The notes under the pieces were generated by a model. That model saw nothing but the letters and a program-made list of their open reading frames with translations. It was not told the origin of the DNA and searched no databases. Source: Maritimibacter sp. (GTDB lineage: Bacteria; Pseudomonadota; Alphaproteobacteria; Rhodobacterales; Rhodobacteraceae). Taken from it: a DNA stretch of 64,000 nucleotides. The DNA lies in NCBI GenBank assembly GCA_011389895.1, contig JAABTN010000001.1, forward strand, positions 1-64,000, written 5' to 3'. The position numbers and the translations under genes are program-made. Numbering within the stretch: position 1 is the first letter of the stretch; each line of letters opens with the position of its first letter. Shown here in pieces: positions 1 through 64,000 of this stretch.

Positions 1-938
1 CCCGCGCCGCCGCCATTGGTCATGATCGACAGCCGGTTACCAGCGGTTCGCTTGCTCGACGACAGGATCTCGGCGGCAGCAAACAATTGGCCAAAGGTCA
101 TGGCCCGCACCGCGCCCGCGCGCTCCAACACCGCGTCGAACACGTCATCCGACCCGATCAGCGCGCCGGTGTGCGTATGGGCGGCCAGCGATGACCCCGC
201 GTGACGGCCCGATTTCAAAACGATCACCGGTTTCAGCCGGGCGGCATAGCGCAGCATCGAAATGAATTCCGGCGCATGACGAACCCCTTCGACATACAAG
301 AGGATCGCGTCGGTTCTCGGGTCCGAGGCGAGGTAGTGAAGCATGTCGCCAAAGTCGATGTCGGTCGAATTGCCAAGGCTCACCAAGGCGGAGAAGCCAA
401 GGTGATGGGGCCCGGCCCAATCGGAAATCGCCGAGCACAGCGCCCCGGATTGCGAGATCAGCGCGAGCCGCCCCCGGGGCGTGCCGCCGCGCAGGAAGGT
501 TGCGTTCATCTTTGCCCATGGCCGCACCAGCCCGACGCAATTCGGCCCCATGAAGCGCACGCCGGCGCGCTTTGCGGCGGCGACCATGTCGGCCTCGTGG
601 GCGCGCCCCTCGTCCCCGCCTTGGCCGAACCCGTTCGAGAGCACGATGGCGTTGTGAATGCCCGCCTCGCCGCAGTCGCGCAGGATACCGGGCACGCGGG
701 CCGGCGGCGTGCAGATCACGGCAAGGTCAATGTCCTTGCCGGTCGCGGTCGCAGAGCGGTGGCTGGTCATGCCCCGAACACTCTTGTGCTTGGGGTTGAT
801 CGGGTAGAGCGCGCCTTCGAACCCGTCCGAGATAAGGTTGTCGAAGACCTGCGTGCCGACCGCGCCTTTGCGTTCTGACGCGCCGAAAACGGCGATCGAG
901 GCGGGGTCCATCATCCCCTTGAGGGGGTTGTCGTCCAT
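1..938 (-). CDS. Acyl-CoA synthetase (NDP-forming) family protein, N-terminal part, cut by window edge
   Basis: The frame stays open from an ATG at 938 to base 1, giving about 312 residues without a stop, so the C-terminus lies left of the window. The N-terminus begins MDDNPLKGMMDPASIAVFGA, the usual opening of a CoA-binding Rossmann domain, followed by GFEGALYPINPKH. The next domain has GPNCVGL and LISQSGAL, as in the succinyl-CoA ligase-like part of ADP-forming acetyl-CoA synthetases, and the visible end has MTNGGGAG. A good AAGGAG site lies 6-7 nt before the ATG. In full, the protein would make acyl-CoA with NDP formation, or be a Pat-type fusion with a GNAT lysine acetyltransferase domain; the missing end would decide. 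Confidence 0.8.
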   Translation of the reverse strand, partial: MDDNPLKGMMDPASIAVFGASERKGAVGTQVFDNLISDGFEGALYPINPKHKSVRGMTSHRSATATGKDIDLAVICTPPARVPGILRDCGEAGIHNAIVLSNGFGQGGDEGRAHEADMVAAAKRAGVRFMGPNCVGLVRPWAKMNATFLRGGTPRGRLALISQSGALCSAISDWAGPHHLGFSALVSLGNSTDIDFGDMLHYLASDPRTDAILLYVEGVRHAPEFISMLRYAARLKPVIVLKSGRHAGSSLAAHTHTGALIGSDDVFDAVLERAGAVRAMTFGQLFAAAEILSSSKRTAGNRLSIMTNGGGA

Positions 939-1133
939 GTTGCGCTCCTTTGATCGACCCAGGGCCATGATGGGCGATGCGGGGCCGGATCAGGCCAGTT
1001 CAGTCCTCCCTCGTCTCGCAGTTTGCCTTGAATACGACCGCCTGCCTTGACGCCGGTCAACATGACGTTGGGTCAGCGCAGGTTTTTTGCAAGGGGCTTT
1101 CGGGCCCCGCTCGGGCCCCCTATTGTGGCGGGA

Positions 1134-1727
1134 ATGACGTCACCTGTGAAACGATATCTCGCCGCACTCCTGATTGCGCTCCTTGGCTTCGGGCTGGCCC
1201 CCGACAGGCTGCGGGCCGCAAACGCGTCTGATAGTGCGTCAGAGGCAGTGCGCGTGATCGGGTCGGAACTGGCGGCGGCGGCCGAGACCGGGCAGCAGGA
1301 CAGCGCGGCGGGGCGCGCGGCGATGGCGGCGGTGCTTGACCAATGGTTTTCGGTCAGAAGCATGGCCTTGGCTGCGCTGCCCGATCCGTATCGCGATGCG
1401 GCGGATGCGGCCTATGTCGCGGCCTACCAGCGCCACCTCACGCGGGCGTTTGTCACACGATCGCTGTCTGCCGGGACCGGGCGGCTTGAGCCGATCGGGG
1501 AGCGCGCGCTTGAGCGTGTCACCATCGTCGGGGCCAATGTGATCGAGGACGGGCGCATTGTCCGGCTCGTCGAATTTCTCATGACACGCACCGACACCGG
1601 GTTTCGCGTGGTCAATGTCACCGTCGAAGGCCTTCTTGTCACCGCGCAGCAGCAAAATGATTTCCGACCTCACCTCGACGCCGGTGGCCTTCCCGCGCTG
1701 ATCGCCCATCTGGAAGGTGACACATGA
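1134..1727 (+). CDS. MlaC/Ttg2D-family periplasmic lipid-binding protein
   Basis: 197 aa counted from the ATG at 1134; an upstream in-frame ATG at 1047 would add 29 residues that do not look like a signal peptide. Residues about 6-28 are a hydrophobic export signal ending near LRAANA. The rest follows MlaC: a helical domain with short motifs around YVAAYQRHL, a beta region (VIEDGRIVRLVEFLM, FRVVNVTVEGL), and the C-terminal pattern QNDFRPHLDAGGLPALIAHL, which matches the MlaC 'veG...eF...i...Gi..Li..L' ending. MlaC proteins carry phospholipids across the periplasm. The stop overlaps the ATG of the ABC ATPase by 4 nt (ATGA), so it is cotranslated with a MacB-like transporter rather than with MlaFEDB, which is unusual. 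Confidence 0.75.
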   Translation: MTSPVKRYLAALLIALLGFGLAPDRLRAANASDSASEAVRVIGSELAAAAETGQQDSAAGRAAMAAVLDQWFSVRSMALAALPDPYRDAADAAYVAAYQRHLTRAFVTRSLSAGTGRLEPIGERALERVTIVGANVIEDGRIVRLVEFLMTRTDTGFRVVNVTVEGLLVTAQQQNDFRPHLDAGGLPALIAHLEGDT

Positions 1728-2389
1728 GCTTTGCGGTCCGGGCAGTGGGCCTTGTGAAACGCTTTCCCGGGCTGGAACACCCGGCGCTCGATCACCTGTC
1801 GCTCGATGTTCGGGTGGGCGAGATGCTGGCGATCACCGGCCCGTCCGGTTCGGGCAAATCGACCGCGCTTTACGCCATGGCGGGCCTGATATCGTTGGAC
1901 GGTGGCACGGTCGCGGTGTTGGGCGACACGCCGCGCGGGCGCGCCGGATGGGCCGCGTTGCGCGCGGCCCGCATCGGGCTGGTGTTCCAGGAAGACTGGC
2001 TTTTGCCGACCCTGACCGCGCGCCAGAATGTCGAGATGCCGATGATCGGGGTCGAACCTTCGGGTCCGCGCCGCGACGCCCGCGCGCACGCGGCGCTGGA
2101 AGAGGTCGGGATGGGGGCGATGGGCGACCGGATGCCCGCTGGGCTCTCGGGTGGCGAGCGGCAGCGCGTCGCCATCGCGCGGGCGTTGGCCAACCACCCC
2201 GCCCTCATCCTCGCCGATGAGCCGACCGGCGAGCTTGACACCGGCAACTCGAACAAGGTGATGGCCTTGCTCACCGCGTTGAACCGGCAGGGCACCACGG
2301 TGGTGATCGTAACCCATGACCCGCAAGTGGCCGGGGCCTGTGGCCGCACGGTGCGGGTCGTCGACGGCAAGCTGGAGGAGGGGCCATGA
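1724..2389 (+). CDS. ABC transporter ATP-binding protein, MacB/LolD type
   Basis: 221 aa cytoplasmic ATPase. Walker A is GPSGSGKST (about residues 39-47), the Q-loop is LVFQEDWLLPTLTA, the signature is LSGGERQRVAIARAL, Walker B is LILADEPTGELD, and the H-loop is VIVTHD. The Q-loop and 'EPTGELD' are typical of the LolD/MacB/FtsE branch, whose partners are FtsX-type permeases. The start overlaps the MlaC-like gene by 4 nt and the stop overlaps the permease start by 4 nt. It should energise export or extraction of a lipid, lipoprotein or hydrophobic compound at the inner membrane; the substrate is not visible. Confidence 0.92.
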   Translation: MSFAVRAVGLVKRFPGLEHPALDHLSLDVRVGEMLAITGPSGSGKSTALYAMAGLISLDGGTVAVLGDTPRGRAGWAALRAARIGLVFQEDWLLPTLTARQNVEMPMIGVEPSGPRRDARAHAALEEVGMGAMGDRMPAGLSGGERQRVAIARALANHPALILADEPTGELDTGNSNKVMALLTALNRQGTTVVIVTHDPQVAGACGRTVRVVDGKLEEGP

Positions 2390-3525
2390 CGCTCACCGGG
2401 ATCGCCGCGCGAAACCTTGTGCACCGTCCATGGCGCTCTGGCCTGACGCTAATGGGTGTCGTTCTTGCCATCGCCGCCTATGTCGCGCTCGTCGGGCTTG
2501 TGCGGGGGATCGAAACCACGCTTTTGGAGAATTTCTCGTCGCGCAACGCGGATGTGATCCTGACCGAGGCGGGGGCGGCGGATATCCTGTCTTCCGTGGT
2601 GCCGGTCGAGGTCGCGCGCGAGGTCGCGGCGGTTGAGGGCGTGGCAATGGCGGACCCCGAGCTGGGCCGCATGACCACGATCGGGGAGGGCACCACGAGC
2701 TTCGTCAACGGCTGGGCCATCGACGCCTACGGGTGGGAAGCGCTGACCCTGACCGAAGGGCGCTTTCCCGTGCCAGACGACGGGGCGGAGCAGGCTGCGG
2801 TCGGGGGTGTCGCGCTGGGGCATCGCCTTGCCGAACGGATCGCGGTCGCGCCGGGGGATGTCATCACCATTTTCTCTGCACCCTTCATCGTGACCGGGCT
2901 TTATACCACCGACAGCGTTCTGACACGCAATGGCGCGGTGATGCTGCTGGGCGATATGCAGGCGCAGACCTACCGCGACGGGCAGGCGACCTCGATCGTG
3001 GCGCGGCTTGACGACGGGCTCGACAGCGCCGCGCGCGACCGCGTGATCGACAGGCTTGGGACCACTTTCCCCAATCTCACCGTCGATGCGACCGAAGAGA
3101 TGGTTGCGCAATACGTCAACGTACGGATCGCGCGCATCCTCTCTTGGGTGGTCTCGACCGTGGCGATCCTGTCGGCGGCGTTGGCCGTGCTCAACACCAT
3201 GGCAATGGCGGTGAACGAACGGCGCGGCGAAATTGCGATCATGGGCGCGGTTGGCTGGCCGCGCGGGCGGATCATTCGCTGCCTGATGCTGGAGGGTGCA
3301 TGGTTGACCGGTGCGGGATCGGCGCTGGGGATTGTTGCCGGGGTCGCGGTCGCATGGGGCGTCGCGCGCGCGCCCACGGTCGAAGGGTTCGTGGAACCGG
3401 TGATTGGTCCGTCGCTGATCGCGGGCGGCGTGGCGCTTGGGCTGGGCATTGGGTTGATCGGGGCGTTTGTCCCGGCGGCGCGGGCGGCGACACAGGATCC
3501 TGCGGCGATCTTGCGGGGCAAGTGA
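2386..3525 (+). CDS. FtsX/MacB-type ABC transporter permease
   Basis: 379 aa. One transmembrane helix lies near residues 18-38 (after NLVHRPWRSGLTLMGV). A periplasmic domain of about 210 residues follows, then three C-terminal helices near 250-272, 303-327 and 345-367. This is the four-helix layout of LolC/E, MacB and DevC permeases. The cytoplasmic motif NERRGEIAIMGAVGWPRG is the FtsX-family coupling helix region ('R..Ei.i..alG.....i'). Last gene of a three-gene operon; it converges on dtd with 3 nt between stops. The associated MlaC-like protein suggests a lipid substrate, but this is inference. Confidence 0.88.
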   Translation: MTLTGIAARNLVHRPWRSGLTLMGVVLAIAAYVALVGLVRGIETTLLENFSSRNADVILTEAGAADILSSVVPVEVAREVAAVEGVAMADPELGRMTTIGEGTTSFVNGWAIDAYGWEALTLTEGRFPVPDDGAEQAAVGGVALGHRLAERIAVAPGDVITIFSAPFIVTGLYTTDSVLTRNGAVMLLGDMQAQTYRDGQATSIVARLDDGLDSAARDRVIDRLGTTFPNLTVDATEEMVAQYVNVRIARILSWVVSTVAILSAALAVLNTMAMAVNERRGEIAIMGAVGWPRGRIIRCLMLEGAWLTGAGSALGIVAGVAVAWGVARAPTVEGFVEPVIGPSLIAGGVALGLGIGLIGAFVPAARAATQDPAAILRGK

Positions 3526-3528
3526 CCG

Positions 3529-3966
3529 TTACACGTCCATCAAGATCGTGACCGGCCCGTCGTTCACAAGTGACACCTTCATCTCCGCCCCGAAGCGGCC
3601 CTGCGCGGTGCCCAGCCCCTGTGCGCGCATCTGATCAGCGAAATACTCGTAAAGCCGTTCCGCGTCGGCGGCGGGGGCCGAGGCGGAAAAGCCCGGGCGA
3701 TTGCCGCTTGTCGTGTCGGCGGCCAGTGTGAATTGGCTTACCACCAGAACCGCGCCGCCCGTGTCCAAGACGGAACGGTTCATCTTGCCCGCCTCGTCGC
3801 GAAATATCCGGCACTTGGCGATCTTGGAGGCAAGCTTGTCCGCTTGGGCCTCCGTGTCGCCCTGCATGGCGCACACGAGGATCAAAAGCCCGGGGCCGAT
3901 CTCGCCTACCACCGTGTCTTCGACCCGGACCGAGGCGTGAGAGACCCGTTGCAAAAGCGCCCTCAC
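3529..3966 (-). CDS. dtd: D-aminoacyl-tRNA deacylase
   Basis: 145 aa, the normal Dtd length. It hydrolyses D-amino acids mischarged on tRNA. Visible family motifs are [15 protein letters not shown] at the start, VSQFTLAAD around residue 78 (the SQFTL active-site strand) and [10 protein letters not shown] at the end (the NxGPVT cross-subunit motif). The start codon is GTG at 3966 and overlaps the stop of the upstream sugar kinase by 4 nt (GTGA), so translation is probably coupled. Confidence 0.95.
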
Positions 3967-4865
3967 AACTCATGCTCCCACGGCGGGTTCGCCCCGGCGC
4001 GCGACACGGTCACGGCGGCGGCGGCCACCCCGAGCTCAAGCGCCGGGCGCAGTTGATCCACGGTCAGCGCGGCGAGCGCATCCTTGGTCAGATGACCGTC
4101 GCGGGCAAGACCCGCGAGCAGGCCCGCGTTGAATGTGTCGCCCGCGCCCACCGTGTCTTCGACGATGACGCGCCGGGCCGGGACCGTGACCTTGTCGTCG
4201 GGCAAATACCCGGTGACGCCCCGCGCCCCTTCGGTCAGGCAGATAAGCTTCACCCCGAGCGCCATCATCCCCGCCACGCCAAGCCCCAGCCAATCCATGT
4301 CTTCGTCCGAGATTTTCACGATGTCCGCCGCGCCGATCATGCGCTCGATCCGCGCACGGTAGCGGTTTTCATCCTCGATGAACCCCGGGCGAATGTTGGG
4401 GTCGATCATGGTGACGCGCGCCGGGGCCTCGCGTAGCATGAGCGCCTCGTAGGCCGCGCCACAGGGCTCGACCGGCAGCGATATGCCGCCAAAGAACATT
4501 GCGCCGACCCTGTCCGGCACCGGCGGCATATCGGCTTCCGTCAGCATCCGGCCAGCGGTGTTTTCATCGACAAAGGCGTAATCCGCGTGCCCATCGGTAA
4601 GCTTGACGAAGGCGAGCGTCGTGGGCCGATCTGACCGGATCGCGAGGCTTGCATCGACATGGGCGGCCAGCAGCGCATCGTCCAGAATGGTGCCGAACAT
4701 GTCCGACGAGAGACCGGACAGAAACCCGGTCTCGGCCCCCAATCGCCCAAGCGCGATGGCGGTGTTGAACACCGCGCCGCCCGCGTGGGGCGCAAAGGCC
4801 GGTTCGCCCGCGGCGGTTTCGCGCGGAAGCATGTCGATCAGGGATTCGCCGCAGCACAGGATCAT
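3963..4865 (-). CDS. PfkB-family carbohydrate kinase (fructokinase-like)
   Basis: 300 aa from the ATG at 4865; nine more residues would come from an upstream ATG but do not fit the family. The N-terminus [14 protein letters not shown] and the [15 protein letters not shown] motif match the PfkB/ribokinase first signature. The second signature and catalytic Asp are in [19 protein letters not shown]. The protein should phosphorylate a sugar such as fructose with ATP in the cytoplasm. Specificity is uncertain, because 2-keto-3-deoxygluconate or nucleoside kinases share these motifs. Followed at a 4-nt overlap by dtd. Confidence 0.85.
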
Positions 4866-4922
4866 GGAAAGGCCTCGGGTGTTAGCGATCACATGACTAC
4901 CGGCGGCTTGCGCGCTTGTCCA

Positions 4923-5594
4923 TCACCCGCGCCAAGAAACCCAGTCTTCCAAAGGCGCACGTTCGGTGCGAAAGCCGTTGGCGGGATGGTCTGGGTCGCG
5001 GTAGCCAAAAGAGATCACGCAGAGCGCAAGGCGGTCGTCGCCAAGCCCGAACCAGTCGTGCAGGAAGGGCGCGAAGGCGGCGGGCGCGGCTTGGGCGATG
5101 GTGGCGATGCCGCGTGCCTGGGCGGCAAGGGTGAAGGCGGTGATGAACCCGCCGGTGTCGAGCGCGCCGTAAGCGCCCAGCTCGCGCCCCGAGGTGACCA
5201 TCGCCACATGAGGGGCGCCGAAGAACGTGTAGTTCTTCATCATCTCGCGCGCCGATCCGGCTCGGTCGCCTTTCTCAACCCCCATGGCGTCGTAAAGCTG
5301 CCAGCCACAGACGCGCCGCCGCTCCCGGTGTTCGCCGCTGTAACCTTCGGGAAACGGCAGGTCGGGGGCAGGTCGCCCGTGCGTCACCGCCTCCATCAAC
5401 CCGTCGCGCAGCGCATCGGTTTCAGCACCCGAGGTGATCGAAACCTGCCACGGCTGGGCATTGCACCAGCTTGGAACGCGCTGGGCTGCCCCCAACACGG
5501 CCTCGATGTCGGCGCGCGGCACCTGATCCGGCTTGAACCCCCGGCAGGAATGGCGGGCTTTGAGAATGGCGTGAAATATGTCGAAATCGCTCAT
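4923..5594 (-). CDS. Nitroreductase family protein
   Basis: 223 aa from the ATG at 5594, which has a GGGAGA site. The frame is open much further upstream, but that part is the shadow of the zinc-ribbon gene. It begins with ILKARHSCRGFKPDQVP, the R-S-x-R-x-F FMN-phosphate motif of nitroreductases, then VPSWCNAQPWQV and near the C-terminus LALCVISFGYRD. These are FMN-dependent NAD(P)H oxidoreductases acting on nitroaromatics, quinones or other acceptors. It lies 44 nt downstream of the stress-type cluster and may share its transcript. Confidence 0.88.
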   Translation of the reverse strand: MSDFDIFHAILKARHSCRGFKPDQVPRADIEAVLGAAQRVPSWCNAQPWQVSITSGAETDALRDGLMEAVTHGRPAPDLPFPEGYSGEHRERRRVCGWQLYDAMGVEKGDRAGSAREMMKNYTFFGAPHVAMVTSGRELGAYGALDTGGFITAFTLAAQARGIATIAQAAPAAFAPFLHDWFGLGDDRLALCVISFGYRDPDHPANGFRTERAPLEDWVSWRG

Positions 5595-5638
5595 GCGGTC
5601 TCCCGTCGCGCGTGGTGGGGCCCGGTCAGGGGCCGGCT

Positions 5639-6760
5639 CTATTGTGATTGGCTGACGATGAAGCCGATGCCTGCCGCGAGGATCAGGCCCAAAATGACCG
5701 CAATGGTGATCTTGATCCACGACCAGGGCCGCTCGCCCTGCACCTTGCCCGACCGACCGTTCACGACGAATCGGTATGTCTCGCCCCGATACTTGTAGGC
5801 GGCAAGCCAGACCGGCAACAGGATATGCTTGAACGTCACGTCGGCGACCGCGGTGTCCACGTTGTGCACGCGCTGACGATCCCCGCCGATGTCGAATTTC
5901 ACATCGCGCAAGATCACCTGATCCATGTGTCGCCGCGCCTCGGTATATCCATCGGGGAGCTCGACCGTGTAGCCTTCCGCCCGGAACCCGGCGAGGTATT
6001 CGGGCCGGTAGGGTTCGAGTGCTGCAAGATCCCATGGTGCGAGGTTGTCTGTGAAGCGTTTGGGAAGCGACCGGGACGCCAGCACCAGCACGTCGTCGAA
6101 GAACCGCGCGACCCGGCCCGATTTGGGGCGCCAGCGCACGCGCTGTTCGCGCACCTGCACCCGTTTTCCATCGCGCATCACCGTCTTGGTCACGTAGTAA
6201 ACCGTGCCGCGTTCGCCCCGGTAGCTTGATTTTGTGTCGGCGTCGAAGGTCCAGTAGGGGACGTAGATCCCCGACATCTTGCGCCCTTTGCGGGCGTATT
6301 TCTGCAACCCGTTGGGAGCGAACCAGAGCCGCCCCAGCCATGCGTTCATCGCGTCATGCGCGTCGCGTTCCTGCACCGCGAAGGGCAGCAGCCCCTTGGG
6401 CTTGATATGCCGGTGCGTGCCGGTGTCCGTCACCACGGGCGAGGCGCAAAAGGGGCATTCGGCGGCATGGGTGTCGGCGTCGAATTCCACCTGCGCGCCG
6501 CAGTTCGGGCAGGACAGGACGCGGGTTTCCTCGATCTCGGCATCGGGCAGTTGCGCGTCGAGTGCTGCGCGAAAATCGAGCTCGCGAATGGCCGTCACGG
6601 CTCCGCCATGCCCTTCGATGGTGACGACATGGCCGCAATGATCGCATTTCAAATCGCCCGCGACCGCGTCGAACCGAAGGTCGGCCCCGCATTGATCGCA
6701 GGGAAAGCGGTGTTCTTCTTCGGGGGCGGTCACGTCGAAGGGGTTGGCATCATCCTGCAT
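5639..6760 (-). CDS. Zinc-ribbon membrane protein (YdjG-like)
   Basis: 373 aa. Two zinc ribbons lie at the N-terminus: CDQCGADLRF...CDHCG (about residues 20-42) and CPNCGAQVEF...CPFCASP (about 84-107). A middle domain has GIYVPYWTFDADTKSSYRGERG and later LLPVWLAAYKYRGETYRFVVNG, the recurring 'P.W......Y' pattern of this family, often mis-annotated as primosomal helicase. One C-terminal transmembrane helix (about 350-369) ends the protein. From memory, Bacillus YdjG has the same layout and works with the SPFH protein YdjI; here an SPFH-GYF gene sits two genes upstream. Its start overlaps the NTF2-like gene by 11 nt. Confidence 0.82.
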   Translation of the reverse strand: MQDDANPFDVTAPEEEHRFPCDQCGADLRFDAVAGDLKCDHCGHVVTIEGHGGAVTAIRELDFRAALDAQLPDAEIEETRVLSCPNCGAQVEFDADTHAAECPFCASPVVTDTGTHRHIKPKGLLPFAVQERDAHDAMNAWLGRLWFAPNGLQKYARKGRKMSGIYVPYWTFDADTKSSYRGERGTVYYVTKTVMRDGKRVQVREQRVRWRPKSGRVARFFDDVLVLASRSLPKRFTDNLAPWDLAALEPYRPEYLAGFRAEGYTVELPDGYTEARRHMDQVILRDVKFDIGGDRQRVHNVDTAVADVTFKHILLPVWLAAYKYRGETYRFVVNGRSGKVQGERPWSWIKITIAVILGLILAAGIGFIVSQSQ

Positions 6761-7106
6761 GTTCGAAACTCACGAGTTGCGCGATCTGCTTTGCATTGGC
6801 GGTGGTGAACCGGATCACGTGACAGAACAACCGCGCCTCGCCGCCCCGCACCAGACGGCCAGAGACCGACCCCGCCTTGCCATGGGTCACCACCTGCTCG
6901 ACCTCGACCCGGTCGAGCCCGGTTTCCACGGCGGCCAAGATCTCGGCCCGCCCGGTCACCGCCCGGTCAGGGCGCTGCCATGTCGCGGCTTCGGCCAACA
7001 GATGCTTTGGCAACGCGCCGACACCCATCAGCGCCAAGGCGATCTCTTGTGCCATGGCGTCTTTCGGGCTGTCGGCGCCGTGGTTGGACGCAAAGACGCG
7101 GGTCAT
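6750..7106 (-). CDS. Small NTF2-like (SnoaL-type) protein, function unknown
   Basis: 118 aa. No catalytic motif is evident. The pattern TGRAEILAAVE, then VVTHGKAGSVSGRL and FCHVIRFTTANAKQIAQLVSFE resembles the alternating strands of NTF2-like cone-shaped domains that form dimers and bind small ligands. The ATG is 1 nt after the SPFH gene stop and the end overlaps the zinc-ribbon gene by 11 nt, so it is a fixed member of the cluster. The fold is my inference; the operon position is seen directly. Confidence 0.7.
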   Translation of the reverse strand: MTRVFASNHGADSPKDAMAQEIALALMGVGALPKHLLAEAATWQRPDRAVTGRAEILAAVETGLDRVEVEQVVTHGKAGSVSGRLVRGGEARLFCHVIRFTTANAKQIAQLVSFEHAG

Positions 7107-7107
7107 G

Positions 7108-8226
7108 TCATCCCGCAGGGGGCGGCGGCGGCATCACGGTGAAGAGGGTGGCAAGCTCGGTCACATCCTCGGCAGGCAGCCATCCGTCCTGACCCGCTGT
7201 CCACACGAGGGTTTCACGCGTCACATCACCAGATGCCGCCTTTTGCCCCATGGTGGCGCGGGAAAACGGCCCCATCGTCTCGCCGGCCTTCGCGATATGC
7301 CAGACCTTCTCGGTGGGCGGCGGTGGCGGCGGGGCGGCCACGGGGGCCTGTTGCGCGGTGGGGGCAGCGCCCCAAGGCCCGCTTTGCCCCCCCATGTTGC
7401 CGCCCATGGCCATGCCAAGCCCCATGCCCATGGCCGCGCCCATGCCTTCGGATGCGGCCCCGCCCTTGGACAACGCCTCGGCGGCGGACCATTTCATGTG
7501 TTCATCGAGATTTCCTGCAAGCCCGCGCGAGGTGCGCTTGTCCAGCGCCTCTTCCACGGCCGGGGGGAGCGAGATGTTCTCGATATAGAATTCCGGGATC
7601 GCCAGGCCGTAGTCGGCGATGATCTTCGAGATTTCCTTGGCCACCATCTGCCCGAGTTCCATCGTGTTGGCGGCCATGTCGAGCACCGGGATACCGGACC
7701 CGGCAATCACCCGCGAGAAGCTTTGCACGATGATGTTGCGGATCTGGAAGCTGACCTCGTCCATTGTGAACTCGCCGTCGGTGCCGACGATTTCGACCAG
7801 GAATTTCGACGGGTCGGACACCCGCACCGAATAGGTGCCGAAGGCCCGCAGGCGCACGGGGCCGAATTCGGGATCGCGGCACATGATCGGGTTCTTGGTG
7901 CCCCATTTGAGGTCGGTGAACCGCGTCGTGTTGATGTAGTAGATTTCCGATTTGAAGGGCGATTTGAACCCGTGATCCCAATGCTGGAGCGTGGTCAGGA
8001 TCGGCATGTTGTTGGTTTCCAACATGTAGAGCCCCGGTGTGAACACATCCGCCAGCTGGCCTTCGTGCACAAACACCGCCGCCTGACCTTCGCGCACGGT
8101 AAGCTTGGCACCGTATTTGATCTCATGCCCCTCGCGCTCAAACCGCCAGACCATGGTGTCACGGGTGTTGTCGGTCCAGTGGATGACGTCGATGAATTGG
8201 CCGGAAAGGAAATCGAGTATGCCCAT
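7108..8226 (-). CDS. SPFH (band 7) protein with C-terminal GYF_2 domain (YdjI-like)
   Basis: 372 aa. Residues about 30-240 form an SPFH/virion-core-like domain (LTVREGQAAVFVHEGQLADV, then YYINTTRFTDLKWGTKNPI, a hallmark of this subfamily, and VSFQIRNIIVQSF). A Met/Gly-rich linker (about 265-285) and a proline run (about 300-310) lead to a GYF_2 domain at about 312-362 (VWHIAKAGETMGPFSRATM, DGWLPAEDV). SPFH proteins build membrane scaffolds; GYF_2 domains are thought to bind proline-rich peptides, so self-binding is conceivable. It sits 9 nt after the DUF2927 gene. The Bacillus counterpart YdjI is linked to PspA-type membrane stress; no PspA gene is in this window. Confidence 0.88.
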   Translation of the reverse strand: MGILDFLSGQFIDVIHWTDNTRDTMVWRFEREGHEIKYGAKLTVREGQAAVFVHEGQLADVFTPGLYMLETNNMPILTTLQHWDHGFKSPFKSEIYYINTTRFTDLKWGTKNPIMCRDPEFGPVRLRAFGTYSVRVSDPSKFLVEIVGTDGEFTMDEVSFQIRNIIVQSFSRVIAGSGIPVLDMAANTMELGQMVAKEISKIIADYGLAIPEFYIENISLPPAVEEALDKRTSRGLAGNLDEHMKWSAAEALSKGGAASEGMGAAMGMGLGMAMGGNMGGQSGPWGAAPTAQQAPVAAPPPPPPTEKVWHIAKAGETMGPFSRATMGQKAASGDVTRETLVWTAGQDGWLPAEDVTELATLFTVMPPPPPAG

Positions 8227-8235
8227 TGTGGTCCC

Positions 8236-9177
8236 CTATGTTGAGCCGGCCAGAAGCTCGGCGGCAATCTTCTCCACGACCGGGCGTGCCTCGGCCTCGG
8301 ACATGCCGGGGCGCAGGCGACGGTCATAGAGTATTTTCAAAAGTATCTCGTCATGCGTGGTGAGAAAGCCGAATTCCTCGTCGTCGTTGAAGATCGAGGG
8401 GCGCGCGAGGGGGTAGTCGTTCGACAGCCCCATGCCCTGCGCGATCTCTTCGTGAAGGCAGGAGGCGCGCAGGAGATCGGGGTGTTCCGCCCGGATCACC
8501 GCGACGGCCTGATCATAAGTGCCATTTTGTTCCGGATCGGTGGCGAAGGCGAGGCAATAGGTCGATTGCGGCAGGTCGATCACGGTATCGAGCGCGACGC
8601 GCGAAATGTTCGGGATCAATTGCTTGAGCCGGGGGGCAAGCGCGCGGCGTTCGCCTTCGCTCACGACAAAGACGTGAAAATTGCCGTTTGCGCCGACCGA
8701 GACCGGGTGGCCGGAGACGCGCTCCAGCCGGTTGGCGAACTTGACCAGCTCGTTCCTGTCACGCGCGCTTTTCGCGGCCGAAAGCGATGGGCCGGTTTCC
8801 AACGTCAGGCGCACAGGTTTTTCCCAGCGGTGAAGCTGCGATGCCTTTTCGCGGGCCACCAATCGCCCACCCACCTCGGTATACTCTTCATAAAACGCGA
8901 TCCGCATGAAATTGCGCACCACGTCGCGTTGGGTAAAGGGCGCATCCGCCCCGCCACGATCGGTGCGCAAGAGCCCCTGCGCAACCAGACCGTTTTGCAG
9001 GCGGCTGTAATAGCTGACCAGCTCGGGCGACAGGCCCCCGGCCTCGGGAACAGCCATCGCTGCCGGGCGCTCTGCCGGGGCGGGGGCCGTTGAGACCGCC
9101 CCTGTGTTCGGCATGTCGCATCCGGCCAGCAGCGCGGCCATGGTCAAGCTCGCCAATCCCGCCTGCCAATGCCTCAC
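8236..9177 (-). CDS. DUF2927 lipoprotein, zincin-like
   Basis: 313 aa from a GTG at 9177 that overlaps the telA stop by 4 nt (GTGA). The start yields a clean lipoprotein signal, VRHWQAGLASLTMAALLAGC, with the lipobox LLAGC ending at about residue 20. The open frame extends upstream to 9546, but that part is the telA shadow. A DUF2927 domain occupies about 95-290, with RWEKPVRL and CLHEEIAQGMGLSND. The HEE...Q motif with a following glycine-leucine resembles a degenerate metallopeptidase helix (not canonical HExxH). It is probably anchored in the outer or inner membrane facing the periplasm. Proteolytic activity is not established. Confidence 0.8.
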   Translation of the reverse strand: MRHWQAGLASLTMAALLAGCDMPNTGAVSTAPAPAERPAAMAVPEAGGLSPELVSYYSRLQNGLVAQGLLRTDRGGADAPFTQRDVVRNFMRIAFYEEYTEVGGRLVAREKASQLHRWEKPVRLTLETGPSLSAAKSARDRNELVKFANRLERVSGHPVSVGANGNFHVFVVSEGERRALAPRLKQLIPNISRVALDTVIDLPQSTYCLAFATDPEQNGTYDQAVAVIRAEHPDLLRASCLHEEIAQGMGLSNDYPLARPSIFNDDEEFGFLTTHDEILLKILYDRRLRPGMSEAEARPVVEKIAAELLAGST

Positions 9178-10367
9178 TTGGGAACGGACCCCCCGACCTC
9201 GTGACCGTCGGCGGTGCCGCGTGCCTTTGCAGAGGCCAGCGTCGTCTTGAGCTCGCTCTCCATCTTGGTGAGTTCCTCTTCGGCAGCGGCGCGTTTCGCC
9301 TTGCCCTCGTCCGCGATCTGAAGGCTTTCCTCGATCGTCGCGATGAGATCCTGGTTGGCCGATTTGATCGCCTCGATGTCGAAGACGCCCCGCTCCATTT
9401 CCTGGCGCACCATCTTGTTGGCTTCGCGCAGGTTGGCGGCGTTCGATGTCAAAAGCTCGTTGGTGAGGTCGTTGGCGTCCTTGACCGCAGCCGCGGCCTC
9501 GGCCGAGCGCTGGATCGTCACCGCCTGCGCCAGCTGGGTTTCCCAAAGCGGCACGGTGTTGACCAGCGTCGAGTTGATCTTTGTCACCAGCGACTTGTCG
9601 TTTTCCTGAACCAGCCGGATCGAGGGCAGCGATTGCATGGTGACCTGTCGCGTGAGTTTCAGATCATGCACGCGGCGCTCAAGATCATCGCGCGCGGCGC
9701 GCAGGTCGCGCAGCTCCTGCGCCTGGATGACGCCTTGGTCGTCCGGCGCGCCCTCGACCTCTTTCTCCTTGGCCGGGATCGTCTCGTCGTCCAGCTCTTT
9801 CAGCTTGGCCTCGCCCGCCGAAATATAGAGCGCGAGCTCGTCATAAAACTCCAGCGTCTTGTCATAAAGCACGTCGAGCGACTTGATATCCTTGAGCAGC
9901 GTGTGTTCGTGCATCAGGAGGTTGTCGGTGATCTTGTCGATCTGGCCCTGCACGTCTTCATAGCGTGCCGCGAATTTCGCCGCCGGTGCCGCCCGCCCCA
10001 AAAGCCGTTCCCAGAACGTGCGCTGACGGCGCATGTCAAGCTCGCTGACCGAAAAGCCGCGTATCGCCGTGACGATGGTGCGCAGGCTGTCGCCCGCCGG
10101 GCCCACATCCTTGTTGCGCACGCCCGAGAGCATCTCCTGGCTGATCACCTGAAGCTCGGATTGCGCCGAGGAGCCGAAGCCGATGATCGACTGGCTGTCG
10201 GCCATGTCGATCTCGGCCATCCGTTTGCGGATCGCGGCCCCTTGGGTCTTGTTTGCCTTCTCCAGCGGCACGAGCGCGGTGGAGGGTTCTTTCAATACCA
10301 CCGCCGAAAGATTTTCGACCTCCTTGGTCTGGGTCTCGGCGTCCTTGAATGTCTCGTCGTCCATCAT
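9174..10367 (-). CDS. telA: Toxic anion resistance (TelA/YaaN) family protein
   Basis: 397 aa, soluble, almost wholly helical with predicted coiled coils. Family hallmarks include IIGFGSSAQSELQVISQEML near residues 61-80 and, around residues 240-280, LTRQVTMQSLPSIRLVQEND followed by INSTLVNTVPLWETQLAQA. TelA proteins were named for tellurite tolerance, but their biochemical role is unsettled. Two adjacent ATGs (10367 and 10364) follow AAGGACAGGGACAG. The gene is 12 nt downstream of xpaC, the same pair as xpaC-yaaN in Bacillus. Its stop overlaps the DUF2927 gene start. Confidence 0.92.
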   Translation of the reverse strand: MMDDETFKDAETQTKEVENLSAVVLKEPSTALVPLEKANKTQGAAIRKRMAEIDMADSQSIIGFGSSAQSELQVISQEMLSGVRNKDVGPAGDSLRTIVTAIRGFSVSELDMRRQRTFWERLLGRAAPAAKFAARYEDVQGQIDKITDNLLMHEHTLLKDIKSLDVLYDKTLEFYDELALYISAGEAKLKELDDETIPAKEKEVEGAPDDQGVIQAQELRDLRAARDDLERRVHDLKLTRQVTMQSLPSIRLVQENDKSLVTKINSTLVNTVPLWETQLAQAVTIQRSAEAAAAVKDANDLTNELLTSNAANLREANKMVRQEMERGVFDIEAIKSANQDLIATIEESLQIADEGKAKRAAAEEELTKMESELKTTLASAKARGTADGHEVGGSVPK

Positions 10368-10379
10368 CTGTCCCTGTCC

Positions 10380-11267
10380 TTATTTTGCGACCACGCCTTC
10401 GCGGGCCAAGCGGTCCCGAAGCACCTCGATCTCGATGTTGAGATCGCCTTGGTCCTCGGTAAGCATCTTTTGTGTCCGTGCCGTGAAATTCGTTTCGAGA
10501 TCGTCGAGAAGCGCGATGTAATCGGCGCGCGCGCCGGCATCGCGCGAATGGCTGTAGACATCGGCGAACTTGGCCGTCGCGTCCCGTGCCCCCATCAGGT
10601 AGACGGTCAGATACTTGCGCGCGCCGGTCAGGTCGCGGGGGTCGTTCTCGATGGTGCGGAACATGTGGCGCGCGGTGGCCTGAAAGCTGTCCACCCGGCG
10701 CTCAAGCTCGCGGTCCTTGGCGCGTATGATCGCGTCCTTCATGGCGGCAAGGAGCTTCTCGGCCTCGCCCACGGCGCGCGCCACCCGGTCGGTCTGAAAC
10801 GCGTCGACCCCCTCCATGCCCTTGTTTCTGAGCGGGTCGGGGCCAAAGGCAAAGCCATGGAGCACGGCCCCCAGTACGCCGAAGATCGCGGCATTGGCAA
10901 ACCCGCCCCCGACATAACCCGCAAGCGCGAGGCCCGCGCCGGTCAAGAGGGATCCAAGGATTTTTCGTGGCAGCGTCGGGCGACGTGCAATCTTGCGCGC
11001 ATCATAGGCTTCATGGGCCATCACGCCCTCGCGCGTCAACCAAGCGGCAAGGATCAGAAGGCCAAACGCGGCAAGCCGCATGGCTAGCCCTGAGGCATCC
11101 AGAAAGAAGGCCGACACCGCCAACGGCAGCGGGGCGAGGAACAGGAAATTCACCCGGCCACCGGCGCGCGCAGGGTTTTTACCGTCAAACGGGTTCTTGG
11201 GGGGCGTGCCCTGCGAAGACCCGCCCCCATCGGGGCTGAATTTCCCGCCGTATCGTTGCGACATCAT
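10380..11267 (-). CDS. XpaC-family membrane protein
   Basis: 295 aa from the ATG at 11267, which overlaps the stop of a 27-codon upstream ORF (ATGA); the next ATG (11264) has better spacing from GGGAGG and cannot be excluded. A Gly/Pro-rich cytoplasmic N-terminus is followed by about four hydrophobic segments (about 40-90 and 115-150). A soluble helical C-terminal domain contains ARKYLTVYLMGARDATAKFA, matching the XpaC pattern of a helix bearing 'RkfL.yYlp....l...Y'. XpaC was named from BCIP hydrolysis in Bacillus, but its real role is unknown. Its partner TelA follows at 12 nt. Confidence 0.82.
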   Translation of the reverse strand: MMSQRYGGKFSPDGGGSSQGTPPKNPFDGKNPARAGGRVNFLFLAPLPLAVSAFFLDASGLAMRLAAFGLLILAAWLTREGVMAHEAYDARKIARRPTLPRKILGSLLTGAGLALAGYVGGGFANAAIFGVLGAVLHGFAFGPDPLRNKGMEGVDAFQTDRVARAVGEAEKLLAAMKDAIIRAKDRELERRVDSFQATARHMFRTIENDPRDLTGARKYLTVYLMGARDATAKFADVYSHSRDAGARADYIALLDDLETNFTARTQKMLTEDQGDLNIEIEVLRDRLAREGVVAK

Positions 11268-11347
11268 CCGCCTCCCGTAACGGCGACGTAAAGGATCAAC
11301 GCCAACAGGAGAAAATAAGACAGTTTTTGCAAGCCGGAACCGGACAC
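11264..11347 (-). CDS. 27-aa single-pass membrane microprotein leading the xpaC-telA cluster
   Basis: Reading the minus strand from GTG at 11347 gives 27 codons and TGA at 11266-11264: Met/Val-Ser-Gly-Ser-Gly-Leu-Gln-Lys-Leu, then a hydrophobic stretch SYFLLLALILYVAVTGGG. The stretch of about 15-17 uncharged residues could span a membrane. An AAGGGG site lies 5 nt before the GTG. The TGA overlaps the first ATG of xpaC in an ATGA junction, the same coupling used elsewhere in this cluster. I know no named family for it. It may instead be a leader peptide that only couples translation to xpaC. Confidence 0.55.
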   Translation of the reverse strand: MSGSGLQKLSYFLLLALILYVAVTGGG

Positions 11348-11384
11348 AGGCACCCCTTACCCGAAAATTCACTGGTTGATGACA

Positions 11385-11390
11385 GATATA
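11385..11390 (-). promoter_or_regulatory. Possible -10 element for the xpaC-telA cluster
   Basis: On the minus strand CCCCTATATCTG gives a TATATC hexamer 38-43 nt upstream of the microprotein GTG. No convincing -35 is seen 17 nt further up, so this is a weak call. The upstream MFS gene stops at 11448 on the same strand, so read-through is also possible. Confidence 0.25.
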
Positions 11391-11447
11391 GGGGCGAAGT
11401 CCGCGCGCGGCTAGGAGGAAATGGGTCGGCGGGCCGATCTGTGCCGA

Positions 11448-12743
11448 TCACCGCGCGGGTTTTGGACGCTGACGGGCTGCTGGACCGTGGGTCTCTTTCA
11501 TGAAAACCAAGAGCCAGAGGGCCGACAGGGTCATGGCCGACCCTGTTACCCAGAACCCGGCGTCAAGCAGTCCCGCGAAATCGGCCATGAGCCCCATGGC
11601 CAGCGCCCCGATGGCATAGCCGAGGTCGCGCCAGAACCGATACACCCCGAGAGCGGACCCGCGCCACGACGGGTGCGAAATATCGCCCATCGCCGCGATC
11701 AACGTCGGGTAGAGAAGCGCCATGCCCACGCCAATGAGCGCCGCGACCAGCGACCATGGGGCGATCCCCGACACCATTGGAAACGCGAACACACCGATCG
11801 CGCAAAGAAGAAAGCCCAGGACAATCGGTATCTTGCGCCCGATCCGGTCCGAGAGCGGCCCGGTCCAAAGCTGACTTGCGCCCCAGAACACACCATAAAT
11901 CGTGGTGACCCAACCGACCTCGATCAGGGAGGCGCCCCGGGTGACGAGGAAAAGCGGCACGACGCCCCACATCAGCGCATCGACGAATTTCTCGATGCTC
12001 CCGCCTTGGGCCAGCGCCATGAAGGTGGGGTTGCGCCACGTCACGAGGGCAAAGACCTGCCCGGTGGTCGGGGTGTCCGGGCCCTCGACATATCTCGAAC
12101 CGGCCTCGCTGGGCGCCGCGGCATGACGCGCGGCCTCTGCCCGTGCAAAGGGCAGCGTTTCTGTGAAGGCGAGCCGTGCGGTGACGAGGGCCGCGACGAT
12201 CACCACGCCGCCGAAGAGCGCCATCGCCCATCGGGGGTCCATGAAGCTGGCAAGGTATCCGGTGGCCAGCCCGGCCAGCGCGACACCGCCGTATCCGGCA
12301 AATTCGTTGACCCCGGTTGCCAGCCCGCGTTCATTGGCGCGCACGATATCCATCTTGGCGGTCACCGTCATCGACCATGCAAAGCCTTGGTTGATGCCGA
12401 GGAGGACATTGGCCGCCACGATCCATTCCCAGCTTGGGGCCAGCAAGATCATGACCGGGATCGGTAAGGCCGCGATCCAGCCCCAGATCAACACGCGCCT
12501 GCGCCCGACCCGTTCCGACATCCGCCCGGAGACGAAATTCATCGTCCCCTTGACCACCCCGAAGCTCACGATGATCGCGAGCAGAGCCGTGACCGACCCT
12601 TCGGCAATGCCGAATTCGGTTTCGGCGATCACCGGCAGAACGGTGCGCTGCATCCCGATGGTCAGGCCGACGAAAAACACCTGAAGGAGCTGTTCGAGAA
12701 ACAGGTTGAGGTTGCGGCGAAGGCCAAGCGCGCGGTCGGTCAT
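11448..12743 (-). CDS. Major facilitator superfamily transporter
   Basis: 431 aa with 12 predicted transmembrane helices in two halves. Loop 2-3 carries SGRMSERVGRRRVLIWG and the matching loop in the second half carries TGPLSDRIGRKIPIVLG, the MFS A-like motifs. The central loop (about 200-225) is charged and Ala/Pro rich. The substrate cannot be read from sequence; 'GVNEFAGYGGVALAG' in helix 5 suggests an exporter. The start is 7 nt after the stop of the upstream pseudouridine synthase, so the two are probably cotranscribed. Confidence 0.88.
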   Translation of the reverse strand: MTDRALGLRRNLNLFLEQLLQVFFVGLTIGMQRTVLPVIAETEFGIAEGSVTALLAIIVSFGVVKGTMNFVSGRMSERVGRRRVLIWGWIAALPIPVMILLAPSWEWIVAANVLLGINQGFAWSMTVTAKMDIVRANERGLATGVNEFAGYGGVALAGLATGYLASFMDPRWAMALFGGVVIVAALVTARLAFTETLPFARAEAARHAAAPSEAGSRYVEGPDTPTTGQVFALVTWRNPTFMALAQGGSIEKFVDALMWGVVPLFLVTRGASLIEVGWVTTIYGVFWGASQLWTGPLSDRIGRKIPIVLGFLLCAIGVFAFPMVSGIAPWSLVAALIGVGMALLYPTLIAAMGDISHPSWRGSALGVYRFWRDLGYAIGALAMGLMADFAGLLDAGFWVTGSAMTLSALWLLVFMKETHGPAARQRPKPAR

Positions 12744-12750
12744 CGGGGTG

Positions 12751-13548
12751 TCATGTCCGCCGGGATCGCGCGCTGCGCCCGCGCACGGGGGCCTTCTTCG
12801 GCGCCTCGGCGGCCATCCCCAATTGATCGCGCAACACGCGGGCTTTCACTTCCTCCACCGCGCCCGCTTTCAGCTCGCGAAGCTGAAAGGGACCGTATGA
12901 GATACGGATCAGGCGGTTGACCGACAGGCCCACCGCCTCCATCGCGCGGCGCACTTCGCGGTTCTTGCCCTCGCGCAGCCCGACGGTCAGCCATGCGTTG
13001 GCGCCTTGTTGACGGTCCAGCGTGATCGCCATGCCTTGAAACCGCTCGCCCTCGACCGTGACACCGTCGCGCAGGGGGGCGATCTGGTTTTCGTCCGGCG
13101 CACCCTTGACCCGCACGCGGTATTTGCGGACCCAGCCGGTCGACGGAAGCTCCAGCCGCCGCTTGATCTCGCCATCATTGGTCAGGAGCAAAAGCCCCTC
13201 GGAATTGATATCGAGACGCCCGACGCTCATCACCCGTGGCATGTCGTCCGGCAGGCTGTCGAACACGGTGTCGCGCCCCTTCTCGTCATGCTCGGTGGTC
13301 ACCAGCCCGATGGGCTTGTGATAAAGCCAAAGGCGCGCAGGCTCCGGGTCCGAGACGGGCGTGCCATCCACTGTGATCTGATCTTTTGGCGTGACGTTGC
13401 GCGCCGGGCTGTCGATGACCTTGCCGTTCACCGTGACCCGGCCCGCCTCGATCATGCGCTCGGCTTCGCGGCGGCTGGCGATCCCGGCACGCGAGAGCAC
13501 TTTTGCGATCCGGTCGCCCGGCGGGGTCTTGGGAGGTTGATCTGACAT
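12751..13548 (-). CDS. rluB: 23S rRNA pseudouridine synthase, RluB/RsuA family
   Basis: 265 aa. An S4 RNA-binding domain is at the N-terminus (RIAKVLSRAGIASRREAERMI, then GRVTVNGKVI). The catalytic domain has VMSVGRLDINSEGLLLLTND, containing the GRLD motif with the catalytic Asp, and later LREGKNREVRRAMEAVGL, the RluB/RluE/RsuA signature. RluB makes pseudouridine 2605 in 23S rRNA in E. coli; RsuA-type specificity for 16S rRNA is the alternative. A basic, Ala/Pro-rich tail ends the protein. Divergent from tadA, 62 nt apart. Confidence 0.9.
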   Translation of the reverse strand: MSDQPPKTPPGDRIAKVLSRAGIASRREAERMIEAGRVTVNGKVIDSPARNVTPKDQITVDGTPVSDPEPARLWLYHKPIGLVTTEHDEKGRDTVFDSLPDDMPRVMSVGRLDINSEGLLLLTNDGEIKRRLELPSTGWVRKYRVRVKGAPDENQIAPLRDGVTVEGERFQGMAITLDRQQGANAWLTVGLREGKNREVRRAMEAVGLSVNRLIRISYGPFQLRELKAGAVEEVKARVLRDQLGMAAEAPKKAPVRGRSARSRRT

Positions 13549-13610
13549 TTCCCCGCTCTAGGCGGGACGCGCCCCCTTGTCCAGCGGGACGGGGCAGGGC
13601 AGGTAGTGGC

Positions 13611-14063
13611 ATGACCGTCTTTCGATCCTACATGGACCTCGCATTGGACGAGGCGCGCGCGGCCGCCGATCGGGGCGAAGTGCCAGTGGGCGCGGTGCTG
13701 GTTTCGCCCACGGGCGTGGTCGTGGCGCGCAACGGGAACCGGACGCGCGAACGCCATGACCCGACCGCGCACGCCGAAACCCTCGTGATCCGCGACGCCT
13801 GCGTGGCGCTCGGGACCGAAAGGCTTACGGATCACGATCTTTATGTCACGCTTGAGCCTTGTCCGATGTGCGCCGCCGCGATCAGCTTTGCCCGCATCGG
13901 GCGGCTTTATTACGGGGCGGCGGACCCGAAATCGGGCGGCGTCGCACAGGGCGCGCGGGTGTTCTCGCACCCCCAATGCCACCATGTGCCCGAGGTCTAT
14001 GACGGGCTGGCGGCGGGCGAGGCCGAGGCGCTTTTGAAAACCTTCTTCGCGCTCAAACGCTGA
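13611..14063 (+). CDS. tadA: tRNA-specific adenosine-34 deaminase
   Basis: 150 aa. TadA converts A34 to inosine in tRNA-Arg(ACG). Zinc ligands are His54 in PTAHAE and Cys84/Cys87 in EPCPMCAAA, with Glu56 as proton shuttle. The ATG at 13611 was preferred to an upstream in-frame ATG at 13503, because the extra 36 residues fall in the rluB upstream region and do not match the family. The 3' end overlaps the convergent SDR gene by 11 nt. Confidence 0.95.
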   Translation: MTVFRSYMDLALDEARAAADRGEVPVGAVLVSPTGVVVARNGNRTRERHDPTAHAETLVIRDACVALGTERLTDHDLYVTLEPCPMCAAAISFARIGRLYYGAADPKSGGVAQGARVFSHPQCHHVPEVYDGLAAGEAEALLKTFFALKR

Positions 14064-14964
14064 CACCGGTCAGACGCAGGCTCTCGTCCCAAAGCCGCGC
14101 GGCGATGTCGGTGCGTTCGGCATAGGGTGCCGTGGACGCCGGCCCCACCTTGCCCTTGAGCCCGCCCCAGGATTGTGGGCCATAATATCCGCCGCCCTCG
14201 ACCTTGGGCGACGTGGCGGCGAAAATCGTTCCCTCGGCGGCCTTTCGCGGGACTTGCGACAACAGCGGCACGACGGTCTTGCCCGCGATCCATCCCAACA
14301 CGGGGATCGTTGCCAACCGATCATAGACCCCTTGCGTCCGGGCGAAACCGGGATGCGCCGACACGCAAGTCAGCCCCCAACCGTTCGCGTCCGATCTGCG
14401 TTGAAGCTCTTTCGCGAACATCAGGCAGGCGAGCTTGGTCCTGCCATAGGCTTTCATCGGTTTGAAACCGCGCGTGCTTTGCAGGTCGTCGAAATCGAAT
14501 TCGCCGTATTTATGCGCACCGGAGGCGAGGCACACGACGCGCGGGTCAGGCGCGGCGCGCAACAGCGGCAAAAGGCCAAGCGTCAGCGCGAAATGGGCGA
14601 GGTGATTGACCCCGAACATCATTTCGAACCCGTCGCGGGTTTCCGAGCGGCCAAGTTCGGCCATGACGGCGGCATTGTTGATCAACACGTCGATCCGGTC
14701 GAGATCGCGGTTGGCCGTCTCCACGAAGTCCCGCACCGAGGCGAGATCGGCGAGATCGACGGTGCGATGCGAAAGCTGCGCGCCCGGGTGGCGCGTGGTG
14801 ATGTCGGCGATCAGCGCTTGGGCCCGATCCGGGGCGCGCCCGGCCACGATGACCTCGCCCCCCCGGGCCGCCAGCGCTTCGACAATCGCTGCGGCCAGAC
14901 CGCTTGTCCCGGTGACCATCATGCGTTGCCCGCCGAGATCGCCCGCGTATTCTGTGGTCACCAT
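14053..14964 (-). CDS. Short-chain dehydrogenase/reductase (retinol dehydrogenase-like)
   Basis: 303 aa from the ATG at 14964 behind AAGGACGACCGG; an upstream in-frame ATG exists at 15015. The nucleotide-binding motif is modified to TGTSGLAAAIVEALA (TGxxxGxG is normal), followed by NNAAVM around residue 93 and the active-site YGRTKLA (YxxxK) near 168. The length and 'HPGFARTQ' ending resemble WWOX/RDH-type SDRs that act on lipophilic alcohols. It lies 54 nt after the metallo-hydrolase stop on the same strand. The substrate is unknown. Confidence 0.82.
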   Translation of the reverse strand: MVTTEYAGDLGGQRMMVTGTSGLAAAIVEALAARGGEVIVAGRAPDRAQALIADITTRHPGAQLSHRTVDLADLASVRDFVETANRDLDRIDVLINNAAVMAELGRSETRDGFEMMFGVNHLAHFALTLGLLPLLRAAPDPRVVCLASGAHKYGEFDFDDLQSTRGFKPMKAYGRTKLACLMFAKELQRRSDANGWGLTCVSAHPGFARTQGVYDRLATIPVLGWIAGKTVVPLLSQVPRKAAEGTIFAATSPKVEGGGYYGPQSWGGLKGKVGPASTAPYAERTDIAARLWDESLRLTGVSV

Positions 14965-15018
14965 CCGGTCGTCCTTTTTGCCTGCACGGTCTTGATTGTT
15001 TGTTCTGCTCTGCACGCG

Positions 15019-15711
15019 TCACAGTTCGATCGGTTGCATGACCTCGGGTTCGATCACATCCACGCCGGTGAGCGTGGCCTTCATCAGCTCGGCGTTCTGT
15101 TCGAGCAGCGGGAAGGTGCGGTAATGGCAGGGGATAACGGTGCGAAAGTTGAAATACCGCTTCGCCGCATAGCTTGCCCGTGCCATGTCCATGGTGAAAT
15201 GCCCGCCGGCGCACAGGATACCGATATCTGGCTGATGCACATCGGCCATCCATTCCATGTCGGCCATGATGTCGGTGTCCCCCGAGACATAGATCGTGTG
15301 CCCTTCGCCGGTGATCATGAACCCGGCTTCATGCCCCATGTAGCGCGGGCCATCCGCCGTCTGTTGCGACGAGCTGTGGGTCGCATTGACCATGGTGACC
15401 TGAACGCGGCCCAAGGCGACCGTGCCGCCCTTGTTGAACCCGACGGTGGTCAGCCCATGCCGGGCCTCCCAATATTGCATCAGGTCGTAGATGCCGACGC
15501 AGGGAATAGTCCGGTCGGTGCAAATGCCCGGCGCGTCATTGGCATGGTCGCTGTGCCCGTGGGTGACAAGCACATGCGTGGCCCCGTCGAGCGCCTCGGT
15601 ATGCTGGCTCTCGTCAAGCATCGGGTTGCCCGCGAGCCATGGGTCAATGAGCAAGACCTGATCTTCGATCTCGATGCGAAAGCTTGAATGTCCAAGCCAG
15701 ATGATCTTCAT
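15019..15711 (-). CDS. UPF0173-type metal-dependent hydrolase (metallo-beta-lactamase fold)
   Basis: 230 aa, full length for the family. The metal-binding motif is THGHSDHAND (residues about 50-59), with further ligands in VNATHSS, YVSGDTD and VIPCHYRTF. The opening MKIIWLGHSSFRIE is typical of UPF0173 (YtkL-like) hydrolases. Biochemical function in the family is poorly defined. Divergent from the ceramidase-like gene, 54 nt apart. Confidence 0.9.
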   Translation of the reverse strand: MKIIWLGHSSFRIEIEDQVLLIDPWLAGNPMLDESQHTEALDGATHVLVTHGHSDHANDAPGICTDRTIPCVGIYDLMQYWEARHGLTTVGFNKGGTVALGRVQVTMVNATHSSSQQTADGPRYMGHEAGFMITGEGHTIYVSGDTDIMADMEWMADVHQPDIGILCAGGHFTMDMARASYAAKRYFNFRTVIPCHYRTFPLLEQNAELMKATLTGVDVIEPEVMQPIEL

Positions 15712-15765
15712 GGTGGCACCCTCCTGTCGTTTGACGGGAATCTAACATGATGAGGAGCTTTGTCG

Positions 15766-16431
15766 ATGGACTGGAGCGCACAGGTAGACGGATACTGTGA
15801 GCGGCTCGATTTCGCGTTCTGGGCCGAGCCTGTGAATGCGCTCACAAACCTCGCCTTCCTGATCGCGGCGGCGGTCATGGCGTGGCGGTTGCGCGGTGAG
15901 AGATTGCCTCTTGCCAACCTTCTGGTGGGTATTTTGGCCGCAATCGGCATCGGGTCTTTTCTGTTTCACACATTCGCGACGCGCTGGGCCGGTCTGGCCG
16001 ATGTGCTCCCGATCCTGCTGTTCGTCTTCGCGCATACCTTTGCTTCGGCCCGTGGCATCCTGCGGCTGGGCCTTTGGCAATCGGTCGCCGTGACGGTTGC
16101 CTTCGTGCCCTTCGCGGCGATCCTCGCCCCCGTTCTGGGCCAGATCACGCTGTTGGGAAGCTCGTCGGCCTATGTGCCGGTTCTTCTGTGGATCGGCCTG
16201 TTCGCGCTGATCGCCCCGCGCCCGAGCAATTGGCATTTCGCCATCGCCTTCGGTCTTCTGACCCTGTCGCTCACCGCGCGCGGTCTTGATCTACCGCTGT
16301 GCGAGACGATCCCGCTCGGCACGCATTTCCTGTGGCACATCCTGAACGGCTGCCTCTTGGGCTGGCTGATCGAAACCTACCGCCGCGCCGCGATCCAAGC
16401 CCCGCTTGCGAAGGCTGGCCACGAGGGCTAA
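15766..16431 (+). CDS. Ceramidase-family (CREST) integral membrane protein
   Basis: 221 aa, seven predicted helices. It starts at the ATG 15766, which is 8 nt after GAGGAG; a TTG at 15760 is too close to that site. The motifs follow alkaline ceramidases: YCERLDFAFWAEPVNALTN near the start, GSFLFHTFATRWAGLADVLP in the middle, and GTHFLWHILNGCLLG near the end, supplying the Ser/His/Asp residues that bind a catalytic metal in the CREST superfamily. It may hydrolyse an amide-linked lipid, such as a ceramide-like or aminolipid substrate of the inner membrane; the substrate is inferred only. Confidence 0.82.
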   Translation: MDWSAQVDGYCERLDFAFWAEPVNALTNLAFLIAAAVMAWRLRGERLPLANLLVGILAAIGIGSFLFHTFATRWAGLADVLPILLFVFAHTFASARGILRLGLWQSVAVTVAFVPFAAILAPVLGQITLLGSSSAYVPVLLWIGLFALIAPRPSNWHFAIAFGLLTLSLTARGLDLPLCETIPLGTHFLWHILNGCLLGWLIETYRRAAIQAPLAKAGHEG

Positions 16432-16505
16432 ACCCGCCCCAACCCGGACGCCCCAGAAGGCCCGCAGAAAGCGCGCAGACAACCCGAAGACAATCGGAGG
16501 CACAA

Positions 16506-16793
16506 ATGTCGATCGACAAGGACACCGCGCGCAAGGTCGCGCATTTGGCCCGCATCCGCGTGGCGGAAGACGACCTTCCCGCGCTGGCCGACGAGTTCAA
16601 CAAGATCCTCGGTTTCATCGAGCAGTTGAACGAGGTCAACGTGGACGGCATTGAGCCGATGACATCGGTCACGCCGCAGCGCCTTTTCCGGCGCGAAGAC
16701 GTGGTGACCGATGGCGGCATGCCGGAGAAGGTTCTGAAAAACGCACCGGACGCGCGCGAAGGGTTCTTCGCGGTGCCCAAAGTGGTCGAGTGA
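16506..16793 (+). CDS. gatC: Asp-tRNA(Asn)/Glu-tRNA(Gln) amidotransferase subunit C
   Basis: 95 aa. It stabilises the GatCAB amidotransferase, which makes Gln-tRNA(Gln) and/or Asn-tRNA(Asn). The family pattern is clear: [20 protein letters not shown], then [31 protein letters not shown] site precedes the ATG. gatA starts 11 nt after its stop. gatB is not in this window. Confidence 0.96.
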
Positions 16794-16804
16794 GAGGGCG
16801 GGAT

Positions 16805-18289
16805 ATGAGCGATCTGAACAAGCTGACGATTTCCGATGCGCGCGATGCCCTGAAAAAAGGCGATGTCACCTCCGTCGAGCTGACCGAAGCCTGCCTTGGG
16901 CAGATCGACGGGCAGGGCGCGCTCAACGCCTTCGTGCACAACACGGACGAGATCGCGCTTGAACAGGCGCGCGCGGCGGATGCGCGGCTGGCCGAGGGTG
17001 GCGACACCCCGGCCATGTGCGGCATCCCGATCGGGGTGAAGGATTTGTTTTGCACCCGCGGTGTCGAAAGCCAGGCAGCCTCGCGCATTCTGGAAGGGTT
17101 CAAACCGGAATACGAATCGACCATCACCACCCAGCTTTTCGACGACGGGGCGGTGATGCTCGGCAAGCTCAACATGGACGAATTTGCCATGGGCTCATCG
17201 AACGAGACCAGCGTTTACGGCGATGCGGTCAACCCGTGGAAGGTGGACGCGCGCAACCTCACGCCGGGCGGATCGTCGGGCGGGTCAGCCAGCGCGGTTG
17301 CCGCCGACCTGTGTCTTGCCGCCACCGGCACTGACACGGGCGGCTCGATCCGCCAACCCGCCGCCTTCACCGGCATCACCGGCATCAAGCCGACCTATGG
17401 CCGATGCTCGCGCTGGGGCGTGGTCGCCTTTGCCTCGTCGCTCGATCAGGCCGGGCCAATGACCAAATCGGTGCGCGACGCGGCGATCATGCTGGAAAGC
17501 ATGTGTGGGCATGATCCGAAGGATTCGACCTCGGCCGACCTGCCGGTCCCGAATTTCGAGGCCATGCTGACCGGCGACATCAAGGGCAAGGTCATCGGCA
17601 TCCCGCATGAATACCGGATGGACGGCATGCCCGACGAGATCGAGACCCTTTGGTCCGAGGGGCGCAAGATGCTTGAGGACGCAGGTGCGCGGATCATCGA
17701 CATCTCGCTGCCGCATACGAAATACGCGCTACCCGCCTATTACGTCATCGCCCCTGCCGAGGCGTCCTCGAACCTCGCCCGCTACGATGGCGTGCGCTAT
17801 GGCCACCGGGCCAAGCTCGACACCGGCGAGGGCATCGTGGACATGTATGAAAAGACCCGCGCCGAAGGGTTCGGCCACGAGGTGCAGCGCCGTGTGATGG
17901 TCGGCACCTACGTGCTTTCGGCAGGGTTCTATGACGCCTACTACAACCGGGCCCGCCGGGTTCGGAGCCTGATCAAACGTGACTTCGACCAGGCGTTTGA
18001 CCAGGGCGTCGACGCGATCTTGACCCCGGCGACCCCCTCGGCGGCCTTCGGGCTGGGTGAAATGACCGACGCCGATCCGGTGCAGATGTATCTCAATGAT
18101 ATTTTCACGGTGACCGTGAACCTCGCGGGGTTGCCGGGTATCACCGTGCCCGCCGGTCTCGATGCCAAGGGCCTGCCGCTTGGGCTTCAACTTATCGGGC
18201 GTCCGTGGGAGGAAGGTGACTTGCTGAATGTCGCCTATGCGCTCGAAGGTGCGGCGGGATTTGTTTCCAAGCCGGAGAAATGGTGGTAA
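16805..18289 (+). CDS. gatA: Asp-tRNA(Asn)/Glu-tRNA(Gln) amidotransferase subunit A
   Basis: 494 aa. This is the glutaminase subunit that supplies ammonia to GatB. The Ser-cis-Ser-Lys triad is visible as Lys79 (IGVKDLF), Ser157 ([12 protein letters not shown]) and Ser181 ([11 protein letters not shown]), with the same 24-residue spacing as characterised GatA proteins. The ATG at 16805 was used; a GTG at 16790 overlaps gatC and gives no better match. The C-terminal [20 protein letters not shown] is conserved. Confidence 0.97.
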
Positions 18290-18320
18290 TTGGCGCGGAT
18301 AGCTATCCGGAGCATATTTC

Positions 18321-19106
18321 ATGCGTTTGATCGCAGCCCTGTCTGTTTCGACCCTCGCCCTCACGGCTTGTTCTTCGACCATGCCCGACAGCGGGGCAGG
18401 GGTCGGTGACCCGAACGCCGCGCGCGCTGTCGGCGGGCCGACCTTGCCCGAAGCCGCCTCGGTGTCATCGCAACCCCTAGATAGCGAAGGCGCGGCGGTC
18501 GCGGCCGAAACCGCGCGGGCGCTGGGCCTTTCGACCGGTGAGAGCACGACGGGTGAGAGTGCGTCCGGCGCACCGCTGAGCGCGATGTCGTCAAGCTCGG
18601 TCGTGTCGGGCGGCGACGGGGTGGTGCCCGAAACCGGAACCCGTATCGCCAACCCCGGCGCGGCCCTGTCCGACGAGCAGAATTTCCAAGCGGTAAGTTC
18701 GCGCGAAACGATTCAATCGGACGCCGAGAGGCTGGCCGAGAACCGCGCCAAGTACCTCGTGGTCGAACCCACCGAGCTTCCCCAGCGTGAAGACGGGAAC
18801 GGGGCCTCGATCGTGCAATTCGCGCTCCAGACCAACAACCCTCTTGGACAGGAGATGTATTCGCGCGTCGGGTTGAATGCCGAAGCGCGGTTCGAGCGCA
18901 ATTGCGCGAAATACACCTCGTCCGACAAGGCGCAAGAGGCGTTTCTTGATGCCGGCGGGCCGCAGCGCGATCGCATGGGGCTTGACCCTGATGGTGATGG
19001 TTTCGCCTGCTTTTGGGATCCCACGCCCTTCCGGGCCGCCCGCAACGGGGCCCCGGATGTCGTGACGCAATACGTGGATGTCGAATCCCCCGGTGTCTCG
19101 GAATAA
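18321..19106 (+). CDS. Lipoprotein with C-terminal excalibur-like calcium-binding motif
   Basis: 261 aa. A lipoprotein signal (MRLIAALSVSTLALTAC, Cys17) is followed by a long low-complexity Ser/Gly/Ala/Thr region (about 18-110). The C-terminal domain (about 170-240) has a conserved Cys in RFERNCAKY and the DPDGDGFACFWDP motif, an EF-hand-like calcium loop as in excalibur domains. It is probably an envelope protein; the exact role is unknown. It precedes a cell-wall amidase whose start overlaps its end by 29 nt, so a role in cell-wall maintenance is possible. Confidence 0.8.
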   Translation: MRLIAALSVSTLALTACSSTMPDSGAGVGDPNAARAVGGPTLPEAASVSSQPLDSEGAAVAAETARALGLSTGESTTGESASGAPLSAMSSSSVVSGGDGVVPETGTRIANPGAALSDEQNFQAVSSRETIQSDAERLAENRAKYLVVEPTELPQREDGNGASIVQFALQTNNPLGQEMYSRVGLNAEARFERNCAKYTSSDKAQEAFLDAGGPQRDRMGLDPDGDGFACFWDPTPFRAARNGAPDVVTQYVDVESPGVSE

Positions 19107-19806
19107 GCCACGCTGGTATCCGTCGCCCAACCACGGCGAACGGCGCGACGGGCTTTTGCCCGAGCTCGTGGTCCTTCACTACACCGCGATGGCGAATGCC
19201 GAGGTGTCGCTGGCGCGGCTCTGTTCGACCGAGCACGAGGTGTCGGCGCATTACCTGATCGCGCGGACGGGCGAGGTCGTGCAACTTGTCGACGAGAAGC
19301 AGCGTGCGTGGCATGCGGGGGCCGGCGCATGGGCCGGGCGGGGCGATGTCAACTCCCGCTCGATCGGGATCGAATTGGACAATTCCGGCCTTTTCCCGTT
19401 CCCAGAACCGCAAATCGCCGCTTTGACCCTGTTGATTTGCGACATTCGGGCGCGTTGGGGTGTCGCGCCCGAAGGGGTCATCGGCCACAGCGATTTTGCC
19501 CCGGCGCGCAAGCGTGACCCCGGCCCAAGGTTCGACTGGAAGCGTCTCGCGCGATCCGGGCAATCGGTCTGGCCCGAGTTGGGCGATGAGACCCCGGAGC
19601 CCGCAGCGGCAGGCTCCGATGCGGGCTTTCTCGCGGACGCCGCGCGGTTCGGATACCCGGCGGGCGAGGGGGCCGAGACGATCCTTGCCGCCTTCCGGTT
19701 GCGGTTTCGCCCCTGGGCGCGCGGGCCGCTTGACGGTGTCGATCACGCCATGGCGCGCAACCTTGCAGATCGCTTCGGCGTTGACCGCGCGCCTTCCAAT
19801 GCCTAA
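19078..19806 (+). CDS. N-acetylmuramoyl-L-alanine amidase (AmiD/AmpD type)
   Basis: 242 aa, Amidase_2 fold. Zinc ligands fit LVVLHYTAM (His about 34), and IGHSDFAPARKRDPGP (His and Asp); GIELDN is also conserved. The C-terminal third (about 180-240) resembles the helical region of AmiD/AmpD proteins. It cleaves the amide between muramic acid and the stem peptide. No signal peptide is evident, so it may act on recycled anhydro-muropeptides in the cytoplasm like AmpD. The start overlaps the preceding lipoprotein gene by 29 nt, and rnpB begins 5 nt after the stop. Confidence 0.88.
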   Translation: MSNPPVSRNKPRWYPSPNHGERRDGLLPELVVLHYTAMANAEVSLARLCSTEHEVSAHYLIARTGEVVQLVDEKQRAWHAGAGAWAGRGDVNSRSIGIELDNSGLFPFPEPQIAALTLLICDIRARWGVAPEGVIGHSDFAPARKRDPGPRFDWKRLARSGQSVWPELGDETPEPAAAGSDAGFLADAARFGYPAGEGAETILAAFRLRFRPWARGPLDGVDHAMARNLADRFGVDRAPSNA

Positions 19807-19811
19807 ATCCC

Positions 19812-20218
19812 GAAACGCGCGGATGGCCGGACGGTCGCCGGTGCGGTTCTGCTGCACGGGAGGAAAGTCCGGACTCCACAAGACAACGGTGCCGGGTAAC
19901 GCCCGGCCGGGGCAACCCGAGGGAAAGCGCCACAGAGAACAAACCGCCTTCGCGGGTCGCGACCCGATCCGCCGGAGGTCAGGCTGAAACGGTGGGGTAA
20001 GAGCCCACCGCGGGACCGGCAACGGAACCGGCATGGCAAGCCCCACCGGGAGCAACGCCAAATAGGAACTTCGCGTCCGCAAGGGCAGGGCCGTCTTGGT
20101 CCAGAGGTTCGGGTTGGCGGCTTGAGGCGTCCGGTAACGGGCGCTCTAGAGGAATGATCGTCGGGGGCGGCATCTGCCACCCTCACAAAATCCGGCTTAC
20201 AGGCCATCCGCGCGTTTC
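19812..20218 (+). ncRNA. rnpB: RNase P RNA, bacterial type A
   Basis: The catalytic RNA of RNase P, which matures tRNA 5' ends. The ends form a perfect 17-bp P1 helix: 19812-19828 (GAAACGCGCGGATGGCC) pairs with 20202-20218. Universal core elements are present: GAGGAAAGTCCGGACTCC at 19860-19877, ACAGAGAACAAACCGCC at 19932-19948, GGTAAGAGCCCACCG at 19996-20010, and ACAAAATCCGGCTTACAGGC at 20185-20204. The length of about 407 nt is normal for type A. The gene follows the amidase stop by only 5 nt, so its promoter must lie within that gene or further upstream. Confidence 0.96.
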
Positions 20219-20313
20219 ATGCGGCCTGTCGTCCCCCTGTCGGCCCGTCATTGCGCGGCAGACCAGTTTCGGCGCAGGATCGGCGTGATGGTATTTCAAA
20301 CAGGAGGATTCTC

Positions 20314-21024
20314 ATGAGTTTCGTTCGAACACTGGCGACGCTGGCGGTCGGTTTTGCCGCCGCCAAAGGCGTGCAGAAGATGAGAGACGCAGGCGGCATG
20401 GACGCTATGCGCAAAGCCATGCGGTCTGCTGGCGACAAGGGCGGCATGGGCGACCAGATGGGCGAGATGGCCGAGAAGATGGGGTTTCCCGGCGGGGCCG
20501 ACACGGTGCGCGACATGATGGGCAAATTCGGTGGCAAGGCAGCCGATATGTCCGAATCGACCGAGGCCGGGTTGGGCTCGTTGTTTTCGGCGATGTCGGG
20601 GGCGGCCGCTGCCGGAGCCGGGTCGATGTCGGACATGTTCGCGGCCGTCACGAAGGACACGCCGGTCGGTCAGGCCAGCGAAGAGAACGCCAAGCTGATG
20701 ATCCGGGCGATGATCATGGCCGCGAAAGCCGATGGCGAGATTGATCCGGAAGAGCGCAAGAAAATCCTCGACAGTCTCGATGACGCCTCGGAGGACGAAG
20801 TGAATTTCGTCGCAGAACAGCTTGCCGCCCCGGTTGATCCCATGGTGCTGGCGCAGGATGCGGGCAGCAATGCGGCAGCCCAGGTCTACTCCGCGTCGCT
20901 CATGGCGATCTCGGTCGACACCGACGCGGAACGGGCGTTTCTTAAAAACCTCGCAAGCGGATTGCAGCTATCCGAGGACAAGGTGGCAAACATCCACACC
21001 GCGATGGGCAAACCCACGCCCTGA
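20314..21024 (+). CDS. DUF533/TerB-like protein (YebE-like)
   Basis: 236 aa from the ATG at 20314 behind CAGGAGGATTCTC. Residues about 5-20 are weakly hydrophobic; a Met/Gly/Ala-rich middle follows. The C-terminal domain has MIRAMIMAAKADGEIDPEER and LMAISVDTDAERAFLKNLA, the paired acidic 'A.aDG.id..E' repeats of TerB/DUF533. These bind divalent cations in related TerB proteins. Function in this family is unknown. It is one of two TerB-type genes in the window (the other is at 29092), which also holds telA. Confidence 0.85.
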   Translation: MSFVRTLATLAVGFAAAKGVQKMRDAGGMDAMRKAMRSAGDKGGMGDQMGEMAEKMGFPGGADTVRDMMGKFGGKAADMSESTEAGLGSLFSAMSGAAAAGAGSMSDMFAAVTKDTPVGQASEENAKLMIRAMIMAAKADGEIDPEERKKILDSLDDASEDEVNFVAEQLAAPVDPMVLAQDAGSNAAAQVYSASLMAISVDTDAERAFLKNLASGLQLSEDKVANIHTAMGKPTP

Positions 21025-21049
21025 GAGTTGTCGGATTGACCGCCGAGGT

Positions 21050-21076
21050 GGCGGGCGGCGGACCCTGTCGCCCGCC
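21050..21076. terminator. GC hairpin after the DUF533 gene
   Basis: GGCGGGC at 21050-21056 pairs with GCCCGCC at 21070-21076 over a 13-nt loop, 26 nt after the stop codon. There is no T-run, so intrinsic termination is uncertain. Confidence 0.35.
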
Positions 21077-21120
21077 CGCCCGAATTATCGCCGATTATCG
21101 CCCGGTGCCGGATTCTTCGG

Positions 21121-21147
21121 TTGACTTGGAGGCCCGGGGCATTAAAA
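21121..21147 (+). promoter_or_regulatory. Possible promoter of rpmG
   Basis: TTGACT at 21121-21126 is a good -35 hexamer. TTAAAA at 21142-21147 could be the -10, but the spacing of 15 nt is short, so the assignment is tentative. Confidence 0.35.
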
Positions 21148-21208
21148 GGCAGGTTTCAAGGATTTACCCGGGCACGTGTCGCATGTGCCTGATGAGGAGC
21201 TAGGACAC

Positions 21209-21376
21209 ATGGCGAAGCCGACCACGATCAAGATCCGCCTGAACTCGACCGCGGATACCGGCCACTTCTACGTGACCAAGAAAAACGCGCGCACCATGAC
21301 CGAGAAGATGACCGTACGCAAATACGATCCGGTCGCGCGCAAGCACGTCGAATACAAGGAAGGCAAGATCAAGTAA
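21209..21376 (+). CDS. rpmG: 50S ribosomal protein L33
   Basis: 55 aa, full length. [20 protein letters not shown] followed by [10 protein letters not shown] and [15 protein letters not shown]-like ending (here [19 protein letters not shown]) is characteristic of proteobacterial L33. This is the cysteine-free form that binds no zinc. The ATG follows GAGGAGCTAGGACAC. Monocistronic, with its own terminator 20 nt downstream. Confidence 0.97.
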
Positions 21377-21395
21377 TCTTCCCGACCATCGACAG

Positions 21396-21433
21396 AAAAA
21401 GCCGCGCGGCCCGAACGGGACCGCGCGGTTTTT
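21396..21433 (+). terminator. Intrinsic terminator of rpmG
   Basis: An AAAAAG run, an 8-bp stem CCGCGCGG (21402-21409 with 21421-21428) and TTTTT at 21429-21433 form a textbook terminator. It is nearly symmetric and could also act on the minus strand. Confidence 0.9.
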
Positions 21434-21491
21434 CTTTGTGATGCCACCCCATCCGCCCGGTCCCCCGCCACGACAGCAAAGGACCAACAGG

Positions 21492-22034
21492 ATGACCCGG
21501 ACCCCATACAATCCCAGACCCGCGCAGGCGCCGCCGCCGTTTGCCCTGCGCCCCGCCCGCGCCGGGGACGAAGCGTCGCTGAGCGCGCTTCTGACCCGCA
21601 GCTACCGGGCCCTGCTGGCCCCGGATTACGACCCCGACGTGCTACGTGATGCCCTGCCGATCATCGGGCAGGCCAACGCGGATTTGCTGCGCGCACCGGG
21701 CTACGTGGTGGCAGAGGCGGGAGACGGGGATTTGATCGCCGCAGGTGGCTGGACTTGGCAAGGTCCGGCGGGCGCGGCAGGGCCGATCGACTGGGGCCAT
21801 GTGCGCCATGTCGCGACCGATCCGGCCCATGCCGGGCAGGGGATCGGGCGGCTGATCATCGAGCAGACGCTCGATCATGCGCGCGCTTCGGGTATGCGGG
21901 TTCTGTCCTGCCTCTCCACCCTGACCGCGCGCCGGTTCTATGCCGCGCTGGGCTTCGTGGCGCAGGGCGAGGTCGATCTCTCGCTGGCCCCGGGCCTGCG
22001 TTTCCCGGCGGTTGAGATGCACCGGGTTTTGTGA
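21492..22034 (+). CDS. GNAT-family N-acetyltransferase
   Basis: 180 aa from the ATG at 21492 behind AAAGGACCAACAGG. The acetyl-CoA site is HVATDPAHAGQGIGRLII (the V-x-P-x-x-x-x-x-G-x-G/A pattern, about residues 100-116), and ARRFYAALGFVAQGEVDL near the C-terminus completes the GNAT fold. The substrate cannot be predicted; small-molecule amines and protein N-termini are both possible. Confidence 0.88.
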   Translation: MTRTPYNPRPAQAPPPFALRPARAGDEASLSALLTRSYRALLAPDYDPDVLRDALPIIGQANADLLRAPGYVVAEAGDGDLIAAGGWTWQGPAGAAGPIDWGHVRHVATDPAHAGQGIGRLIIEQTLDHARASGMRVLSCLSTLTARRFYAALGFVAQGEVDLSLAPGLRFPAVEMHRVL

Positions 22035-22044
22035 TCCGCGCGCG

Positions 22045-22076
22045 AAAAAGGCCGCATGCGCCCCCGGCATGCGGCC
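22045..22076 (-). terminator. Intrinsic terminator of the 39-aa membrane protein gene
   Basis: GGCCGCATGC at 22050-22059 pairs perfectly with 22067-22076. Read on the minus strand, the stem is followed by a T-run (plus-strand AAAAA at 22045-22049), and it sits 21 nt after the small gene's stop. In the plus direction the tail is only CGTTCTT, so it mainly serves the minus strand. Confidence 0.8.
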
Positions 22077-22097
22077 CGTTCTTAAGGCGCTCGTCGC

Positions 22098-22217
22098 TTA
22101 CGACTCTGACGCCTCGAACGCTTCCATCCGCCGTTTGCGCGTGCGCTGCATCACCAGATACATCAAGGCCACGCCGCAGAAAAACGCGCCGACTCCGACC
22201 AATGAAATGGTTGTCAT
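22098..22217 (-). CDS. 39-aa single-pass membrane protein, unknown
   Basis: It begins MTTISLVGVGAFFCGVALMY, giving one transmembrane helix (about residues 4-23), followed by a strongly basic turn QRTRKRR and an acidic-serine tail. By the positive-inside rule the C-terminus is cytoplasmic. An AGAGGGA site lies 8 nt before the ATG at 22217, and a good terminator follows. It is downstream of the BI-1/YccA gene but separated by that gene's own terminator, so it may have its own promoter in the 22218-22330 gap. No family recognised. Confidence 0.7.
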   Translation of the reverse strand: MTTISLVGVGAFFCGVALMYLVMQRTRKRRMEAFEASES

Positions 22218-22330
22218 GTTGTGTTCCCTCTCTTCATTTCCGATGCCCCCAAGCTCTGGATATGCGTGGAATTTGTCGTGAATTGGCCCTGCTGGGGGTT
22301 TGATCGCGCCGTCGTTTCCCAGCGGCAAAG

Positions 22331-22358
22331 AAAAGGGCCGATCCGCAAGGATCGGCCC
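22331..22358 (-). terminator. Intrinsic terminator of the BI-1/YccA gene
   Basis: GGGCCGATCC (22335-22344) pairs with GGATCGGCCC (22349-22358) around a GCAA loop. On the minus strand the stem is followed by TTTTCTTT. Confidence 0.88.
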
Positions 22359-22384
22359 CGAATAGGCGACAATGGCCCAAATGG

Positions 22385-23122
22385 TTACTCGCGGCTGCCC
22401 AGGAATTGCAGCAGGAACATGAACAGGTTGATGAAGTCGAGGTAGAGGTTCAATGCCCCGAGAATCGCCGACTTTGCCAACCATTCGCTGTCCATCGCAT
22501 GGGCGTGGGCGATATAGTCGTTCTTCAACTTCTGGGTATCATAGGCCGTGAGACCCGCGAAGATCAGAACCCCGATGGCCGAAATGGCGAAATGGATCGC
22601 CGGGCTCGCGAGGAAGATGTTCACGATCGACGCCACGATCAGACCGATCAGACCCATGATCAGGAACGACCCCCAACCGGAGATGTCCTTTTTCGTGGTG
22701 TAGCCCCACAAGCTGAGACCAGCAAAGGCGATCGAGGTGATCAGGAAGGTCTGGACGATCGAGAAGCCGGTGAAGGCAATGAAAATCCAGCTGATCGACA
22801 CGCCCATCACGGTTGCGAAGGCGTAGAAGAACAACTGCGCACCAGAGGCGGACAGCCGGTTGATCGCCGCGCCGAAGGCAAACACCATCACCAGCGGCAG
22901 GAACATGACGATCCAGCCGAGAATGGTCATCTGGAAGGTTTCCGGGTTGCGCAGAAGCGCCTGCAGCGGTTCGGCGGTGCCAAAGGCCCAAGCCGCCGCC
23001 GCGGTCACCAGAAGACCGACCGACATGATGCCGTAAATCTTGTTCATGTGGGCGCGCAGGCCCGCATCAATATCCGCGCTGCGGGCACCGGCGCCAGCAC
23101 GAACCGTGTTGTAGTCAGCCAT
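22385..23122 (-). CDS. Bax inhibitor-1/YccA family membrane protein
   Basis: 245 aa from the ATG at 23122 behind CAGGAGGCAGTCA. Seven hydrophobic helices follow a short cytoplasmic N-terminus. The YccA/BI-1 pattern is visible in MNKIYGIMSVGLLVTAAAAW, in AGLTAYDTQKLKNDY (the Asp pair near the last helices that forms the pH-sensitive gate in BI-1 proteins) and in LNLYLDFINLFMFLLQFLG. These proteins modulate ion leak or FtsH activity (YccA in E. coli). Monocistronic with its own terminator. Confidence 0.92.
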   Translation of the reverse strand: MADYNTVRAGAGARSADIDAGLRAHMNKIYGIMSVGLLVTAAAAWAFGTAEPLQALLRNPETFQMTILGWIVMFLPLVMVFAFGAAINRLSASGAQLFFYAFATVMGVSISWIFIAFTGFSIVQTFLITSIAFAGLSLWGYTTKKDISGWGSFLIMGLIGLIVASIVNIFLASPAIHFAISAIGVLIFAGLTAYDTQKLKNDYIAHAHAMDSEWLAKSAILGALNLYLDFINLFMFLLQFLGSRE

Positions 23123-23246
23123 TGACTGCCTCCTGAAAAGCGTTTCCCTCGCCGAAATCACACGATCTCGGACTTGGAGCAGATATTGGCAGGCTTTGGC
23201 GTTTTTTCAAGGATTTCCGGAGCGAAAACAGGCTCCAAACGATGAC

Positions 23247-23468
23247 TTACCAGTGATGACGGTCCGGAAGCTCCCAAAACGGGCGCTTTGCTTCGGACCA
23301 GGCCGTGCGGGCGCCAAGACCGATGTCGTCCAGCAGATGATCATCAAGCCGGGTCAGCGCCCGACGTTGGCGGCGCGTCTCAAGCGCGGCTGTGATCAGC
23401 GCGAGGGGGGCGAACCGGGCGCGCCGACGCGGGGCGCGCGGTGTGTCGATGCAATGCGCATGGGTCAT
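23247..23468 (-). CDS. DUF1127 small basic protein
   Basis: 73 aa from the ATG at 23468, which sits 8 nt after AAGGA; an ATG three codons upstream is too close to that site. The C-terminal DUF1127 motif is ETRRQRRALTRLDDHLLDDIG, followed by WSEAKRPFW. Small Arg-rich DUF1127 proteins affect RNA turnover and phosphate or carbon metabolism in other Alphaproteobacteria; the role of this longer form is unknown. Divergent from the LysR gene. Confidence 0.85.
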   Translation of the reverse strand: MTHAHCIDTPRAPRRRARFAPLALITAALETRRQRRALTRLDDHLLDDIGLGARTAWSEAKRPFWELPDRHHW

Positions 23469-23590
23469 GAGGGCCATCCTTCAAGAAACGTGATGCCGGG
23501 GGCGTTGTGGATTTCGATACTTGATCTTTGCCAGAGCGTGCGCAATTCTGGAAACGAATATTCCTGACTCCAAGCATCACGGAACTTGAT

Positions 23591-24481
23591 ATGGCCCGAA
23601 ATCTCGACCTGACCGCGCTGCGTGCTTTCGTGACGGTTGCCGAGACCGGTGGGGTGACGCGCGCCGCCGGTGTTTTGCATTTAACGCAATCGGCGGTGTC
23701 GATGCAGCTCAAGCGGTTGGAAGACAGCCTTGGTTGCGCGCTGCTTGATCGGTCCGGGCGGGGGATCGAGACGACGCCGGATGGCGATCAGCTTCTGTCC
23801 TACGCGCGGCGGATGCTGGAGTTGAACGACCTCGCCCTGTCACGGCTGACCGACAGCGTTTTCGAGGGCGAGATCAGGGTGGGCGTGCCGCATGACATCG
23901 TGTTGCCGATGATGCCCCCGGTCCTGCGGACGTTCAGCAGCATGTTTCCGCGCATGAAGGTGTCGCTGGTGTCATCTTACACCAAGTCGCTGAAAGATGA
24001 TTTCGAGCGCGGCAAGACCGACATCATCCTGACCACCGAGGAAGCGGGCGAAGGCACGGGCGAGGTTTTGGCCACCCTTCCGCTGCGCTGGATGGGGGCG
24101 ACCGGCGGGCAGGCGTGGAAACAACGCCCCCTCCGGCTGGCATTCGAGACCCGGTGCAAGTTTCGGCCCCGCGCGCAGGCGGTGCTCGACTCCCATGGCA
24201 TTGCTTGGGAAATGGCGGTGTCGAGCAACGAGGAACGCACCATTGATGCCTCGGTCGGGGCCGATCTCGCGGTGAGCGCGCGGTTGTCGGGCACGATGAT
24301 ACACCCGATGGTGCCGGTTGATCACGGGGGCGCGCTGCCCGAACTTCCGTCTTATGACGTGGGCCTTTATGTCTCCGACACCCTCAAAGGGGCCGCGGCC
24401 GAACGGCTGGTGCAGGATCTGCGCCTGACCTACGGCGCCATGGCAAAGACCCCTGCACGGATGTCCCCGGCGGCGGAATGA
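23591..24481 (+). CDS. LysR-family transcriptional regulator
   Basis: 296 aa. The winged helix-turn-helix lies at residues 5-64 (LTALRAFVTVAETGGVTRAA, then LTQSAVSMQLKRLEDSLG), and an inducer-binding domain follows (about 90-290). No target is adjacent in the usual divergent position except the DUF1127 gene, and the quinone oxidoreductase converges on it. It resembles regulators annotated as LrhA/HexA-like from the 'D.L..G..DI.L' portion, but the assignment is weak. The ATG at 23591 has only a poor GGAACT site. Confidence 0.88.
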   Translation: MARNLDLTALRAFVTVAETGGVTRAAGVLHLTQSAVSMQLKRLEDSLGCALLDRSGRGIETTPDGDQLLSYARRMLELNDLALSRLTDSVFEGEIRVGVPHDIVLPMMPPVLRTFSSMFPRMKVSLVSSYTKSLKDDFERGKTDIILTTEEAGEGTGEVLATLPLRWMGATGGQAWKQRPLRLAFETRCKFRPRAQAVLDSHGIAWEMAVSSNEERTIDASVGADLAVSARLSGTMIHPMVPVDHGGALPELPSYDVGLYVSDTLKGAAAERLVQDLRLTYGAMAKTPARMSPAAE

Positions 24482-24503
24482 CCCCCACCGCCGGGGAACC
24501 GTG

Positions 24504-25463
24504 TCACGCCATGGTCACGACGACCTTGCCCGTCGATTTGCGCGAGCGGAGCAATTCATAGGCGTCGCCGGCGTGTTCAAGCGGCATGGCATGGCTTACA
24601 TGCGGTTTGATCTTGCCCTCTTCGTACCAGCTCACCAGTGTCTTCATGCTGTCGCGGATCACATCGGGACGGAAAACGTTATAGCCGCCCCAGTAGTAGC
24701 CCATCACGTTCAGGTTCTTCACCAGCAGGTGGTTTGCCGGGATTTGCGGGATATCGCCGGACGCGAAGCCGACGACAAGAAGCCGCGCTTCGGGGTTGCA
24801 GGCGCGCATCGCGGCCTTGAACTGCGCCCCGCCGACCGGGTCATAGACCGCATCCGCCCCGCCGAGTGACTTCACCGTCTCGCGAATGTCGTCGGTTTCG
24901 CTGTCGATCACGTGGTCGGCCCCGATGGCCTTGCAGATATCCAGCTTCTCCTGCCCGCGTGCGCAGGCGATCACGGTCGCCCCCATCAGCTTGCCGATCT
25001 CGATGGCGGTCATGCCGACACCGCCCGCAGCCCCCAGCACCAGAAGGTTCTCGCCGGGGCGCAGACCAATGCGATGCTCTAACCCCACGTGCGAGGTGCC
25101 ATAAGCCACCTGGAACGCGGCGGCATCGGTAAAGGGCATGCTGTCGGGGATGGGGAGCGCCTTGGCCGCCGGGAAGACGCCAAAATCCGCCAAGCCGTTG
25201 CCACCGCCAACCAAAACCCGGGTGCCGGGCGTCAGACCCTCGACGCCGGGGCCGCATTCCACGACGGTGCCCGCGACCTCCATCCCGAGGGTGAAGGGCA
25301 GGGGTGGTTTTTCCTGATACTCGCCCTTCGCCATGAGCAGATCTCCGAAATTCAGCCCGCAGGCCGCGATTTCGAGAAGGATCTCGCCCTCGCCCGGTGA
25401 CGGTTTTTCAACCTCGCGAAGACTCGGGGCTTCGTCGAATGATAGAATCTGGTATGCTCGCAT
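24504..25463 (-). CDS. NADPH:quinone oxidoreductase-like MDR-family enzyme
   Basis: 319 aa from the ATG at 25463 behind AGGAGGACATC. A GroES-like N-terminal domain carries ACGLNFGDLLMAKGEYQ and LPFTLGMEVAGTV; the Rossmann domain has LVLGAAGGVGMTAIEIGK, the AxxGxxG form typical of zinc-free quinone oxidoreductases. Zinc-binding cysteines are absent. It reduces quinones or enones with NADPH; the true substrate is unknown. Convergent with the LysR gene, 22 nt apart. Confidence 0.88.
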   Translation of the reverse strand: MRAYQILSFDEAPSLREVEKPSPGEGEILLEIAACGLNFGDLLMAKGEYQEKPPLPFTLGMEVAGTVVECGPGVEGLTPGTRVLVGGGNGLADFGVFPAAKALPIPDSMPFTDAAAFQVAYGTSHVGLEHRIGLRPGENLLVLGAAGGVGMTAIEIGKLMGATVIACARGQEKLDICKAIGADHVIDSETDDIRETVKSLGGADAVYDPVGGAQFKAAMRACNPEARLLVVGFASGDIPQIPANHLLVKNLNVMGYYWGGYNVFRPDVIRDSMKTLVSWYEEGKIKPHVSHAMPLEHAGDAYELLRSRKSTGKVVVTMA

Positions 25464-25802
25464 GATGTCCTCCTTTCCTGGCACGATAAGTTTCCATCGC
25501 GGCGGGAACGAGGGGAACGTTGCGTGATACTTTCAATTCGAGGGGCGGGACGTGGCTTCGCAAGCCTGGGCCCAGACACGTGTTGCAAAATGCAAAACAC
25601 GCTATGCGTGTATTGCTGAGAGTCGAGAATTGCCGGTTTCCAACATTTCCTTAACCATGAAAACATTACATCTTATTGTAAATAAACAATAAAACCCCGA
25701 AATCTCTGTGGATTATCCATTTAGACAAAAAGACAGGTTGCGGTTGAATGATGAATGGCGCTTTGTAGAGATGTTGCTGATCGAGTTCTAGGAGATTTAA
25801 GA
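25464..25802. other. 339-nt AT-rich regulatory region upstream of the XRE regulator
   Basis: No gene found. The part from about 25580 to 25760 is far richer in A+T than its surroundings and packed with inverted repeats: ACACGTGT (25576-25583), TTGCA-AAA-TGCAA (25583-25595), ACACGC-TAT-GCGTGT (25597-25611), TTATTGT-N6-ACAATAA (25673-25692) and TGGATTATCCA (25709-25719). The last overlaps TGTGGATTA, one base from a DnaA box in reverse orientation. TTAACCAT at 25651-25658 matches a CtrA half-site. These look like operators for the downstream gene and perhaps the divergent one. Confidence 0.6.
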
Positions 25803-26171
25803 ATGAAGCATCCTGTGGATGTGCATGTCGGGAAACGCATTCGTCATAGGCGATGGATGGTCGGCATGACACAACAACAGCTTGCTGAACAGGTGGGTAT
25901 CAAGTTCCAGCAAATCCAGAAATACGAGACCGGGATGAACCGTGTCTCTGCTTCTCGTCTGTGGGATATCTCGTATGCCTTGTCTGTGCCAGTAAGCTTT
26001 TTCTTCGAAGGCCTGGAAGGCGGGGTCGAGCGCGACAATGATCACGCGCTGCCCGACGACATCCTGGCCGACAAGGAAGCACTGGAGCTGGTGCGCAGTT
26101 ACTACGCGATTCCAGAGAACCAGCGTCGTCGCCTGTTCGAGCTGGCCCGCGTCCTGTCCGACGTGGCGTGA
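25803..26171 (+). CDS. XRE-family regulator, PraR-like
   Basis: 122 aa from the ATG at 25803, 8 nt after AGGAGA. The helix-turn-helix is at about residues 10-64 (VGKRIRHRRWMVGMTQQQLA, then IKFQQIQKYETGMNRVSASR), and VPVSFFFEGL follows. The same arrangement is found in the rhizobial regulator PraR, which controls quorum sensing and biofilm genes and represses its own gene. The first part of the gene uses more A/T-ending codons than its neighbours. The palindrome-rich leader fits autoregulation. Confidence 0.85.
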   Translation: MKHPVDVHVGKRIRHRRWMVGMTQQQLAEQVGIKFQQIQKYETGMNRVSASRLWDISYALSVPVSFFFEGLEGGVERDNDHALPDDILADKEALELVRSYYAIPENQRRRLFELARVLSDVA

Positions 26172-26248
26172 GCCAATAAAGGGCCGGGCCCGTGCCGCTT
26201 TGGGTCGTGGCGCCGCGTGATGCTTGACGCTTGTTGAAGGAAACTCTA

Positions 26249-26278
26249 CCGCCGAAGGGAACCAGACCCCTTCGGCGG
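26249..26278 (+). promoter_or_regulatory. Stable hairpin just before the hisN start codon
   Basis: CCGCCGAAGGG (26249-26259) pairs perfectly with CCCTTCGGCGG (26268-26278) around an 8-nt loop, ending 7 nt before the hisN ATG. It has no T-run. It occupies the place where the ribosome-binding site should be, so it may limit translation or terminate the upstream transcript. Confidence 0.5.
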
Positions 26279-26285
26279 AAATGCC

Positions 26286-27089
26286 ATGCCTGACCAGCCA
26301 GACCTACATGATGACCTGATCGAAACGGCGCAGGCGATGGCGGACGCCGCGCGCGCCGCGATCCTTCCACATTTCCGGGCGCGCCACCTCGCGGCGGACA
26401 ACAAGCTGTCCGAGGGCTTCGACCCGGTGACCGAGGCCGATCGCGCCGCCGAACGCGCCATGCGCGCGGTGCTGGCAACCCGGCGGCCAGACGACGCGAT
26501 CCTTGGCGAAGAATATGGAGAAACCGCCGGGACAAGCGGGTATACTTGGGTGCTCGACCCGATCGACGGCACCCGGGCCTTCATTTCGGGCACGCCAACG
26601 TGGGGCGTGCTCATCGCCGTTGGCGGGGACGAAGGCCCGGCCTTCGGCATCATCGACCAGCCGTTCATCGGCGAGCGGTTCATGGGCGGCTTTGGCCGCG
26701 CCGAGGTCATCGGTCCACATGGCACACATCCCCTTGCCACCCGTTCGACCGGGACGCTGGAGGCGGCAACGCTTTTCACCACCTTTCCCGAGGTGGGCAG
26801 CGCCCCGGAGGGCGCGGCATTCGCGCGGCTTGCCGAAAAGGCCAAGCTCACGCGCTACGGGATGGATTGCTATGCCTATGCGCTGGTTGCCGCCGGGCAA
26901 GTCGATCTCGTGGTCGAGGCCGGGCTCAATGCCTATGACATTCAGGCCCCGCTTGCGGTGATCGAAGCTGCGGGCGGGGTCGTCACGGATTGGGACGGGG
27001 GCCCGGCCCATCATGGCGGTCGCGCGCTCGCCGCCGCGAACCGCGAAATCCACGCCGCCGCCCTTGCCATCCTGAAAGACACGCCATGA
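26286..27089 (+). CDS. hisN: Inositol monophosphatase-family phosphatase, probably histidinol-phosphatase
   Basis: 267 aa. Metal-binding motifs are EADRAAE (about 44-50), GEEYGE (about 75), DPIDGTRAFISG (about 92-103) and the final AYDIQAPLAVIEAAGG, where HisN-type enzymes have Y/W-D-x-x-x-x-x-x-x-i-e-A-A-G-G. Together these place it nearer HisN than SuhB. It would make histidinol in histidine synthesis; hisC is also in the window but 24 kb away. Its TGA overlaps the deaminase ATG by 4 nt. Confidence 0.82.
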   Translation: MPDQPDLHDDLIETAQAMADAARAAILPHFRARHLAADNKLSEGFDPVTEADRAAERAMRAVLATRRPDDAILGEEYGETAGTSGYTWVLDPIDGTRAFISGTPTWGVLIAVGGDEGPAFGIIDQPFIGERFMGGFGRAEVIGPHGTHPLATRSTGTLEAATLFTTFPEVGSAPEGAAFARLAEKAKLTRYGMDCYAYALVAAGQVDLVVEAGLNAYDIQAPLAVIEAAGGVVTDWDGGPAHHGGRALAAANREIHAAALAILKDTP

Positions 27090-28420
27090 CCGAGATCCTG
27101 ATCCGGAACGCGGCCAAGGTTCTGACCATGGATGACACGGATCGGAAGCTTCATGGCGGCGATGTGCTCCTGCGCGACGGCGTGATTGCCGCCGTCGGGC
27201 AGGGGCTGACCACCACCGGCGACGTGGTTGACGCCACGGGCTGCGTCGTGACCCCGGGGCTGGTGAACACGCATCACCACCTCTACCAGACGTTGACGCG
27301 CGCCGTGCCGGGCGGGCAGGATGCGCTTTTGTTTGGCTGGCTCAAGACGCTCTACCCGATCTGGGCGCGCTTTGGCCCCGAGGAAATTCATGTCTCGGCA
27401 CAGGTCGGGCTGGCCGAGCTGGCGCTCTCGGGGTGCACGCTCACATCGGACCATCTCTATCTCTTTCCCAACGGGGCGCGGCTTGATGATACCATCGCGG
27501 CGGCGCAGGACATCGGGCTTCGATTTCATCCGACCCGGGGCGCGATGTCGATCGGGGAAAGCGCGGGCGGCCTGCCGCCCGACAGCCTTGTTGAGAACGA
27601 GACCGCCATTCTGGAAGATTGCATCCGTGTCATTGACGCCCATCACGATGCGCGCGAGGGCGCGATGGTGCGGGTTGGCGTGGCCCCCTGTTCGCCCTTC
27701 TCGGTTTCGCGCGACCTGATGCGGGAGGCGGCAATCCTCGCCCGCGACAAGGGCGTGATGTTGCACACCCATCTGGCCGAAAACGACGAAGATATCGCCT
27801 ATAGCCATGAGATGTTCGGCTGTGGCCCGGGGCAATATGCCGAGGATCTCGGCTGGACCGGTGACGATGTCTGGCATGCCCATTGCGTAAAGCTCACCCC
27901 GGACGAGATCGACCTTTTCGCAAGAACGCGCACCGGCGTGGCCCATTGCCCCTGTTCGAATTGCCGCCTTGGCTCTGGCATCGCGCCGGTGCGCGCGATG
28001 CGCGATGCGGGCGTTCCTGTGGGGCTCGGGATTGATGGATCGGCCTCGAACGACGCGGGCAATCTGATCGGGGAAGCCCGTCAGGCGATGTTGTTGCAGC
28101 GGGTGGCACAGGGGGCCGACAAGATGTCGGCGCGCGAGGCGCTTTGGATCGCCACGCGCGGCGGCGCCCAAGTGCTGGGGCGCGACGATTGCGGCCAGAT
28201 CGCCCAAGGCAAACGCGCCGATATCGCGCTTTGGGACACCACCGGGATCGAGAGCGCGGGAAGCTGGGATCCCGCTGCGCTTTTGCTTGCCGGGCCGACA
28301 CGGGTGCGTGATTTGTTCGTCGAGGGCCGGCAGGTCGTGCGCGAGGGCCAGATCACCACGGTCGATCTGCCGCGGGTGATCGCGGCGCAAAACCGTCTTG
28401 CCGCCCGGCTCGCGGGCTGA
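27086..28420 (+). CDS. 8-oxoguanine deaminase-like amidohydrolase
   Basis: 444 aa amidohydrolase (subtype with a single metal). Ligands are in VNTHHHLYQTLTRA (HxH, residues about 66-68), LHTHLAEND (His), and GIDGSASND (Asp). SDHLYLFPNG and GVAPCSPFSVS match the 8-oxoguanine deaminase branch (Pseudomonas Pa0142-like), which converts 8-oxoguanine to urate; hydroxyatrazine hydrolase AtzB is the nearest alternative. Overlaps hisN by 4 nt. Confidence 0.8.
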   Translation: MTEILIRNAAKVLTMDDTDRKLHGGDVLLRDGVIAAVGQGLTTTGDVVDATGCVVTPGLVNTHHHLYQTLTRAVPGGQDALLFGWLKTLYPIWARFGPEEIHVSAQVGLAELALSGCTLTSDHLYLFPNGARLDDTIAAAQDIGLRFHPTRGAMSIGESAGGLPPDSLVENETAILEDCIRVIDAHHDAREGAMVRVGVAPCSPFSVSRDLMREAAILARDKGVMLHTHLAENDEDIAYSHEMFGCGPGQYAEDLGWTGDDVWHAHCVKLTPDEIDLFARTRTGVAHCPCSNCRLGSGIAPVRAMRDAGVPVGLGIDGSASNDAGNLIGEARQAMLLQRVAQGADKMSAREALWIATRGGAQVLGRDDCGQIAQGKRADIALWDTTGIESAGSWDPAALLLAGPTRVRDLFVEGRQVVREGQITTVDLPRVIAAQNRLAARLAG

Positions 28421-28431
28421 GGCCGGTCGGG

Positions 28432-29046
28432 ATGCCCGCGACGCTGGATCATCTCGTGGTGACCGCCGACCGGTTAAAGCGGGGCGTGGCGCAGGTCGAG
28501 CGTGCGCTGGGCCTCACGATGTCGGGCGGCGGTGCGCATCCGGTGATGGGCACGCACAATCGGCTTTTGTCGCTTGGGCCCGCCGATTACCTTGAAGTGA
28601 TCGCGGTGGACCCGGCGGCCCCGAAGCCCGACCGGGCCCGGTGGTTCGATCTGGACCGCCAAGGGCCGGGGGCGGCGCTGACCCATTGGGCCTTGCGCGT
28701 CGATGATCTTGAAGCGGCCTTGGCCCGGGCGCCTTCCGGCGCGGGCGAGGCGGTGGCCTTGACCCGTGGCGCTTATTCCTGGCGCATGGGCATTCCGACA
28801 GATGGGCGGTTGCCATTCGATGGCCTGATTCCCGGGCTGATCGAATGGAACGGGGCGCATCCCGCCCCGGCGCTGCCCGATACCGGCGCGCGGCTTGTCA
28901 CGCTGGAGCTGACCCATCCCGACGCCGACGCCCTGCGCCGGGCGCTGGCCCCGCTCGTGCAAGATCAGCGGCTCAGCGTGCGCGCGGGCCCGGTGAAGAT
29001 CACCGCGCAGATCGACGTCGGGGGCAAAACCGTCACCTTGGGGTGA
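28432..29046 (+). CDS. VOC/glyoxalase-like domain protein
   Basis: 204 aa. The start MPATLDHLVVTADRLKRGVA and 'MGTHNRLLSLGPADYLEVIA' are the first half of a glyoxalase-like (Glyoxalase_3) fold; the metal His and Glu fit LDHLVV and YLEVI. The second half (HWALRVDDLEAALARA) is a weaker repeat. Substrate and reaction are unknown. It starts 11 nt after the deaminase, so it is likely in the same operon. Confidence 0.82.
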   Translation: MPATLDHLVVTADRLKRGVAQVERALGLTMSGGGAHPVMGTHNRLLSLGPADYLEVIAVDPAAPKPDRARWFDLDRQGPGAALTHWALRVDDLEAALARAPSGAGEAVALTRGAYSWRMGIPTDGRLPFDGLIPGLIEWNGAHPAPALPDTGARLVTLELTHPDADALRRALAPLVQDQRLSVRAGPVKITAQIDVGGKTVTLG

Positions 29047-29091
29047 GTTTCGCCCTGTCACCCCGGCGGCAGTTCTGATTAAATCACGCCC

Positions 29092-29772
29092 ATGTCGATC
29101 TGGACCCGCATCACCGACGCGCTGTCCGCGCTGACCTCGGGCGAAAGCCTGTCCGAGGTGTTTTCCCGCCTGCGCACGCCGCCGGAACGCTCGGCAGGGT
29201 TTGCGATCGCGGTCATCGCACTTGGGGCGAAGATGGCCAAGGCCGATGGACAGGTCACCCGCAACGAGGTGTCGGCATTTCGCGAAGTTTTCACGATTCC
29301 GCCTTCGGAAGAGCAAAACGCCGCGCGTGTGTTCAACATGGCGCGCACCGATGTTGCAGGTTTCGAACAATACGCCCAAAGGATCGCCGCCATGTATGGC
29401 CGCGCAGACCCCGCGTTGTGCGATTTGATGGAGGGCTTGTTTCACATCGCCATGGCGGACGGGGACTACCACCCGGCCGAGGATGCCTTTCTCGCGCGCG
29501 TCGCCGAGATTTTCGGGATCGAAGAGCCCCGGTTTCGCAGCCTGCGCGCCCGCTACGTGCCCGACGCCGCACCCAACCCTTACGAGGTTCTGGGCGTGGA
29601 CCCGGACACCCCTCTGGATGAAATCCGAAGTGTCTGGCGCGCCGAGGTTCGCGCTTCGCATCCTGATCAGCTGATCGCGCGCGGCGTGCCCGAGGAAGCG
29701 GTGAAACTGGCCGAACACCACCTCATCGCCGTGAACCGCGCGTGGGAAGAAATCAGCGAAGGCCGCACCTGA
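29092..29772 (+). CDS. TerB-like plus J-domain protein (DjlA-like cochaperone)
   Basis: 226 aa, no transmembrane segment. Residues about 35-155 are a TerB-type domain with repeated acidic motifs (MAKADGQVTRNEVSAFRE, IAMADGDYHPAEDAFLA). Residues about 163-226 form a J-domain with NPYEVLGVDPDTPLDEIRSV and the HPD tripeptide in SHPDQLIARG. It should stimulate a DnaK. E. coli DjlA has an N-terminal membrane anchor that is missing here. The stop overlaps the next ATG (TGATG). Confidence 0.88.
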   Translation: MSIWTRITDALSALTSGESLSEVFSRLRTPPERSAGFAIAVIALGAKMAKADGQVTRNEVSAFREVFTIPPSEEQNAARVFNMARTDVAGFEQYAQRIAAMYGRADPALCDLMEGLFHIAMADGDYHPAEDAFLARVAEIFGIEEPRFRSLRARYVPDAAPNPYEVLGVDPDTPLDEIRSVWRAEVRASHPDQLIARGVPEEAVKLAEHHLIAVNRAWEEISEGRT

Positions 29773-30803
29773 TGGTGCGAATCGCCACCTACAACGTGGA
29801 ATGGTTCGATGCGCTCTTCGATGATGACGGCGAGATGATCGAAGATGATGGCTGGTCCGGTCGCCATGACGTGACACGGGCCCAGCAGCTTGCCGCGCTG
29901 GGAATCGTGTTCACCGCGATGGACGCCGATGCCGTCATGGTGATCGAAGCGCCCGACGACAACCGGCGACGCTCGACCAAACGCGCGCTCGAAGGGTTCG
30001 CCCATGCCTGTGGCCTGCGGGCCCGGCGCGCGCTCTTGGGGTTTCGCAATGCCACCCAGCAAGAGATTGCGCTGCTCTACAACCCCGATGTCTTCACCGC
30101 CGAACATGCCCCGATCGGGGATGAGACGGGGAAGAAAGGGGCCGTGGACGCGCCGCGATTTGATGGTGTCTTTCGCCTTGATCTTGATACCGATGCCGAA
30201 GCCGAGCGCATCACGTGGTCAAAACCCCCGCTGGAGGTGGCCCTGACCGTCACCGAAACCGGGCGGGCCGTTCGCCTGATCGGGGTGCATGCAAAATCCA
30301 AGGCACCGCATGGGGCGAACGGCCCGGACGAGGTCATGCGCCTCGCGATCGAGAACCGGCGCAAACAGATGGCGCAGTGCATTTGGCTGCGCCAACGCAT
30401 TGACGAACACCTTGCCCGGGGCGAGAGCCTTATGGTCATGGGGGATTTCAATGATGGTCCGGGGCTGGATGAATACGAAAAGCTGTTCGGGCGCTCGGGG
30501 GTCGAGGTGGTGTTGGGCGAAGACGGTGCGCCCGAGCTTTTCGATCCGCACGCGCGTCTGGCGCTCTCGCGCCGGGTCGGGGCGATGCCGGTGACCGCGC
30601 GGTTCTGGATCCATGAGGAAAAGCGCTATCTTCAGGCGCTCTTGGATTACATCATGGTGTCGCGCGACCTGATGACGCCGCGCCCGCATTGGCGCATCTG
30701 GCACCCGTTCGATGACCCGGTTTGCTACCGCACGCCGGAGCTGCGCGAGGCGCTTTTGACCGCGTCGGATCATTTCCCGGTCACCATCGACATTGATCTG
30801 TGA
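29772..30803 (+). CDS. Endonuclease/exonuclease/phosphatase (EEP) family protein
   Basis: 343 aa from the ATG at 29772, which overlaps the stop of the TerB-J gene. EEP-fold motifs are TYNVEWFDALF with acidic residues, VMVIEAPDD (the metal-binding Glu), LIGVHAKSK, VMGDFNDGPG (catalytic D-x-N) and SDHFPVTIDI (the final catalytic S-D-H). These hydrolyse phosphodiesters in nucleic acids or lipids. No signal peptide, so the substrate is probably cytoplasmic. Confidence 0.88.
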   Translation: MVRIATYNVEWFDALFDDDGEMIEDDGWSGRHDVTRAQQLAALGIVFTAMDADAVMVIEAPDDNRRRSTKRALEGFAHACGLRARRALLGFRNATQQEIALLYNPDVFTAEHAPIGDETGKKGAVDAPRFDGVFRLDLDTDAEAERITWSKPPLEVALTVTETGRAVRLIGVHAKSKAPHGANGPDEVMRLAIENRRKQMAQCIWLRQRIDEHLARGESLMVMGDFNDGPGLDEYEKLFGRSGVEVVLGEDGAPELFDPHARLALSRRVGAMPVTARFWIHEEKRYLQALLDYIMVSRDLMTPRPHWRIWHPFDDPVCYRTPELREALLTASDHFPVTIDIDL

Positions 30804-30839
30804 CTTGGAAGGGGCCGCGCGTCGCCCCATATATCGGGA

Positions 30840-31118
30840 ATGAAACGGATCACGATGACCCTTGCCGCCGGTCTGATCGCGGCATCGCCGGTTCTGGCGC
30901 AGGACGAGACACCCCCTTCGGACGAGTTCCGGCAGGGGGCCGAAAAGCTCGGCGAAGCGTTGGAGCTGTTCATGGACGGATTTTCGAACGAGATGGAGCC
31001 GCTGGCAAAGGCGTGGCGCGACCTGATCGAGGATATCCCGAAATACCAGACGCCCGAGGAATTGCCGAACGGCGATATCATCATCCGGCGTAAGGATGCG
31101 ACAGGCACGGATATCTAG
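30840..31118 (+). CDS. Small secreted protein, function unknown
   Basis: 92 aa. A signal peptide MKRITMTLAAGLIAASPVLA is predicted, with cleavage before QDE. The mature part is an acidic helical segment (FRQGAEKLGEALELFMDGFS) followed by PNGDIIIRRKD. Homologues are common in Roseobacter genomes and are oddly labelled AAA+ ATPase, but there is no Walker motif here. Converges on the ppx gene, 6 nt apart. Confidence 0.72.
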   Translation: MKRITMTLAAGLIAASPVLAQDETPPSDEFRQGAEKLGEALELFMDGFSNEMEPLAKAWRDLIEDIPKYQTPEELPNGDIIIRRKDATGTDI

Positions 31119-31124
31119 CCTGCC

Positions 31125-32660
31125 TTAATCCTTCACCGTCACCTTGCCCACGCCACCCAAGGCGGCGGCGAGGCTGTTGAAGCGCGCTTCCGCGACTTCG
31201 CCGAACAACCCGGCGGCCTCGGATTTGATCGTCAGGTGCAATTCCTTGCGCTTGGGTCGCCACAGGAGCGTGGCCTTCTTGTGCGGCTCGTCGACCGCGA
31301 ACATGGCCCCGAAACGCATGGCCTTGCCGACGATCTCGGCCTTTGCCACGGCCTTGTCCGGCAGGATGGTGAAGATCTCTTCGAACCGGCTGTCTTGGCG
31401 GCTGGATTTGTAACGGTGCAAGAGCGCGAGCCCCAGAAACACCCGTTCCTCGTGGGTCATGGCCCCAAGATTGGCGCGCGTGGCGTTGTCGAAACAGACC
31501 TCGTGCCGGTAATCGGGGTGGGCGCGCCACGTCACGTCATGCAGAAGACAGGCGGCCTTAATGATCCGGCGGCGATCGGTCGGCTCATGGGCGATGAGCG
31601 GGCGAATGAAGGCATAAAGCGCCTTGCCCATGCCCGGCATGCGGGCATCCTTGTTCTCGGCGAACCGGCAGGCTTCGATCAACGGGTCACGCTGGCGCAG
31701 CGCGTCGGGCATCTGTTCATACAGCATCCCCTCGCGGATGCCGTAGGAGGATACCGCAACCTCCTTGGGTTTGAAGGTGCGCATCAGCCGTTTCAAAACC
31801 TCTGACGCCATCGGAACCAGCGCCATGCGCGTGGCCGAGGTCGAGGTGTGCAGGCGCACTTCGTCCAGATCGGTTTTACCGATCCAGGACAGGGTCTTGC
31901 CCAGCTCTTTTGGACGCATCCGGTATTCGTGGAGCACGGTCAGCGGGTAATCCCGCCGATACATGTCCAGCTTGGCGATGGCACGCCAGGATCCGCCGAC
32001 CAGAAACAGCCGCTTGTGGTCGGTCCCAACCTCGTCAGCAAGCTCTTGCAATACGCTTTGGATATGCTTCTTGAGCCCCTTCTTGCCCCCCTTGATCCCG
32101 GCAAGTTTCAGGGGGCCAAGGCCGGATGACACCTTCTTGCATACCTCGCCATCCTTGATCACGGCCAATTCCATGGACGAGCCGCCGATGTCGCACACGA
32201 GCCCATTGGCACCCGGCCACCCCAAGAGCACGCCCTGTGCCGAGAGTCGCGCTTCTTCGACACCGTCGATGACGTGGACGACAAGCCCGGTTTCGCGCAA
32301 GACCTGTTCGCGAAACTCCGGCCCATCCTCGGCATCGCGCACGGCGGCGGTGGCAACGGCGGTGAGCGGCGGAAGATCCATGCCGACCGCCAGAAGTTGA
32401 AACCGTTGAATGGCCTTGAGCGCACGTTCGCGCCCCTCGGGGTTCAGCCTCCCGGTGTCCGAGATTCCGGCGCCAAGGCCGCACATGATCTTTTCATTGT
32501 AGAAATACGCGGGCGAGCGTGCTGCACCGTCGAACACGACCAAGCGGACCGAGTTGGACCCGATATCGACCACACCGACACGGGCAAGGTCGCGCGCTTG
32601 GGGATCGGCGAAAAGGGGGCGACCGAAAGGGCCCCAGTCCCGCTCTTCACTGCCGTCCAT
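31125..32660 (-). CDS. ppx: Exopolyphosphatase, Ppx/GppA family
   Basis: 511 aa. The ASKHA phosphate loop is GVVDIGSNSVRLVVFDGA (about 28-45), the catalytic Glu lies in GVEEARLSAQGV, the second loop is VCDIGGSSMELAVI, and an HD-like C-terminal domain follows (KAACLLHDVTW near residue 365). It removes phosphate from polyphosphate and/or converts pppGpp to ppGpp. GAGGAG precedes the ATG at 32660. It follows ppk1 by 82 nt, giving synthesis and breakdown of polyphosphate in one operon. Confidence 0.92.
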   Translation of the reverse strand: MDGSEERDWGPFGRPLFADPQARDLARVGVVDIGSNSVRLVVFDGAARSPAYFYNEKIMCGLGAGISDTGRLNPEGRERALKAIQRFQLLAVGMDLPPLTAVATAAVRDAEDGPEFREQVLRETGLVVHVIDGVEEARLSAQGVLLGWPGANGLVCDIGGSSMELAVIKDGEVCKKVSSGLGPLKLAGIKGGKKGLKKHIQSVLQELADEVGTDHKRLFLVGGSWRAIAKLDMYRRDYPLTVLHEYRMRPKELGKTLSWIGKTDLDEVRLHTSTSATRMALVPMASEVLKRLMRTFKPKEVAVSSYGIREGMLYEQMPDALRQRDPLIEACRFAENKDARMPGMGKALYAFIRPLIAHEPTDRRRIIKAACLLHDVTWRAHPDYRHEVCFDNATRANLGAMTHEERVFLGLALLHRYKSSRQDSRFEEIFTILPDKAVAKAEIVGKAMRFGAMFAVDEPHKKATLLWRPKRKELHLTIKSEAAGLFGEVAEARFNSLAAALGGVGKVTVKD

Positions 32661-32742
32661 GACGACTCCTCGCTACTTCAATCCGGTTATTGCAGGAGCG
32701 GGGGCGCGGGGTCAACGCGGCAATCGGGGCGCGGGGGTATGC

Positions 32743-34944
32743 TCAGTCGTGGCTGTGTGCCAATTCCGGCACATCGGCGGCCCCGGCGGTGCCGCGCCCG
32801 GACAGCGACGGGTATTCCATGAAGAACCGGTGGCAATTGAACGGGGTGTCGTTGTCGCTCAGGTCCGGGCGGGCAAAGCTTCCGTCCGGTTGCATGACCC
32901 AGCTCTGGGCTTCGTCATGCATGTTCGCGGCCATGACCTGGTTCACGATCTGCGCCTTGACCGTCGGGTTCGTCGTTTCGACCAGCGTTTCGACCCGCCG
33001 GTTCAGGTTGCGCCCCATCCAGTCCGCCGATGACATGAACACCCGGGCCTTCTTCGACGGCAAGCCGTGGCCATTGCCGAAACAGACGATCCGGCTGTGT
33101 TCAAGAAAGCGTCCGACCACGGATTTGACGCGGATGTTCTCGGACAGCCCCGTGATGCCCGGGCGCAACCCGCAAATGCCCCGGATCACGAGGCTGATCT
33201 TCACCCCCGCTTGGCTCGCCGCGTAAAGCGCGTCGATCACGTCCTCTTCCACCAAGCTGTTCATCTTCGCCCAGATTTCGGCCGGTTTCCCGTCGCGCGC
33301 ATAGGCCGCTTCCGCCGCGATAAGCTCAAGCAGACGCGGCTTCAGGGTCAGGGGGCTGATCGCCAATTTCTCAAGACTTTCGGGCTGGGCATACCCGGAG
33401 AGATAATTGAACACCCGCGTGGCGTCGCGCCCCAAGGCGGCGTCGCAGGTGAACAGGCTCAGGTCGGTATAGATCTTGGCCGTGATCGGGTGGTAATTGC
33501 CGGTGCCATAATGGGTATAGGTGACAAGGTCATCGCCCTCGCGGCGCACCACGGTCGAGATTTTTGCATGCGTCTTGTACTGCATGAAGCCGTAAACCAC
33601 ATGCGCGCCGGAGCGTTCGAGCCGCCTTGATTGCCGGATATTGGCGGCTTCGTCGAACCGGGCCTTGAGCTCCACCAGCGCGGTCACCGATTTGCCGTTC
33701 TCCGCCGCTTCGCACAGCGCCGAGACGATCGGGGAATCGCGCGAGGTGCGATAAAGCGTCTGCTTGATCGCCACCACGTTGGGATCGAGCGCGGCCTGCT
33801 CCAGAAACCGCACCACCATGGCGAAGGTTTCATAGGGATGGTGCAGCAACATGTCCTTTTGCCGGATCGCGGCGAACATGTCGCCTTCATGGTCCTGCAC
33901 CCGCTCTGGCACGCGCGGCACGAAGGTCGGCCACAGAAGGTCGGGGCGATCGTCGATCACCAGTTCGGAAAGATCGGCGATGCCGATCAACCCGTCGATC
34001 TCGATGATCTCGTCGTCCGAAACATGCAGCTCGCGCTGGATCAGCTTGCGCAGGCCCGCGGGCGCGCCGCCGGATATTTTCATCCGCACAACCTCACCCC
34101 GCCGCCGCCGCTTCAACGCGGTCTCAAATTCGCGCACAAGGTCTTCGGCCTCGTCCTCGACTTCAAGATCGCTGTCGCGCAGCACGCGAAAGGCGCAATG
34201 GCCTTTGGTGGTATAGCCCGGAAACAGGCTTCCCAACTCGAGGATAAGCAGGTCTTCGAGCGGCAGGAACCGCAGCGTGCCGTTTCGTGCGGGAAGGCGC
34301 ACGAAACGGTCGATCTGGTGCGGGATCGGCAACAGCGCCTGAAGCTTGCGTTTGTTATCCTTGCGCTCAAGCTCCAGCGCCAGCGCAAAGCCGGTGTTGG
34401 GGATGAAGGGAAACGGGTGCGCCGGGTCGATGGCGAGCGGCGAGAGCACCGGGAACACGCGGTTCAGAAACACCTGTTCAAGATGCTTCATGTCGGTCTT
34501 GTCGAGCCCGTCACGATCACAGATCACGATACCGGTCCCGGCCATCTCGTTGCGCAGGGTTTCGAAGATATCCTGCTGACGGTTCATCAGCGCGCGCGCA
34601 TTGGTATTGATCATCACCAGTTGTTCGGCCGGGGTGTGCCCATCGGCGGCCGGCGTGGTGTTTCCTTCCCGCTCAAGCTCGCGCAGGCCCGCCACGCGCA
34701 CGGTGTAGAATTCATCAAGATTGGTGGCCGAAATCGACAAAAACCGCAGCCGTTCGAGAAGCGGCACGCGCAGGTTCTCGGATTCTTCCAGCACGCGCCA
34801 GTTGAACCCCAACCACGACATTTCGCGATTGAAAAACCGCTTCGGTCCCGCGATCTCTTCAAGCGGCAGGTCGACCGGCGCCGGGAAATCCGTATCAAGG
34901 AAATCGGCGTTCGGCGGAGCGGGGGGGTGATGCGTGTCTGGCAT
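32743..34944 (-). CDS. ppk1: Polyphosphate kinase 1
   Basis: 733 aa from the ATG at 34944; a GTG at 34971 would add 9 residues, and neither has a clear ribosome-binding site. The four PPK1 domains are recognisable: [20 protein letters not shown] at the N-terminus, [13 protein letters not shown], the catalytic region [19 protein letters not shown], and [18 protein letters not shown], whose His is the autophosphorylated residue. It polymerises the ATP gamma-phosphate into polyphosphate and can associate with the RNA degradosome. It lies between hdaA and ppx on the same strand. Confidence 0.95.
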
Positions 34945-34983
34945 GGCTCGGGTATCGGGGAAAATTGTCACGTATTTATGACG

Positions 34984-35667
34984 TTATGCGCCCTCCGACC
35001 CCTCGCTGTCCAGAAGGCGCGCGGCCAAACTTCGCGTGATGTCCCGCTTCTCGGCAAGAGCCAGCGCATCGAGCCGGGCTACGAAATCTTCGGCGGCCGC
35101 AAGCGATCGGGGCAAACGGGGGGCGAGATAGGTGATCAGGTTGGGCTTCACCTCGATCTGGCGGTCATCGAACATCTTCACCAGAACGGCCGAGATCAGC
35201 CTGTCGTCTGGGGGCGCGAGCGTGACCACCGGCGTGCCCTCCATCCGGCTGGCAAGGTCCGGCAGACCCAGCCCCCAGCGCGACGGTGCCACCCGCGCTG
35301 TCAGGAGAAGCGATCCACCCTCGGCAAGGACCAGATTGTGAAGGTGAAACAACGCGGTCTCCGCGCCCGCATCGCCTGCCACCCGGTCGGCGTCTTCCAC
35401 AAGAAGGTGACGCCCCGCCACCTCGTCTGGTGCGACGGTCGCGAGATCGCGCGCCTGTGCCGTGAATGCCCCCGTCAGGGTGCTCCAGACCTGCCCAAGG
35501 TGGCTTTTGCCCGCGCCCGCCGGGCCGGTCAGCACCAATTTGCGCCCCGGCCAGTCGGCCCATCCTTCAATGGCGGCGAGCGCCACGGCATTGCTGTCGG
35601 CCACGAAGAAATCCCCGCGCCCCCGTGACAGGCGCACGGGCAGATCGAAGGTAAGCTGGGCGCTCAT
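34984..35667 (-). CDS. hdaA: DnaA-related regulatory ATPase HdaA
   Basis: 227 aa. The AAA+ motifs are degenerate but visible: TGPAGAGKSHLGQVW (Walker A, about 47-61), HLLVEDADRV (Walker B), and a sensor region TARVAPSRWGLGLPDLASR. The N-terminus MSAQLTFDLPVRLSRGRGDF contains QLTFDLP, the QL[S/T]LP-like clamp-binding motif of Hda proteins. With the sliding clamp it promotes DnaA-ATP hydrolysis to stop re-initiation. The ATG at 35667 comes 1 nt after the permease stop; longer in-frame starts are the permease's shadow. Confidence 0.9.
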   Translation of the reverse strand: MSAQLTFDLPVRLSRGRGDFFVADSNAVALAAIEGWADWPGRKLVLTGPAGAGKSHLGQVWSTLTGAFTAQARDLATVAPDEVAGRHLLVEDADRVAGDAGAETALFHLHNLVLAEGGSLLLTARVAPSRWGLGLPDLASRMEGTPVVTLAPPDDRLISAVLVKMFDDRQIEVKPNLITYLAPRLPRSLAAAEDFVARLDALALAEKRDITRSLAARLLDSEGSEGA

Positions 35668-35668
35668 C

Positions 35669-36766
35669 TCAGGTCTCCGATGCCTCGTCGGTCTCGTCCT
35701 GATCCGCGTCGCGGGTATTGAGCCCCTTGTAGAGCCGCCCGTCCTTGTAGCGATCGACAAGATAGCGGGCGAGCACGCCGAGCGCGGCGGCGACCGGCAC
35801 CGCGACCAGCATGCCGACGAAGCCAAAGATCGTGCCAAAGGCCGACAGCGCGAAGATCAGCCAGACCGGGTGCAACCCGATCGAGGAGCCGACGAGGTTC
35901 GGGGTCAGGATGTTGCCTTCGACGAATTGACCAAAGACGAAAATCACGACCACGCCGCCCAGAAGCCACCATTCGCCCCAGAACTGGAACATGCCCAACC
36001 CGATAGCAAGCGCACCGCCAACCAGCGCGCCAACATACGGTATGAAGGTCAAAAGCCCGGCGATGGCCCCGACGATCAGGCCGAATTGCAGACCGATCAG
36101 CATCAGGGCGAGGGCATAAAAACTTCCAAGGATCAGGCAGACCGTGCCTTGGCCCCGGATGAACCCGGCCAAGGTCGCGTCGATCTGACCGGCGAGATCG
36201 CGGATCACCGCCGCGTGGTCACGCGGTAGAAGATCGTCGATGGCGGCGACCATGCGGTCCCAGTCCCACAAGAGGTAAAAGGTCACGACCGGCACGATGA
36301 CGATCAGGAGCACGACGTTGAACACCCCCATGGCCGAAGAGAAGACCGCGTTCAAAAGCTCGCCCCCGCGTTCCTTCACGGTGTTGCCAAGCTGGTCGAT
36401 GCTTTGCCGGATCGCGGAATCCTGATCCACGATCTCGGGGAAGGTTTCGATAAGATAATCGCGCAGGCGTCCGAAAATCTCCGGCGCGGTGTTGATCAAC
36501 TGCGCGGCCTGGCTGACCAGAGAGGGCATGATCAAAAGCACCATGGCGATGAAGACCAGTAGCGCCATGATGGTGATGGCCACGGTGGCCCAGATCCGCC
36601 TGAACCCCCAAGTCTCCAACTTGTCCGCCACCGGGTCGAGGAAATAGGCGATGGCCCCGCCGATGAGAAAAGGCATCAACACATCGCCGAGAAACCAAAG
36701 CACGAGAAGGAAGATCACCGCAGCAATCCCCCAATACCTGAATTGTACACCGACCGGCAACGCCAT
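35669..36766 (-). CDS. AI-2E family (PerM/YdiK-type) membrane transporter
   Basis: 365 aa with about eight helices. N-terminal helices start with YWGIAAVIFLLVLWFLGDVL and PFLIGGAIAYFLDPVADKLE; a soluble segment of about 80 residues follows, then conserved GLLTFIPYVGALVGGALAIG, FVEGNILTPNLVGSSIGLHP and FGFVGMLVAVPVAAALGV. These match the AI-2E family, whose members export autoinducer-2, Na+/H+ or other substrates; the substrate is not predictable. Its stop is 1 nt before hdaA, a conserved neighbour in Alphaproteobacteria. Confidence 0.9.
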   Translation of the reverse strand: MALPVGVQFRYWGIAAVIFLLVLWFLGDVLMPFLIGGAIAYFLDPVADKLETWGFRRIWATVAITIMALLVFIAMVLLIMPSLVSQAAQLINTAPEIFGRLRDYLIETFPEIVDQDSAIRQSIDQLGNTVKERGGELLNAVFSSAMGVFNVVLLIVIVPVVTFYLLWDWDRMVAAIDDLLPRDHAAVIRDLAGQIDATLAGFIRGQGTVCLILGSFYALALMLIGLQFGLIVGAIAGLLTFIPYVGALVGGALAIGLGMFQFWGEWWLLGGVVVIFVFGQFVEGNILTPNLVGSSIGLHPVWLIFALSAFGTIFGFVGMLVAVPVAAALGVLARYLVDRYKDGRLYKGLNTRDADQDETDEASET

Positions 36767-37110
36767 GATCTTTCCCCCGTGTTCCTGCCAGTCTTGGCGG
36801 TTTTGGAGGGGGGGATCAAGCCGGTTGGCCGTGTGGACGGCTTCGGTCGGGGGCTACGGGGGGCTTAGGCGTCGGGTGCCGGACCGAGACGTCCGAGGCC
36901 GCAGTGATCCGTCATTGGTGTCGGCTTTCACCGGTAGGATAGTCCCGTGGGCAAACCCGGCAAGAAAATGGCGCGAAGCCCGCGTGGGCTCCGCGCCGAG
37001 CCGGGGGAGGGACACCCCCGGCGGGGACAGTCATGGGACATGAAGACGACGCATGGCCAGAGGGGTTGGTTCCATCGTCAGAAGATTTTTTTCACGCCCC
37101 TGACTTGGGT
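36767..37110. other. 344-nt intergenic region with two GC hairpins
   Basis: No gene found. Two inverted repeats lie near the fasciclin end: GCGCG-A-AGCCC / GGGCT-C-CGCGC at 36971-36996, and CCGGGGG / CCCCCGG at 37001-37021. They may terminate the fasciclin transcript (minus strand) but have no T-run. The remaining 200 nt upstream of the AI-2E-type gene should carry its promoter; I see no convincing hexamers. Confidence 0.5.
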
Positions 37111-37611
37111 TCAGCAGGTCGCGCCGTCACCCGGCAAGATAACCTTGTCGATCACGTGGATCACGCCGTTGTCCGCCTCGATGTCGGCGGTCACGACCGT
37201 CGCCATTTCGCCCATGCCGTCTTCCAGCATCACCGAGCCTTTGTCATTGGTCACGCAGACCTGTTTCTCGGCCACGGTGCCGACACCCGTCGTGCCCATC
37301 TCGATGGCCGAGGACGGCACTTCGCCCGATACCACGTGATAAAGCAGGATCTCGGTCAGCTGGTCCTTGTTCTCAGGCTCAAGCAGGCTCTCGACCGTGC
37401 CTTCGGGCAGGGCCGCGAAGGCGGCGTTTGTCGGGGCAAACACGGTGAACGGGCCCTCACCCGCCAGCGTGTCCACGAGCCCGGCGGCATCGACCGCGGC
37501 CACGAGGGTGGAGAAATCGTCGTTTCCAGACGCGATCTCGACAATGTTGTCGGCGGTCGCGGTGGACGCGGCGAGCGTTGCGGCGAGTGCAGCGGTGGTA
37601 AAGATCTTCAT
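37111..37611 (-). CDS. Secreted fasciclin-domain (FAS1) protein
   Basis: 166 aa with a signal peptide (MKIFTTAALAATLAASTATA, cleaved before DNIV) and one FAS1 domain filling the rest: FSTLVAAVDAAGLVDTLAGE, GPFTVFAPTNAAFAALPEG (the H1 motif), ILLYHVVSGEV (the YH motif) and GVIHVIDKVILP (H2). FAS1 domains mediate adhesion between surfaces or to extracellular polymers. A canonical GGAGG lies upstream of the ATG at 37611. Monocistronic. Confidence 0.93.
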   Translation of the reverse strand: MKIFTTAALAATLAASTATADNIVEIASGNDDFSTLVAAVDAAGLVDTLAGEGPFTVFAPTNAAFAALPEGTVESLLEPENKDQLTEILLYHVVSGEVPSSAIEMGTTGVGTVAEKQVCVTNDKGSVMLEDGMGEMATVVTADIEADNGVIHVIDKVILPGDGATC

Positions 37612-37716
37612 GTTGAACCTCCTGTTCGTCTGTTCCGTTACCCTTCGGATACGGGGAGGTTCTGGGGGTGGATGAGGGGTCTCACCGATCCGTGACTATA
37701 AGCGAGATGTGATCCA

Positions 37717-38598
37717 TCACAGGCCGAGACCGCGCCCGATCGCGGCGATCAGCCGGTCGGTATAATCGCGCGAAACCTGCGCCTTCGGTTCCATCGCGTG
37801 AAAGCCGTGGTAGCCCCCTTCGATCCAGTTGGTCTCGACCGGGACATGCGCGGCGCGGAGCGTTTCGGCATAGGTCACGCAGCCCGGATGAAAAAGATCC
37901 GCCGTGCCGCAGCCGATGAAGGCAGGCGGCAGCCCGGTCGCGTCGGACAATCGCGCGGGCGCGGCGGTCGGCGGGGGCGTCTCAAGCCCCGCGAGATAGG
38001 CGGTCCAGGCAAAATGGTTGATCTTGGGCGACCAGACGCGCAGCCCCTCGGGGTCCATGTCGCTGTGGCGCGAGGCGTCGTCGAGCATCGGTTCATGCAG
38101 GGCCTGAAAGGCGATGCGCGGCCCGCCCCGGTCGCGGGCCCGGATCGCCAGCGCGGCGGCAAGATGCCCGCCCGCGCTATCGCCTCCGACCGCGATCCGT
38201 TCCGGGTCCACCCCCGGCTGTGCGGCAAGCCAATCAAGCGCGGCACTCACGTCATCCAGCGCGGCGGGGTAGGGGTGGCGGGGCGCAAAACGGTATTCGG
38301 GGCTCGCGATGGTGATGTTGAACCGGTCCCTGATCCGCTTCATGAACCGATGTTCGGTCAGCGGGCTTCCGAAGATCAGCCCGCCACCATGCACCCACAA
38401 AAGCGCCGGGGCCGCCTGATCCCCCTTGGCCGGGTAGACCCAGATGCGCTGCCCCGTCGCGCCGCGTCTGGTCCGCACCCCGAGACGCAGCAGCGCACCG
38501 CCCGCCCGCAAGGCGAAACGCATGACGGGCAGCGAGGTTTCGGAAATAAAGCTTTTGGAAACCCGCTCCGCGCGGGTCAGGTCGGGATGAAACCGCAT
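37717..38598 (-). CDS. Alpha/beta hydrolase, hormone-sensitive-lipase-like
   Basis: 293 aa. The oxyanion motif is LLWVHGGGLIFGSP (HGGG), the nucleophile elbow is VGGDSAGGHLA (GDSAG), with the acid in the LFHPG region (DLF) and the His in EGGYHGFHAM. This is the class IV (HSL) esterase family for short-chain esters. It follows fdsD by 27 nt on the same strand, so it may be a tail gene of the formate dehydrogenase operon, without a clear functional link. Confidence 0.92.
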   Translation of the reverse strand: MRFHPDLTRAERVSKSFISETSLPVMRFALRAGGALLRLGVRTRRGATGQRIWVYPAKGDQAAPALLWVHGGGLIFGSPLTEHRFMKRIRDRFNITIASPEYRFAPRHPYPAALDDVSAALDWLAAQPGVDPERIAVGGDSAGGHLAAALAIRARDRGGPRIAFQALHEPMLDDASRHSDMDPEGLRVWSPKINHFAWTAYLAGLETPPPTAAPARLSDATGLPPAFIGCGTADLFHPGCVTYAETLRAAHVPVETNWIEGGYHGFHAMEPKAQVSRDYTDRLIAAIGRGLGL

Positions 38599-38625
38599 GG
38601 GTGGTTTGTGTCTGATATTGTCGTG

Positions 38626-38841
38626 TCAGTCCACCGGTTCGTTGATCTTGCCCATCGCCTCGATGACCAGCGGGCGCAACCCGTCGCCCCCCGCCGCGAC
38701 ATGATCGAACAACTGCCGCCGCATCCGGGGTTCCCAGAAATCGTTGATATGGGCCGCGACGAGCCCGGGGCGATCCCCCGGCTGGCTTTCAAAGAAGGTG
38801 GCGATCTGGTTGGCCATGGTGACCATTTTCTCAGGCGACAT
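38626..38841 (-). CDS. fdsD: NAD-dependent formate dehydrogenase delta subunit
   Basis: 71 aa from the ATG at 38841; it begins MSPEKMVTMANQIATFFESQ and continues HINDFWEPRMRRQL, the FdsD pattern. FdsD helps FdhD/FdsC insert or retain the bis-MGD cofactor of FdsA in Rhodobacter capsulatus. Its start overlaps the fdhD end by 11 nt, the last gene of the fds operon. Confidence 0.92.
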   Translation of the reverse strand: MSPEKMVTMANQIATFFESQPGDRPGLVAAHINDFWEPRMRRQLFDHVAAGGDGLRPLVIEAMGKINEPVD

Positions 38842-39643
38842 CGGAGGCTCCCGTCTGGATGCGATGCGGGTGGGCATAAAGGTCGAAGCTCTCGCCACGT
38901 GCGAAGGCGGCGAGCGTGATTCCGGCCCCTTCGGCGAGACGCAGGGCATGGGCGGTGGGCGCGGACGCGGCGATGATGACAGGGCTCCCCGCCCGCGCGG
39001 TTTTCTGCACCATTTCGACCGAAACGCGGCTGGTCAGAACCATCGCGCCCCCCGCCGGGTCGAGCCCCGCGCGGTGCAGCGCCCCGATAAGCTTGTCGAG
39101 CGCATTGTGGCGCCCCACGTCTTCGCGCGTCATCACGATCCCTTCTCCGGGGATCAGGAACCCGGCGGCGTGAACCGCGCGGGTGAGATCATGCAAGGGC
39201 TGATGGGCGCGCAGATCGTCGGTGGCCCGCGCCACCTCGTCCCGTGCCAGGCGCAAATCGGCGCTCACCGTGGGCAGGGTCGGCAGGGCGGCCTCAAGGC
39301 TGTCGATTCCGCACAGCCCGCAGCCGACCGGGCCCATCAGCGCGCGTTGCCGGTCCTTCAGCGGGCCGGATTTGTCCGACCGCAACCAAAAGCGGGCCTC
39401 GATCCCCGTGGTGTGGGTCTGAACTTCGAAATCCTCGACATCGGCGGAACTGTCGATCACGCCCTCGGTAAAGGCGAACCCGAAGGCGAAATCCTCGATA
39501 TGGCCCGGCGTGGCCATCATCACGGCCAACGTCGTTCCGTCAAAGGACACCGCCACGGGCAACTCGTCGGGCAGCGAGCGGGTGACGCGCCGCGCCCCCT
39601 CGGCCCCGATCGCGAGGCCCGGTTTTGACAGCGCGCCGTTCAT
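38831..39643 (-). CDS. fdhD: Formate dehydrogenase accessory sulfurtransferase FdhD (FdsC)
   Basis: 270 aa from the ATG at 39643, which overlaps the fdsA stop by 4 nt; an upstream frame to 39760 is fdsA shadow. The sulfur-carrying motif is GPVGCGLCGIDS (CxxC, about residues 100-106), and the conserved TREDVGRHNALDKLIG follows. It passes sulfur to the Mo-bis-MGD cofactor before its insertion in FdsA; in Rhodobacter the equivalent is FdsC. Placed between fdsA and fdsD, the classical fdsGBACD order. Confidence 0.95.
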   Translation of the reverse strand: MNGALSKPGLAIGAEGARRVTRSLPDELPVAVSFDGTTLAVMMATPGHIEDFAFGFAFTEGVIDSSADVEDFEVQTHTTGIEARFWLRSDKSGPLKDRQRALMGPVGCGLCGIDSLEAALPTLPTVSADLRLARDEVARATDDLRAHQPLHDLTRAVHAAGFLIPGEGIVMTREDVGRHNALDKLIGALHRAGLDPAGGAMVLTSRVSVEMVQKTARAGSPVIIAASAPTAHALRLAEGAGITLAAFARGESFDLYAHPHRIQTGASDVA

Positions 39644-42579
39644 TCCGCCGCCGGGAGGATACGCCGCGACTGCTGGGCCTGTGCCGCGTAGTCTTCCTGC
39701 CAATCGGTCGGCCCGTTCGAGGGCGACACCTGCACCGCCGTCACCTTGTACTCCGGGCAATTGGTGGCCCAGTCCGAGAAATCGGTGGTGATCACGTTGG
39801 CCTGCGTGTCAGGGTGGTGGAAGGTAGTATAGACCACTCCCGGGCTGACCCGGTCGGTCAAGGTGGCGCGCAACGCGGTTTCGCCGGAGCGGGAGGCGAG
39901 TTTCACGAAATCGCCCTCTTTCACCCCGCGCACCTCGGCGTCATGCGGGTGGATTTCCAGAAGGTCCTCTTCATGCCATGTCGAATTCGCGGTGCGCCGC
40001 GTCTGTGCGCCCACGTTATACTGGCTCAGGATACGCCCGGTGGTCAGGAGCAGCGGGAAGCGCGGGCCGCTCTTTTCATCCGTGGCGACGTATTCCGTGA
40101 TCATCAGCCGCCCCTTGCCACGCATGAAGCCGTCGACGTGCATCATCGGCGTGCCTTCGGGGGCTGCGTCGTTACACGGCCATTGGAGCGACCCGACCGC
40201 GTCGAGTTTCTCGTAGCTGACACCGGCGAAGGTCGGCGTGGTGGCCGCGACTTCGGCCATGATTTCGCGCGGGTGGGTGTAGTTCCAGTCCGCGCCCATG
40301 GCCTGAGCCAAAAGCTGCGTCACCTCCCAATCGGCATAGCCGGCTTTCGGTGCCATGACCTTGCGCACCATGTTGATGCGGCGTTCGGCGTTGGTAAAGG
40401 TGCCATCTTTTTCCAAGAACGACGAGCCGGGCAGGAAGACGTGGGCGTAATTCGCGGTCTCGTTCAGGAAAAGGTCGTGAACGATCACGCACTCCATCGC
40501 GGCAAGGCCAGCGGCCACGTGTTTCGTGTCCGGGTCCGATTGCAGGATGTCTTCGCCCTGACAATAGAGCCCCTTGAAGCTCCCATCCACGGCCGCATCC
40601 AGCATGTTGGGGATGCGCAGGCCGGGCTCGGGGTCGATGGTCACGCCCCAGGCTTTCTCGAAGATCTCGCGGACCTCGGGGTTCTTCACGTGGCGATAGC
40701 CCGGAAGCTCGTGCGGGAACGACCCCATGTCGCACGACCCCTGCACGTTGTTCTGGCCGCGCAGCGGGTTCACGCCCACGCCTTCGCGCCCGACATTGCC
40801 GGTGAGCATGGCGAGGTTGGCAATCCCCATGACCGTGGTCGAGCCCTGGCTGTGCTCGGTGACACCCAGACCGTAGTAGATCGCCCCGTTCTTCTCGCCC
40901 GCAAAGGTGCGCGCGGCGGCCCGAAGATCGTCTGCGGGCACGCCGGTGAGCTCTTCCACCGCCTCGGGCGAATGACGTTCATTGCCCACGAACTCGGCAT
41001 AAGCGAGGTATTCGTCCCAATCACAGCGTTCGCGGATATAGGCCTCGTCCGCCAGCCCCTCGGTGACGATCACATGGGCCAGCGCGGTGACCACGGCCAC
41101 GTTGGTGCCGGGGCGCAGCGGCAGGTGATGCGCTGCCTCGATATGCGGCGATTTCACAAGATCAATGCGACGCGGGTCGATGACAATCAGCTTCGCCCCT
41201 TGGCGCAGCCGTTTTTTCAGGCGCGAGGCAAACACCGGGTGCCCGTCGGTCGGGTTCGCACCGATCACGATCGCCACGTCGGTGTGTTCTACAGAGTCGA
41301 AATCCTGCGTGCCCGCCGAGGTGCCAAAGGTCTGACCCAGACCATAGCCGGTGGGCGAATGACAGACGCGGGCGCAGGTGTCGGTGTTGTTGTTCATGAA
41401 CACGCCACGGGCGAGTTTCTGGACCAGGAAGGTCTCTTCGTTGGTGCAGCGCGACGAGGTGATCACGCCCAGAGACCGACGCCCGTATTTCTCTTGGATA
41501 CCCTTGAGACGGGTCGCGGTGAACGAAAGCGCTTCGTCCCAAGACACCTCGCGCCATGGCTCGTCGATGCTCTCGCGGATCATCGGGTTCAGGATACGGT
41601 CGGGGTGCTCCATGTAGCCATAGGCAAAGCGGCCTTTCACACAGCTATGCCCCCGGTTCGCCTTGCCGTTCTTGTAGGGCGTCATGCGGACAAGCTGATC
41701 CCCGTTCATCTCGGCCTTGAACGAACAGCCCACGCCGCAATAGGCGCAGGTTGTCACGACCGAGCGGGTGGGTGTGCCAAGCTCGGCCACGGATTTCTCC
41801 TGCAACGTGGCGGTCGGGCAGGCCTGCACACAGGCACCGCAGGACACACAGTCCGACGACAGGAAATCATCCGCCGGGGTGCCGGCAGAAACGCGGCTGT
41901 CGAACCCTCGGCCTTCGATGGTGAGCGCAAAGGTGCCCTGCACCTCTTCACAGGCGCGCACGCAACGCGAACAGACAATGCATTTGGACGGATCATAGGT
42001 GAAATAGGGGTTCGAGGTATCCAACGGCATGTAGCGGGCATTGCCCGGCATCTCGGTATCATCCGCCCGCCGCTTGGCATCGGCGAGAGACAGCGCGCCA
42101 GTGCCGGTCGCGTCGAAATGGTTCTCGCCATATTCATAGCGCACATCGCGAAGGCCCACGGCCCCGGCCATGTCCTGCAATTCGCAATCGCCGTTGGCGG
42201 AACAGGTCAGGCAATCAAGCGGGTGATCCGAGATATAAAGCTCCATCACCCCCTTGCGGATTTTCTGCACTTTTGAGGATTGGGTGCGCACCACCATGCC
42301 TTCGGTCACCGGCGTGGTGCAGGAGGCGGGCGTGCCACGCCGCCCCTCGATTTCGACCACGCAAAGCCGACAGGATCCGAAGGCCGCGACACTGTCGGTC
42401 GCGCAGAGCTTTGGCACGGTGACCCCGGCCTCGTTCGCCGCGCGCATGACCGAGGTGCCCGCTGGCACGGTCACTTCGGCCCCGTCGATGGTCAGCGTGA
42501 CGGTCGCCCCGTTGACATCGGTCACAGCGGGTGTGCCCATATCGCGGTCGTCGGTCGTTGGGATGATGAAATCTTTCAT
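39640..42579 (-). CDS. fdsA: NAD-dependent formate dehydrogenase alpha subunit (molybdenum)
   Basis: 979 aa. A NuoG-like N-terminus holds a [2Fe-2S] ferredoxin domain (GSCRLCVVEIEGRRGTPASC), a His/Cys [4Fe-4S] site (HPLDCLTCSANGDCELQ) and an 8Fe ferredoxin region (CIVCSRCVRACEEV; CVSCGACVQACPTATL). The catalytic part starts with CAYCGVGCSF (another [4Fe-4S]) and has Cys as molybdenum ligand in CARVCHSPTGYGLGQ, followed by His. It oxidises formate to CO2 and passes electrons to FdsB/NAD+. Overlaps fdsB by 4 nt and fdhD by 4 nt. Confidence 0.97.
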   Translation of the reverse strand: MKDFIIPTTDDRDMGTPAVTDVNGATVTLTIDGAEVTVPAGTSVMRAANEAGVTVPKLCATDSVAAFGSCRLCVVEIEGRRGTPASCTTPVTEGMVVRTQSSKVQKIRKGVMELYISDHPLDCLTCSANGDCELQDMAGAVGLRDVRYEYGENHFDATGTGALSLADAKRRADDTEMPGNARYMPLDTSNPYFTYDPSKCIVCSRCVRACEEVQGTFALTIEGRGFDSRVSAGTPADDFLSSDCVSCGACVQACPTATLQEKSVAELGTPTRSVVTTCAYCGVGCSFKAEMNGDQLVRMTPYKNGKANRGHSCVKGRFAYGYMEHPDRILNPMIRESIDEPWREVSWDEALSFTATRLKGIQEKYGRRSLGVITSSRCTNEETFLVQKLARGVFMNNNTDTCARVCHSPTGYGLGQTFGTSAGTQDFDSVEHTDVAIVIGANPTDGHPVFASRLKKRLRQGAKLIVIDPRRIDLVKSPHIEAAHHLPLRPGTNVAVVTALAHVIVTEGLADEAYIRERCDWDEYLAYAEFVGNERHSPEAVEELTGVPADDLRAAARTFAGEKNGAIYYGLGVTEHSQGSTTVMGIANLAMLTGNVGREGVGVNPLRGQNNVQGSCDMGSFPHELPGYRHVKNPEVREIFEKAWGVTIDPEPGLRIPNMLDAAVDGSFKGLYCQGEDILQSDPDTKHVAAGLAAMECVIVHDLFLNETANYAHVFLPGSSFLEKDGTFTNAERRINMVRKVMAPKAGYADWEVTQLLAQAMGADWNYTHPREIMAEVAATTPTFAGVSYEKLDAVGSLQWPCNDAAPEGTPMMHVDGFMRGKGRLMITEYVATDEKSGPRFPLLLTTGRILSQYNVGAQTRRTANSTWHEEDLLEIHPHDAEVRGVKEGDFVKLASRSGETALRATLTDRVSPGVVYTTFHHPDTQANVITTDFSDWATNCPEYKVTAVQVSPSNGPTDWQEDYAAQAQQSRRILPAAE

Positions 42580-44075
42580 TCGGCTGCCTCCTTGGTGGTG
42601 GCGAAGTCGTCGGGGAAAAGCGTGAGCGCGGACATGACAGGGTAGGGGGTGAAGCCGCCCAAGGCGCACAGCGACCCATCGGTCATGGTTTCGCAAAGAT
42701 CGGCAAGAAGCTCTTTCGCGGCGTCGTCGCCCGCAGCGATGCGGTCGATGGTCTCGACCCCGCGCACCGCGCCGATCCGGCAGGGCGTGCATTTACCGCA
42801 GCTCTCGACCGCGCAGAACTCCATCGCGAAACGGGCCATTTGAAGCATGTCGGCTTGGTCGTCAAAGATGGTGAGACCCGCGTGACCGATCAGGCCCCCG
42901 GCCCCGTCGAATTCTTCGTAGCCGAAGGGTGTGTCGAACTGGTCAGGCGAGAAGTAAGCGCCCAGAGGGCCGCCGACCTGCACCGCCTTCACGGGGCGTC
43001 CAGACCGCGTGCCACCGCCGATGGAATTGACGATATCACCCAGCGGAAGGCCAAATGCGACCTCGTAGAGCCCGCCGAATTTCACATTTCCTGCAATCTG
43101 GAGCGGGATGGTGCCGCGCGACCGGCCCAGCCCGAAGTCGGCATAGGCTTGCGCGCCCTTCTCGAAGATCACCGGGATGGTGGCCAGCGAGATGACGTTG
43201 TTCACGACCGTGGGCTTGCCCAGAAAACCTTCGAGCGCGGGAAGCGGCGGCTTGGGCCGCACCACGCCACGCTTGCCTTCGAGCGAATTGAGCAGCGATG
43301 TTTCCTCGCCACAGACATAGGCCCCGGCACCGACGCGGATTTCCATGTCGAAGGCAGGACCCTTGCCCATAACCGACGCGCCCAAGACACCGTTGGCACG
43401 AGCGATCTTCACCGCGTCATTCATCACGCGGATGGCGTCCGGGTATTCCGAGCGCAGGTAGACATAGCCTTTCGTCGCGCCGACCCCGATGCCCGCGATG
43501 GCCATGCCTTCGATCAGCGAGAAGGGGTCGCCTTCCATGATCATCCGGTCAGCGAAGGTGGCGCTGTCGCCCTCATCCGCGTTGCAGACGATGTATTTCT
43601 GGTCGGCCTCGGCCTTGGCCACCGTTTCCCATTTGATCCCGGTCGGAAAGCCCGCGCCGCCGCGACCGCGCAGGCCCGACGCCTTGGCTTCTTCGACGAC
43701 ACCCATGCCCTCCATATCGAGCGCGCGGGAAAGCCCGGAAAGCCCGCCATGCGCCCGGTAGGCGTCAAGATCGAGCGGGTCGATCACGCCGCAGCGTTGA
43801 AACGTAAGCCGCGTCTGGTTCTTTAAAAAGGGGATGTCCTCGGTCGGCCCGTGCCCTTCCAATGAACCGTCCAGAAGGGCTGGCACATCGGCGAGGGTCA
43901 GGGGGCCATAGGCGTGGCGCAGACCGTCGATCTCGACTTCTGCCAGCGGCTCAAGCCATGTCATGCCGCGTGAACCGACGCGGACAAGCTCCACCCCGGC
44001 ATCGACCAGAGCCTTTGCAATATCGTCGGCCCCGAGCGCGCGGGCCACGGCGTCTTGGCTGAGATATATCTTCAT
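42576..44075 (-). CDS. fdsB: NAD-dependent formate dehydrogenase beta subunit (NuoF-like)
   Basis: 499 aa. A short thioredoxin-like N-terminal region is followed by the NuoF FMN/NADH domain: GLRGRGGAGFPTGIKWETV and CNADEGDSATFADRMIMEG (NADH and FMN sites), GAGAYVCGEETSLLNSLEG, and the [4Fe-4S] ligands ESCGKCTPCRIG plus the later LCALGG. This is the diaphorase subunit that reduces NAD+. It overlaps fdsG and fdsA by 4 nt each. Confidence 0.97.
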   Translation of the reverse strand: MKIYLSQDAVARALGADDIAKALVDAGVELVRVGSRGMTWLEPLAEVEIDGLRHAYGPLTLADVPALLDGSLEGHGPTEDIPFLKNQTRLTFQRCGVIDPLDLDAYRAHGGLSGLSRALDMEGMGVVEEAKASGLRGRGGAGFPTGIKWETVAKAEADQKYIVCNADEGDSATFADRMIMEGDPFSLIEGMAIAGIGVGATKGYVYLRSEYPDAIRVMNDAVKIARANGVLGASVMGKGPAFDMEIRVGAGAYVCGEETSLLNSLEGKRGVVRPKPPLPALEGFLGKPTVVNNVISLATIPVIFEKGAQAYADFGLGRSRGTIPLQIAGNVKFGGLYEVAFGLPLGDIVNSIGGGTRSGRPVKAVQVGGPLGAYFSPDQFDTPFGYEEFDGAGGLIGHAGLTIFDDQADMLQMARFAMEFCAVESCGKCTPCRIGAVRGVETIDRIAAGDDAAKELLADLCETMTDGSLCALGGFTPYPVMSALTLFPDDFATTKEAAE

Positions 44076-44551
44076 GCACCCGCCTCCTTGAACACCGCGT
44101 CCAGCTTAGCTTCGTCCAGCCCGGCAATGACACGGTCATCCACCATGGCAGCAGGCCCGTTGGCGCAAAGCCCCAAGCAATAGACCGGCTCGACAGTCAC
44201 AGCGCCGTTGGGCGAGGTTCCGTGCCACGCGGTGCCGAGTTTCGCCAAAGCCCCTTCGGCGAGCGCATCGGCCCCCACGGCCTTGCAGGCTTCGGCACGG
44301 CAAATCTTGACCACGTGGCGGCCCGCCGGAAGCGTGCGGAAATCGTGGTAGAAGGACATCACGCCATGCACCTCGGCCCGGCTGATGTTCAGCGCGTCGG
44401 CGATGTCGAGAAGGGCTTCCTCGGGAACATATCCGAAGGCCTCCATCATCGCGTGCAGGATGGGCAAAAGTGGCCCTTCGAGATGCAGATGCGCCTCGAT
44501 CAGGTCACGAATGTCGCCCCGGTCGGGCGTGGCTGGCTGCTGGGCTGGCAT
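44072..44551 (-). CDS. fdsG: NAD-dependent formate dehydrogenase gamma subunit (NuoE-like)
   Basis: 159 aa. A thioredoxin-like [2Fe-2S] domain follows a helical N-terminus (PILHAMMEAFGYVPEEAL, HGVMSFYHDFR). The four ligand cysteines are CRAEAC and CLGLCANGPAAMV. It is the first gene of the fds operon and lies 86 nt after the LysR gene; its start follows GGAGGTTTC. Confidence 0.96.
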   Translation of the reverse strand: MPAQQPATPDRGDIRDLIEAHLHLEGPLLPILHAMMEAFGYVPEEALLDIADALNISRAEVHGVMSFYHDFRTLPAGRHVVKICRAEACKAVGADALAEGALAKLGTAWHGTSPNGAVTVEPVYCLGLCANGPAAMVDDRVIAGLDEAKLDAVFKEAGA

Positions 44552-44584
44552 GAAACCTCCGGTGTTGCCCGCGCGGTATCGCGG

Positions 44585-44601
44585 GATTCACCCGATGAAT
44601 C
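44585..44601. promoter_or_regulatory. Inverted repeat in the fdsG leader
   Basis: GATTCA-CCCGA-TGAATC is a perfect 6-5-6 inverted repeat 34 nt upstream of the fdsG ATG. On the minus strand it overlaps the likely -10/start region, so it could be an operator. It does not fit the T-N11-A form of LysR sites. Confidence 0.45.
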
Positions 44602-44623
44602 AATATCGCCATACCGTCAGGCA

Positions 44624-44638
44624 ATAGGAATTATCTAT
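44624..44638. promoter_or_regulatory. Candidate FdsR (LysR) site in front of the fds operon
   Basis: ATAG-GAATTAT-CTAT is an inverted repeat with the T-N11-A geometry typical of LysR activators. It lies between the regulator's stop codon and fdsG, about 70-85 nt before the fdsG start, where an activator would sit beside -35. Confidence 0.5.
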
Positions 44639-45525
44639 CAAGAGCCCCTCTCGATCTCGCGCGCCATGTCGATAAGCGATTGCAGAACCGGCGTCTGCGG
44701 TTCCTGATGCGGCGCAACAAGGCCCACGGCAGGCCCCGGCACCCCCGGCGCAATGGCGACCAGCGCCACGTCGCGCCCCTTGGCAAGGCTCTTGGCCATG
44801 TCCACGGGCAACACGGTGGACCACCCGCCCTGTTCGACGTGGTTGACCAGAACCACGGTCGAATTCGACTCCATCTCGGCCACCGGCGCCAGCCCCGCTT
44901 CCATGAAAGCACGGTTGATGATCCGGCGGTTTTGCATGTCGGGGGTCAGAAGACACAGACGGTGATCCACGAGATCGGCCCAGCCGACCGAGGCCCGCCC
45001 GGCAAGGTCATCATCCGGCGCGGTGACCAAGGCATAGGTTTCGCGGTAAAGCTGGCGCGTGGTCACCCGGCCCAGAGGTTCGTTGTCGAGATAGGACAAC
45101 CCCACGTCGGCCTCGAAGTTCTCGAGCATTTCCAAGATTTCGGTCGACGTGCGGCTGAGAATGGTGAACCGCACGCGCGGATGCGCGGCGGAAAATCGGG
45201 CGGCGAGGCGCGAGGCCCAGGTCAGGGCGGTGGGGATCACGGCCAGACGCAGGTGGCCCGAAAGCCCTTCGCGCGAGAACCGCATTTCTTCCTTCAGCCG
45301 CTTGGCGTCCCCCACGATCTGGCGTGCCCAATCAAGCGCGCGCGCGCCTTCGGGGGTGAGCCCGCCAAAGCGCGATCCGCGTTGGACGAGCTTGACGCCC
45401 AGCTCTGCCTCAAGCTGCTTGATCCCCGCCGAGAGGGTCGGTTGGGTCACCCCGATCGCCTCCGCCGCGCGCCCGAAATGCCGTTCGTTGGCCAGCGCGA
45501 TGAACATTTCCAGTTTCGACAACAT
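44638..45525 (-). CDS. fdsR: LysR-family regulator of the formate dehydrogenase operon
   Basis: 295 aa. The helix-turn-helix lies in residues 3-62 (MFIALANERHFGRAAEAIGV, TQPTLSAGIKQLEAELGV), and the effector domain in about 90-290 has VNHVEQGGWSTVLP. Same strand and directly upstream of fdsG, as fdsR in Cupriavidus and Rhodobacter. It probably responds to formate; the symbol rests on position. A palindrome cluster before its start suggests autoregulation. Confidence 0.85.
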   Translation of the reverse strand: MLSKLEMFIALANERHFGRAAEAIGVTQPTLSAGIKQLEAELGVKLVQRGSRFGGLTPEGARALDWARQIVGDAKRLKEEMRFSREGLSGHLRLAVIPTALTWASRLAARFSAAHPRVRFTILSRTSTEILEMLENFEADVGLSYLDNEPLGRVTTRQLYRETYALVTAPDDDLAGRASVGWADLVDHRLCLLTPDMQNRRIINRAFMEAGLAPVAEMESNSTVVLVNHVEQGGWSTVLPVDMAKSLAKGRDVALVAIAPGVPGPAVGLVAPHQEPQTPVLQSLIDMAREIERGS

Positions 45526-45549
45526 GTTCGAAACCTACCATCAATTACC

Positions 45550-45605
45550 CGGTTTTCCATCGAAAACCGCTATCAAAAATCGGATAATCTAAAGCTATCT
45601 TGGAA
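45550..45605. promoter_or_regulatory. Palindrome cluster upstream of fdsR
   Basis: CGGTTTTC-CATC-GAAAACCG at 45550-45569 is a perfect 8-bp inverted repeat. TATC-N8-GATA and GATA-N9-TATC follow within 45570-45600 on overlapping sequence. The gap of 156 nt separates fdsR from the divergent LpxR-like gene, so the elements could serve either. Confidence 0.5.
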
Positions 45606-45681
45606 AAATGGAATTCCGACTCGGCGCGAATCGGTTGCCCGGCTATAGTCTGACTTTCTGGTGGGGGCCGGGAGATGATGG

Positions 45682-46593
45682 ATGCCTGTATCCTTTGGCC
45701 GCCTGCCGGGCGCAGCCCTTGCTTTGCTTGTCACGTTGGCAACCCCGTTGCTGGCGCAGGAACGTGGGTTTCTTGGCTTCTCGACCTTCACCACCAATGA
45801 CGCCTTCGGGGATGGGGCGGATCGGTGGCAGACCTCGTCGCTCTCCACGTCGTTTCTCTATGGCCCCAAGGGGCTAGCCGACCCGCCATCGCGGTTCGGG
45901 GCGCTTTGGGAATTGCGCACCGGCATGCAGATCATCACGCCTGAGAACACGCAGACACCGGCACCCGGGGATCGCGCCGTGGCAGGCATTCTTCGTGCCG
46001 AGCTTTGGACCCACGCCGCGCGCGGCGGTTGGGACATGGCGCTGGGCGTCGGGGTCGAAGCGGTCGGCCCGGGCACCCGCGTGATCGCGGCGCAAGACCG
46101 GTTTCACCAACGATTTGGCTTTGACCGGATCGCCCCGGCTGCACGCGCCGGGCAGATCGGCACGACCATTCGCCCCATGGCTTCCGCGTCGATTGCGCGC
46201 TCTGTCCATATGAGCGATGCCATAACGCTGCGCCCCTTTGCCGAGGCGCGCGCGGGGCTTGAAACCTATGGGCGCGTCGGGGTCGATGTCTTGATTGGTC
46301 CGGGGTTTGACCAAGGTGTGCTCGCCCGCGATTACGTGACCGGGCATCTCTACAAAACCAACAAGGGCGGCTCCCCCGGTGTCTCGGCGATCTTCGGGGC
46401 GGACGTGGCGGGGGTGGTGTCGTCACGCTATCTTCCCGCCCCGACGCGCCTGCGCCCGCGTTTGCGCGGCGGGTTGCTGGTGGAAGAAAACAATTTCTCG
46501 GTGTTCTACGGCGCAACCTGGCTTGGCCGCGAATTCGTCGGGCAGCCATCGGGGCAGCTTGTCGGCTCGCTCCAGTTTCGGCTCAAGTTCTGA
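45682..46593 (+). CDS. LpxR-family (DUF2219) outer-membrane lipid A deacylase-like protein
   Basis: 303 aa. Signal peptide MPVSFGRLPGAALALLVTLA ends near LAQ|ERG. The mature N-terminus has STFTTNDAFGDGADRW, the Asn-Asp pair and D-R-W of LpxR, and DRFHQRFGFDR further on contains the likely active-site His. Alternating amphipathic strands run to the C-terminal phenylalanine (SLQFRLKF), as in outer-membrane barrels. LpxR removes the 3'-acyloxyacyl group of lipid A in Salmonella; activity here is inferred. Confidence 0.75.
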   Translation: MPVSFGRLPGAALALLVTLATPLLAQERGFLGFSTFTTNDAFGDGADRWQTSSLSTSFLYGPKGLADPPSRFGALWELRTGMQIITPENTQTPAPGDRAVAGILRAELWTHAARGGWDMALGVGVEAVGPGTRVIAAQDRFHQRFGFDRIAPAARAGQIGTTIRPMASASIARSVHMSDAITLRPFAEARAGLETYGRVGVDVLIGPGFDQGVLARDYVTGHLYKTNKGGSPGVSAIFGADVAGVVSSRYLPAPTRLRPRLRGGLLVEENNFSVFYGATWLGREFVGQPSGQLVGSLQFRLKF

Positions 46594-46668
46594 AGTCTGC
46601 GCGAGATTGGAAAAACTCGTACAAAAAGCTTAACAGTGCGAATCACCCGTGCTAGTGATTGATCGTTA

Positions 46669-47781
46669 ATGAACGAAGCGGTTCACAAGAAACCGCAAGA
46701 CAAGACGAGCAAAGGCAGGCATTCAGGCATGATGACGGGCATTCTCGGCTCGTTTGTCATCTCTTGGTCCCAAACCGAAATAGACGGCCTCGCGGATGCA
46801 CCGCGCGGGTCGCTGGGGATTGGTGCGAGTTGGCGGTGGTTCGGACAGGCGATGCGGGTCGATGGCCCGCGCGACGTGATCCGACTGGACCTCGCCAGTG
46901 GAGAGGCAGACATACGCAAGCGCGCGGCGCGCAAGGTGCGCCGCATGATGGGTGACGGTGGGGGCGACGGGGCACCGCGCCCGGAACCGGAACATCTGTT
47001 CGATCTCGGGTTCACGGTCACCGATGGCTATCACGGCTATGACGTGTCGCTGATCCACAGCGCAGAGGGCGCGCAAACGCTTCTGATGTTCAAGGACGGC
47101 TTGCCCCCCTCGGATCGCGATCTTTGGGTGGTCGAGGCCCGCATGGAGGCCGCCGAGGTCAACCGACAGCTCGATCAGCCCACCGGGGTTATCTGTTTCA
47201 CGCCGGGCACGCGCATCCGCACCGCTGATGGCGATGTGGCGGTCGAGGACATTCGCGAAGGTGACCGGATCCAGACCAAGGACAACGGGTGCCAGGATGT
47301 GCGCTGGATCGGTCAACGACAGGTCACCGGCGCGCGGCTTTTTGCCATGCCAGAGCTTCGGCCTATCCGCCTGCGCGCCCATGCGCTGGGCGATGCGCGG
47401 CCGGATGGCAGCCTGCTTGTGTCACCCGCCCACCGGGTGCTTGTGAAAGGCGCGAAGGCGCGGGCGCTCTTTGGCGAGGACGAGGTTCTGGTTGCCGCCC
47501 GCCACCTGATCGACGACCGACATGTGATGCGCGACCGCAGCGTGAGCCGGGTGACCTACATTCACCTTCTGCTCGATGCGCACCAAGTGGTGTTCGCCAA
47601 CGGTCTGGAAACCGAAAGCTTCCTGCCGGAGGATGAAGCCATGGCGGCGGTTGAAACCGGTCAGCGCGAGCGCCTGTTGTCACAAATGCCCGAGCTTCAA
47701 AATGGCTCCGACCTTTATGGACGACCGGCGCGCCGGATCCTGTCGAAGGCCGAGGCCGCGATCATGGGTGCAGCGGGCTGA
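46669..47781 (+). CDS. Hint-domain protein
   Basis: 370 aa. A variable N-terminal region of about 180 residues precedes a Hint_2 domain that begins at a Cys, VICFTPGTRIRTADGDVAVE, with IREGDRIQTKDNG and LVSPAHRVLVKGA following and VVFANGLETESF at the end. The canonical C-terminal H-N of inteins is missing, so normal splicing is unlikely. Many Roseobacters carry such proteins, often with calcium-binding repeats, but none are present here. The start could also be the ATG pair at 46729. No signal peptide seen. Confidence 0.82.
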   Translation: MNEAVHKKPQDKTSKGRHSGMMTGILGSFVISWSQTEIDGLADAPRGSLGIGASWRWFGQAMRVDGPRDVIRLDLASGEADIRKRAARKVRRMMGDGGGDGAPRPEPEHLFDLGFTVTDGYHGYDVSLIHSAEGAQTLLMFKDGLPPSDRDLWVVEARMEAAEVNRQLDQPTGVICFTPGTRIRTADGDVAVEDIREGDRIQTKDNGCQDVRWIGQRQVTGARLFAMPELRPIRLRAHALGDARPDGSLLVSPAHRVLVKGAKARALFGEDEVLVAARHLIDDRHVMRDRSVSRVTYIHLLLDAHQVVFANGLETESFLPEDEAMAAVETGQRERLLSQMPELQNGSDLYGRPARRILSKAEAAIMGAAG

Positions 47782-47794
47782 CGTCTCGGGCTGG

Positions 47795-48865
47795 TCACCG
47801 CCGATTGGGTTTTTCTTTCGCGATACGCTTCACATGTTTCGCAAAGCCCTTCTCGCGCGCCCGCTTTTCGGCGATGCTTTCGCGGTTGTGTATCTCTTCC
47901 GCCGCCAGCTTGCGAAACCGGTCGAGCCGGGTTGGGTCAAGGGTGTCCGCCGCGATCGCCGCCTGAACCGCGCAGCCCGGCTCGCTTTCATGGGCGCAAT
48001 CGCGAAACTTGCAGCGGGTGGCGAGACCTTCGATGTCCTCGAAAAGCTCTGAAATCCCGGCCCCCACGTCTGTCAGCTGCAACTCCCGCATCCCCGGTGT
48101 GTCGAGCACGGCGGGGCCGTCTTTGGTGAGGTATAGCTGTCGGTGCCGGGTGGTGTGGCGGCCCTTGGCGTCGTCTTCGCGCACGCCTTGGGTGTCGAGC
48201 GTGGTATCGGCCAAGGCGTTGGTCAGGGTCGATTTGCCCACACCGGAAGATCCAAGAAAGGCCACCGTGCGCCCGGGTTTGGCCCAATTGGCCAGCCGGG
48301 CTTTCACGTCGTCCGCCTTGGCGTTCAGGGCGAGCGCCGGCACACGGTCTGAAATTGCCGCCGCGCGGGCAAGGTAGGCGTCGGCATCCGCTGCGAGGTC
48401 GGATTTGGTGATCAAGATGACCGGCTCGACCTCGGCCTCGAAACATAGGGCGATGTAGCGTTCCAGCCGCGCGATGTTGAAATCGGCATTCGCCGAGGTG
48501 ACGATAAACACCGTGTCGACATTGGCGGCGATGAGTTGCAGGTATTTCAGCCGCCCCGCCGCCACCCTCTGGATCAGCGATTTGCGCGCCAGCCGGACGC
48601 TGTTTTTCGGGTGCTCGGCGTCATAAAGCAGCCAATCGCCCACCGTCAGGTCATCGTCCGGGGGCACTTCGACATCAAGTGTTTCGCCGATGCAGACAAG
48701 GCCGGATCGGTGCACTTCGGTCACCCGAACCGGGGGCGTCGTGCTGAGCGCGTCGGCGTCAAGCTGGCTTGCGAAGAACCCCTGCCAGCCCAATTGGGTC
48801 AGGCGGGTTCTCGGGGCGGGGTTGGGCGCTGCGGTGCCAAGGAATTGGGAGTAGTCCCGTGTCAT
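47795..48865 (-). CDS. rsgA: Ribosome biogenesis GTPase RsgA
   Basis: 356 aa from the ATG at 48865; a longer frame to 48961 does not fit. Order OB-fold, circularly permuted GTPase, zinc finger: G4 LITKSDLA, G1 GSSGVGKSTLTNALAD, G2 HTTRHRQLY, G3 DTPGMREL, then Cys/His ligands in CKFRDCAHESEPGC. RsgA helps mature the 30S subunit near the decoding centre. rpsD, a 30S protein, is divergent across a 483-nt gap. Confidence 0.93.
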   Translation of the reverse strand: MTRDYSQFLGTAAPNPAPRTRLTQLGWQGFFASQLDADALSTTPPVRVTEVHRSGLVCIGETLDVEVPPDDDLTVGDWLLYDAEHPKNSVRLARKSLIQRVAAGRLKYLQLIAANVDTVFIVTSANADFNIARLERYIALCFEAEVEPVILITKSDLAADADAYLARAAAISDRVPALALNAKADDVKARLANWAKPGRTVAFLGSSGVGKSTLTNALADTTLDTQGVREDDAKGRHTTRHRQLYLTKDGPAVLDTPGMRELQLTDVGAGISELFEDIEGLATRCKFRDCAHESEPGCAVQAAIAADTLDPTRLDRFRKLAAEEIHNRESIAEKRAREKGFAKHVKRIAKEKPNRR

Positions 48866-49069
48866 GGAGGGTATCTTTCTGGAACGGTCTTTCGGGCTCG
48901 AACATGGGTCACCGCCCGCCTGCGGCGGGGCCTTGGGTCTGTCCATGTGGGGGAGGCCCATCTGCCTCCCGGCCTTAGCGGGTCATAAACGCTCCATCGT
49001 GGTTAGCCCCGAGAATAAAGCGGGACGCGCGGATGGCAAGAAATAAGGGCCGGTGCCGGGCCACAAAGC

Positions 49070-49097
49070 GTTGACTCGCCCGCCCGGACCGCTATAA
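49070..49097 (+). promoter_or_regulatory. Sigma-70-type promoter of rpsD
   Basis: TTGACT (49070-49075), 16-nt spacer, TATAAG (49092-49097). Transcription would begin near 49104, giving a leader of about 245 nt ahead of rpsD. Confidence 0.75.
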
Positions 49098-49107
49098 GCC
49101 CGCCATC

Positions 49108-49130
49108 TGGCCCCTGCATGGGGCCGGTTT
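49108..49130 (+). promoter_or_regulatory. Leader hairpin with T-run at the start of the rpsD transcript
   Basis: GGCCCC (49108-49113) pairs with GGGGCC (49119-49124) over a TGCAT loop, followed by GGTTTT. It sits immediately after the predicted start site and resembles a short terminator, so it could attenuate rpsD transcription. Confidence 0.5.
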
Positions 49131-49280
49131 TCATTGGTGTTGGTGGCCCTCGCAAGAGGCAGCCTGTCAACCCGGGTCGCTGGATCGCACGCGAAACAGT
49201 CCGGGGAGAGGACAACGCCCTTTAACAACGGCACGAGGCCATCCGGCCATCCGCGCCCCACGGTCGGAACCGCAAATGCG

Positions 49281-49326
49281 ATTTCGACCCGAAACGTGGG
49301 AACCGGTTTTCGGATCAAGTCGAAAT
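49281..49326 (+). repeat. Long imperfect palindrome ahead of rpsD, resembling an alphaproteobacterial intergenic repeat
   Basis: ATTTCGAC-CCGAAA (49281-49294) pairs with TTTCGG (49308-49313) and GTCGAAAT (49319-49326), leaving a 5-nt bulge (ATCAA) and a loop containing GTGGGAACCGGTT. The core CGTGGGAACCGGTTTTCGG closely resembles the palindromic repeats scattered between genes in rhizobia and Brucella, as I recall them. It ends 9 nt before AAAGGAG, the rpsD ribosome-binding site. Confidence 0.6.
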
Positions 49327-49348
49327 GCCACTATAAAGGAGATCAGCC

Positions 49349-49969
49349 GTGACCAAACGCACGTCTGCCAAGTACAAACTCGACCGCCGCATGGGCGAAA
49401 ACATCTGGGGTCGCCCCAAGTCACCGGTCAACCGCCGTGAATATGGCCCCGGCCAGCACGGTCAGCGCCGCAAGGGCAAGATGTCGGACTTCGGTCTTCA
49501 GCTTCGCGCCAAGCAGAAGCTCAAGGGCTACTACGGCGACCTTACCGAGAAACAGTTCCGCCGCATCTTTGCCGAAGCCGAGCGTCTGCGCGGCGACACC
49601 GGTGAACTGCTGATCGGTCTGCTTGAGCGTCGTCTCGACGCGGTGGTCTATCGCGCCAAATTCGTGCCGACCGTCTTTGCCGCCCGTCAATTCGTCAACC
49701 ATGCCCACGTGCTGGTGAACGGCAAGCGCGTCAACATCCCGTCCTACCGCGTGAAGGAAGGCGACGTGATCGAGGTTCGCGAGAAATCCAAGCAGATGGC
49801 AATGGTGATCGAGGCCAGCCAACTGCCCGAGCGTGACGTGCCCGATTACATCGACGCCGACCACTCGAAGATGAAGGCGACCTTCGTGCGCACCCCGGGT
49901 CTCTCGGATGTGCCCTACCCGGTGCACATGGAACCGAACCTCGTCATCGAATTCTACGCGCAGAACTAA
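49349..49969 (+). CDS. rpsD: 30S ribosomal protein S4
   Basis: 206 aa, alphaproteobacterial form. [20 protein letters not shown] opens the protein; [19 protein letters not shown] and the S4 RNA-binding domain ([33 protein letters not shown]) follow. The start codon is GTG at 49349, 7 nt after AAAGGAGA. S4 nucleates 30S assembly and in many bacteria represses its own mRNA; the structured leader fits such control. Followed by a strong terminator. Confidence 0.97.
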
Positions 49970-50004
49970 GCGCACCTGTCGGCTGCTTGCCGATACGCGA
50001 TCAA

Positions 50005-50033
50005 GGGGCCGTCCTTCGGGGCGGTCCTTTTTC
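50005..50033 (+). terminator. Intrinsic terminator of rpsD
   Basis: A 9-10 bp stem with two G-T pairs around a TTCG loop (50005-50027) is followed by CCTTTTT. Confidence 0.85.
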
Positions 50034-50104
50034 GTGGCGCCGCCCATGCTGCGCGGGCATGCGGTCACACCCAGGCCTTGGCGCAGCAATACCTCTGGCC
50101 CTAG

Positions 50105-50118
50105 GCGGTCATGACCGC
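50105..50118. promoter_or_regulatory. 14-bp perfect palindrome upstream of hisC
   Basis: GCGGTCATGACCGC is self-complementary over all 14 bases and is flanked by near-symmetric CTAG and TAG. It lies 44 nt before the hisC ATG, a position suited to an operator. No cognate regulator is recognised. Confidence 0.4.
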
Positions 50119-50161
50119 TAGAAGGCGGCAGAGACGCGAATTTTCGGGTCCGGGGAAGAAG

Positions 50162-51262
50162 ATGACCAAACACAGCAGACCGACGCCGCAACCCGGCATC
50201 ATGGACATCGAGCTCTACGAAGGCGGCGCGTCGAAGGTCGAGGGCGTCGACAATGTCGTGAAGCTGAGCTCCAACGAGAACCCGCTCGGGCCCTCCGAGG
50301 CGGCGATCAAGGCCTATGGGCGGGCTGGTCACGATCTGCACCGCTATCCGAACACCGACCACCGCGCCCTGCGCGCGGCGATTGGCGAGATCCATGGGCT
50401 CGACCCCGACCGGATCATCTGCGGTGCCGGGTCGGACGAGATCATCAACCTGTTGTGCCAAGCCTACGCGGGCCCGAAAGACGAGGTGATCTACCCCGAG
50501 CATGGGTTCTCGATGTACAAGATCTCGGCCCTTGCCGCCGGGGCGACCCCGGTGGCCGTGCGCGAACGCGAGCGCACGGTGGATGTCGATGAAATCCTCG
50601 CTGATGTGAGCCGCAAGACCCGGCTGGTGTTCATCGCGAACCCGGCCAATCCGACCTCGACCATGGTCGGCAAGAAAGAGCTGGCCCGCCTTGCGCGCGA
50701 GCTTCCGAAACATGTCGTGCTGGTGCTCGACGGGGCCTACGCGGAATATGTCGAGACGTTTGACGGCGGCGCATCGTTGGTTGAACGCTTTCCCAACGTG
50801 GTGATGACGCGCACGTTTTCAAAGATTTACGGGCTTGGCGGGCTGCGGATTGGCTGGGGCTTTGCCGCCAAGGACATCATCGACGTGTTGAACCGTATCC
50901 GGGGGCCCTTCAACCTTTCCACCACGCAGCTCGACGTCGCCGAAGCCGCCGTGCGCGACCAGGCGCATCTTGAGCGCTGCCGAACCGAGAACGCCCGCCT
51001 GCGCGCATGGCTGGCCGAGGCGCTCGCCGAACATGGCGTGCCGTCCGATACCTCTTGCACCAACTTCGTGCTGGCGCGGTTCCAGAATGAAAGCGAGGCC
51101 GAGGCGGTGGACGGGCATCTGAAAAGCAACGGGATCATCGTGCGCCGCGTGGGCGGCTACGGGTTGCCCCATTGCCTGCGCATCACCGTGGGCGACGAAC
51201 CGTCGGTGCGCCGGGTGGCGCATCTGATCGGTGAATTCAAGGGGGCGAATGCCGATGGCTGA
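50162..51262 (+). CDS. hisC: Histidinol-phosphate aminotransferase
   Basis: 366 aa from the ATG at 50162 behind GGGGAAGAAG. Class I/II PLP fold: [13 protein letters not shown] near the N-terminus, [37 protein letters not shown] and the PLP lysine in [18 protein letters not shown]. HisC-type enzymes beside a prephenate dehydrogenase often also act on aromatic amino acids, so an imidazole-acetol/tyrosine aminotransferase role is likely. Overlaps the next gene by 8 nt. Confidence 0.92.
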
Positions 51263-52178
51263 TGCGCCGATCTATGACCGCGTGGCCCTGATCGGTCTTG
51301 GCCTGATCGCCGGGTCGATGTCCCACGCCATGCGGCGCGGCGGTCTTGTGGGCGAGATCGTGGGCACCGCCCGCTCTGCCGAAACCCGCGACGTGGCGCG
51401 CGAGATCGGGCTTGTCGACCGGGTCGTGGACACCGCCGCCGAGGCGGTCGAAGGTGCCGACCTCGTGGTGCTTGCGGTTCCCATCGGGGTCATGGGCACG
51501 GTGATCGAAGAGATTGCCCCACACCTTGCCCCCGGCGCGACGGTGACGGACGTGGGGTCGGTCAAACGCGCGGTCATCGACACGGTCGGCCCGTTCATCC
51601 CCGAAGGCGTGCATTTCATCCCCGCGCACCCCCTTGCCGGGACCGAGCATTCCGGCCCGCGCTCGGGCTTTGCCTCGCTTTTCGACAACCGCTTTTGCCT
51701 CGTCGTGCCGATCGAAGGTTCGGACCGGGACGCGGTCGAGCGGCTCAAGTCGCTGTGGCAGGGGATGGGGGCCAAGACCGAAGAGATGGACGCGGATCAC
51801 CATGATCTCGTGCTCGCGGTCACCTCGCATACCCCGCACCTGATCGCCTACACGATGGTGGGGGTCGCCGATGACCTGCGCCGTGTCACCGACAGCGAAG
51901 TGATCAAGTATTCCGCTGCGGGGTTTCGCGATTTTACCCGGATCGCGGCCTCGGACCCGACGATGTGGCGCGACGTGTTCCTGACCAACAAGGATGCGAC
52001 GCTGGAAATTCTCGGGCGGTTCACGGAAGAACTTTTCGCACTTCAACGGGCCATTCGCACCGGGGATGGGGCACAATTGTTTGACTATTTCACACATACC
52101 CGCGAAATCCGCCGGGGGATTATCGAGGCCGGGCAGGACACCGATGCGCCCGACTTCGGGCGGGTCAAGCCGGAATGA
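51255..52178 (+). CDS. tyrC: Prephenate/cyclohexadienyl dehydrogenase
   Basis: 307 aa from the ATG at 51255, inside the end of hisC. The NAD(P) motif is [16 protein letters not shown] (GxGxxxxS, about 12-27); [24 protein letters not shown] and the catalytic His in [17 protein letters not shown] follow. It oxidises prephenate or arogenate in tyrosine synthesis, working with the adjacent aminotransferase. Overlaps the extensin-like gene by 4 nt. Confidence 0.93.
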
Positions 52179-53065
52179 TGCGCGGGGCGATCTTCGCCCT
52201 GCTCCTTGCGGGTCAGGCGGCATGGGCCGAGGCACCGTCGCAGTCGCTGGTCCCGCCCGCGCGCCCGGCCAGCGGCCCGGCGGCGATCCAGACACCGCTG
52301 AGCACGCCCGCGCCCGCCGACCCGATCGAACAGCTGCTGGACAACATCCTGCGCCCCGAAAAACGCCCCACGGATACGCAGGTGGTGCAACGCACCGCCG
52401 CCGCATCCTCGTCCATCACGGCGCTTGCCGTTGCGCGGTCGCGTATCCCGCCGGAGCGTCCACAGAACCTCCAGCGCCGCAACACCGTGCAGCGCACCGG
52501 GCTTGCCACCCTGTTCGAGGCCGGGCAGGCGCGGACCACCGCCCGGGGGTCGGTCTGTGGCGTGGACACGATCAAGGGCGTCAAGCTTCAGCCGATCCCG
52601 GGGCGGGTCAAGGGATGCGGTGTGGCCGAACCGGTAAAGGTCGTGTCGGTGGCCGGCGTCGCGCTGGATCAGCCGATGACGACCGAATGCTCGACCGCCG
52701 TCGCGCTTGATACATGGGTGCGCTACACGGTGATCCCGACCGTGGGGCGTCTTGGCGGCGGGGTCGCCGGGCTTGATATCATGGCGAGCTATGCTTGCCG
52801 GTCGCGCAACAACCAGAAGGGCGCGAAAATCTCGGAACATGGGCGGGGCCGGGCCGTTGACGTGGGTGGGATCATTCTCAAGAACGGTGAAACATTGACG
52901 GTTCTCGATGATTGGTCCTCGCGCCACGGTGCGATCATGAAGACCCTGCACAAACAAGCCTGCGGCAATTTCGGCACCGTCCTCGGGCCGGAGTCGGACC
53001 GCTTTCACAAGAACCACTTCCACTTTGACACCGCAGCCTACCGCTCCGGTGCCTATTGCAGATAA
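52175..53065 (+). CDS. Extensin-like (peptidase M15-like fold) secreted protein
   Basis: 296 aa. Signal peptide [18 protein letters not shown], cleaved near AEA, then a Pro/Ala-rich linker (about 20-70). The C-terminal domain (about 125-296) is the extensin_2 family with CGVDTIKGVKLQPI, YACRSRNNQ, SEHGRGRAVDVGGI (H..G.A.D) and FHKNHFHFD, the His/Asp arrangement of LD-carboxypeptidase-type zinc enzymes. Paired Cys residues suggest disulfides in the periplasm. It probably acts on peptidoglycan, but activity is unproved. Confidence 0.88.
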   Translation: MMRGAIFALLLAGQAAWAEAPSQSLVPPARPASGPAAIQTPLSTPAPADPIEQLLDNILRPEKRPTDTQVVQRTAAASSSITALAVARSRIPPERPQNLQRRNTVQRTGLATLFEAGQARTTARGSVCGVDTIKGVKLQPIPGRVKGCGVAEPVKVVSVAGVALDQPMTTECSTAVALDTWVRYTVIPTVGRLGGGVAGLDIMASYACRSRNNQKGAKISEHGRGRAVDVGGIILKNGETLTVLDDWSSRHGAIMKTLHKQACGNFGTVLGPESDRFHKNHFHFDTAAYRSGAYCR

Positions 53066-53076
53066 GGACCCCGACC

Positions 53077-54213
53077 ATGGCGCTTCGCAACGACATCGAC
53101 CCCGACGGATTGCTGGAATTCTCGGTCGTCTTCACCGACCGTTCGCTGAACCACATGAGCGGTGCGTTCCAACAGGTGATGCGCGATATTTCCGAGGGTC
53201 TTTGTGCCGTCTACAACGCCGATCATGCCGCCGTGGTGCCGGGGGGCGGCACCTATGCGATGGAAGCCGTGGCGCGACAGTTCGCGACGGACAAATCCGC
53301 GCTGGTGGTCCGCAACGGGTTCTTTTCATATCGCTGGAGCCAGATCTTCGAGGCCGGGCATATCCCCGCGCAGGAAGAGGTCATGCTGGCGCGGCGCACC
53401 GGCAACGGCGACACCGACCCCTTCGCCCCCGCCCCGGTGGACGAGGTCGTGGCGAAGATCCACGAGGTGAAGCCGGACGTGGTCTTTGCCCCCCATGTCG
53501 AAACCTCGAGCGGCATCATCCTGCCCGATGACTACATCCGCGCGGTGAGCGCGGCGGTCCATGCCGAGGGCGGGCTGTTCGTGCTCGATTGCATCGCGTC
53601 CGGCACGATCTGGGTGGATATGAAGGATCTGGGCGTCGATGTCGTCATCTCGGCCCCGCAAAAGGGCTGGTCGGCGCAGCCCTCGGCCGGGCTGGTCATG
53701 ATGTCGGAGGCGGCCCATGCGCGGGTCAAGGACACGCAATCAACCTCGTTCGCCATCGACCTTGGCAAATGGGTCACGATCATGGAGGCCTATACATCCG
53801 GTGGCCATGCCTATCACGCCACCATGCCGACCGACGCGCTGCGCGCCTTTCGCGATGCGATGCACGAGACCCGGGATTACGGGCTGGACAGGCTTCGCGA
53901 CGCCCAGTGGGAGCAGGGGCGCCGCGTGCGCGCGCTCCTGGCCGCGCGGGGGTTCAAATCGGTCGCCGCACCGGGGTTCGAGGCCCCCGGTGTCGTCGTC
54001 GCCTATACCGACAAACCGGAGCTTCAAACCGGCAAGGCCTTTCTTTCTGAGGGGGTGCAGATCGCGGCGGGGGTTCCGCTGATGGTCGGCGAGGGCGAGG
54101 GATACAAGAGCTTCCGACTGGGGCTCTTCGGTCTCGACAAGCTATATGACGTCGACGCCTCTGTCGCCCGTCTCGACGCGGCATTCGACGCGGTCGACCC
54201 GGCGAAAGGGTAG
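53077..54213 (+). CDS. Class V aminotransferase (serine/alanine-glyoxylate type)
   Basis: 378 aa from the ATG at 53077 behind AAGGACCCCGACC; an in-frame upstream ATG at 53056 lies inside the extensin-like gene. PLP lysine in ISAPQKGWSAQPSAGL, with DCIASGTIWVDMKDLGVD containing the Asp that binds the pyridine nitrogen. N-terminal VPGGGTYAMEAVARQFA binds phosphate. Reaction inferred as transfer from alanine or serine to glyoxylate or pyruvate; the closest alternative is 2-aminoethylphosphonate transaminase. Confidence 0.85.
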   Translation: MALRNDIDPDGLLEFSVVFTDRSLNHMSGAFQQVMRDISEGLCAVYNADHAAVVPGGGTYAMEAVARQFATDKSALVVRNGFFSYRWSQIFEAGHIPAQEEVMLARRTGNGDTDPFAPAPVDEVVAKIHEVKPDVVFAPHVETSSGIILPDDYIRAVSAAVHAEGGLFVLDCIASGTIWVDMKDLGVDVVISAPQKGWSAQPSAGLVMMSEAAHARVKDTQSTSFAIDLGKWVTIMEAYTSGGHAYHATMPTDALRAFRDAMHETRDYGLDRLRDAQWEQGRRVRALLAARGFKSVAAPGFEAPGVVVAYTDKPELQTGKAFLSEGVQIAAGVPLMVGEGEGYKSFRLGLFGLDKLYDVDASVARLDAAFDAVDPAKG

Positions 54214-54219
54214 GATCGG

Positions 54220-54417
54220 CTACCCGCCGACCGTGATCGTCACCAGAACCACGAAGATGATCGCGGTCATTGCAACCATGACAACCCCGACGCCCGCGAG
54301 CCCCACGATCAGGTAGGCGGCGACCAGCGCGGCAATCACGCCGAGCGCGATGACAAAGGCCCAGATTTCAGCCTTTCGGTCGTTGGTCGGGGTGGCCCCG
54401 GCGGGGTCTTCGGTCAT
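54220..54417 (-). CDS. 65-aa small membrane protein, unknown
   Basis: From the ATG at 54417 behind AGGAGAAGATGTC. A polar N-terminus (TEDPAGATPTNDRKAE, about 20 residues) is followed by two hydrophobic helices (IWAFVIALGVIAALVAAYLI and GVGVVMVAMTAIIFVVLVTI). No motif beyond the helical hairpin. Convergent with the aminotransferase, 6 nt between stops. Confidence 0.75.
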   Translation of the reverse strand: MTEDPAGATPTNDRKAEIWAFVIALGVIAALVAAYLIVGLAGVGVVMVAMTAIIFVVLVTITVGG

Positions 54418-54535
54418 GACATCTTCTCCTGTTCGCGCGACTTCGCGCACCTTGTGCCACGATCATAGGTGAATCTGAAATATGCATTTCCGTCGCGCGG
54501 CGGGATGCCGCAGATGCGACAGGCCCGCGCCCGGG

Positions 54536-55735
54536 TTACGCGGGGCCGAGACCGGCGCGCATGATGGTCCGGCGCACCGGGGCCACGTCATGGACGGTGC
54601 GTAACCCGATCAGACGCGCCGCCTGCACCCCGGCTTCGCCCGACCCGGCGACGCGGTTAAACAGGTCGATGACACGGGCCCGGCGCATGATATCGGGTTT
54701 GCGCGCGCGTTCATACGCGGCGAGCGTTTCGGGGGCGCCGGGATCGTCGGGGTGCCGGGTGGCCAGATCCAGAAGCACCGCTATGTCGTTGAGCGAGGTG
54801 TTCAACCCCTGCGCCCCGATGGGGGGCAGCGCATGCGCTGCCTCGGCGACCACGGCCACCCGCCCCTCGACCAGCCGATCGGCGGTCTGGGTGACGATCG
54901 GCCAAATCGACCGCCGCCCCTTGAGCCGCATCCGGCCCAGCAGGTTGGCAGAGCGAAGCTGCATCACGTCCTCGAACGCAGGCACCGGCATCTCCAACAA
55001 ATCGACCGAGCGCGGGCCCCGGTTCATCCAGACGATCGCGCTGGCATGCGTGCCGTCGATGTCGGGCAGGGGGACGATGGTGAACGGCCCCCCTTCGTTG
55101 TAGATCTCGGTCGAGATATTGTCGTGCGGCACCTCGTGGGTCACGGTGAAGGCGAGGCTTTTCTGCCCGTAGCGCGTGGTCTGCACGCCGATCCCGGCAG
55201 CCTCGCGCAGGGGCGAAAGCTTTCCATCCGCCGCCAGAGCGAGCTTGGCGCGCACACTGGTCCCATCGGTGAGATTGACGATCACCCCGGAGGTCCGGTT
55301 CACAAGGCTCTTGAAGCCGGTGCCATAAAGCGCCGTGACCGCGTCGGCATGCTTGAGGTATTGCCAAAGCTCGCGCCGCACGACCCAGTTCATCAGGTTC
55401 CAGCCGAACGGTTCATCCGAGAGATCCGACGCCCGGAACGCCCGGCGCGCCCGCACCTCCGGCGGCCAGCCGGTGGTGTCGATCACGGCAAGCTGGTCGA
55501 GCGGCTTTGAATGCGGTTCGAGTAGCGACCACAACCCGCAGGTCTCGAACAAGTCGCGGGCCGGTTGCAAAAACGCGGTCGAGCGAAGATCGGAGCCATC
55601 GAGATCGGCCTCGGTCACGGGCGGCACCGGATCGGCCATGACGACCGAGAAGCCGCGCGCGGCAAAGCTTGCCGCGGCAACCTGCCCGGCGATGCCTCCG
55701 CCCGAGATGAAGATGTCCGCGTCACGCTGTGTCAT
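54536..55735 (-). CDS. UbiH/COQ6-family FAD hydroxylase
   Basis: 399 aa. The FAD Rossmann motif is FISGGGIAGQVAAASFAARG, the DG motif is LALAADGKLSPLREAAGI, and the third FAD motif reads VAVVAEAAHALPPIGAQGLN. The usual form is GDAAH; here G-D is replaced by A-E, which changes the Asp that contacts the FAD ribityl. The protein otherwise fits ubiquinone-ring hydroxylases (UbiH/UbiL). Position in the pathway is not clear from neighbours. The 5-nt gap to the HAD gene suggests cotranscription. Confidence 0.85.
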   Translation of the reverse strand: MTQRDADIFISGGGIAGQVAAASFAARGFSVVMADPVPPVTEADLDGSDLRSTAFLQPARDLFETCGLWSLLEPHSKPLDQLAVIDTTGWPPEVRARRAFRASDLSDEPFGWNLMNWVVRRELWQYLKHADAVTALYGTGFKSLVNRTSGVIVNLTDGTSVRAKLALAADGKLSPLREAAGIGVQTTRYGQKSLAFTVTHEVPHDNISTEIYNEGGPFTIVPLPDIDGTHASAIVWMNRGPRSVDLLEMPVPAFEDVMQLRSANLLGRMRLKGRRSIWPIVTQTADRLVEGRVAVVAEAAHALPPIGAQGLNTSLNDIAVLLDLATRHPDDPGAPETLAAYERARKPDIMRRARVIDLFNRVAGSGEAGVQAARLIGLRTVHDVAPVRRTIMRAGLGPA

Positions 55736-55740
55736 GCGGA

Positions 55741-56415
55741 TTATCTATCCCCGTGGGCTGCCGAGGCCAAGTCTCCCAGTTGCGACAGAAAGTCCGCGAG
55801 ATCGCTGGTATGGTGATGGATGTGGGGCTCGATCTGGGGCGCGCCCGCGACGTGAACCGTGCGCATGCCCATGTCATGGGGCACGGCGAGATTGCGGGGA
55901 TCATCTTCGAACATGGCGGCGGTGGCCGGGTCGATGCCATCCTTGGCAAACACCGTCTCGAAAGCCGCGCGGGCAGGCTTGGGGTGGTAATCCGCCGTTT
56001 CGACATCGTGGATCGCATCGAACAGGCCCGTCAGGCCGCGCGCGTCCAGCACGCGCTCGGCATAGGGCGCGGTGGCGTTTGTATAGACCACGCGTCGACC
56101 GGGCAGCTCGGAGATGCGCGCGGCGAGGTCCGGGTCCGGGATCAGCGAGGTGAACGAGATGTCGTGCACGGCCTTGAGATAAGGCGCGGGGTCCATGTCA
56201 TGCTCGGCCATCAAACCGGCGAGCGTGGTGCCGTAATCCCGCCAATAGCTGTGGCGCAGGTGGTCGGCCTCGTCCCGCTCGACCTTCAATGCCTCCATCA
56301 CCCAGTCGGTCATGAGAACCTGTATCTGGTCAAATAGGCCCTGTTCTGGCGGATACAGGGTGTTGTCGAGGTCGAAGACCCATGTGGTGACGTGGTTGAA
56401 GCGGTCTGACAGCAT
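55741..56415 (-). CDS. HAD-family pyrimidine 5'-nucleotidase-like phosphatase
   Basis: 224 aa. HAD motif I is WVFDLDNTLYPPEQGLFDQI (D-x-D-x-T, nucleophile Asp about 15), motif II VVYTNATAPYAERVL, motif III YHPKPARAAF (Lys) and motif IV AAMFEDDPRNLAVP. The NTLYPP opening is typical of the SDT1/pyrimidine 5'-nucleotidase branch, which dephosphorylates UMP/CMP or vitamin B6 phosphates. Confidence 0.9.
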   Translation of the reverse strand: MLSDRFNHVTTWVFDLDNTLYPPEQGLFDQIQVLMTDWVMEALKVERDEADHLRHSYWRDYGTTLAGLMAEHDMDPAPYLKAVHDISFTSLIPDPDLAARISELPGRRVVYTNATAPYAERVLDARGLTGLFDAIHDVETADYHPKPARAAFETVFAKDGIDPATAAMFEDDPRNLAVPHDMGMRTVHVAGAPQIEPHIHHHTSDLADFLSQLGDLASAAHGDR

Positions 56416-56541
56416 GGCGTCACGGTAACGCGGGGCGCGCGCGGTGCAAGGGCAAAGCCGTGATCGCCCGTGCTACCTTTCGCACGCTTGAATGTCGCGG
56501 GGGGGCGTGCAAGATCGCAGGATCAAGGGGAGGAGCCGCGC

Positions 56542-57186
56542 GTGTCGCAGATCAAATCCGGGCAGAAGGATGCCTACGCACTCATTCTCGAGGCCATTGA
56601 TGCGGGATTGTATCAACCCGGCGACCGCATGGTCGAGAGCGAGCTGGCCGAGCGGTTCGGTATGTCGCGCACGCCCGTGCGCGAGGCGTTGCAACGGCTT
56701 GAGACCCAAAGCCTTCTGATCCGTGATGGTCGGTCGCTGATCGTCGCCTCGCTGGATCACAACCAGTTGCACGAGCTTTACGCGGTGCGCGCCGAGCTCG
56801 AAGGGCTGGCCGCGCGGCTGGCGGCGCAACATGCGGCCCCGGAAGAGCAGCGCGTGCTGCGCGAAATGGTCGAGCAGGATCGCGCGCTGTTGAAAGATCC
56901 TGATGCCATGGCGCGGGCCAATCGGCGGTTTCATCGGCAAATCCACCTTGCGTCCCATAACCGCTACCTGTTGCAACAGCTCGATCTGGTGCACCGGACG
57001 ATGGCGTTGCTCGCCACCTCGTCGCTCGCCGTTGCGGGACGCCCCGAGGATGCGATCGAGGAACATGACGCCATCGTGCGCGCCATCGAGGCGCGGGATG
57101 GCGACCGGGCCGATGATGCGCTGCGCACCCATATTTCCATGGCCTTCGAGACGCGCCTGAAGCTCGACAGTTTCGACGATATGTAG
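56542..57186 (+). CDS. GntR-family regulator with FCD domain
   Basis: 214 aa from the GTG at 56542 with AGGAG 7 nt upstream. The winged helix (about 8-70) has AGLYQPGDRMVESELAERFG and SRTPVREALQRLE; the FCD all-helical domain (about 75-205) has metal-site residues in FHRQIHLASHNRYL (His) and the final DALRTHISMAF (His). These sense small carboxylates. No target is next to it; the HAD gene is divergent. Confidence 0.92.
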   Translation: MSQIKSGQKDAYALILEAIDAGLYQPGDRMVESELAERFGMSRTPVREALQRLETQSLLIRDGRSLIVASLDHNQLHELYAVRAELEGLAARLAAQHAAPEEQRVLREMVEQDRALLKDPDAMARANRRFHRQIHLASHNRYLLQQLDLVHRTMALLATSSLAVAGRPEDAIEEHDAIVRAIEARDGDRADDALRTHISMAFETRLKLDSFDDM

Positions 57187-57196
57187 GTGGGTTGGC

Positions 57197-59251
57197 TTAC
57201 GCGGGCACCGGGCGTTCTGCGGGTGGCGACGCAACCTCCGGTCCTGACACCTGTCTAAGGGTATCGCGGATCGTATCGTCGTGGGTCCCGTGGCGCGTTT
57301 TGTCCCAGAAAAACGGTCTCGCCACCAATTCGACCAACCCCTTTGCGGCGGCGATCGAGGCCAGCGGGTAATAGAAATGCAGCGTCGGCACCCAAGGTCG
57401 CAAGAACTTGCGCTCTCGGGTTGAGACCGCGAGGACGCCCACCGTGATGGTCAGCACTTCGGAGGCAAGAAAGGTTGCGCCAAGCACGACGATCAGCGCC
57501 ATGGGCATGATCCCGTCCAAGGGGTGGGGCAGGCTCAGGGGCAAAAGCCAGAAGGACCACAGGAACGGGGCCAGAATGAACTGGCCCAACGTGCCGAGAA
57601 ACAGGAACTGAACGCCCGTGAACCGCCACCATCCCATGTCCGACAACAGCCGTGCGGGCCTGCGCATGTGCACGCCATAGGTCATCGCGTAGCCCTTGAT
57701 CCAGCGCGAGCGTTGCTTGACCCAAGGCCACCAGTGGCAGTTGGCCTCTTCAAACGTGACGGTTTCGATCAATTCCGTGCGAAACCCCCGGCGGGCCAAA
57801 CGGATACCAAGGTCGGCATCCTCGGTCACGTTATGCGCGTCCCACCCCCCGAGCGCCTCCAGCGCCGCGCGCCGAAAAAACACGGTGGTGCCGCCCAACG
57901 GAACCGCGAACCCCATACGTTCGAGACCGGGCAGGACGATGCGAAACCATGTGGCGTATTCGACCGTGAAGCACCGGCTTAGCCAATTGGTGCGGGGGTT
58001 GTAGAAATCCAGCACCCCTTGCAGGCAGGCGACCCAAGGCCCGGCCGCGCGAAACCGGGCCACGATCTTGTGGATCTGGTCGGGCTCGGGCGCATCTTCG
58101 GCGTCATAGATCCCGATGATCGACCCACGGCAGAAATCGAGCGCGAAATTCATCGCGCGTGGTTTCGTGCGCACGGTGCCGCGCGGCACGATGATCTGGC
58201 GCATCCAGGGCGGTAGCTTGGCCCGGGCGAGCGTATTCTGGGTGAGCGTGTCATCCTCTTCGACCACGAGGCAGATATCCAGAATGGACCGGGGATACTC
58301 CAGCTTTTCCAATCGCTTGATCAATCGACCGGCAATCTCGCGTTCCTTGTAAAGCGGCACAAGGATCGACACGGTGGGCAACCGTTGCGCGGGGTCGCCC
58401 GTGTCTATCGCCACCGGGTCCGGGGTGCGTCGCCCCACGCGCTGGCGCCGGTGCAGATGGATGGCCGCCGCAATCAGCTTGACCGCCGAATTGATGACCA
58501 GCGTCAGCACCGCCCAGCCGGTGAGAACGGCAAATCCAAGGATGGGCGACAGCACGAACAGCGCGACCACGAAAAGGATCAGCCCGATCCCGAGCCGCCC
58601 CGCCGCCCTGGCCTCCCATGTCCGGCAAGAGACCGCGTCATCGACCCGGTTTTCCGCCCTGCGCGCCAGCGCGCGGTGCCGCATCGACACGAGTGCGGCC
58701 TGAATGTCGGCTTCGGGGGCCACGGCCAGACGCGGGTGACGAAACCCCTCGGGCAGGGTCGCAGCGATCTTTGGAAACTCGTCCGGATGCGAACAGATCA
58801 GGACAATGGCCCCGCCGACCCGTTTCCACGGCACGATGGCATGGCGGATACAGAAATCCACGCCAAGGTCATCGACCAGCCGCACATCGGGCGGATCGCG
58901 TTGAAGATCGACGACCACGGTGCGGTGTCGTTCGGCCAGCGCCGCATGAAGGTCGCGGGAGGAAACGAGGCCGTTTGCGAGAAGGATATCCCCCAGACGC
59001 GCGTTTTCGCCGGCCTGCCGGGCAAGGGCGTCGCCCAAGGCCCCGGTCGTGATCGCCCCGCGGTCGAGCAGGATCTGGCCCAGCGGTTTGCGACCCGGTG
59101 GCCGCTGCGGGGCAGGGTGTCGGGGCTGGGGGGCTGGCTGATGCCCGGACCAAAGGTCAGACCCGGGGGCAGGCTGCGCGGCGGGCGCCCGGGGGCCGGG
59201 GACGCTTGGCGCCGAAGGCTCTTCGCCTGCCTGTCGTTGGAAAACCGTCAT
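57197..59251 (-). CDS. GT2 glycosyltransferase with N-terminal MshEN (c-di-GMP-type) domain
   Basis: 684 aa from the ATG at 59251 behind AAGG; a GTG at 59272 is possible. A Pro-rich N-terminus (to about 55) precedes an MshEN-like domain with two half-motifs: PLGQILLDRGAITTGALGDA and RLGDILLANGLVSSRDLHAA (about 56-110). Two helices follow (near 220-265). The GT2 domain has VSILVPLYKE, YDAEDAPEPDQI, TEDADLGIRLARRG and the QRSRWIKG (QxxRW) motif of processive enzymes, then four more helices. It likely makes an exopolysaccharide under c-di-GMP control, like NfrB, where MshEN is also attached to a GT2. Confidence 0.85.
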   Translation of the reverse strand: MTVFQRQAGEEPSAPSVPGPRAPAAQPAPGSDLWSGHQPAPQPRHPAPQRPPGRKPLGQILLDRGAITTGALGDALARQAGENARLGDILLANGLVSSRDLHAALAERHRTVVVDLQRDPPDVRLVDDLGVDFCIRHAIVPWKRVGGAIVLICSHPDEFPKIAATLPEGFRHPRLAVAPEADIQAALVSMRHRALARRAENRVDDAVSCRTWEARAAGRLGIGLILFVVALFVLSPILGFAVLTGWAVLTLVINSAVKLIAAAIHLHRRQRVGRRTPDPVAIDTGDPAQRLPTVSILVPLYKEREIAGRLIKRLEKLEYPRSILDICLVVEEDDTLTQNTLARAKLPPWMRQIIVPRGTVRTKPRAMNFALDFCRGSIIGIYDAEDAPEPDQIHKIVARFRAAGPWVACLQGVLDFYNPRTNWLSRCFTVEYATWFRIVLPGLERMGFAVPLGGTTVFFRRAALEALGGWDAHNVTEDADLGIRLARRGFRTELIETVTFEEANCHWWPWVKQRSRWIKGYAMTYGVHMRRPARLLSDMGWWRFTGVQFLFLGTLGQFILAPFLWSFWLLPLSLPHPLDGIMPMALIVVLGATFLASEVLTITVGVLAVSTRERKFLRPWVPTLHFYYPLASIAAAKGLVELVARPFFWDKTRHGTHDDTIRDTLRQVSGPEVASPPAERPVPA

Positions 59252-59283
59252 CAAACCTTGCTCCGGGGTCACGCAATTCTGCG

Positions 59284-59308
59284 TTAAGCATGGTTAATGT
59301 TCGGTTAA
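59284..59308. promoter_or_regulatory. CtrA-box-like site upstream of the glycosyltransferase
   Basis: TTAA-TGTTCGG-TTAA at 59294-59308 matches the TTAA-N7-TTAA CtrA consensus; on the minus strand it reads TTAACCGAACATTAACC, with the preferred C after each half. A third TTAA at 59284-59287 stands 6 nt away. It lies 33-57 nt before the glycosyltransferase ATG. carA stops at 59358, so this is an inter-operon promoter region. Confidence 0.6.
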
Positions 59309-59357
59309 TGAAAGTCGGCTTGTTGCACGGCGGGCGCTGCCAGCCGGGGGAATCCGG

Positions 59358-60518
59358 TCAGGCGGGCACAGATCGCGCCGCCATCGCCTCGGCGAAGCGT
59401 TCGAACAGGTAATAGCTGTCCATCGGCCCGGGGCTGGCCTCGGGGTGGTATTGCACCGAGAACACCGGGCGGTCGTCCATCGCGATGCCGCAGTTCGATC
59501 CGTCAAACAGCGAGACATGCGTTTCGGTCACACCGGTCGGCAGGCTTTGCGAATCCACCGTGAACCCGTGGTTCATGGATGTGATCTCGACTTTGCCGGT
59601 GGTCTTGTCCTTCACCGGGTGGTTCGCCCCGTGGTGGCCGTGGTTCATCTTTACCGTCTTGGCCCCAAGCGCGAGGGCGAGCATCTGGTGCCCGAGGCAA
59701 ATGCCGAACACCGGCAACTCGGTCGTGTCGAGCACCTCCCGGATCATCGGCACGGCATAGTCGCCGGTGGCCGCCGGGTCGCCGGGTCCATTGGACAGGA
59801 ACACGCCGTCGGGGTCGTGGGCGAGCACCTCTTGTGCCGTGGCGGTCGCGGGCAGAACGGTTACGTCGCAGCCTGCGGAGGCGAGGCAGCGCAGGATATT
59901 GCGCTTGGCCCCGTAGTCGATCGCGACCACCTTGTGCACCGGGTTTTCCTGCCGGGCAAAGCCATACGGCCAAGCCCAACGCATTTCGTCCCAGCGGTAG
60001 CTCTGCGCACAGGTCACCTTGCCGGCAAGGTCCAGCCCGACAAGCCCGGAGAAGCCGCGCGCCTTGGCCACGAGGGCTTCGAGATCGAAGGCCCCTTCGG
60101 GATCATGGGCCAGGGCCACGTGCGGCGCACCCTGTTGTCGGATGGCACGGGTCAGACGCCGGGTGTCCAGCCCGCCGATCCCGATCCGTCCGCGCGAAGC
60201 GAGCCATTCGCCCAGCCCCTGTGCCGCGCGCCAGTTCGAGGGGTCGGTCGGATCCCATTTCACCACCATGCCCTCGGCCACGGGATCTTGCGTTTCGTCG
60301 TCTTCCGGGTTCACGCCGGTGTTGCCGATATGCGGGAAGGTGAAGGTGACGACCTGACCCGCATAGGATGGGTCGGTCATGATTTCCTGATAGCCGGTCA
60401 TCGCCGTGTTGAAGCACAATTCGGCGGTGGTCACCCCCGGTGCCCCGAAGCCTTTCCCGTAAAAAACGGTGCCGTCTGCGAGAACGAGGCAGGCGGTGGG
60501 TCTTGTCGGTGCGGACAT
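59358..60518 (-). CDS. carA: Carbamoyl-phosphate synthase small (glutaminase) subunit
   Basis: 386 aa. The CPSase small-chain N-terminus (LVLADGTVFYGKGFGAPG, AMTGYQEIMTDPSYAGQ) is followed by a class I glutaminase: GICLGHQMLALALGAK with the nucleophile Cys and SVQYHPEASPGP with His and Glu. It releases ammonia from glutamine for CarB; carB is not in the window. Confidence 0.97.
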   Translation of the reverse strand: MSAPTRPTACLVLADGTVFYGKGFGAPGVTTAELCFNTAMTGYQEIMTDPSYAGQVVTFTFPHIGNTGVNPEDDETQDPVAEGMVVKWDPTDPSNWRAAQGLGEWLASRGRIGIGGLDTRRLTRAIRQQGAPHVALAHDPEGAFDLEALVAKARGFSGLVGLDLAGKVTCAQSYRWDEMRWAWPYGFARQENPVHKVVAIDYGAKRNILRCLASAGCDVTVLPATATAQEVLAHDPDGVFLSNGPGDPAATGDYAVPMIREVLDTTELPVFGICLGHQMLALALGAKTVKMNHGHHGANHPVKDKTTGKVEITSMNHGFTVDSQSLPTGVTETHVSLFDGSNCGIAMDDRPVFSVQYHPEASPGPMDSYYLFERFAEAMAARSVPA

Positions 60519-60649
60519 GGCAGAAACTCCCGGCGGATCGCGTGGTAATTACGGTCGCGCGCGCACAGGGTCAAGGGCGAGGACGCTTGTTTTCCAAAGT
60601 CCGATTGCTTATCTACCGGACTTTGTGAAAGCCAAACCGGAGACCACCG

Positions 60650-61111
60650 ATGGACTTGCGCAGCCGTTTGAATGAAACGCTGAAAACCGCGATGCGGGAA
60701 AAGCAGGCCGCGCGCCTGTCGACCCTGCGCCTGATCAACGCCGCGATCAAGGATCGCGAGATCGACATGCGGGGCGAGGGTGAGGACGCCGGCAGCGTGA
60801 CCGATGAAATGATCCTGTCTATTCTCGGCAAGATGGTGAAACAACGACAGGAATCGGCGCGCGCCTACGAGGAAGGCGGGCGTCTGGAATTGGCCGAGAA
60901 CGAGCGCGAAGAGATCCGGGTGATCGAGGAATTCCTGCCCAAGCAACTCTCCGACAAAGAGGTCGAGACGGCGGTGTCGAAGGCGATCGACGAGGTCGGC
61001 GCGTCATCGATTCGCGACATGGGCAAGGTGATGGGCGCCCTGAAATCGAAATACACCGGGCGGATGGATTTCGGCGCGGTCGGCCCGATGGTGAAAGCCC
61101 GGCTCGCCTGA
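60650..61111 (+). CDS. GatB/YqeY domain protein
   Basis: 153 aa. MDLRSRLNETLKTAMREKQA, then RQESARAYEEGGRLELAENE and EEFLPKQLSDKEVE, are family motifs of YqeY proteins, related to the tRNA-binding tail of GatB. Function is unclear; it often lies beside carA in Alphaproteobacteria, as here (divergent, 131 nt). Confidence 0.93.
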   Translation: MDLRSRLNETLKTAMREKQAARLSTLRLINAAIKDREIDMRGEGEDAGSVTDEMILSILGKMVKQRQESARAYEEGGRLELAENEREEIRVIEEFLPKQLSDKEVETAVSKAIDEVGASSIRDMGKVMGALKSKYTGRMDFGAVGPMVKARLA

Positions 61112-61249
61112 GCCGTGGCTCTCTGGTGCGCCAGAGGCTGCGCCATGCTTGTGCGCAGATGCAGATTGACCCCAAGCGGGAATGGGACGAGCGTGCGCAC
61201 GGGGCCGGGGCAATCGGCCCGTTCCTGACCACGGGCCGAAAGGCAGACC

Positions 61250-62746
61250 ATGCCGACAGAAAGTGCAGCGCCGATCCCCGATGCGGCGGCGACATCGGAT
61301 GAGGATTTGACAGGGCGAAACCGGCTGGTCATCGCGCTCCTCTTGATCTCGACCTTCGTCATGATCCTGAACGAGACCGTCATGGCGGTGGCGCTGCCCC
61401 GTCTGATGGTCGATCTCGATGTCACGGCCAACGCGGCGCAATGGCTGACCACCGCGTTCCTTCTGACAATGGCCGTGGTCATCCCGATCACCGGGTTCCT
61501 GATCCAACGGCTGCACACCCGGACCGTGTTCATCACCGCGCTCGGGTTTTTCAGCCTTGGCACCTTTGTCTCGGCCATGGCCCCGGGGCTTGGGGTGTTG
61601 ATCGTCGGGCGGGTGGTGCAGGCCTGTGGGACGGCAATGATGATGCCGCTCCTGATGACCACGGTCATGACGTTGGTGCCGCCCGAGGGGCGCGGCAAGG
61701 TGATGGGCAATATCTCGATCGTCATCTCGGTCGCGCCGGCCATCGGGCCGACGATTTCGGGCATTATCCTCAACCTTTTGGACTGGCGCTGGATGTTCTG
61801 GCTTATCCTGCCCATCGGCCTGTCCGCGCTTGCGCTGGGCTATGCGCGGCTGGTCAACGTGACGGTGCCGAAACGGGTGCCGCTTGATGTCGTCTCGGTG
61901 CCGCTGGCGGCGGTCGGGTTCGGCGGGCTGGTCTATGGTCTTTCGGTCATCGGCGAGGGGCACGGCGGGGGCGCAACGGGCGGTGGCGACGGGGGCGGCG
62001 GGAGCGTGCCGGTCTGGCTGCCGATCGCGGTGGGGGGCGCCGTGCTCGCGGTTTTTGTCGCGCGCCAGATCGCCCTGGGACCAAGGGAGCGCGCGCTTTT
62101 GGACCTGCGCACCTTTCGCCACGGGGTTTTCACGGTGGGGACGGTAATGCTTGGCCTGTCGATGATGGCGCTCTTCGGCATGATCATCCTTTTGCCGATC
62201 TACATGCAGAACGTGCTCTGGATGGAGCCGCTTCAGGCCGGGTTGATGCTGTTGCCCGGCGGGCTGACCATGGGCCTCTTGGCACCGGTCGTCGGGCGGT
62301 TGTTTGATGCCCATGGTGCGCGCAAGCTAGTGATCCCCGGTGCGGTCGCCGTGTCGGCGGCGCTTTGGACCATGACGACCTTCGGGGTGGATACCGGCAT
62401 TGGCATGGTGCTGGGCGGGCATATCCTGTTGAGCATCGGGCTGGCCTTCCTGTTCACGCCCCTCTTCACCTCGAGCCTCGGGGCGCTTCCCAGTGAGCTG
62501 TATTCGCACGGCTCCGCGCTCATCGGGACGATCCAGCAGGTGTCGGGGGCCGCCGGGATCGCGCTTTTCGTGTCGGTCATGTCGCTGGGGTCTGCCGCCG
62601 CGCTCGCCCGTGGTCTGGGCGAGGTCGCGGCCTTGGCCGAGGGGTTGCGATATGGCTTTGCCTGCGGTGCCGTGGCCTCGCTCTTTCTCATCGGCGCCGG
62701 GGTCTTCGTGCGCCGCCCGCCCGATCAGGCCAACGCCCCGCGCTGA
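61250..62746 (+). CDS. DHA2-family (EmrB/QacA-type) MFS exporter
   Basis: 498 aa, 14 helices. The DHA2 C-motif region is visible as VISVAPAIGPTISGIILNLL and the N-terminal part has NETVMAVALPRLMVDLDV, the conserved 'N.TivNvALP.i' of EmrB. A Gly-rich loop of about 20 residues (GGGATGGGDGGGGS) interrupts the centre of the protein between helices 6 and 7. It exports drugs by proton exchange; no EmrA-like partner lies nearby. Confidence 0.9.
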   Translation: MPTESAAPIPDAAATSDEDLTGRNRLVIALLLISTFVMILNETVMAVALPRLMVDLDVTANAAQWLTTAFLLTMAVVIPITGFLIQRLHTRTVFITALGFFSLGTFVSAMAPGLGVLIVGRVVQACGTAMMMPLLMTTVMTLVPPEGRGKVMGNISIVISVAPAIGPTISGIILNLLDWRWMFWLILPIGLSALALGYARLVNVTVPKRVPLDVVSVPLAAVGFGGLVYGLSVIGEGHGGGATGGGDGGGGSVPVWLPIAVGGAVLAVFVARQIALGPRERALLDLRTFRHGVFTVGTVMLGLSMMALFGMIILLPIYMQNVLWMEPLQAGLMLLPGGLTMGLLAPVVGRLFDAHGARKLVIPGAVAVSAALWTMTTFGVDTGIGMVLGGHILLSIGLAFLFTPLFTSSLGALPSELYSHGSALIGTIQQVSGAAGIALFVSVMSLGSAAALARGLGEVAALAEGLRYGFACGAVASLFLIGAGVFVRRPPDQANAPR

Positions 62747-62773
62747 TCCCCACGCTTGGCGGTGTCGACCGGA

Positions 62774-62857
62774 GCCTGCGCCGGGGGCGCAGGCGCAGGA
62801 TATGCGCGGCTTGCGCCGCGCGGGCAGGGGGCGTTGCCCCCACGGGGCTGCGCCCCG
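62774..62857. repeat. Four tandem GC-rich hairpins after the DHA2 exporter
   Basis: Perfect inverted repeats in a row: GCCTGCGCC/GGCGCAGGC (62774-62794), GCGCGGC/GCCGCGC (62804-62821), GGGGGC/GCCCCC (62827-62841) and CGGGGC/GCCCCG (62843-62857). They are followed by TCCCCCAAGGTATTTTCGAA. The convergent genes on either side make a bidirectional terminator likely; the CCCCCAAGGTATTTTC tail also resembles an intergenic repeat I recall from Roseobacter genomes. Confidence 0.7.
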
Positions 62858-62904
62858 CGTCCCCCAAGGTATTTTCGAAACGCTGAAGGGGCGTGGCACC
62901 CGGG

Positions 62905-63447
62905 TCAGGCGCGGCGCGACTTTGCGCGGGTCAGGGTGCGCGCGATCTCGTCATAGAGGGCGGGGCGTTCGTCATCGGATAGGAAGGCCCCGATCTCGAC
63001 CTCGCGCCCGTTGCCCTTGAGGGTGATGTAATCCTCGATCGGGCCGCTGTCCTTGTGGCGCTGCACCGTGACCCAGTGAGGGTTGGCCTCCCAGTCCGAG
63101 AACTTCCCCCGGGGGCCGGTGCGGGTGAGCTGGATGTGATCGGTCCAGATTGACAACTCTTCGAGGATTTCCCCGTCGCGGTAGCTTTTGCCAAGGGACC
63201 ACCAGAGCGCGAAGATGACCAAGAGGCCGGGGAAGAAGAGCCACCACATCGCCACGGTGCCGACGAAGCCCGCCACCGGGATCATCAGCGCGACATAGGC
63301 AAAACCGATGGCAAAGGCGAAGCCGCGTTTGGGCAGGCTTCTGTAAGGCCAGGCGTGCAGCACGGCGATGGGATCGCCCCCGTCTGCGTGGCCCGGCGTG
63401 TCCTGGCGCGGGGGCTCATAAAGCGGGGTGTCCCATTCGAAGGGCAT
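62905..63447 (-). CDS. DUF2244 integral membrane protein
   Basis: 180 aa. Two transmembrane helices at about 45-62 (AFAIGFAYVALMIPVAG) and 65-85 (TVAMWWLFFPGLLVIFALWW) are followed by a soluble domain (about 95-170) with WANPHWV-like EANPHWVTVQ and LSDDERPALYDEIARTL, matching DUF2244. Commonly found near cytochrome oxidase or nth genes in this group. Start overlaps the next upstream gene by 1 nt (TGATG). Confidence 0.85.
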   Translation of the reverse strand: MPFEWDTPLYEPPRQDTPGHADGGDPIAVLHAWPYRSLPKRGFAFAIGFAYVALMIPVAGFVGTVAMWWLFFPGLLVIFALWWSLGKSYRDGEILEELSIWTDHIQLTRTGPRGKFSDWEANPHWVTVQRHKDSGPIEDYITLKGNGREVEIGAFLSDDERPALYDEIARTLTRAKSRRA

Positions 63448-63926
63448 CAGGCGGACCCCCGGAGGCGGCGGATGACAGGGCGCAGGAGGATGACGAAGCC
63501 GAGGCCCAAGAGGCCCGCCATGAAGAAATAGGCGCCAAGGTTGGCAATCGCGGAACGCCAGCCGCCGGTGCTGGGCGGCAGGGTGGTGAGCGGCAGGAGG
63601 CTCAGCGCGCCACCGATGAGGAGCATGAGGAAAAGCGTGACCGTGGTCAAGCGGTCCTCGGGGCCGAGGCGCTCTTTCACCGCTTGGGCGACAAGCAGGA
63701 GGAAGGTCAGGATCACGAGGCTGCGGATGAAGACGATGGAGCCGAAAAGGAAATAGCTGTCGCCATTGGCATCGGCGGACTCCATGGGCCAGAACATGGC
63801 GGTCACCATGTAGGCCACCACGCCAAGCAGGCCCCCGGCCATCACCAACGATGTCCGCAGACGTAGACCCAGTGCGGCGAGGGCCAGGGCCGGAATCAAT
63901 AGCAGCAGGACGGCAGGCGGCAGCAT
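63447..63926 (-). CDS. Multispan membrane protein, unknown
   Basis: 159 aa from the ATG at 63926 behind AAGGA. Four or five hydrophobic helices: 2-20, 27-48, 62-84, 95-118 and 127-150. The only polar stretches are PMESADANGDS between helices 2 and 3 and short basic loops. No family recognised with confidence. Its stop overlaps the DUF2244 start, so the two are probably one unit. Confidence 0.75.
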   Translation of the reverse strand: MLPPAVLLLLIPALALAALGLRLRTSLVMAGGLLGVVAYMVTAMFWPMESADANGDSYFLFGSIVFIRSLVILTFLLLVAQAVKERLGPEDRLTTVTLFLMLLIGGALSLLPLTTLPPSTGGWRSAIANLGAYFFMAGLLGLGFVILLRPVIRRLRGSA

Positions 63927-63947
63927 GGGTGTCCTTCCAAGTAGAAA

Positions 63948-63971
63948 GGCCCGGACGTCTCCGCCCGGGCC
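63948..63971 (-). terminator. Hairpin near the right edge
   Basis: GGCCCGG (63948-63954) pairs with CCGGGCC (63965-63971). On the minus strand it is followed by TTTCTAC, a weak T-run, and could end transcription from a gene beyond the window. Confidence 0.5.
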
Positions 63972-64000
63972 CTTCGGTTATCGTGACCGCCAGCCCCTAG

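Follow-up and report, generated by a model that had tools for sequence, protein, structure and literature searches.

XpaC–TelA and SPFH–GYF/zinc-ribbon genes in one conserved genetic unit of Rhodobacteraceae, with a predicted pseudoprotease lipoprotein and a microprotein gene

XpaC–TelA and YdjI-type SPFH are two widespread systems that remain poorly understood. In Bacillota the genes for XpaC and TelA (YaaN) are adjacent (lmo1966–lmo1967; llmg_1115–1116), as in the operon described here, and the available portions of the reports mention no SPFH, zinc-ribbon or DUF2927 protein alongside them. According to those portions, mutation of the Listeria TelA-type gene lmo1967 raises sensitivity to nisin 4-fold and to tellurite 2-fold, and both lmo1966 and lmo1967 are modestly induced by a bacteriocin (PMC12791056). 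For Lactococcus, an accessible table lists an XpaC-like gene and telA1 among those raised when membrane proteins are overproduced (PMC3139573). The second system is exemplified by pspA-ydjGHI of Bacillus subtilis, in which, as far as the available descriptions go, a PF13421-type SPFH protein stands beside a double zinc-ribbon transmembrane protein; the SPFH protein is soluble and requires membrane partners, and loss of YdjG or YdjH abolishes the foci of both YdjI and PspA (PMC8581546). Both Bacillota systems were compared with the present locus by description. A literature search that covered few subscription papers never paired 'toxic anion resistance' with SPFH; TelA, XpaC and operon do occur together in one paper of the literature so searched.

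Seven tightly packed genes on the minus strand make up the operon in the window, by which we mean the whole 64-kb stretch of Maritimibacter sp. (Rhodobacteraceae) DNA that was analysed, and the layout claimed in an earlier note on this DNA (seven genes on one strand, with their overlaps and gaps) is exact to the base. The end of a 27-codon microprotein gene with a single transmembrane segment (11264..11347) is overlapped by 4 nt (ATGA) by the start of the XpaC-type gene (10380..11267; PF10112, E 1.9e-26), which is followed after 12 nt by the TelA gene (9174..10367; PF05816, E 8.9e-107). TelA and the DUF2927 lipoprotein gene (8236..9177; PF11150, E 4.3e-60) overlap by 4 nt (GTGA), and a gap of 9 nt leads to the gene for an SPFH (Band_7_1) protein with a C-terminal GYF_2 domain (7108..8226; PF13421, E 3.8e-102; PF14237, E 4.5e-20). 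One nucleotide separates the latter from an NTF2/SnoaL-like gene (6750..7106; SnoaL_2, E 0.01, under the cut-off), which overlaps by 11 nt a gene for a double zinc-ribbon protein with a C-terminal membrane anchor (5639..6760; hydrophobic segment 351–369). The flanking nitroreductase gene, also on the minus strand (4923..5594), lies 44 nt downstream and is a frequent rather than constant neighbour (32 of the 80 named loci defined below). Promoter and terminator scans of the operon, which cover alphaproteobacterial promoters poorly, gave nothing above shuffled sequence.

The XpaC match (93.7 bits against a cut-off of 29.8) is accompanied by hydrophobic segments at residues 41–78 and 118–141, N-terminal to the PF10112 domain. 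TelA covers positions 3–331 of the 332 in PF05816 (357.4 bits; cut-off 30), and a hydrophobic-segment scan returned no transmembrane segment in this protein. The SPFH protein is of the YdjI type (PF13421, 340.8 bits against a cut-off of 24); a Bacillus subtilis match was among the controls of this search. A GYF-like tail pattern, defined by a custom regular expression, occurs in 187 of 192 SPFH copies from relatives. The zinc-ribbon protein gives sub-threshold ribbon matches at residues 15–46 and 79–111, and is 36–37% identical to the products of genes that follow SPFH in Vibrio and Comamonas. An anti-phage defence system was considered and rejected, as the PADLOC models matched none of the six larger operon proteins (the microprotein being left out) at E 0.01.

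In comparison to pspA-ydjGHI, the Rhodobacteraceae operon is without PspA and without the TPM protein YdjH, and adds XpaC, TelA, DUF2927 and the microprotein. The TPM family is absent from the Pfam matches of the six operon proteins, of which, for the zinc-ribbon protein, the best 25 of 37 weak matches were considered. The SPFH C-terminus is a GYF domain here and a zinc ribbon in Bacillus: the earlier description of YdjI as an SPFH–GYF protein disagrees with a review whose available text places a C-terminal zinc ribbon on the band-7 protein of the ydj operon (PMC11237479). A search with PF04012 (PspA) gave matches in 40 of 121 genomes and none in the remaining 81, two thirds of the sampled Rhodobacteraceae, among them the genome of the window itself (92% complete). 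A partnership with PspA in the Maritimibacter genome was rejected on this ground, a PspA-linked role finds no support in these 81 genomes, and the Bacillus YdjI–PspA pathway is thus not simply transferable. The SPFH/zinc-ribbon pair also occurs without TelA on Vibrio and Tsukamurella plasmids. There the two genes have the order seen here, with 40–47% identity for SPFH and 32–37% for the zinc ribbon, and with GYF-like tails judged by eye; the gene table, which is incomplete for these regions, annotates neither XpaC nor TelA within about 8 kb.

Among the 117 relatives in which TelA matches strongly, 107 keep the gene order XpaC–TelA–DUF2927–SPFH on one strand; this sample spans 59 genera and leaves out the window's own genome, the extra regions L149–L151 and the class-level loci. 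The same order is found in 77 of 80 named loci, which are close kin because they were chosen as the 80 best TelA matches. The named loci and genome sets overlap in at least two pairs (L203/G026 and L231/G045), so that counts over both hold duplicates (for DUF2927, 194 rows of which 190 are distinct). The zinc-ribbon gene is also present in 93 of the 107; of the 14 relatives without a match, five stop at a contig edge (L037, L038, L067, L094, L139), and the other nine, six of them from one genus, have none within the 15-kb stretch read. XpaC is separate from TelA in all six genomes of one genus; in one genome TelA–DUF2927 and SPFH–zinc ribbon are on different contigs, in another 12 kb lie between TelA and DUF2927, and in a third XpaC–TelA–DUF2927 is kept and SPFH is missing. 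Four other Alphaproteobacteria have XpaC–TelA–SPFH–zinc ribbon without DUF2927. In the trees, the family's TelA proteins (12 rows) fall into a single supported clade, and so do its SPFH proteins (11 rows). The clustering far exceeds chance, and the earlier proposal that the two modules are joined is borne out at the genetic level: the genes, rather than being scattered in many genomes, support one conserved unit of XpaC–TelA and SPFH–GYF/zinc ribbon in Rhodobacteraceae. With both systems in one operon across most of the sampled family, a joint function is directly testable by genetics.

We tentatively infer, at a little short of even chances, that the operon represents, in Rhodobacteraceae, a type of inner-membrane protection operon that works without PspA. 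By analogy with YdjG/YdjH and YdjI of Bacillus, the tail-anchored zinc-ribbon protein would recruit the soluble SPFH–GYF protein to the inner membrane, where an SPFH oligomer could serve as a scaffold for membrane-anchored XpaC and the long-helix TelA. TelA would fill the effector place held by PspA in Bacillus, the periplasmic DUF2927 pseudoprotease would bind peptides or a partner without cleavage, and the microprotein might tune the membrane complex. The operon would then be expected to confer tolerance of membrane-active agents and of tellurite, as has been reported for TelA in other systems. Somewhat unlikely, in our estimate, is the alternative that the two modules are independent and share a transcript by virtue of responding to the same stress, with no joint complex. 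The SPFH–zinc-ribbon pair does stand alone in Vibrio, Comamonas and Tsukamurella, most of the other sampled Pseudomonadota that carry TelA have it without SPFH, and the breaks in two genomes (G048 and G110) fall between the modules. Set against this are the order kept across the 59-genus sample, the few-base overlaps and gaps in the window, and a joint absence of the parts: in the profile search of 121 genomes, all three without strong TelA (G011, G085, G106) also have no XpaC and no Band_7_1 match over the cut-off.

A more elaborate form of the membrane-protection reading, which we consider unlikely, is a trans-envelope, PspA-independent repair machine. Here the pseudo-matrixin lipoprotein would sense peptides or misfolded envelope proteins, and XpaC with the 27-residue protein would trigger assembly of TelA on the SPFH–GYF/zinc-ribbon platform; TelA would stand in for PspA and remodel the membrane as a helical protein. 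The AlphaFold model of TelA is all-helical and weak (pLDDT 69, pTM 0.50), and an ESCRT-III/PspA fold is not supported, as even the top-scoring matches, with Z up to 12.5, fall below the tool's level for unrelated helical bundles. PspA/ESCRT-III chains are not among the fold matches listed for this weak model, which excludes nothing. A PspA-like role of TelA, in this form of the reading as in the simpler one, is a guess, since a poor model gives fold matches that common helical bundles would equal.

The DUF2927 protein is very likely extracytoplasmic, in agreement with its earlier placement on the periplasmic side: it has a lipobox (LLAGC) whose Cys20 is kept in all 191 of the 194 operon rows that reach the column, and Cys208 and Cys240 are invariant in 35 sequences. 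Its model (pLDDT 87, pTM 0.82) is predicted to adopt a matrixin-like (metzincin) fold, resembling MMP catalytic domains with a best Z of 11.7 and an rmsd of 2.9 over 149 aligned residues (VIA-align). MMPs and the MMP-like karilysin account for all 50 matches listed by both Foldseek and VIA-align; the best Foldseek E-value is 5.8e-4, the only one under 0.001 among the matches listed, with a TM-score of 0.67 by target length and 0.37 by query length. A profile search against PDB sequences returned chance matches and no metalloprotease, so that the evidence for the fold is the predicted model together with the relatives that keep HExxH. The fold part is not new if Pfam already groups DUF2927 with metallopeptidases; DUF2927 is not mentioned in the literature search, with its few subscription papers, nor in a text search of the DalA lipoprotein paper (PMC10470522).

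Matrixins have HExxHxxGxxH and a Met-turn Met, and the operon DUF2927 has neither. At residues 243–254 (8416..8451, minus strand; EEIAQGMGLSND) the metzincin zinc motif HExxHxxGxxH/D, absent from all 194 operon rows, is replaced by EExxQxxGxxND. E243, E244, Q247 and D254 are present in all 194 copies (L151, part of a larger set of 195, is left out of this count), G250 in 193 and N253 in 192. The Met-turn position, set by sequence alignment to SIM of L276 rather than by coordinates, is Phe263 in 194/194. Four distant relatives keep HExxH, aligned to the rewritten motif, and of 21 frames from distant or paralogous members, 14 have EExxQ (20 regions were examined; at E 1e-3 no frame was recovered from L258, L268 or L271). 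The operon DUF2927 is probably a periplasmic pseudoprotease on the strength of the modelled fold, which gives the family a function hypothesis as a metzincin-fold pseudoprotease with HExxH relatives. That it is instead a live metzincin-fold hydrolase, whose site, formed by E243, E244, Q247, N253 and D254, would hold a different metal or none, is improbable: four of these residues show the invariance of an active site and EExxQ is retained beyond the operon, but there is no His at any of the three ligand places. We know of no ligand triad like this one that binds catalytic zinc. Human ADAM pseudoproteases carry similar active-site replacements, according to the available part of one report (PMC11266112).

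That the operon is mainly a tellurite/oxyanion resistance determinant is very improbable: Rhodobacter sphaeroides telA is cited, in the accessible text, as a tellurite-resistance locus (PMC6955997), but strong TelA in 118 of 121 genomes suggests a housekeeping role, and the available results for the Listeria mutant show a larger effect of nisin than of tellurite (PMC12791056).

The NTF2-like gene had been counted as a part of the machine, and this is not supported. Its product matches SnoaL_2 weakly (16.8 bits against a cut-off of 27) and has a homologue in only 3 of 121 genomes, two of them in the operon; the operon carries the gene in the window and at L131, L178 and L189. It was rejected as a core part and is an accessory in a variable slot between SPFH and the zinc ribbon.

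The microprotein gene, overlooked until now, is a conserved addition to the operon. It starts with GTG, preceded by AAGGGG with five bases between, and an alternative GTG at 11353 would give 29 codons. A search of NCBIfam with the 27-codon form gave no family match. Of 194 regions upstream of XpaC, 183 hold a homologue in the corresponding position, with the best match on the coding strand in every case. In a codon test by TelA identity (180 members), the median dN/dS is 0.18 over 43 usable of 55 pairs with TelA 86–97% identical, and differences fall 32/16/52% on the three codon positions. The ratio rises to 0.41 at TelA identity of 82–86% and 0.51 at 78–82%, where dN is inflated for distant pairs because 27- and 29-residue forms were aligned without gaps; saturated pairs number 12/55, 16/67 and 25/74 in the three classes. 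When pairs were instead chosen for a protein identity of 62% or more, a choice that itself favours low values, the ratio was 0.17. Judged from sequence divergence, these comparisons show the 27-codon ORF to be a conserved microprotein gene under purifying selection.

The seven-gene cluster on the minus strand (5639–11347) is present exactly as an earlier note on this DNA had described it, and the families proposed there for four of its products are borne out by Pfam matches to XpaC (PF10112), TelA (PF05816), DUF2927 (PF11150) and, for the SPFH-GYF protein, Band_7_1 (PF13421) and GYF_2 (PF14237). The Pfam match of the NTF2-like protein is under the family cut-off, and the zinc-ribbon protein carries two zinc-ribbon-like stretches and one hydrophobic segment at its C-terminus. 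The operon is real and strongly conserved, and there is more to it than was first seen; the function proposed for it is an inference. Its 27-codon leading frame, the microprotein gene, opens with a GTG start at 11347, preceded by AAGGGG and five bases, and ends within the ATGA that forms the XpaC start. A nitroreductase gene is found downstream of the operon (4923–5594), as it is in 32 of 80 named loci.

The order sample comprised 121 genomes from 59 genera, all assigned to one family. TelA was found in 119 (strong in 118), Band_7_1 above cut-off in 117 and DUF2927 in 120. When the TelA neighbourhoods of the 117 relatives with strong TelA were searched using the window proteins, the order and strand of XpaC-TelA-DUF2927-SPFH were kept in 107, with the zinc ribbon also present in 93 of these; the 107 include one locus (L044, genome G110) with 12 kb between TelA and DUF2927. 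Ten relatives are exceptions. In six, all of one genus, XpaC does not adjoin TelA yet is encoded elsewhere (in one of them, G048, SPFH-zinc ribbon is on a separate contig); in three, DUF2927 is missing between TelA and SPFH but found elsewhere in the genome; and in G081 the SPFH gene was not found. The three of the 121 genomes without strong TelA also lack XpaC and a Band_7_1 match above cut-off, two having no TelA and G085 a weak match. All that remains at the G085 locus (L149) is a remote TelA-like frame, 27% identical, with a nitroreductase gene immediately after it, which gives the impression of an eroded operon. Among the 80 named loci, all picked for TelA similarity, the four-gene order is seen in 77, and with the zinc ribbon in 73; the other three are located on short contigs or at contig ends. 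One locus (L199) is a typical Rhodobacteraceae operon in a record labelled Enemella evansiae (Actinomycetota), probably through contamination or mislabelling.

A profile built from 17 seeds, themselves counted among the matches, identified a microprotein homologue in 183 of 194 XpaC upstream regions (E < 0.01), the top match falling on the coding strand every time; in 181 of the 183, the stop is no more than a few bases away from where XpaC begins. In 55 pairs of relatives with 86–97% TelA identity, and setting aside the final five codons (overlapped by the ribosome-binding site of XpaC), differences are distributed over codon positions 1, 2 and 3 as 32, 16 and 52%, with a median dN/dS of 0.18 (43 usable pairs). 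More distant pairs, many of them saturated and with two length forms mixed, give 0.41 and 0.51. The consensus, drawn by eye, is MSxxGLQKLAYxLLxxLxLYVxxTGG, and NCBIfam returned no family match for the window microprotein or two relatives' copies.

The DUF2927 protein contains a conserved stretch, CxHEExxQGLGLxND, whose resemblance to a degraded HExxHxxGxxH was spotted ahead of any fold search. An AlphaFold2 model from 35 sequences (pLDDT 87, pTM 0.82) was used to search for structural homologues. The best Foldseek match had an E-value of 5.8e-4 and a TM-score of 0.67 when normalised to the target (0.37 when normalised to the query); VIA-align gave Z 11.7 and rmsd 2.9 over 149 aligned residues. 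With both methods, all of the best 50 matches listed were MMPs or the MMP-like karilysin. Of 21 distant or paralogous frames, 4 have HExxH, 14 EExxQ and 2 neither, and one does not include the motif region; the four HExxH-bearing members (L269, L270, L272 and L276; PF11150 E-values from 4.5e-23 to 3.9e-10) may, from their sequences, be active metalloproteases. Across 194 operon copies (190 distinct), E243, E244, Q247 and D254 are invariant, while G250 differs in one and N253 in two. Given the MMP-like predicted fold, the HExxH relatives and the invariant rewritten motif, the preferred reading is that this lipoprotein is a pseudoprotease of matrixin-like type; less probably, it has a different metal site.

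Within the class sample of 190, four genomes of four different families (G176, G183, G236 and G250) carry XpaC-TelA-SPFH-zinc ribbon with DUF2927 missing from the set. Profile testing of XpaC upstream regions, a set with L154 outside it, did not find the microprotein in outgroup loci L152, L153, L155 and L156. No adjoining TelA-SPFH was seen outside Alphaproteobacteria in the phylum sample (249 genomes, SPFH sought at E 1e-20), where the three non-alphaproteobacterial genomes with both genes (G315, G371 and G482) carry them on different contigs; in G371 both are close to contig starts and may be linked. The Rhodobacteraceae operon copies of TelA (12 rows) group in a single supported clade (100/98), as do those of SPFH (11 rows; 95/99). 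The simplest history has the two modules joining once in Alphaproteobacteria and the Rhodobacteraceae line adding DUF2927 and the microprotein. A single joining is a tentative reading, because the four outgroup loci form no clade of their own and two SPFH-less TelA are placed among them.

In Bacillus, one study describes YdjI, together with YdjG and YdjH, as tying PspA to the membrane (PMC8581546). PspA was not found in the genome of the window or in 80 others of the 121; the YdjI-PspA model can therefore serve as an analogy at most. Relatives of the zinc-ribbon protein are encoded after a TelA-less SPFH gene in Vibrio, Comamonas and Tsukamurella, and SPFH-zinc ribbon is thus a unit of its own. 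Further reports describe increased sensitivity to nisin and tellurite in a Listeria TelA-type mutant, a modest increase of the TelA-type gene pair under bacteriocin stress (PMC12791056), and raised expression of an XpaC-like gene and telA1 upon membrane-protein overproduction in Lactococcus (PMC3139573). The operon could accordingly be pictured, tentatively, as a membrane protection system independent of PspA, in which TelA-XpaC would be the effector, mounted on an SPFH platform, and the DUF2927 protein would act as a binder on the periplasmic side. A predicted model of TelA was of no help in reading the mechanism.

Two slots in the operon vary. The interval from the SPFH match to the zinc-ribbon match exceeds 250 nt in 54 of the 92 loci having the full set, and one single-linkage cluster contributes 34 ORFs in 32 loci there, among them the L130 ORF that begins at 6681 in the TelA orientation. 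The single member scanned is a cytochrome b561 (PF01292, E 1.2e-11), which suggests a redox link of the operon. The NTF2-like gene occupies this slot only in the window, L131, L178 and L189, and homologues were found in 3 of 121 genomes (E 1e-5), one outside the operon and with an internal stop. The second slot, DUF2927-SPFH, exceeds 250 nt in 20 of the 92 loci; its largest cluster has 10 ORFs and includes a DUF4241-like member, and in L109 a long ORF that begins at 5168 in the TelA orientation has, by eye, the look of a protein with a Hint (intein-like) domain.
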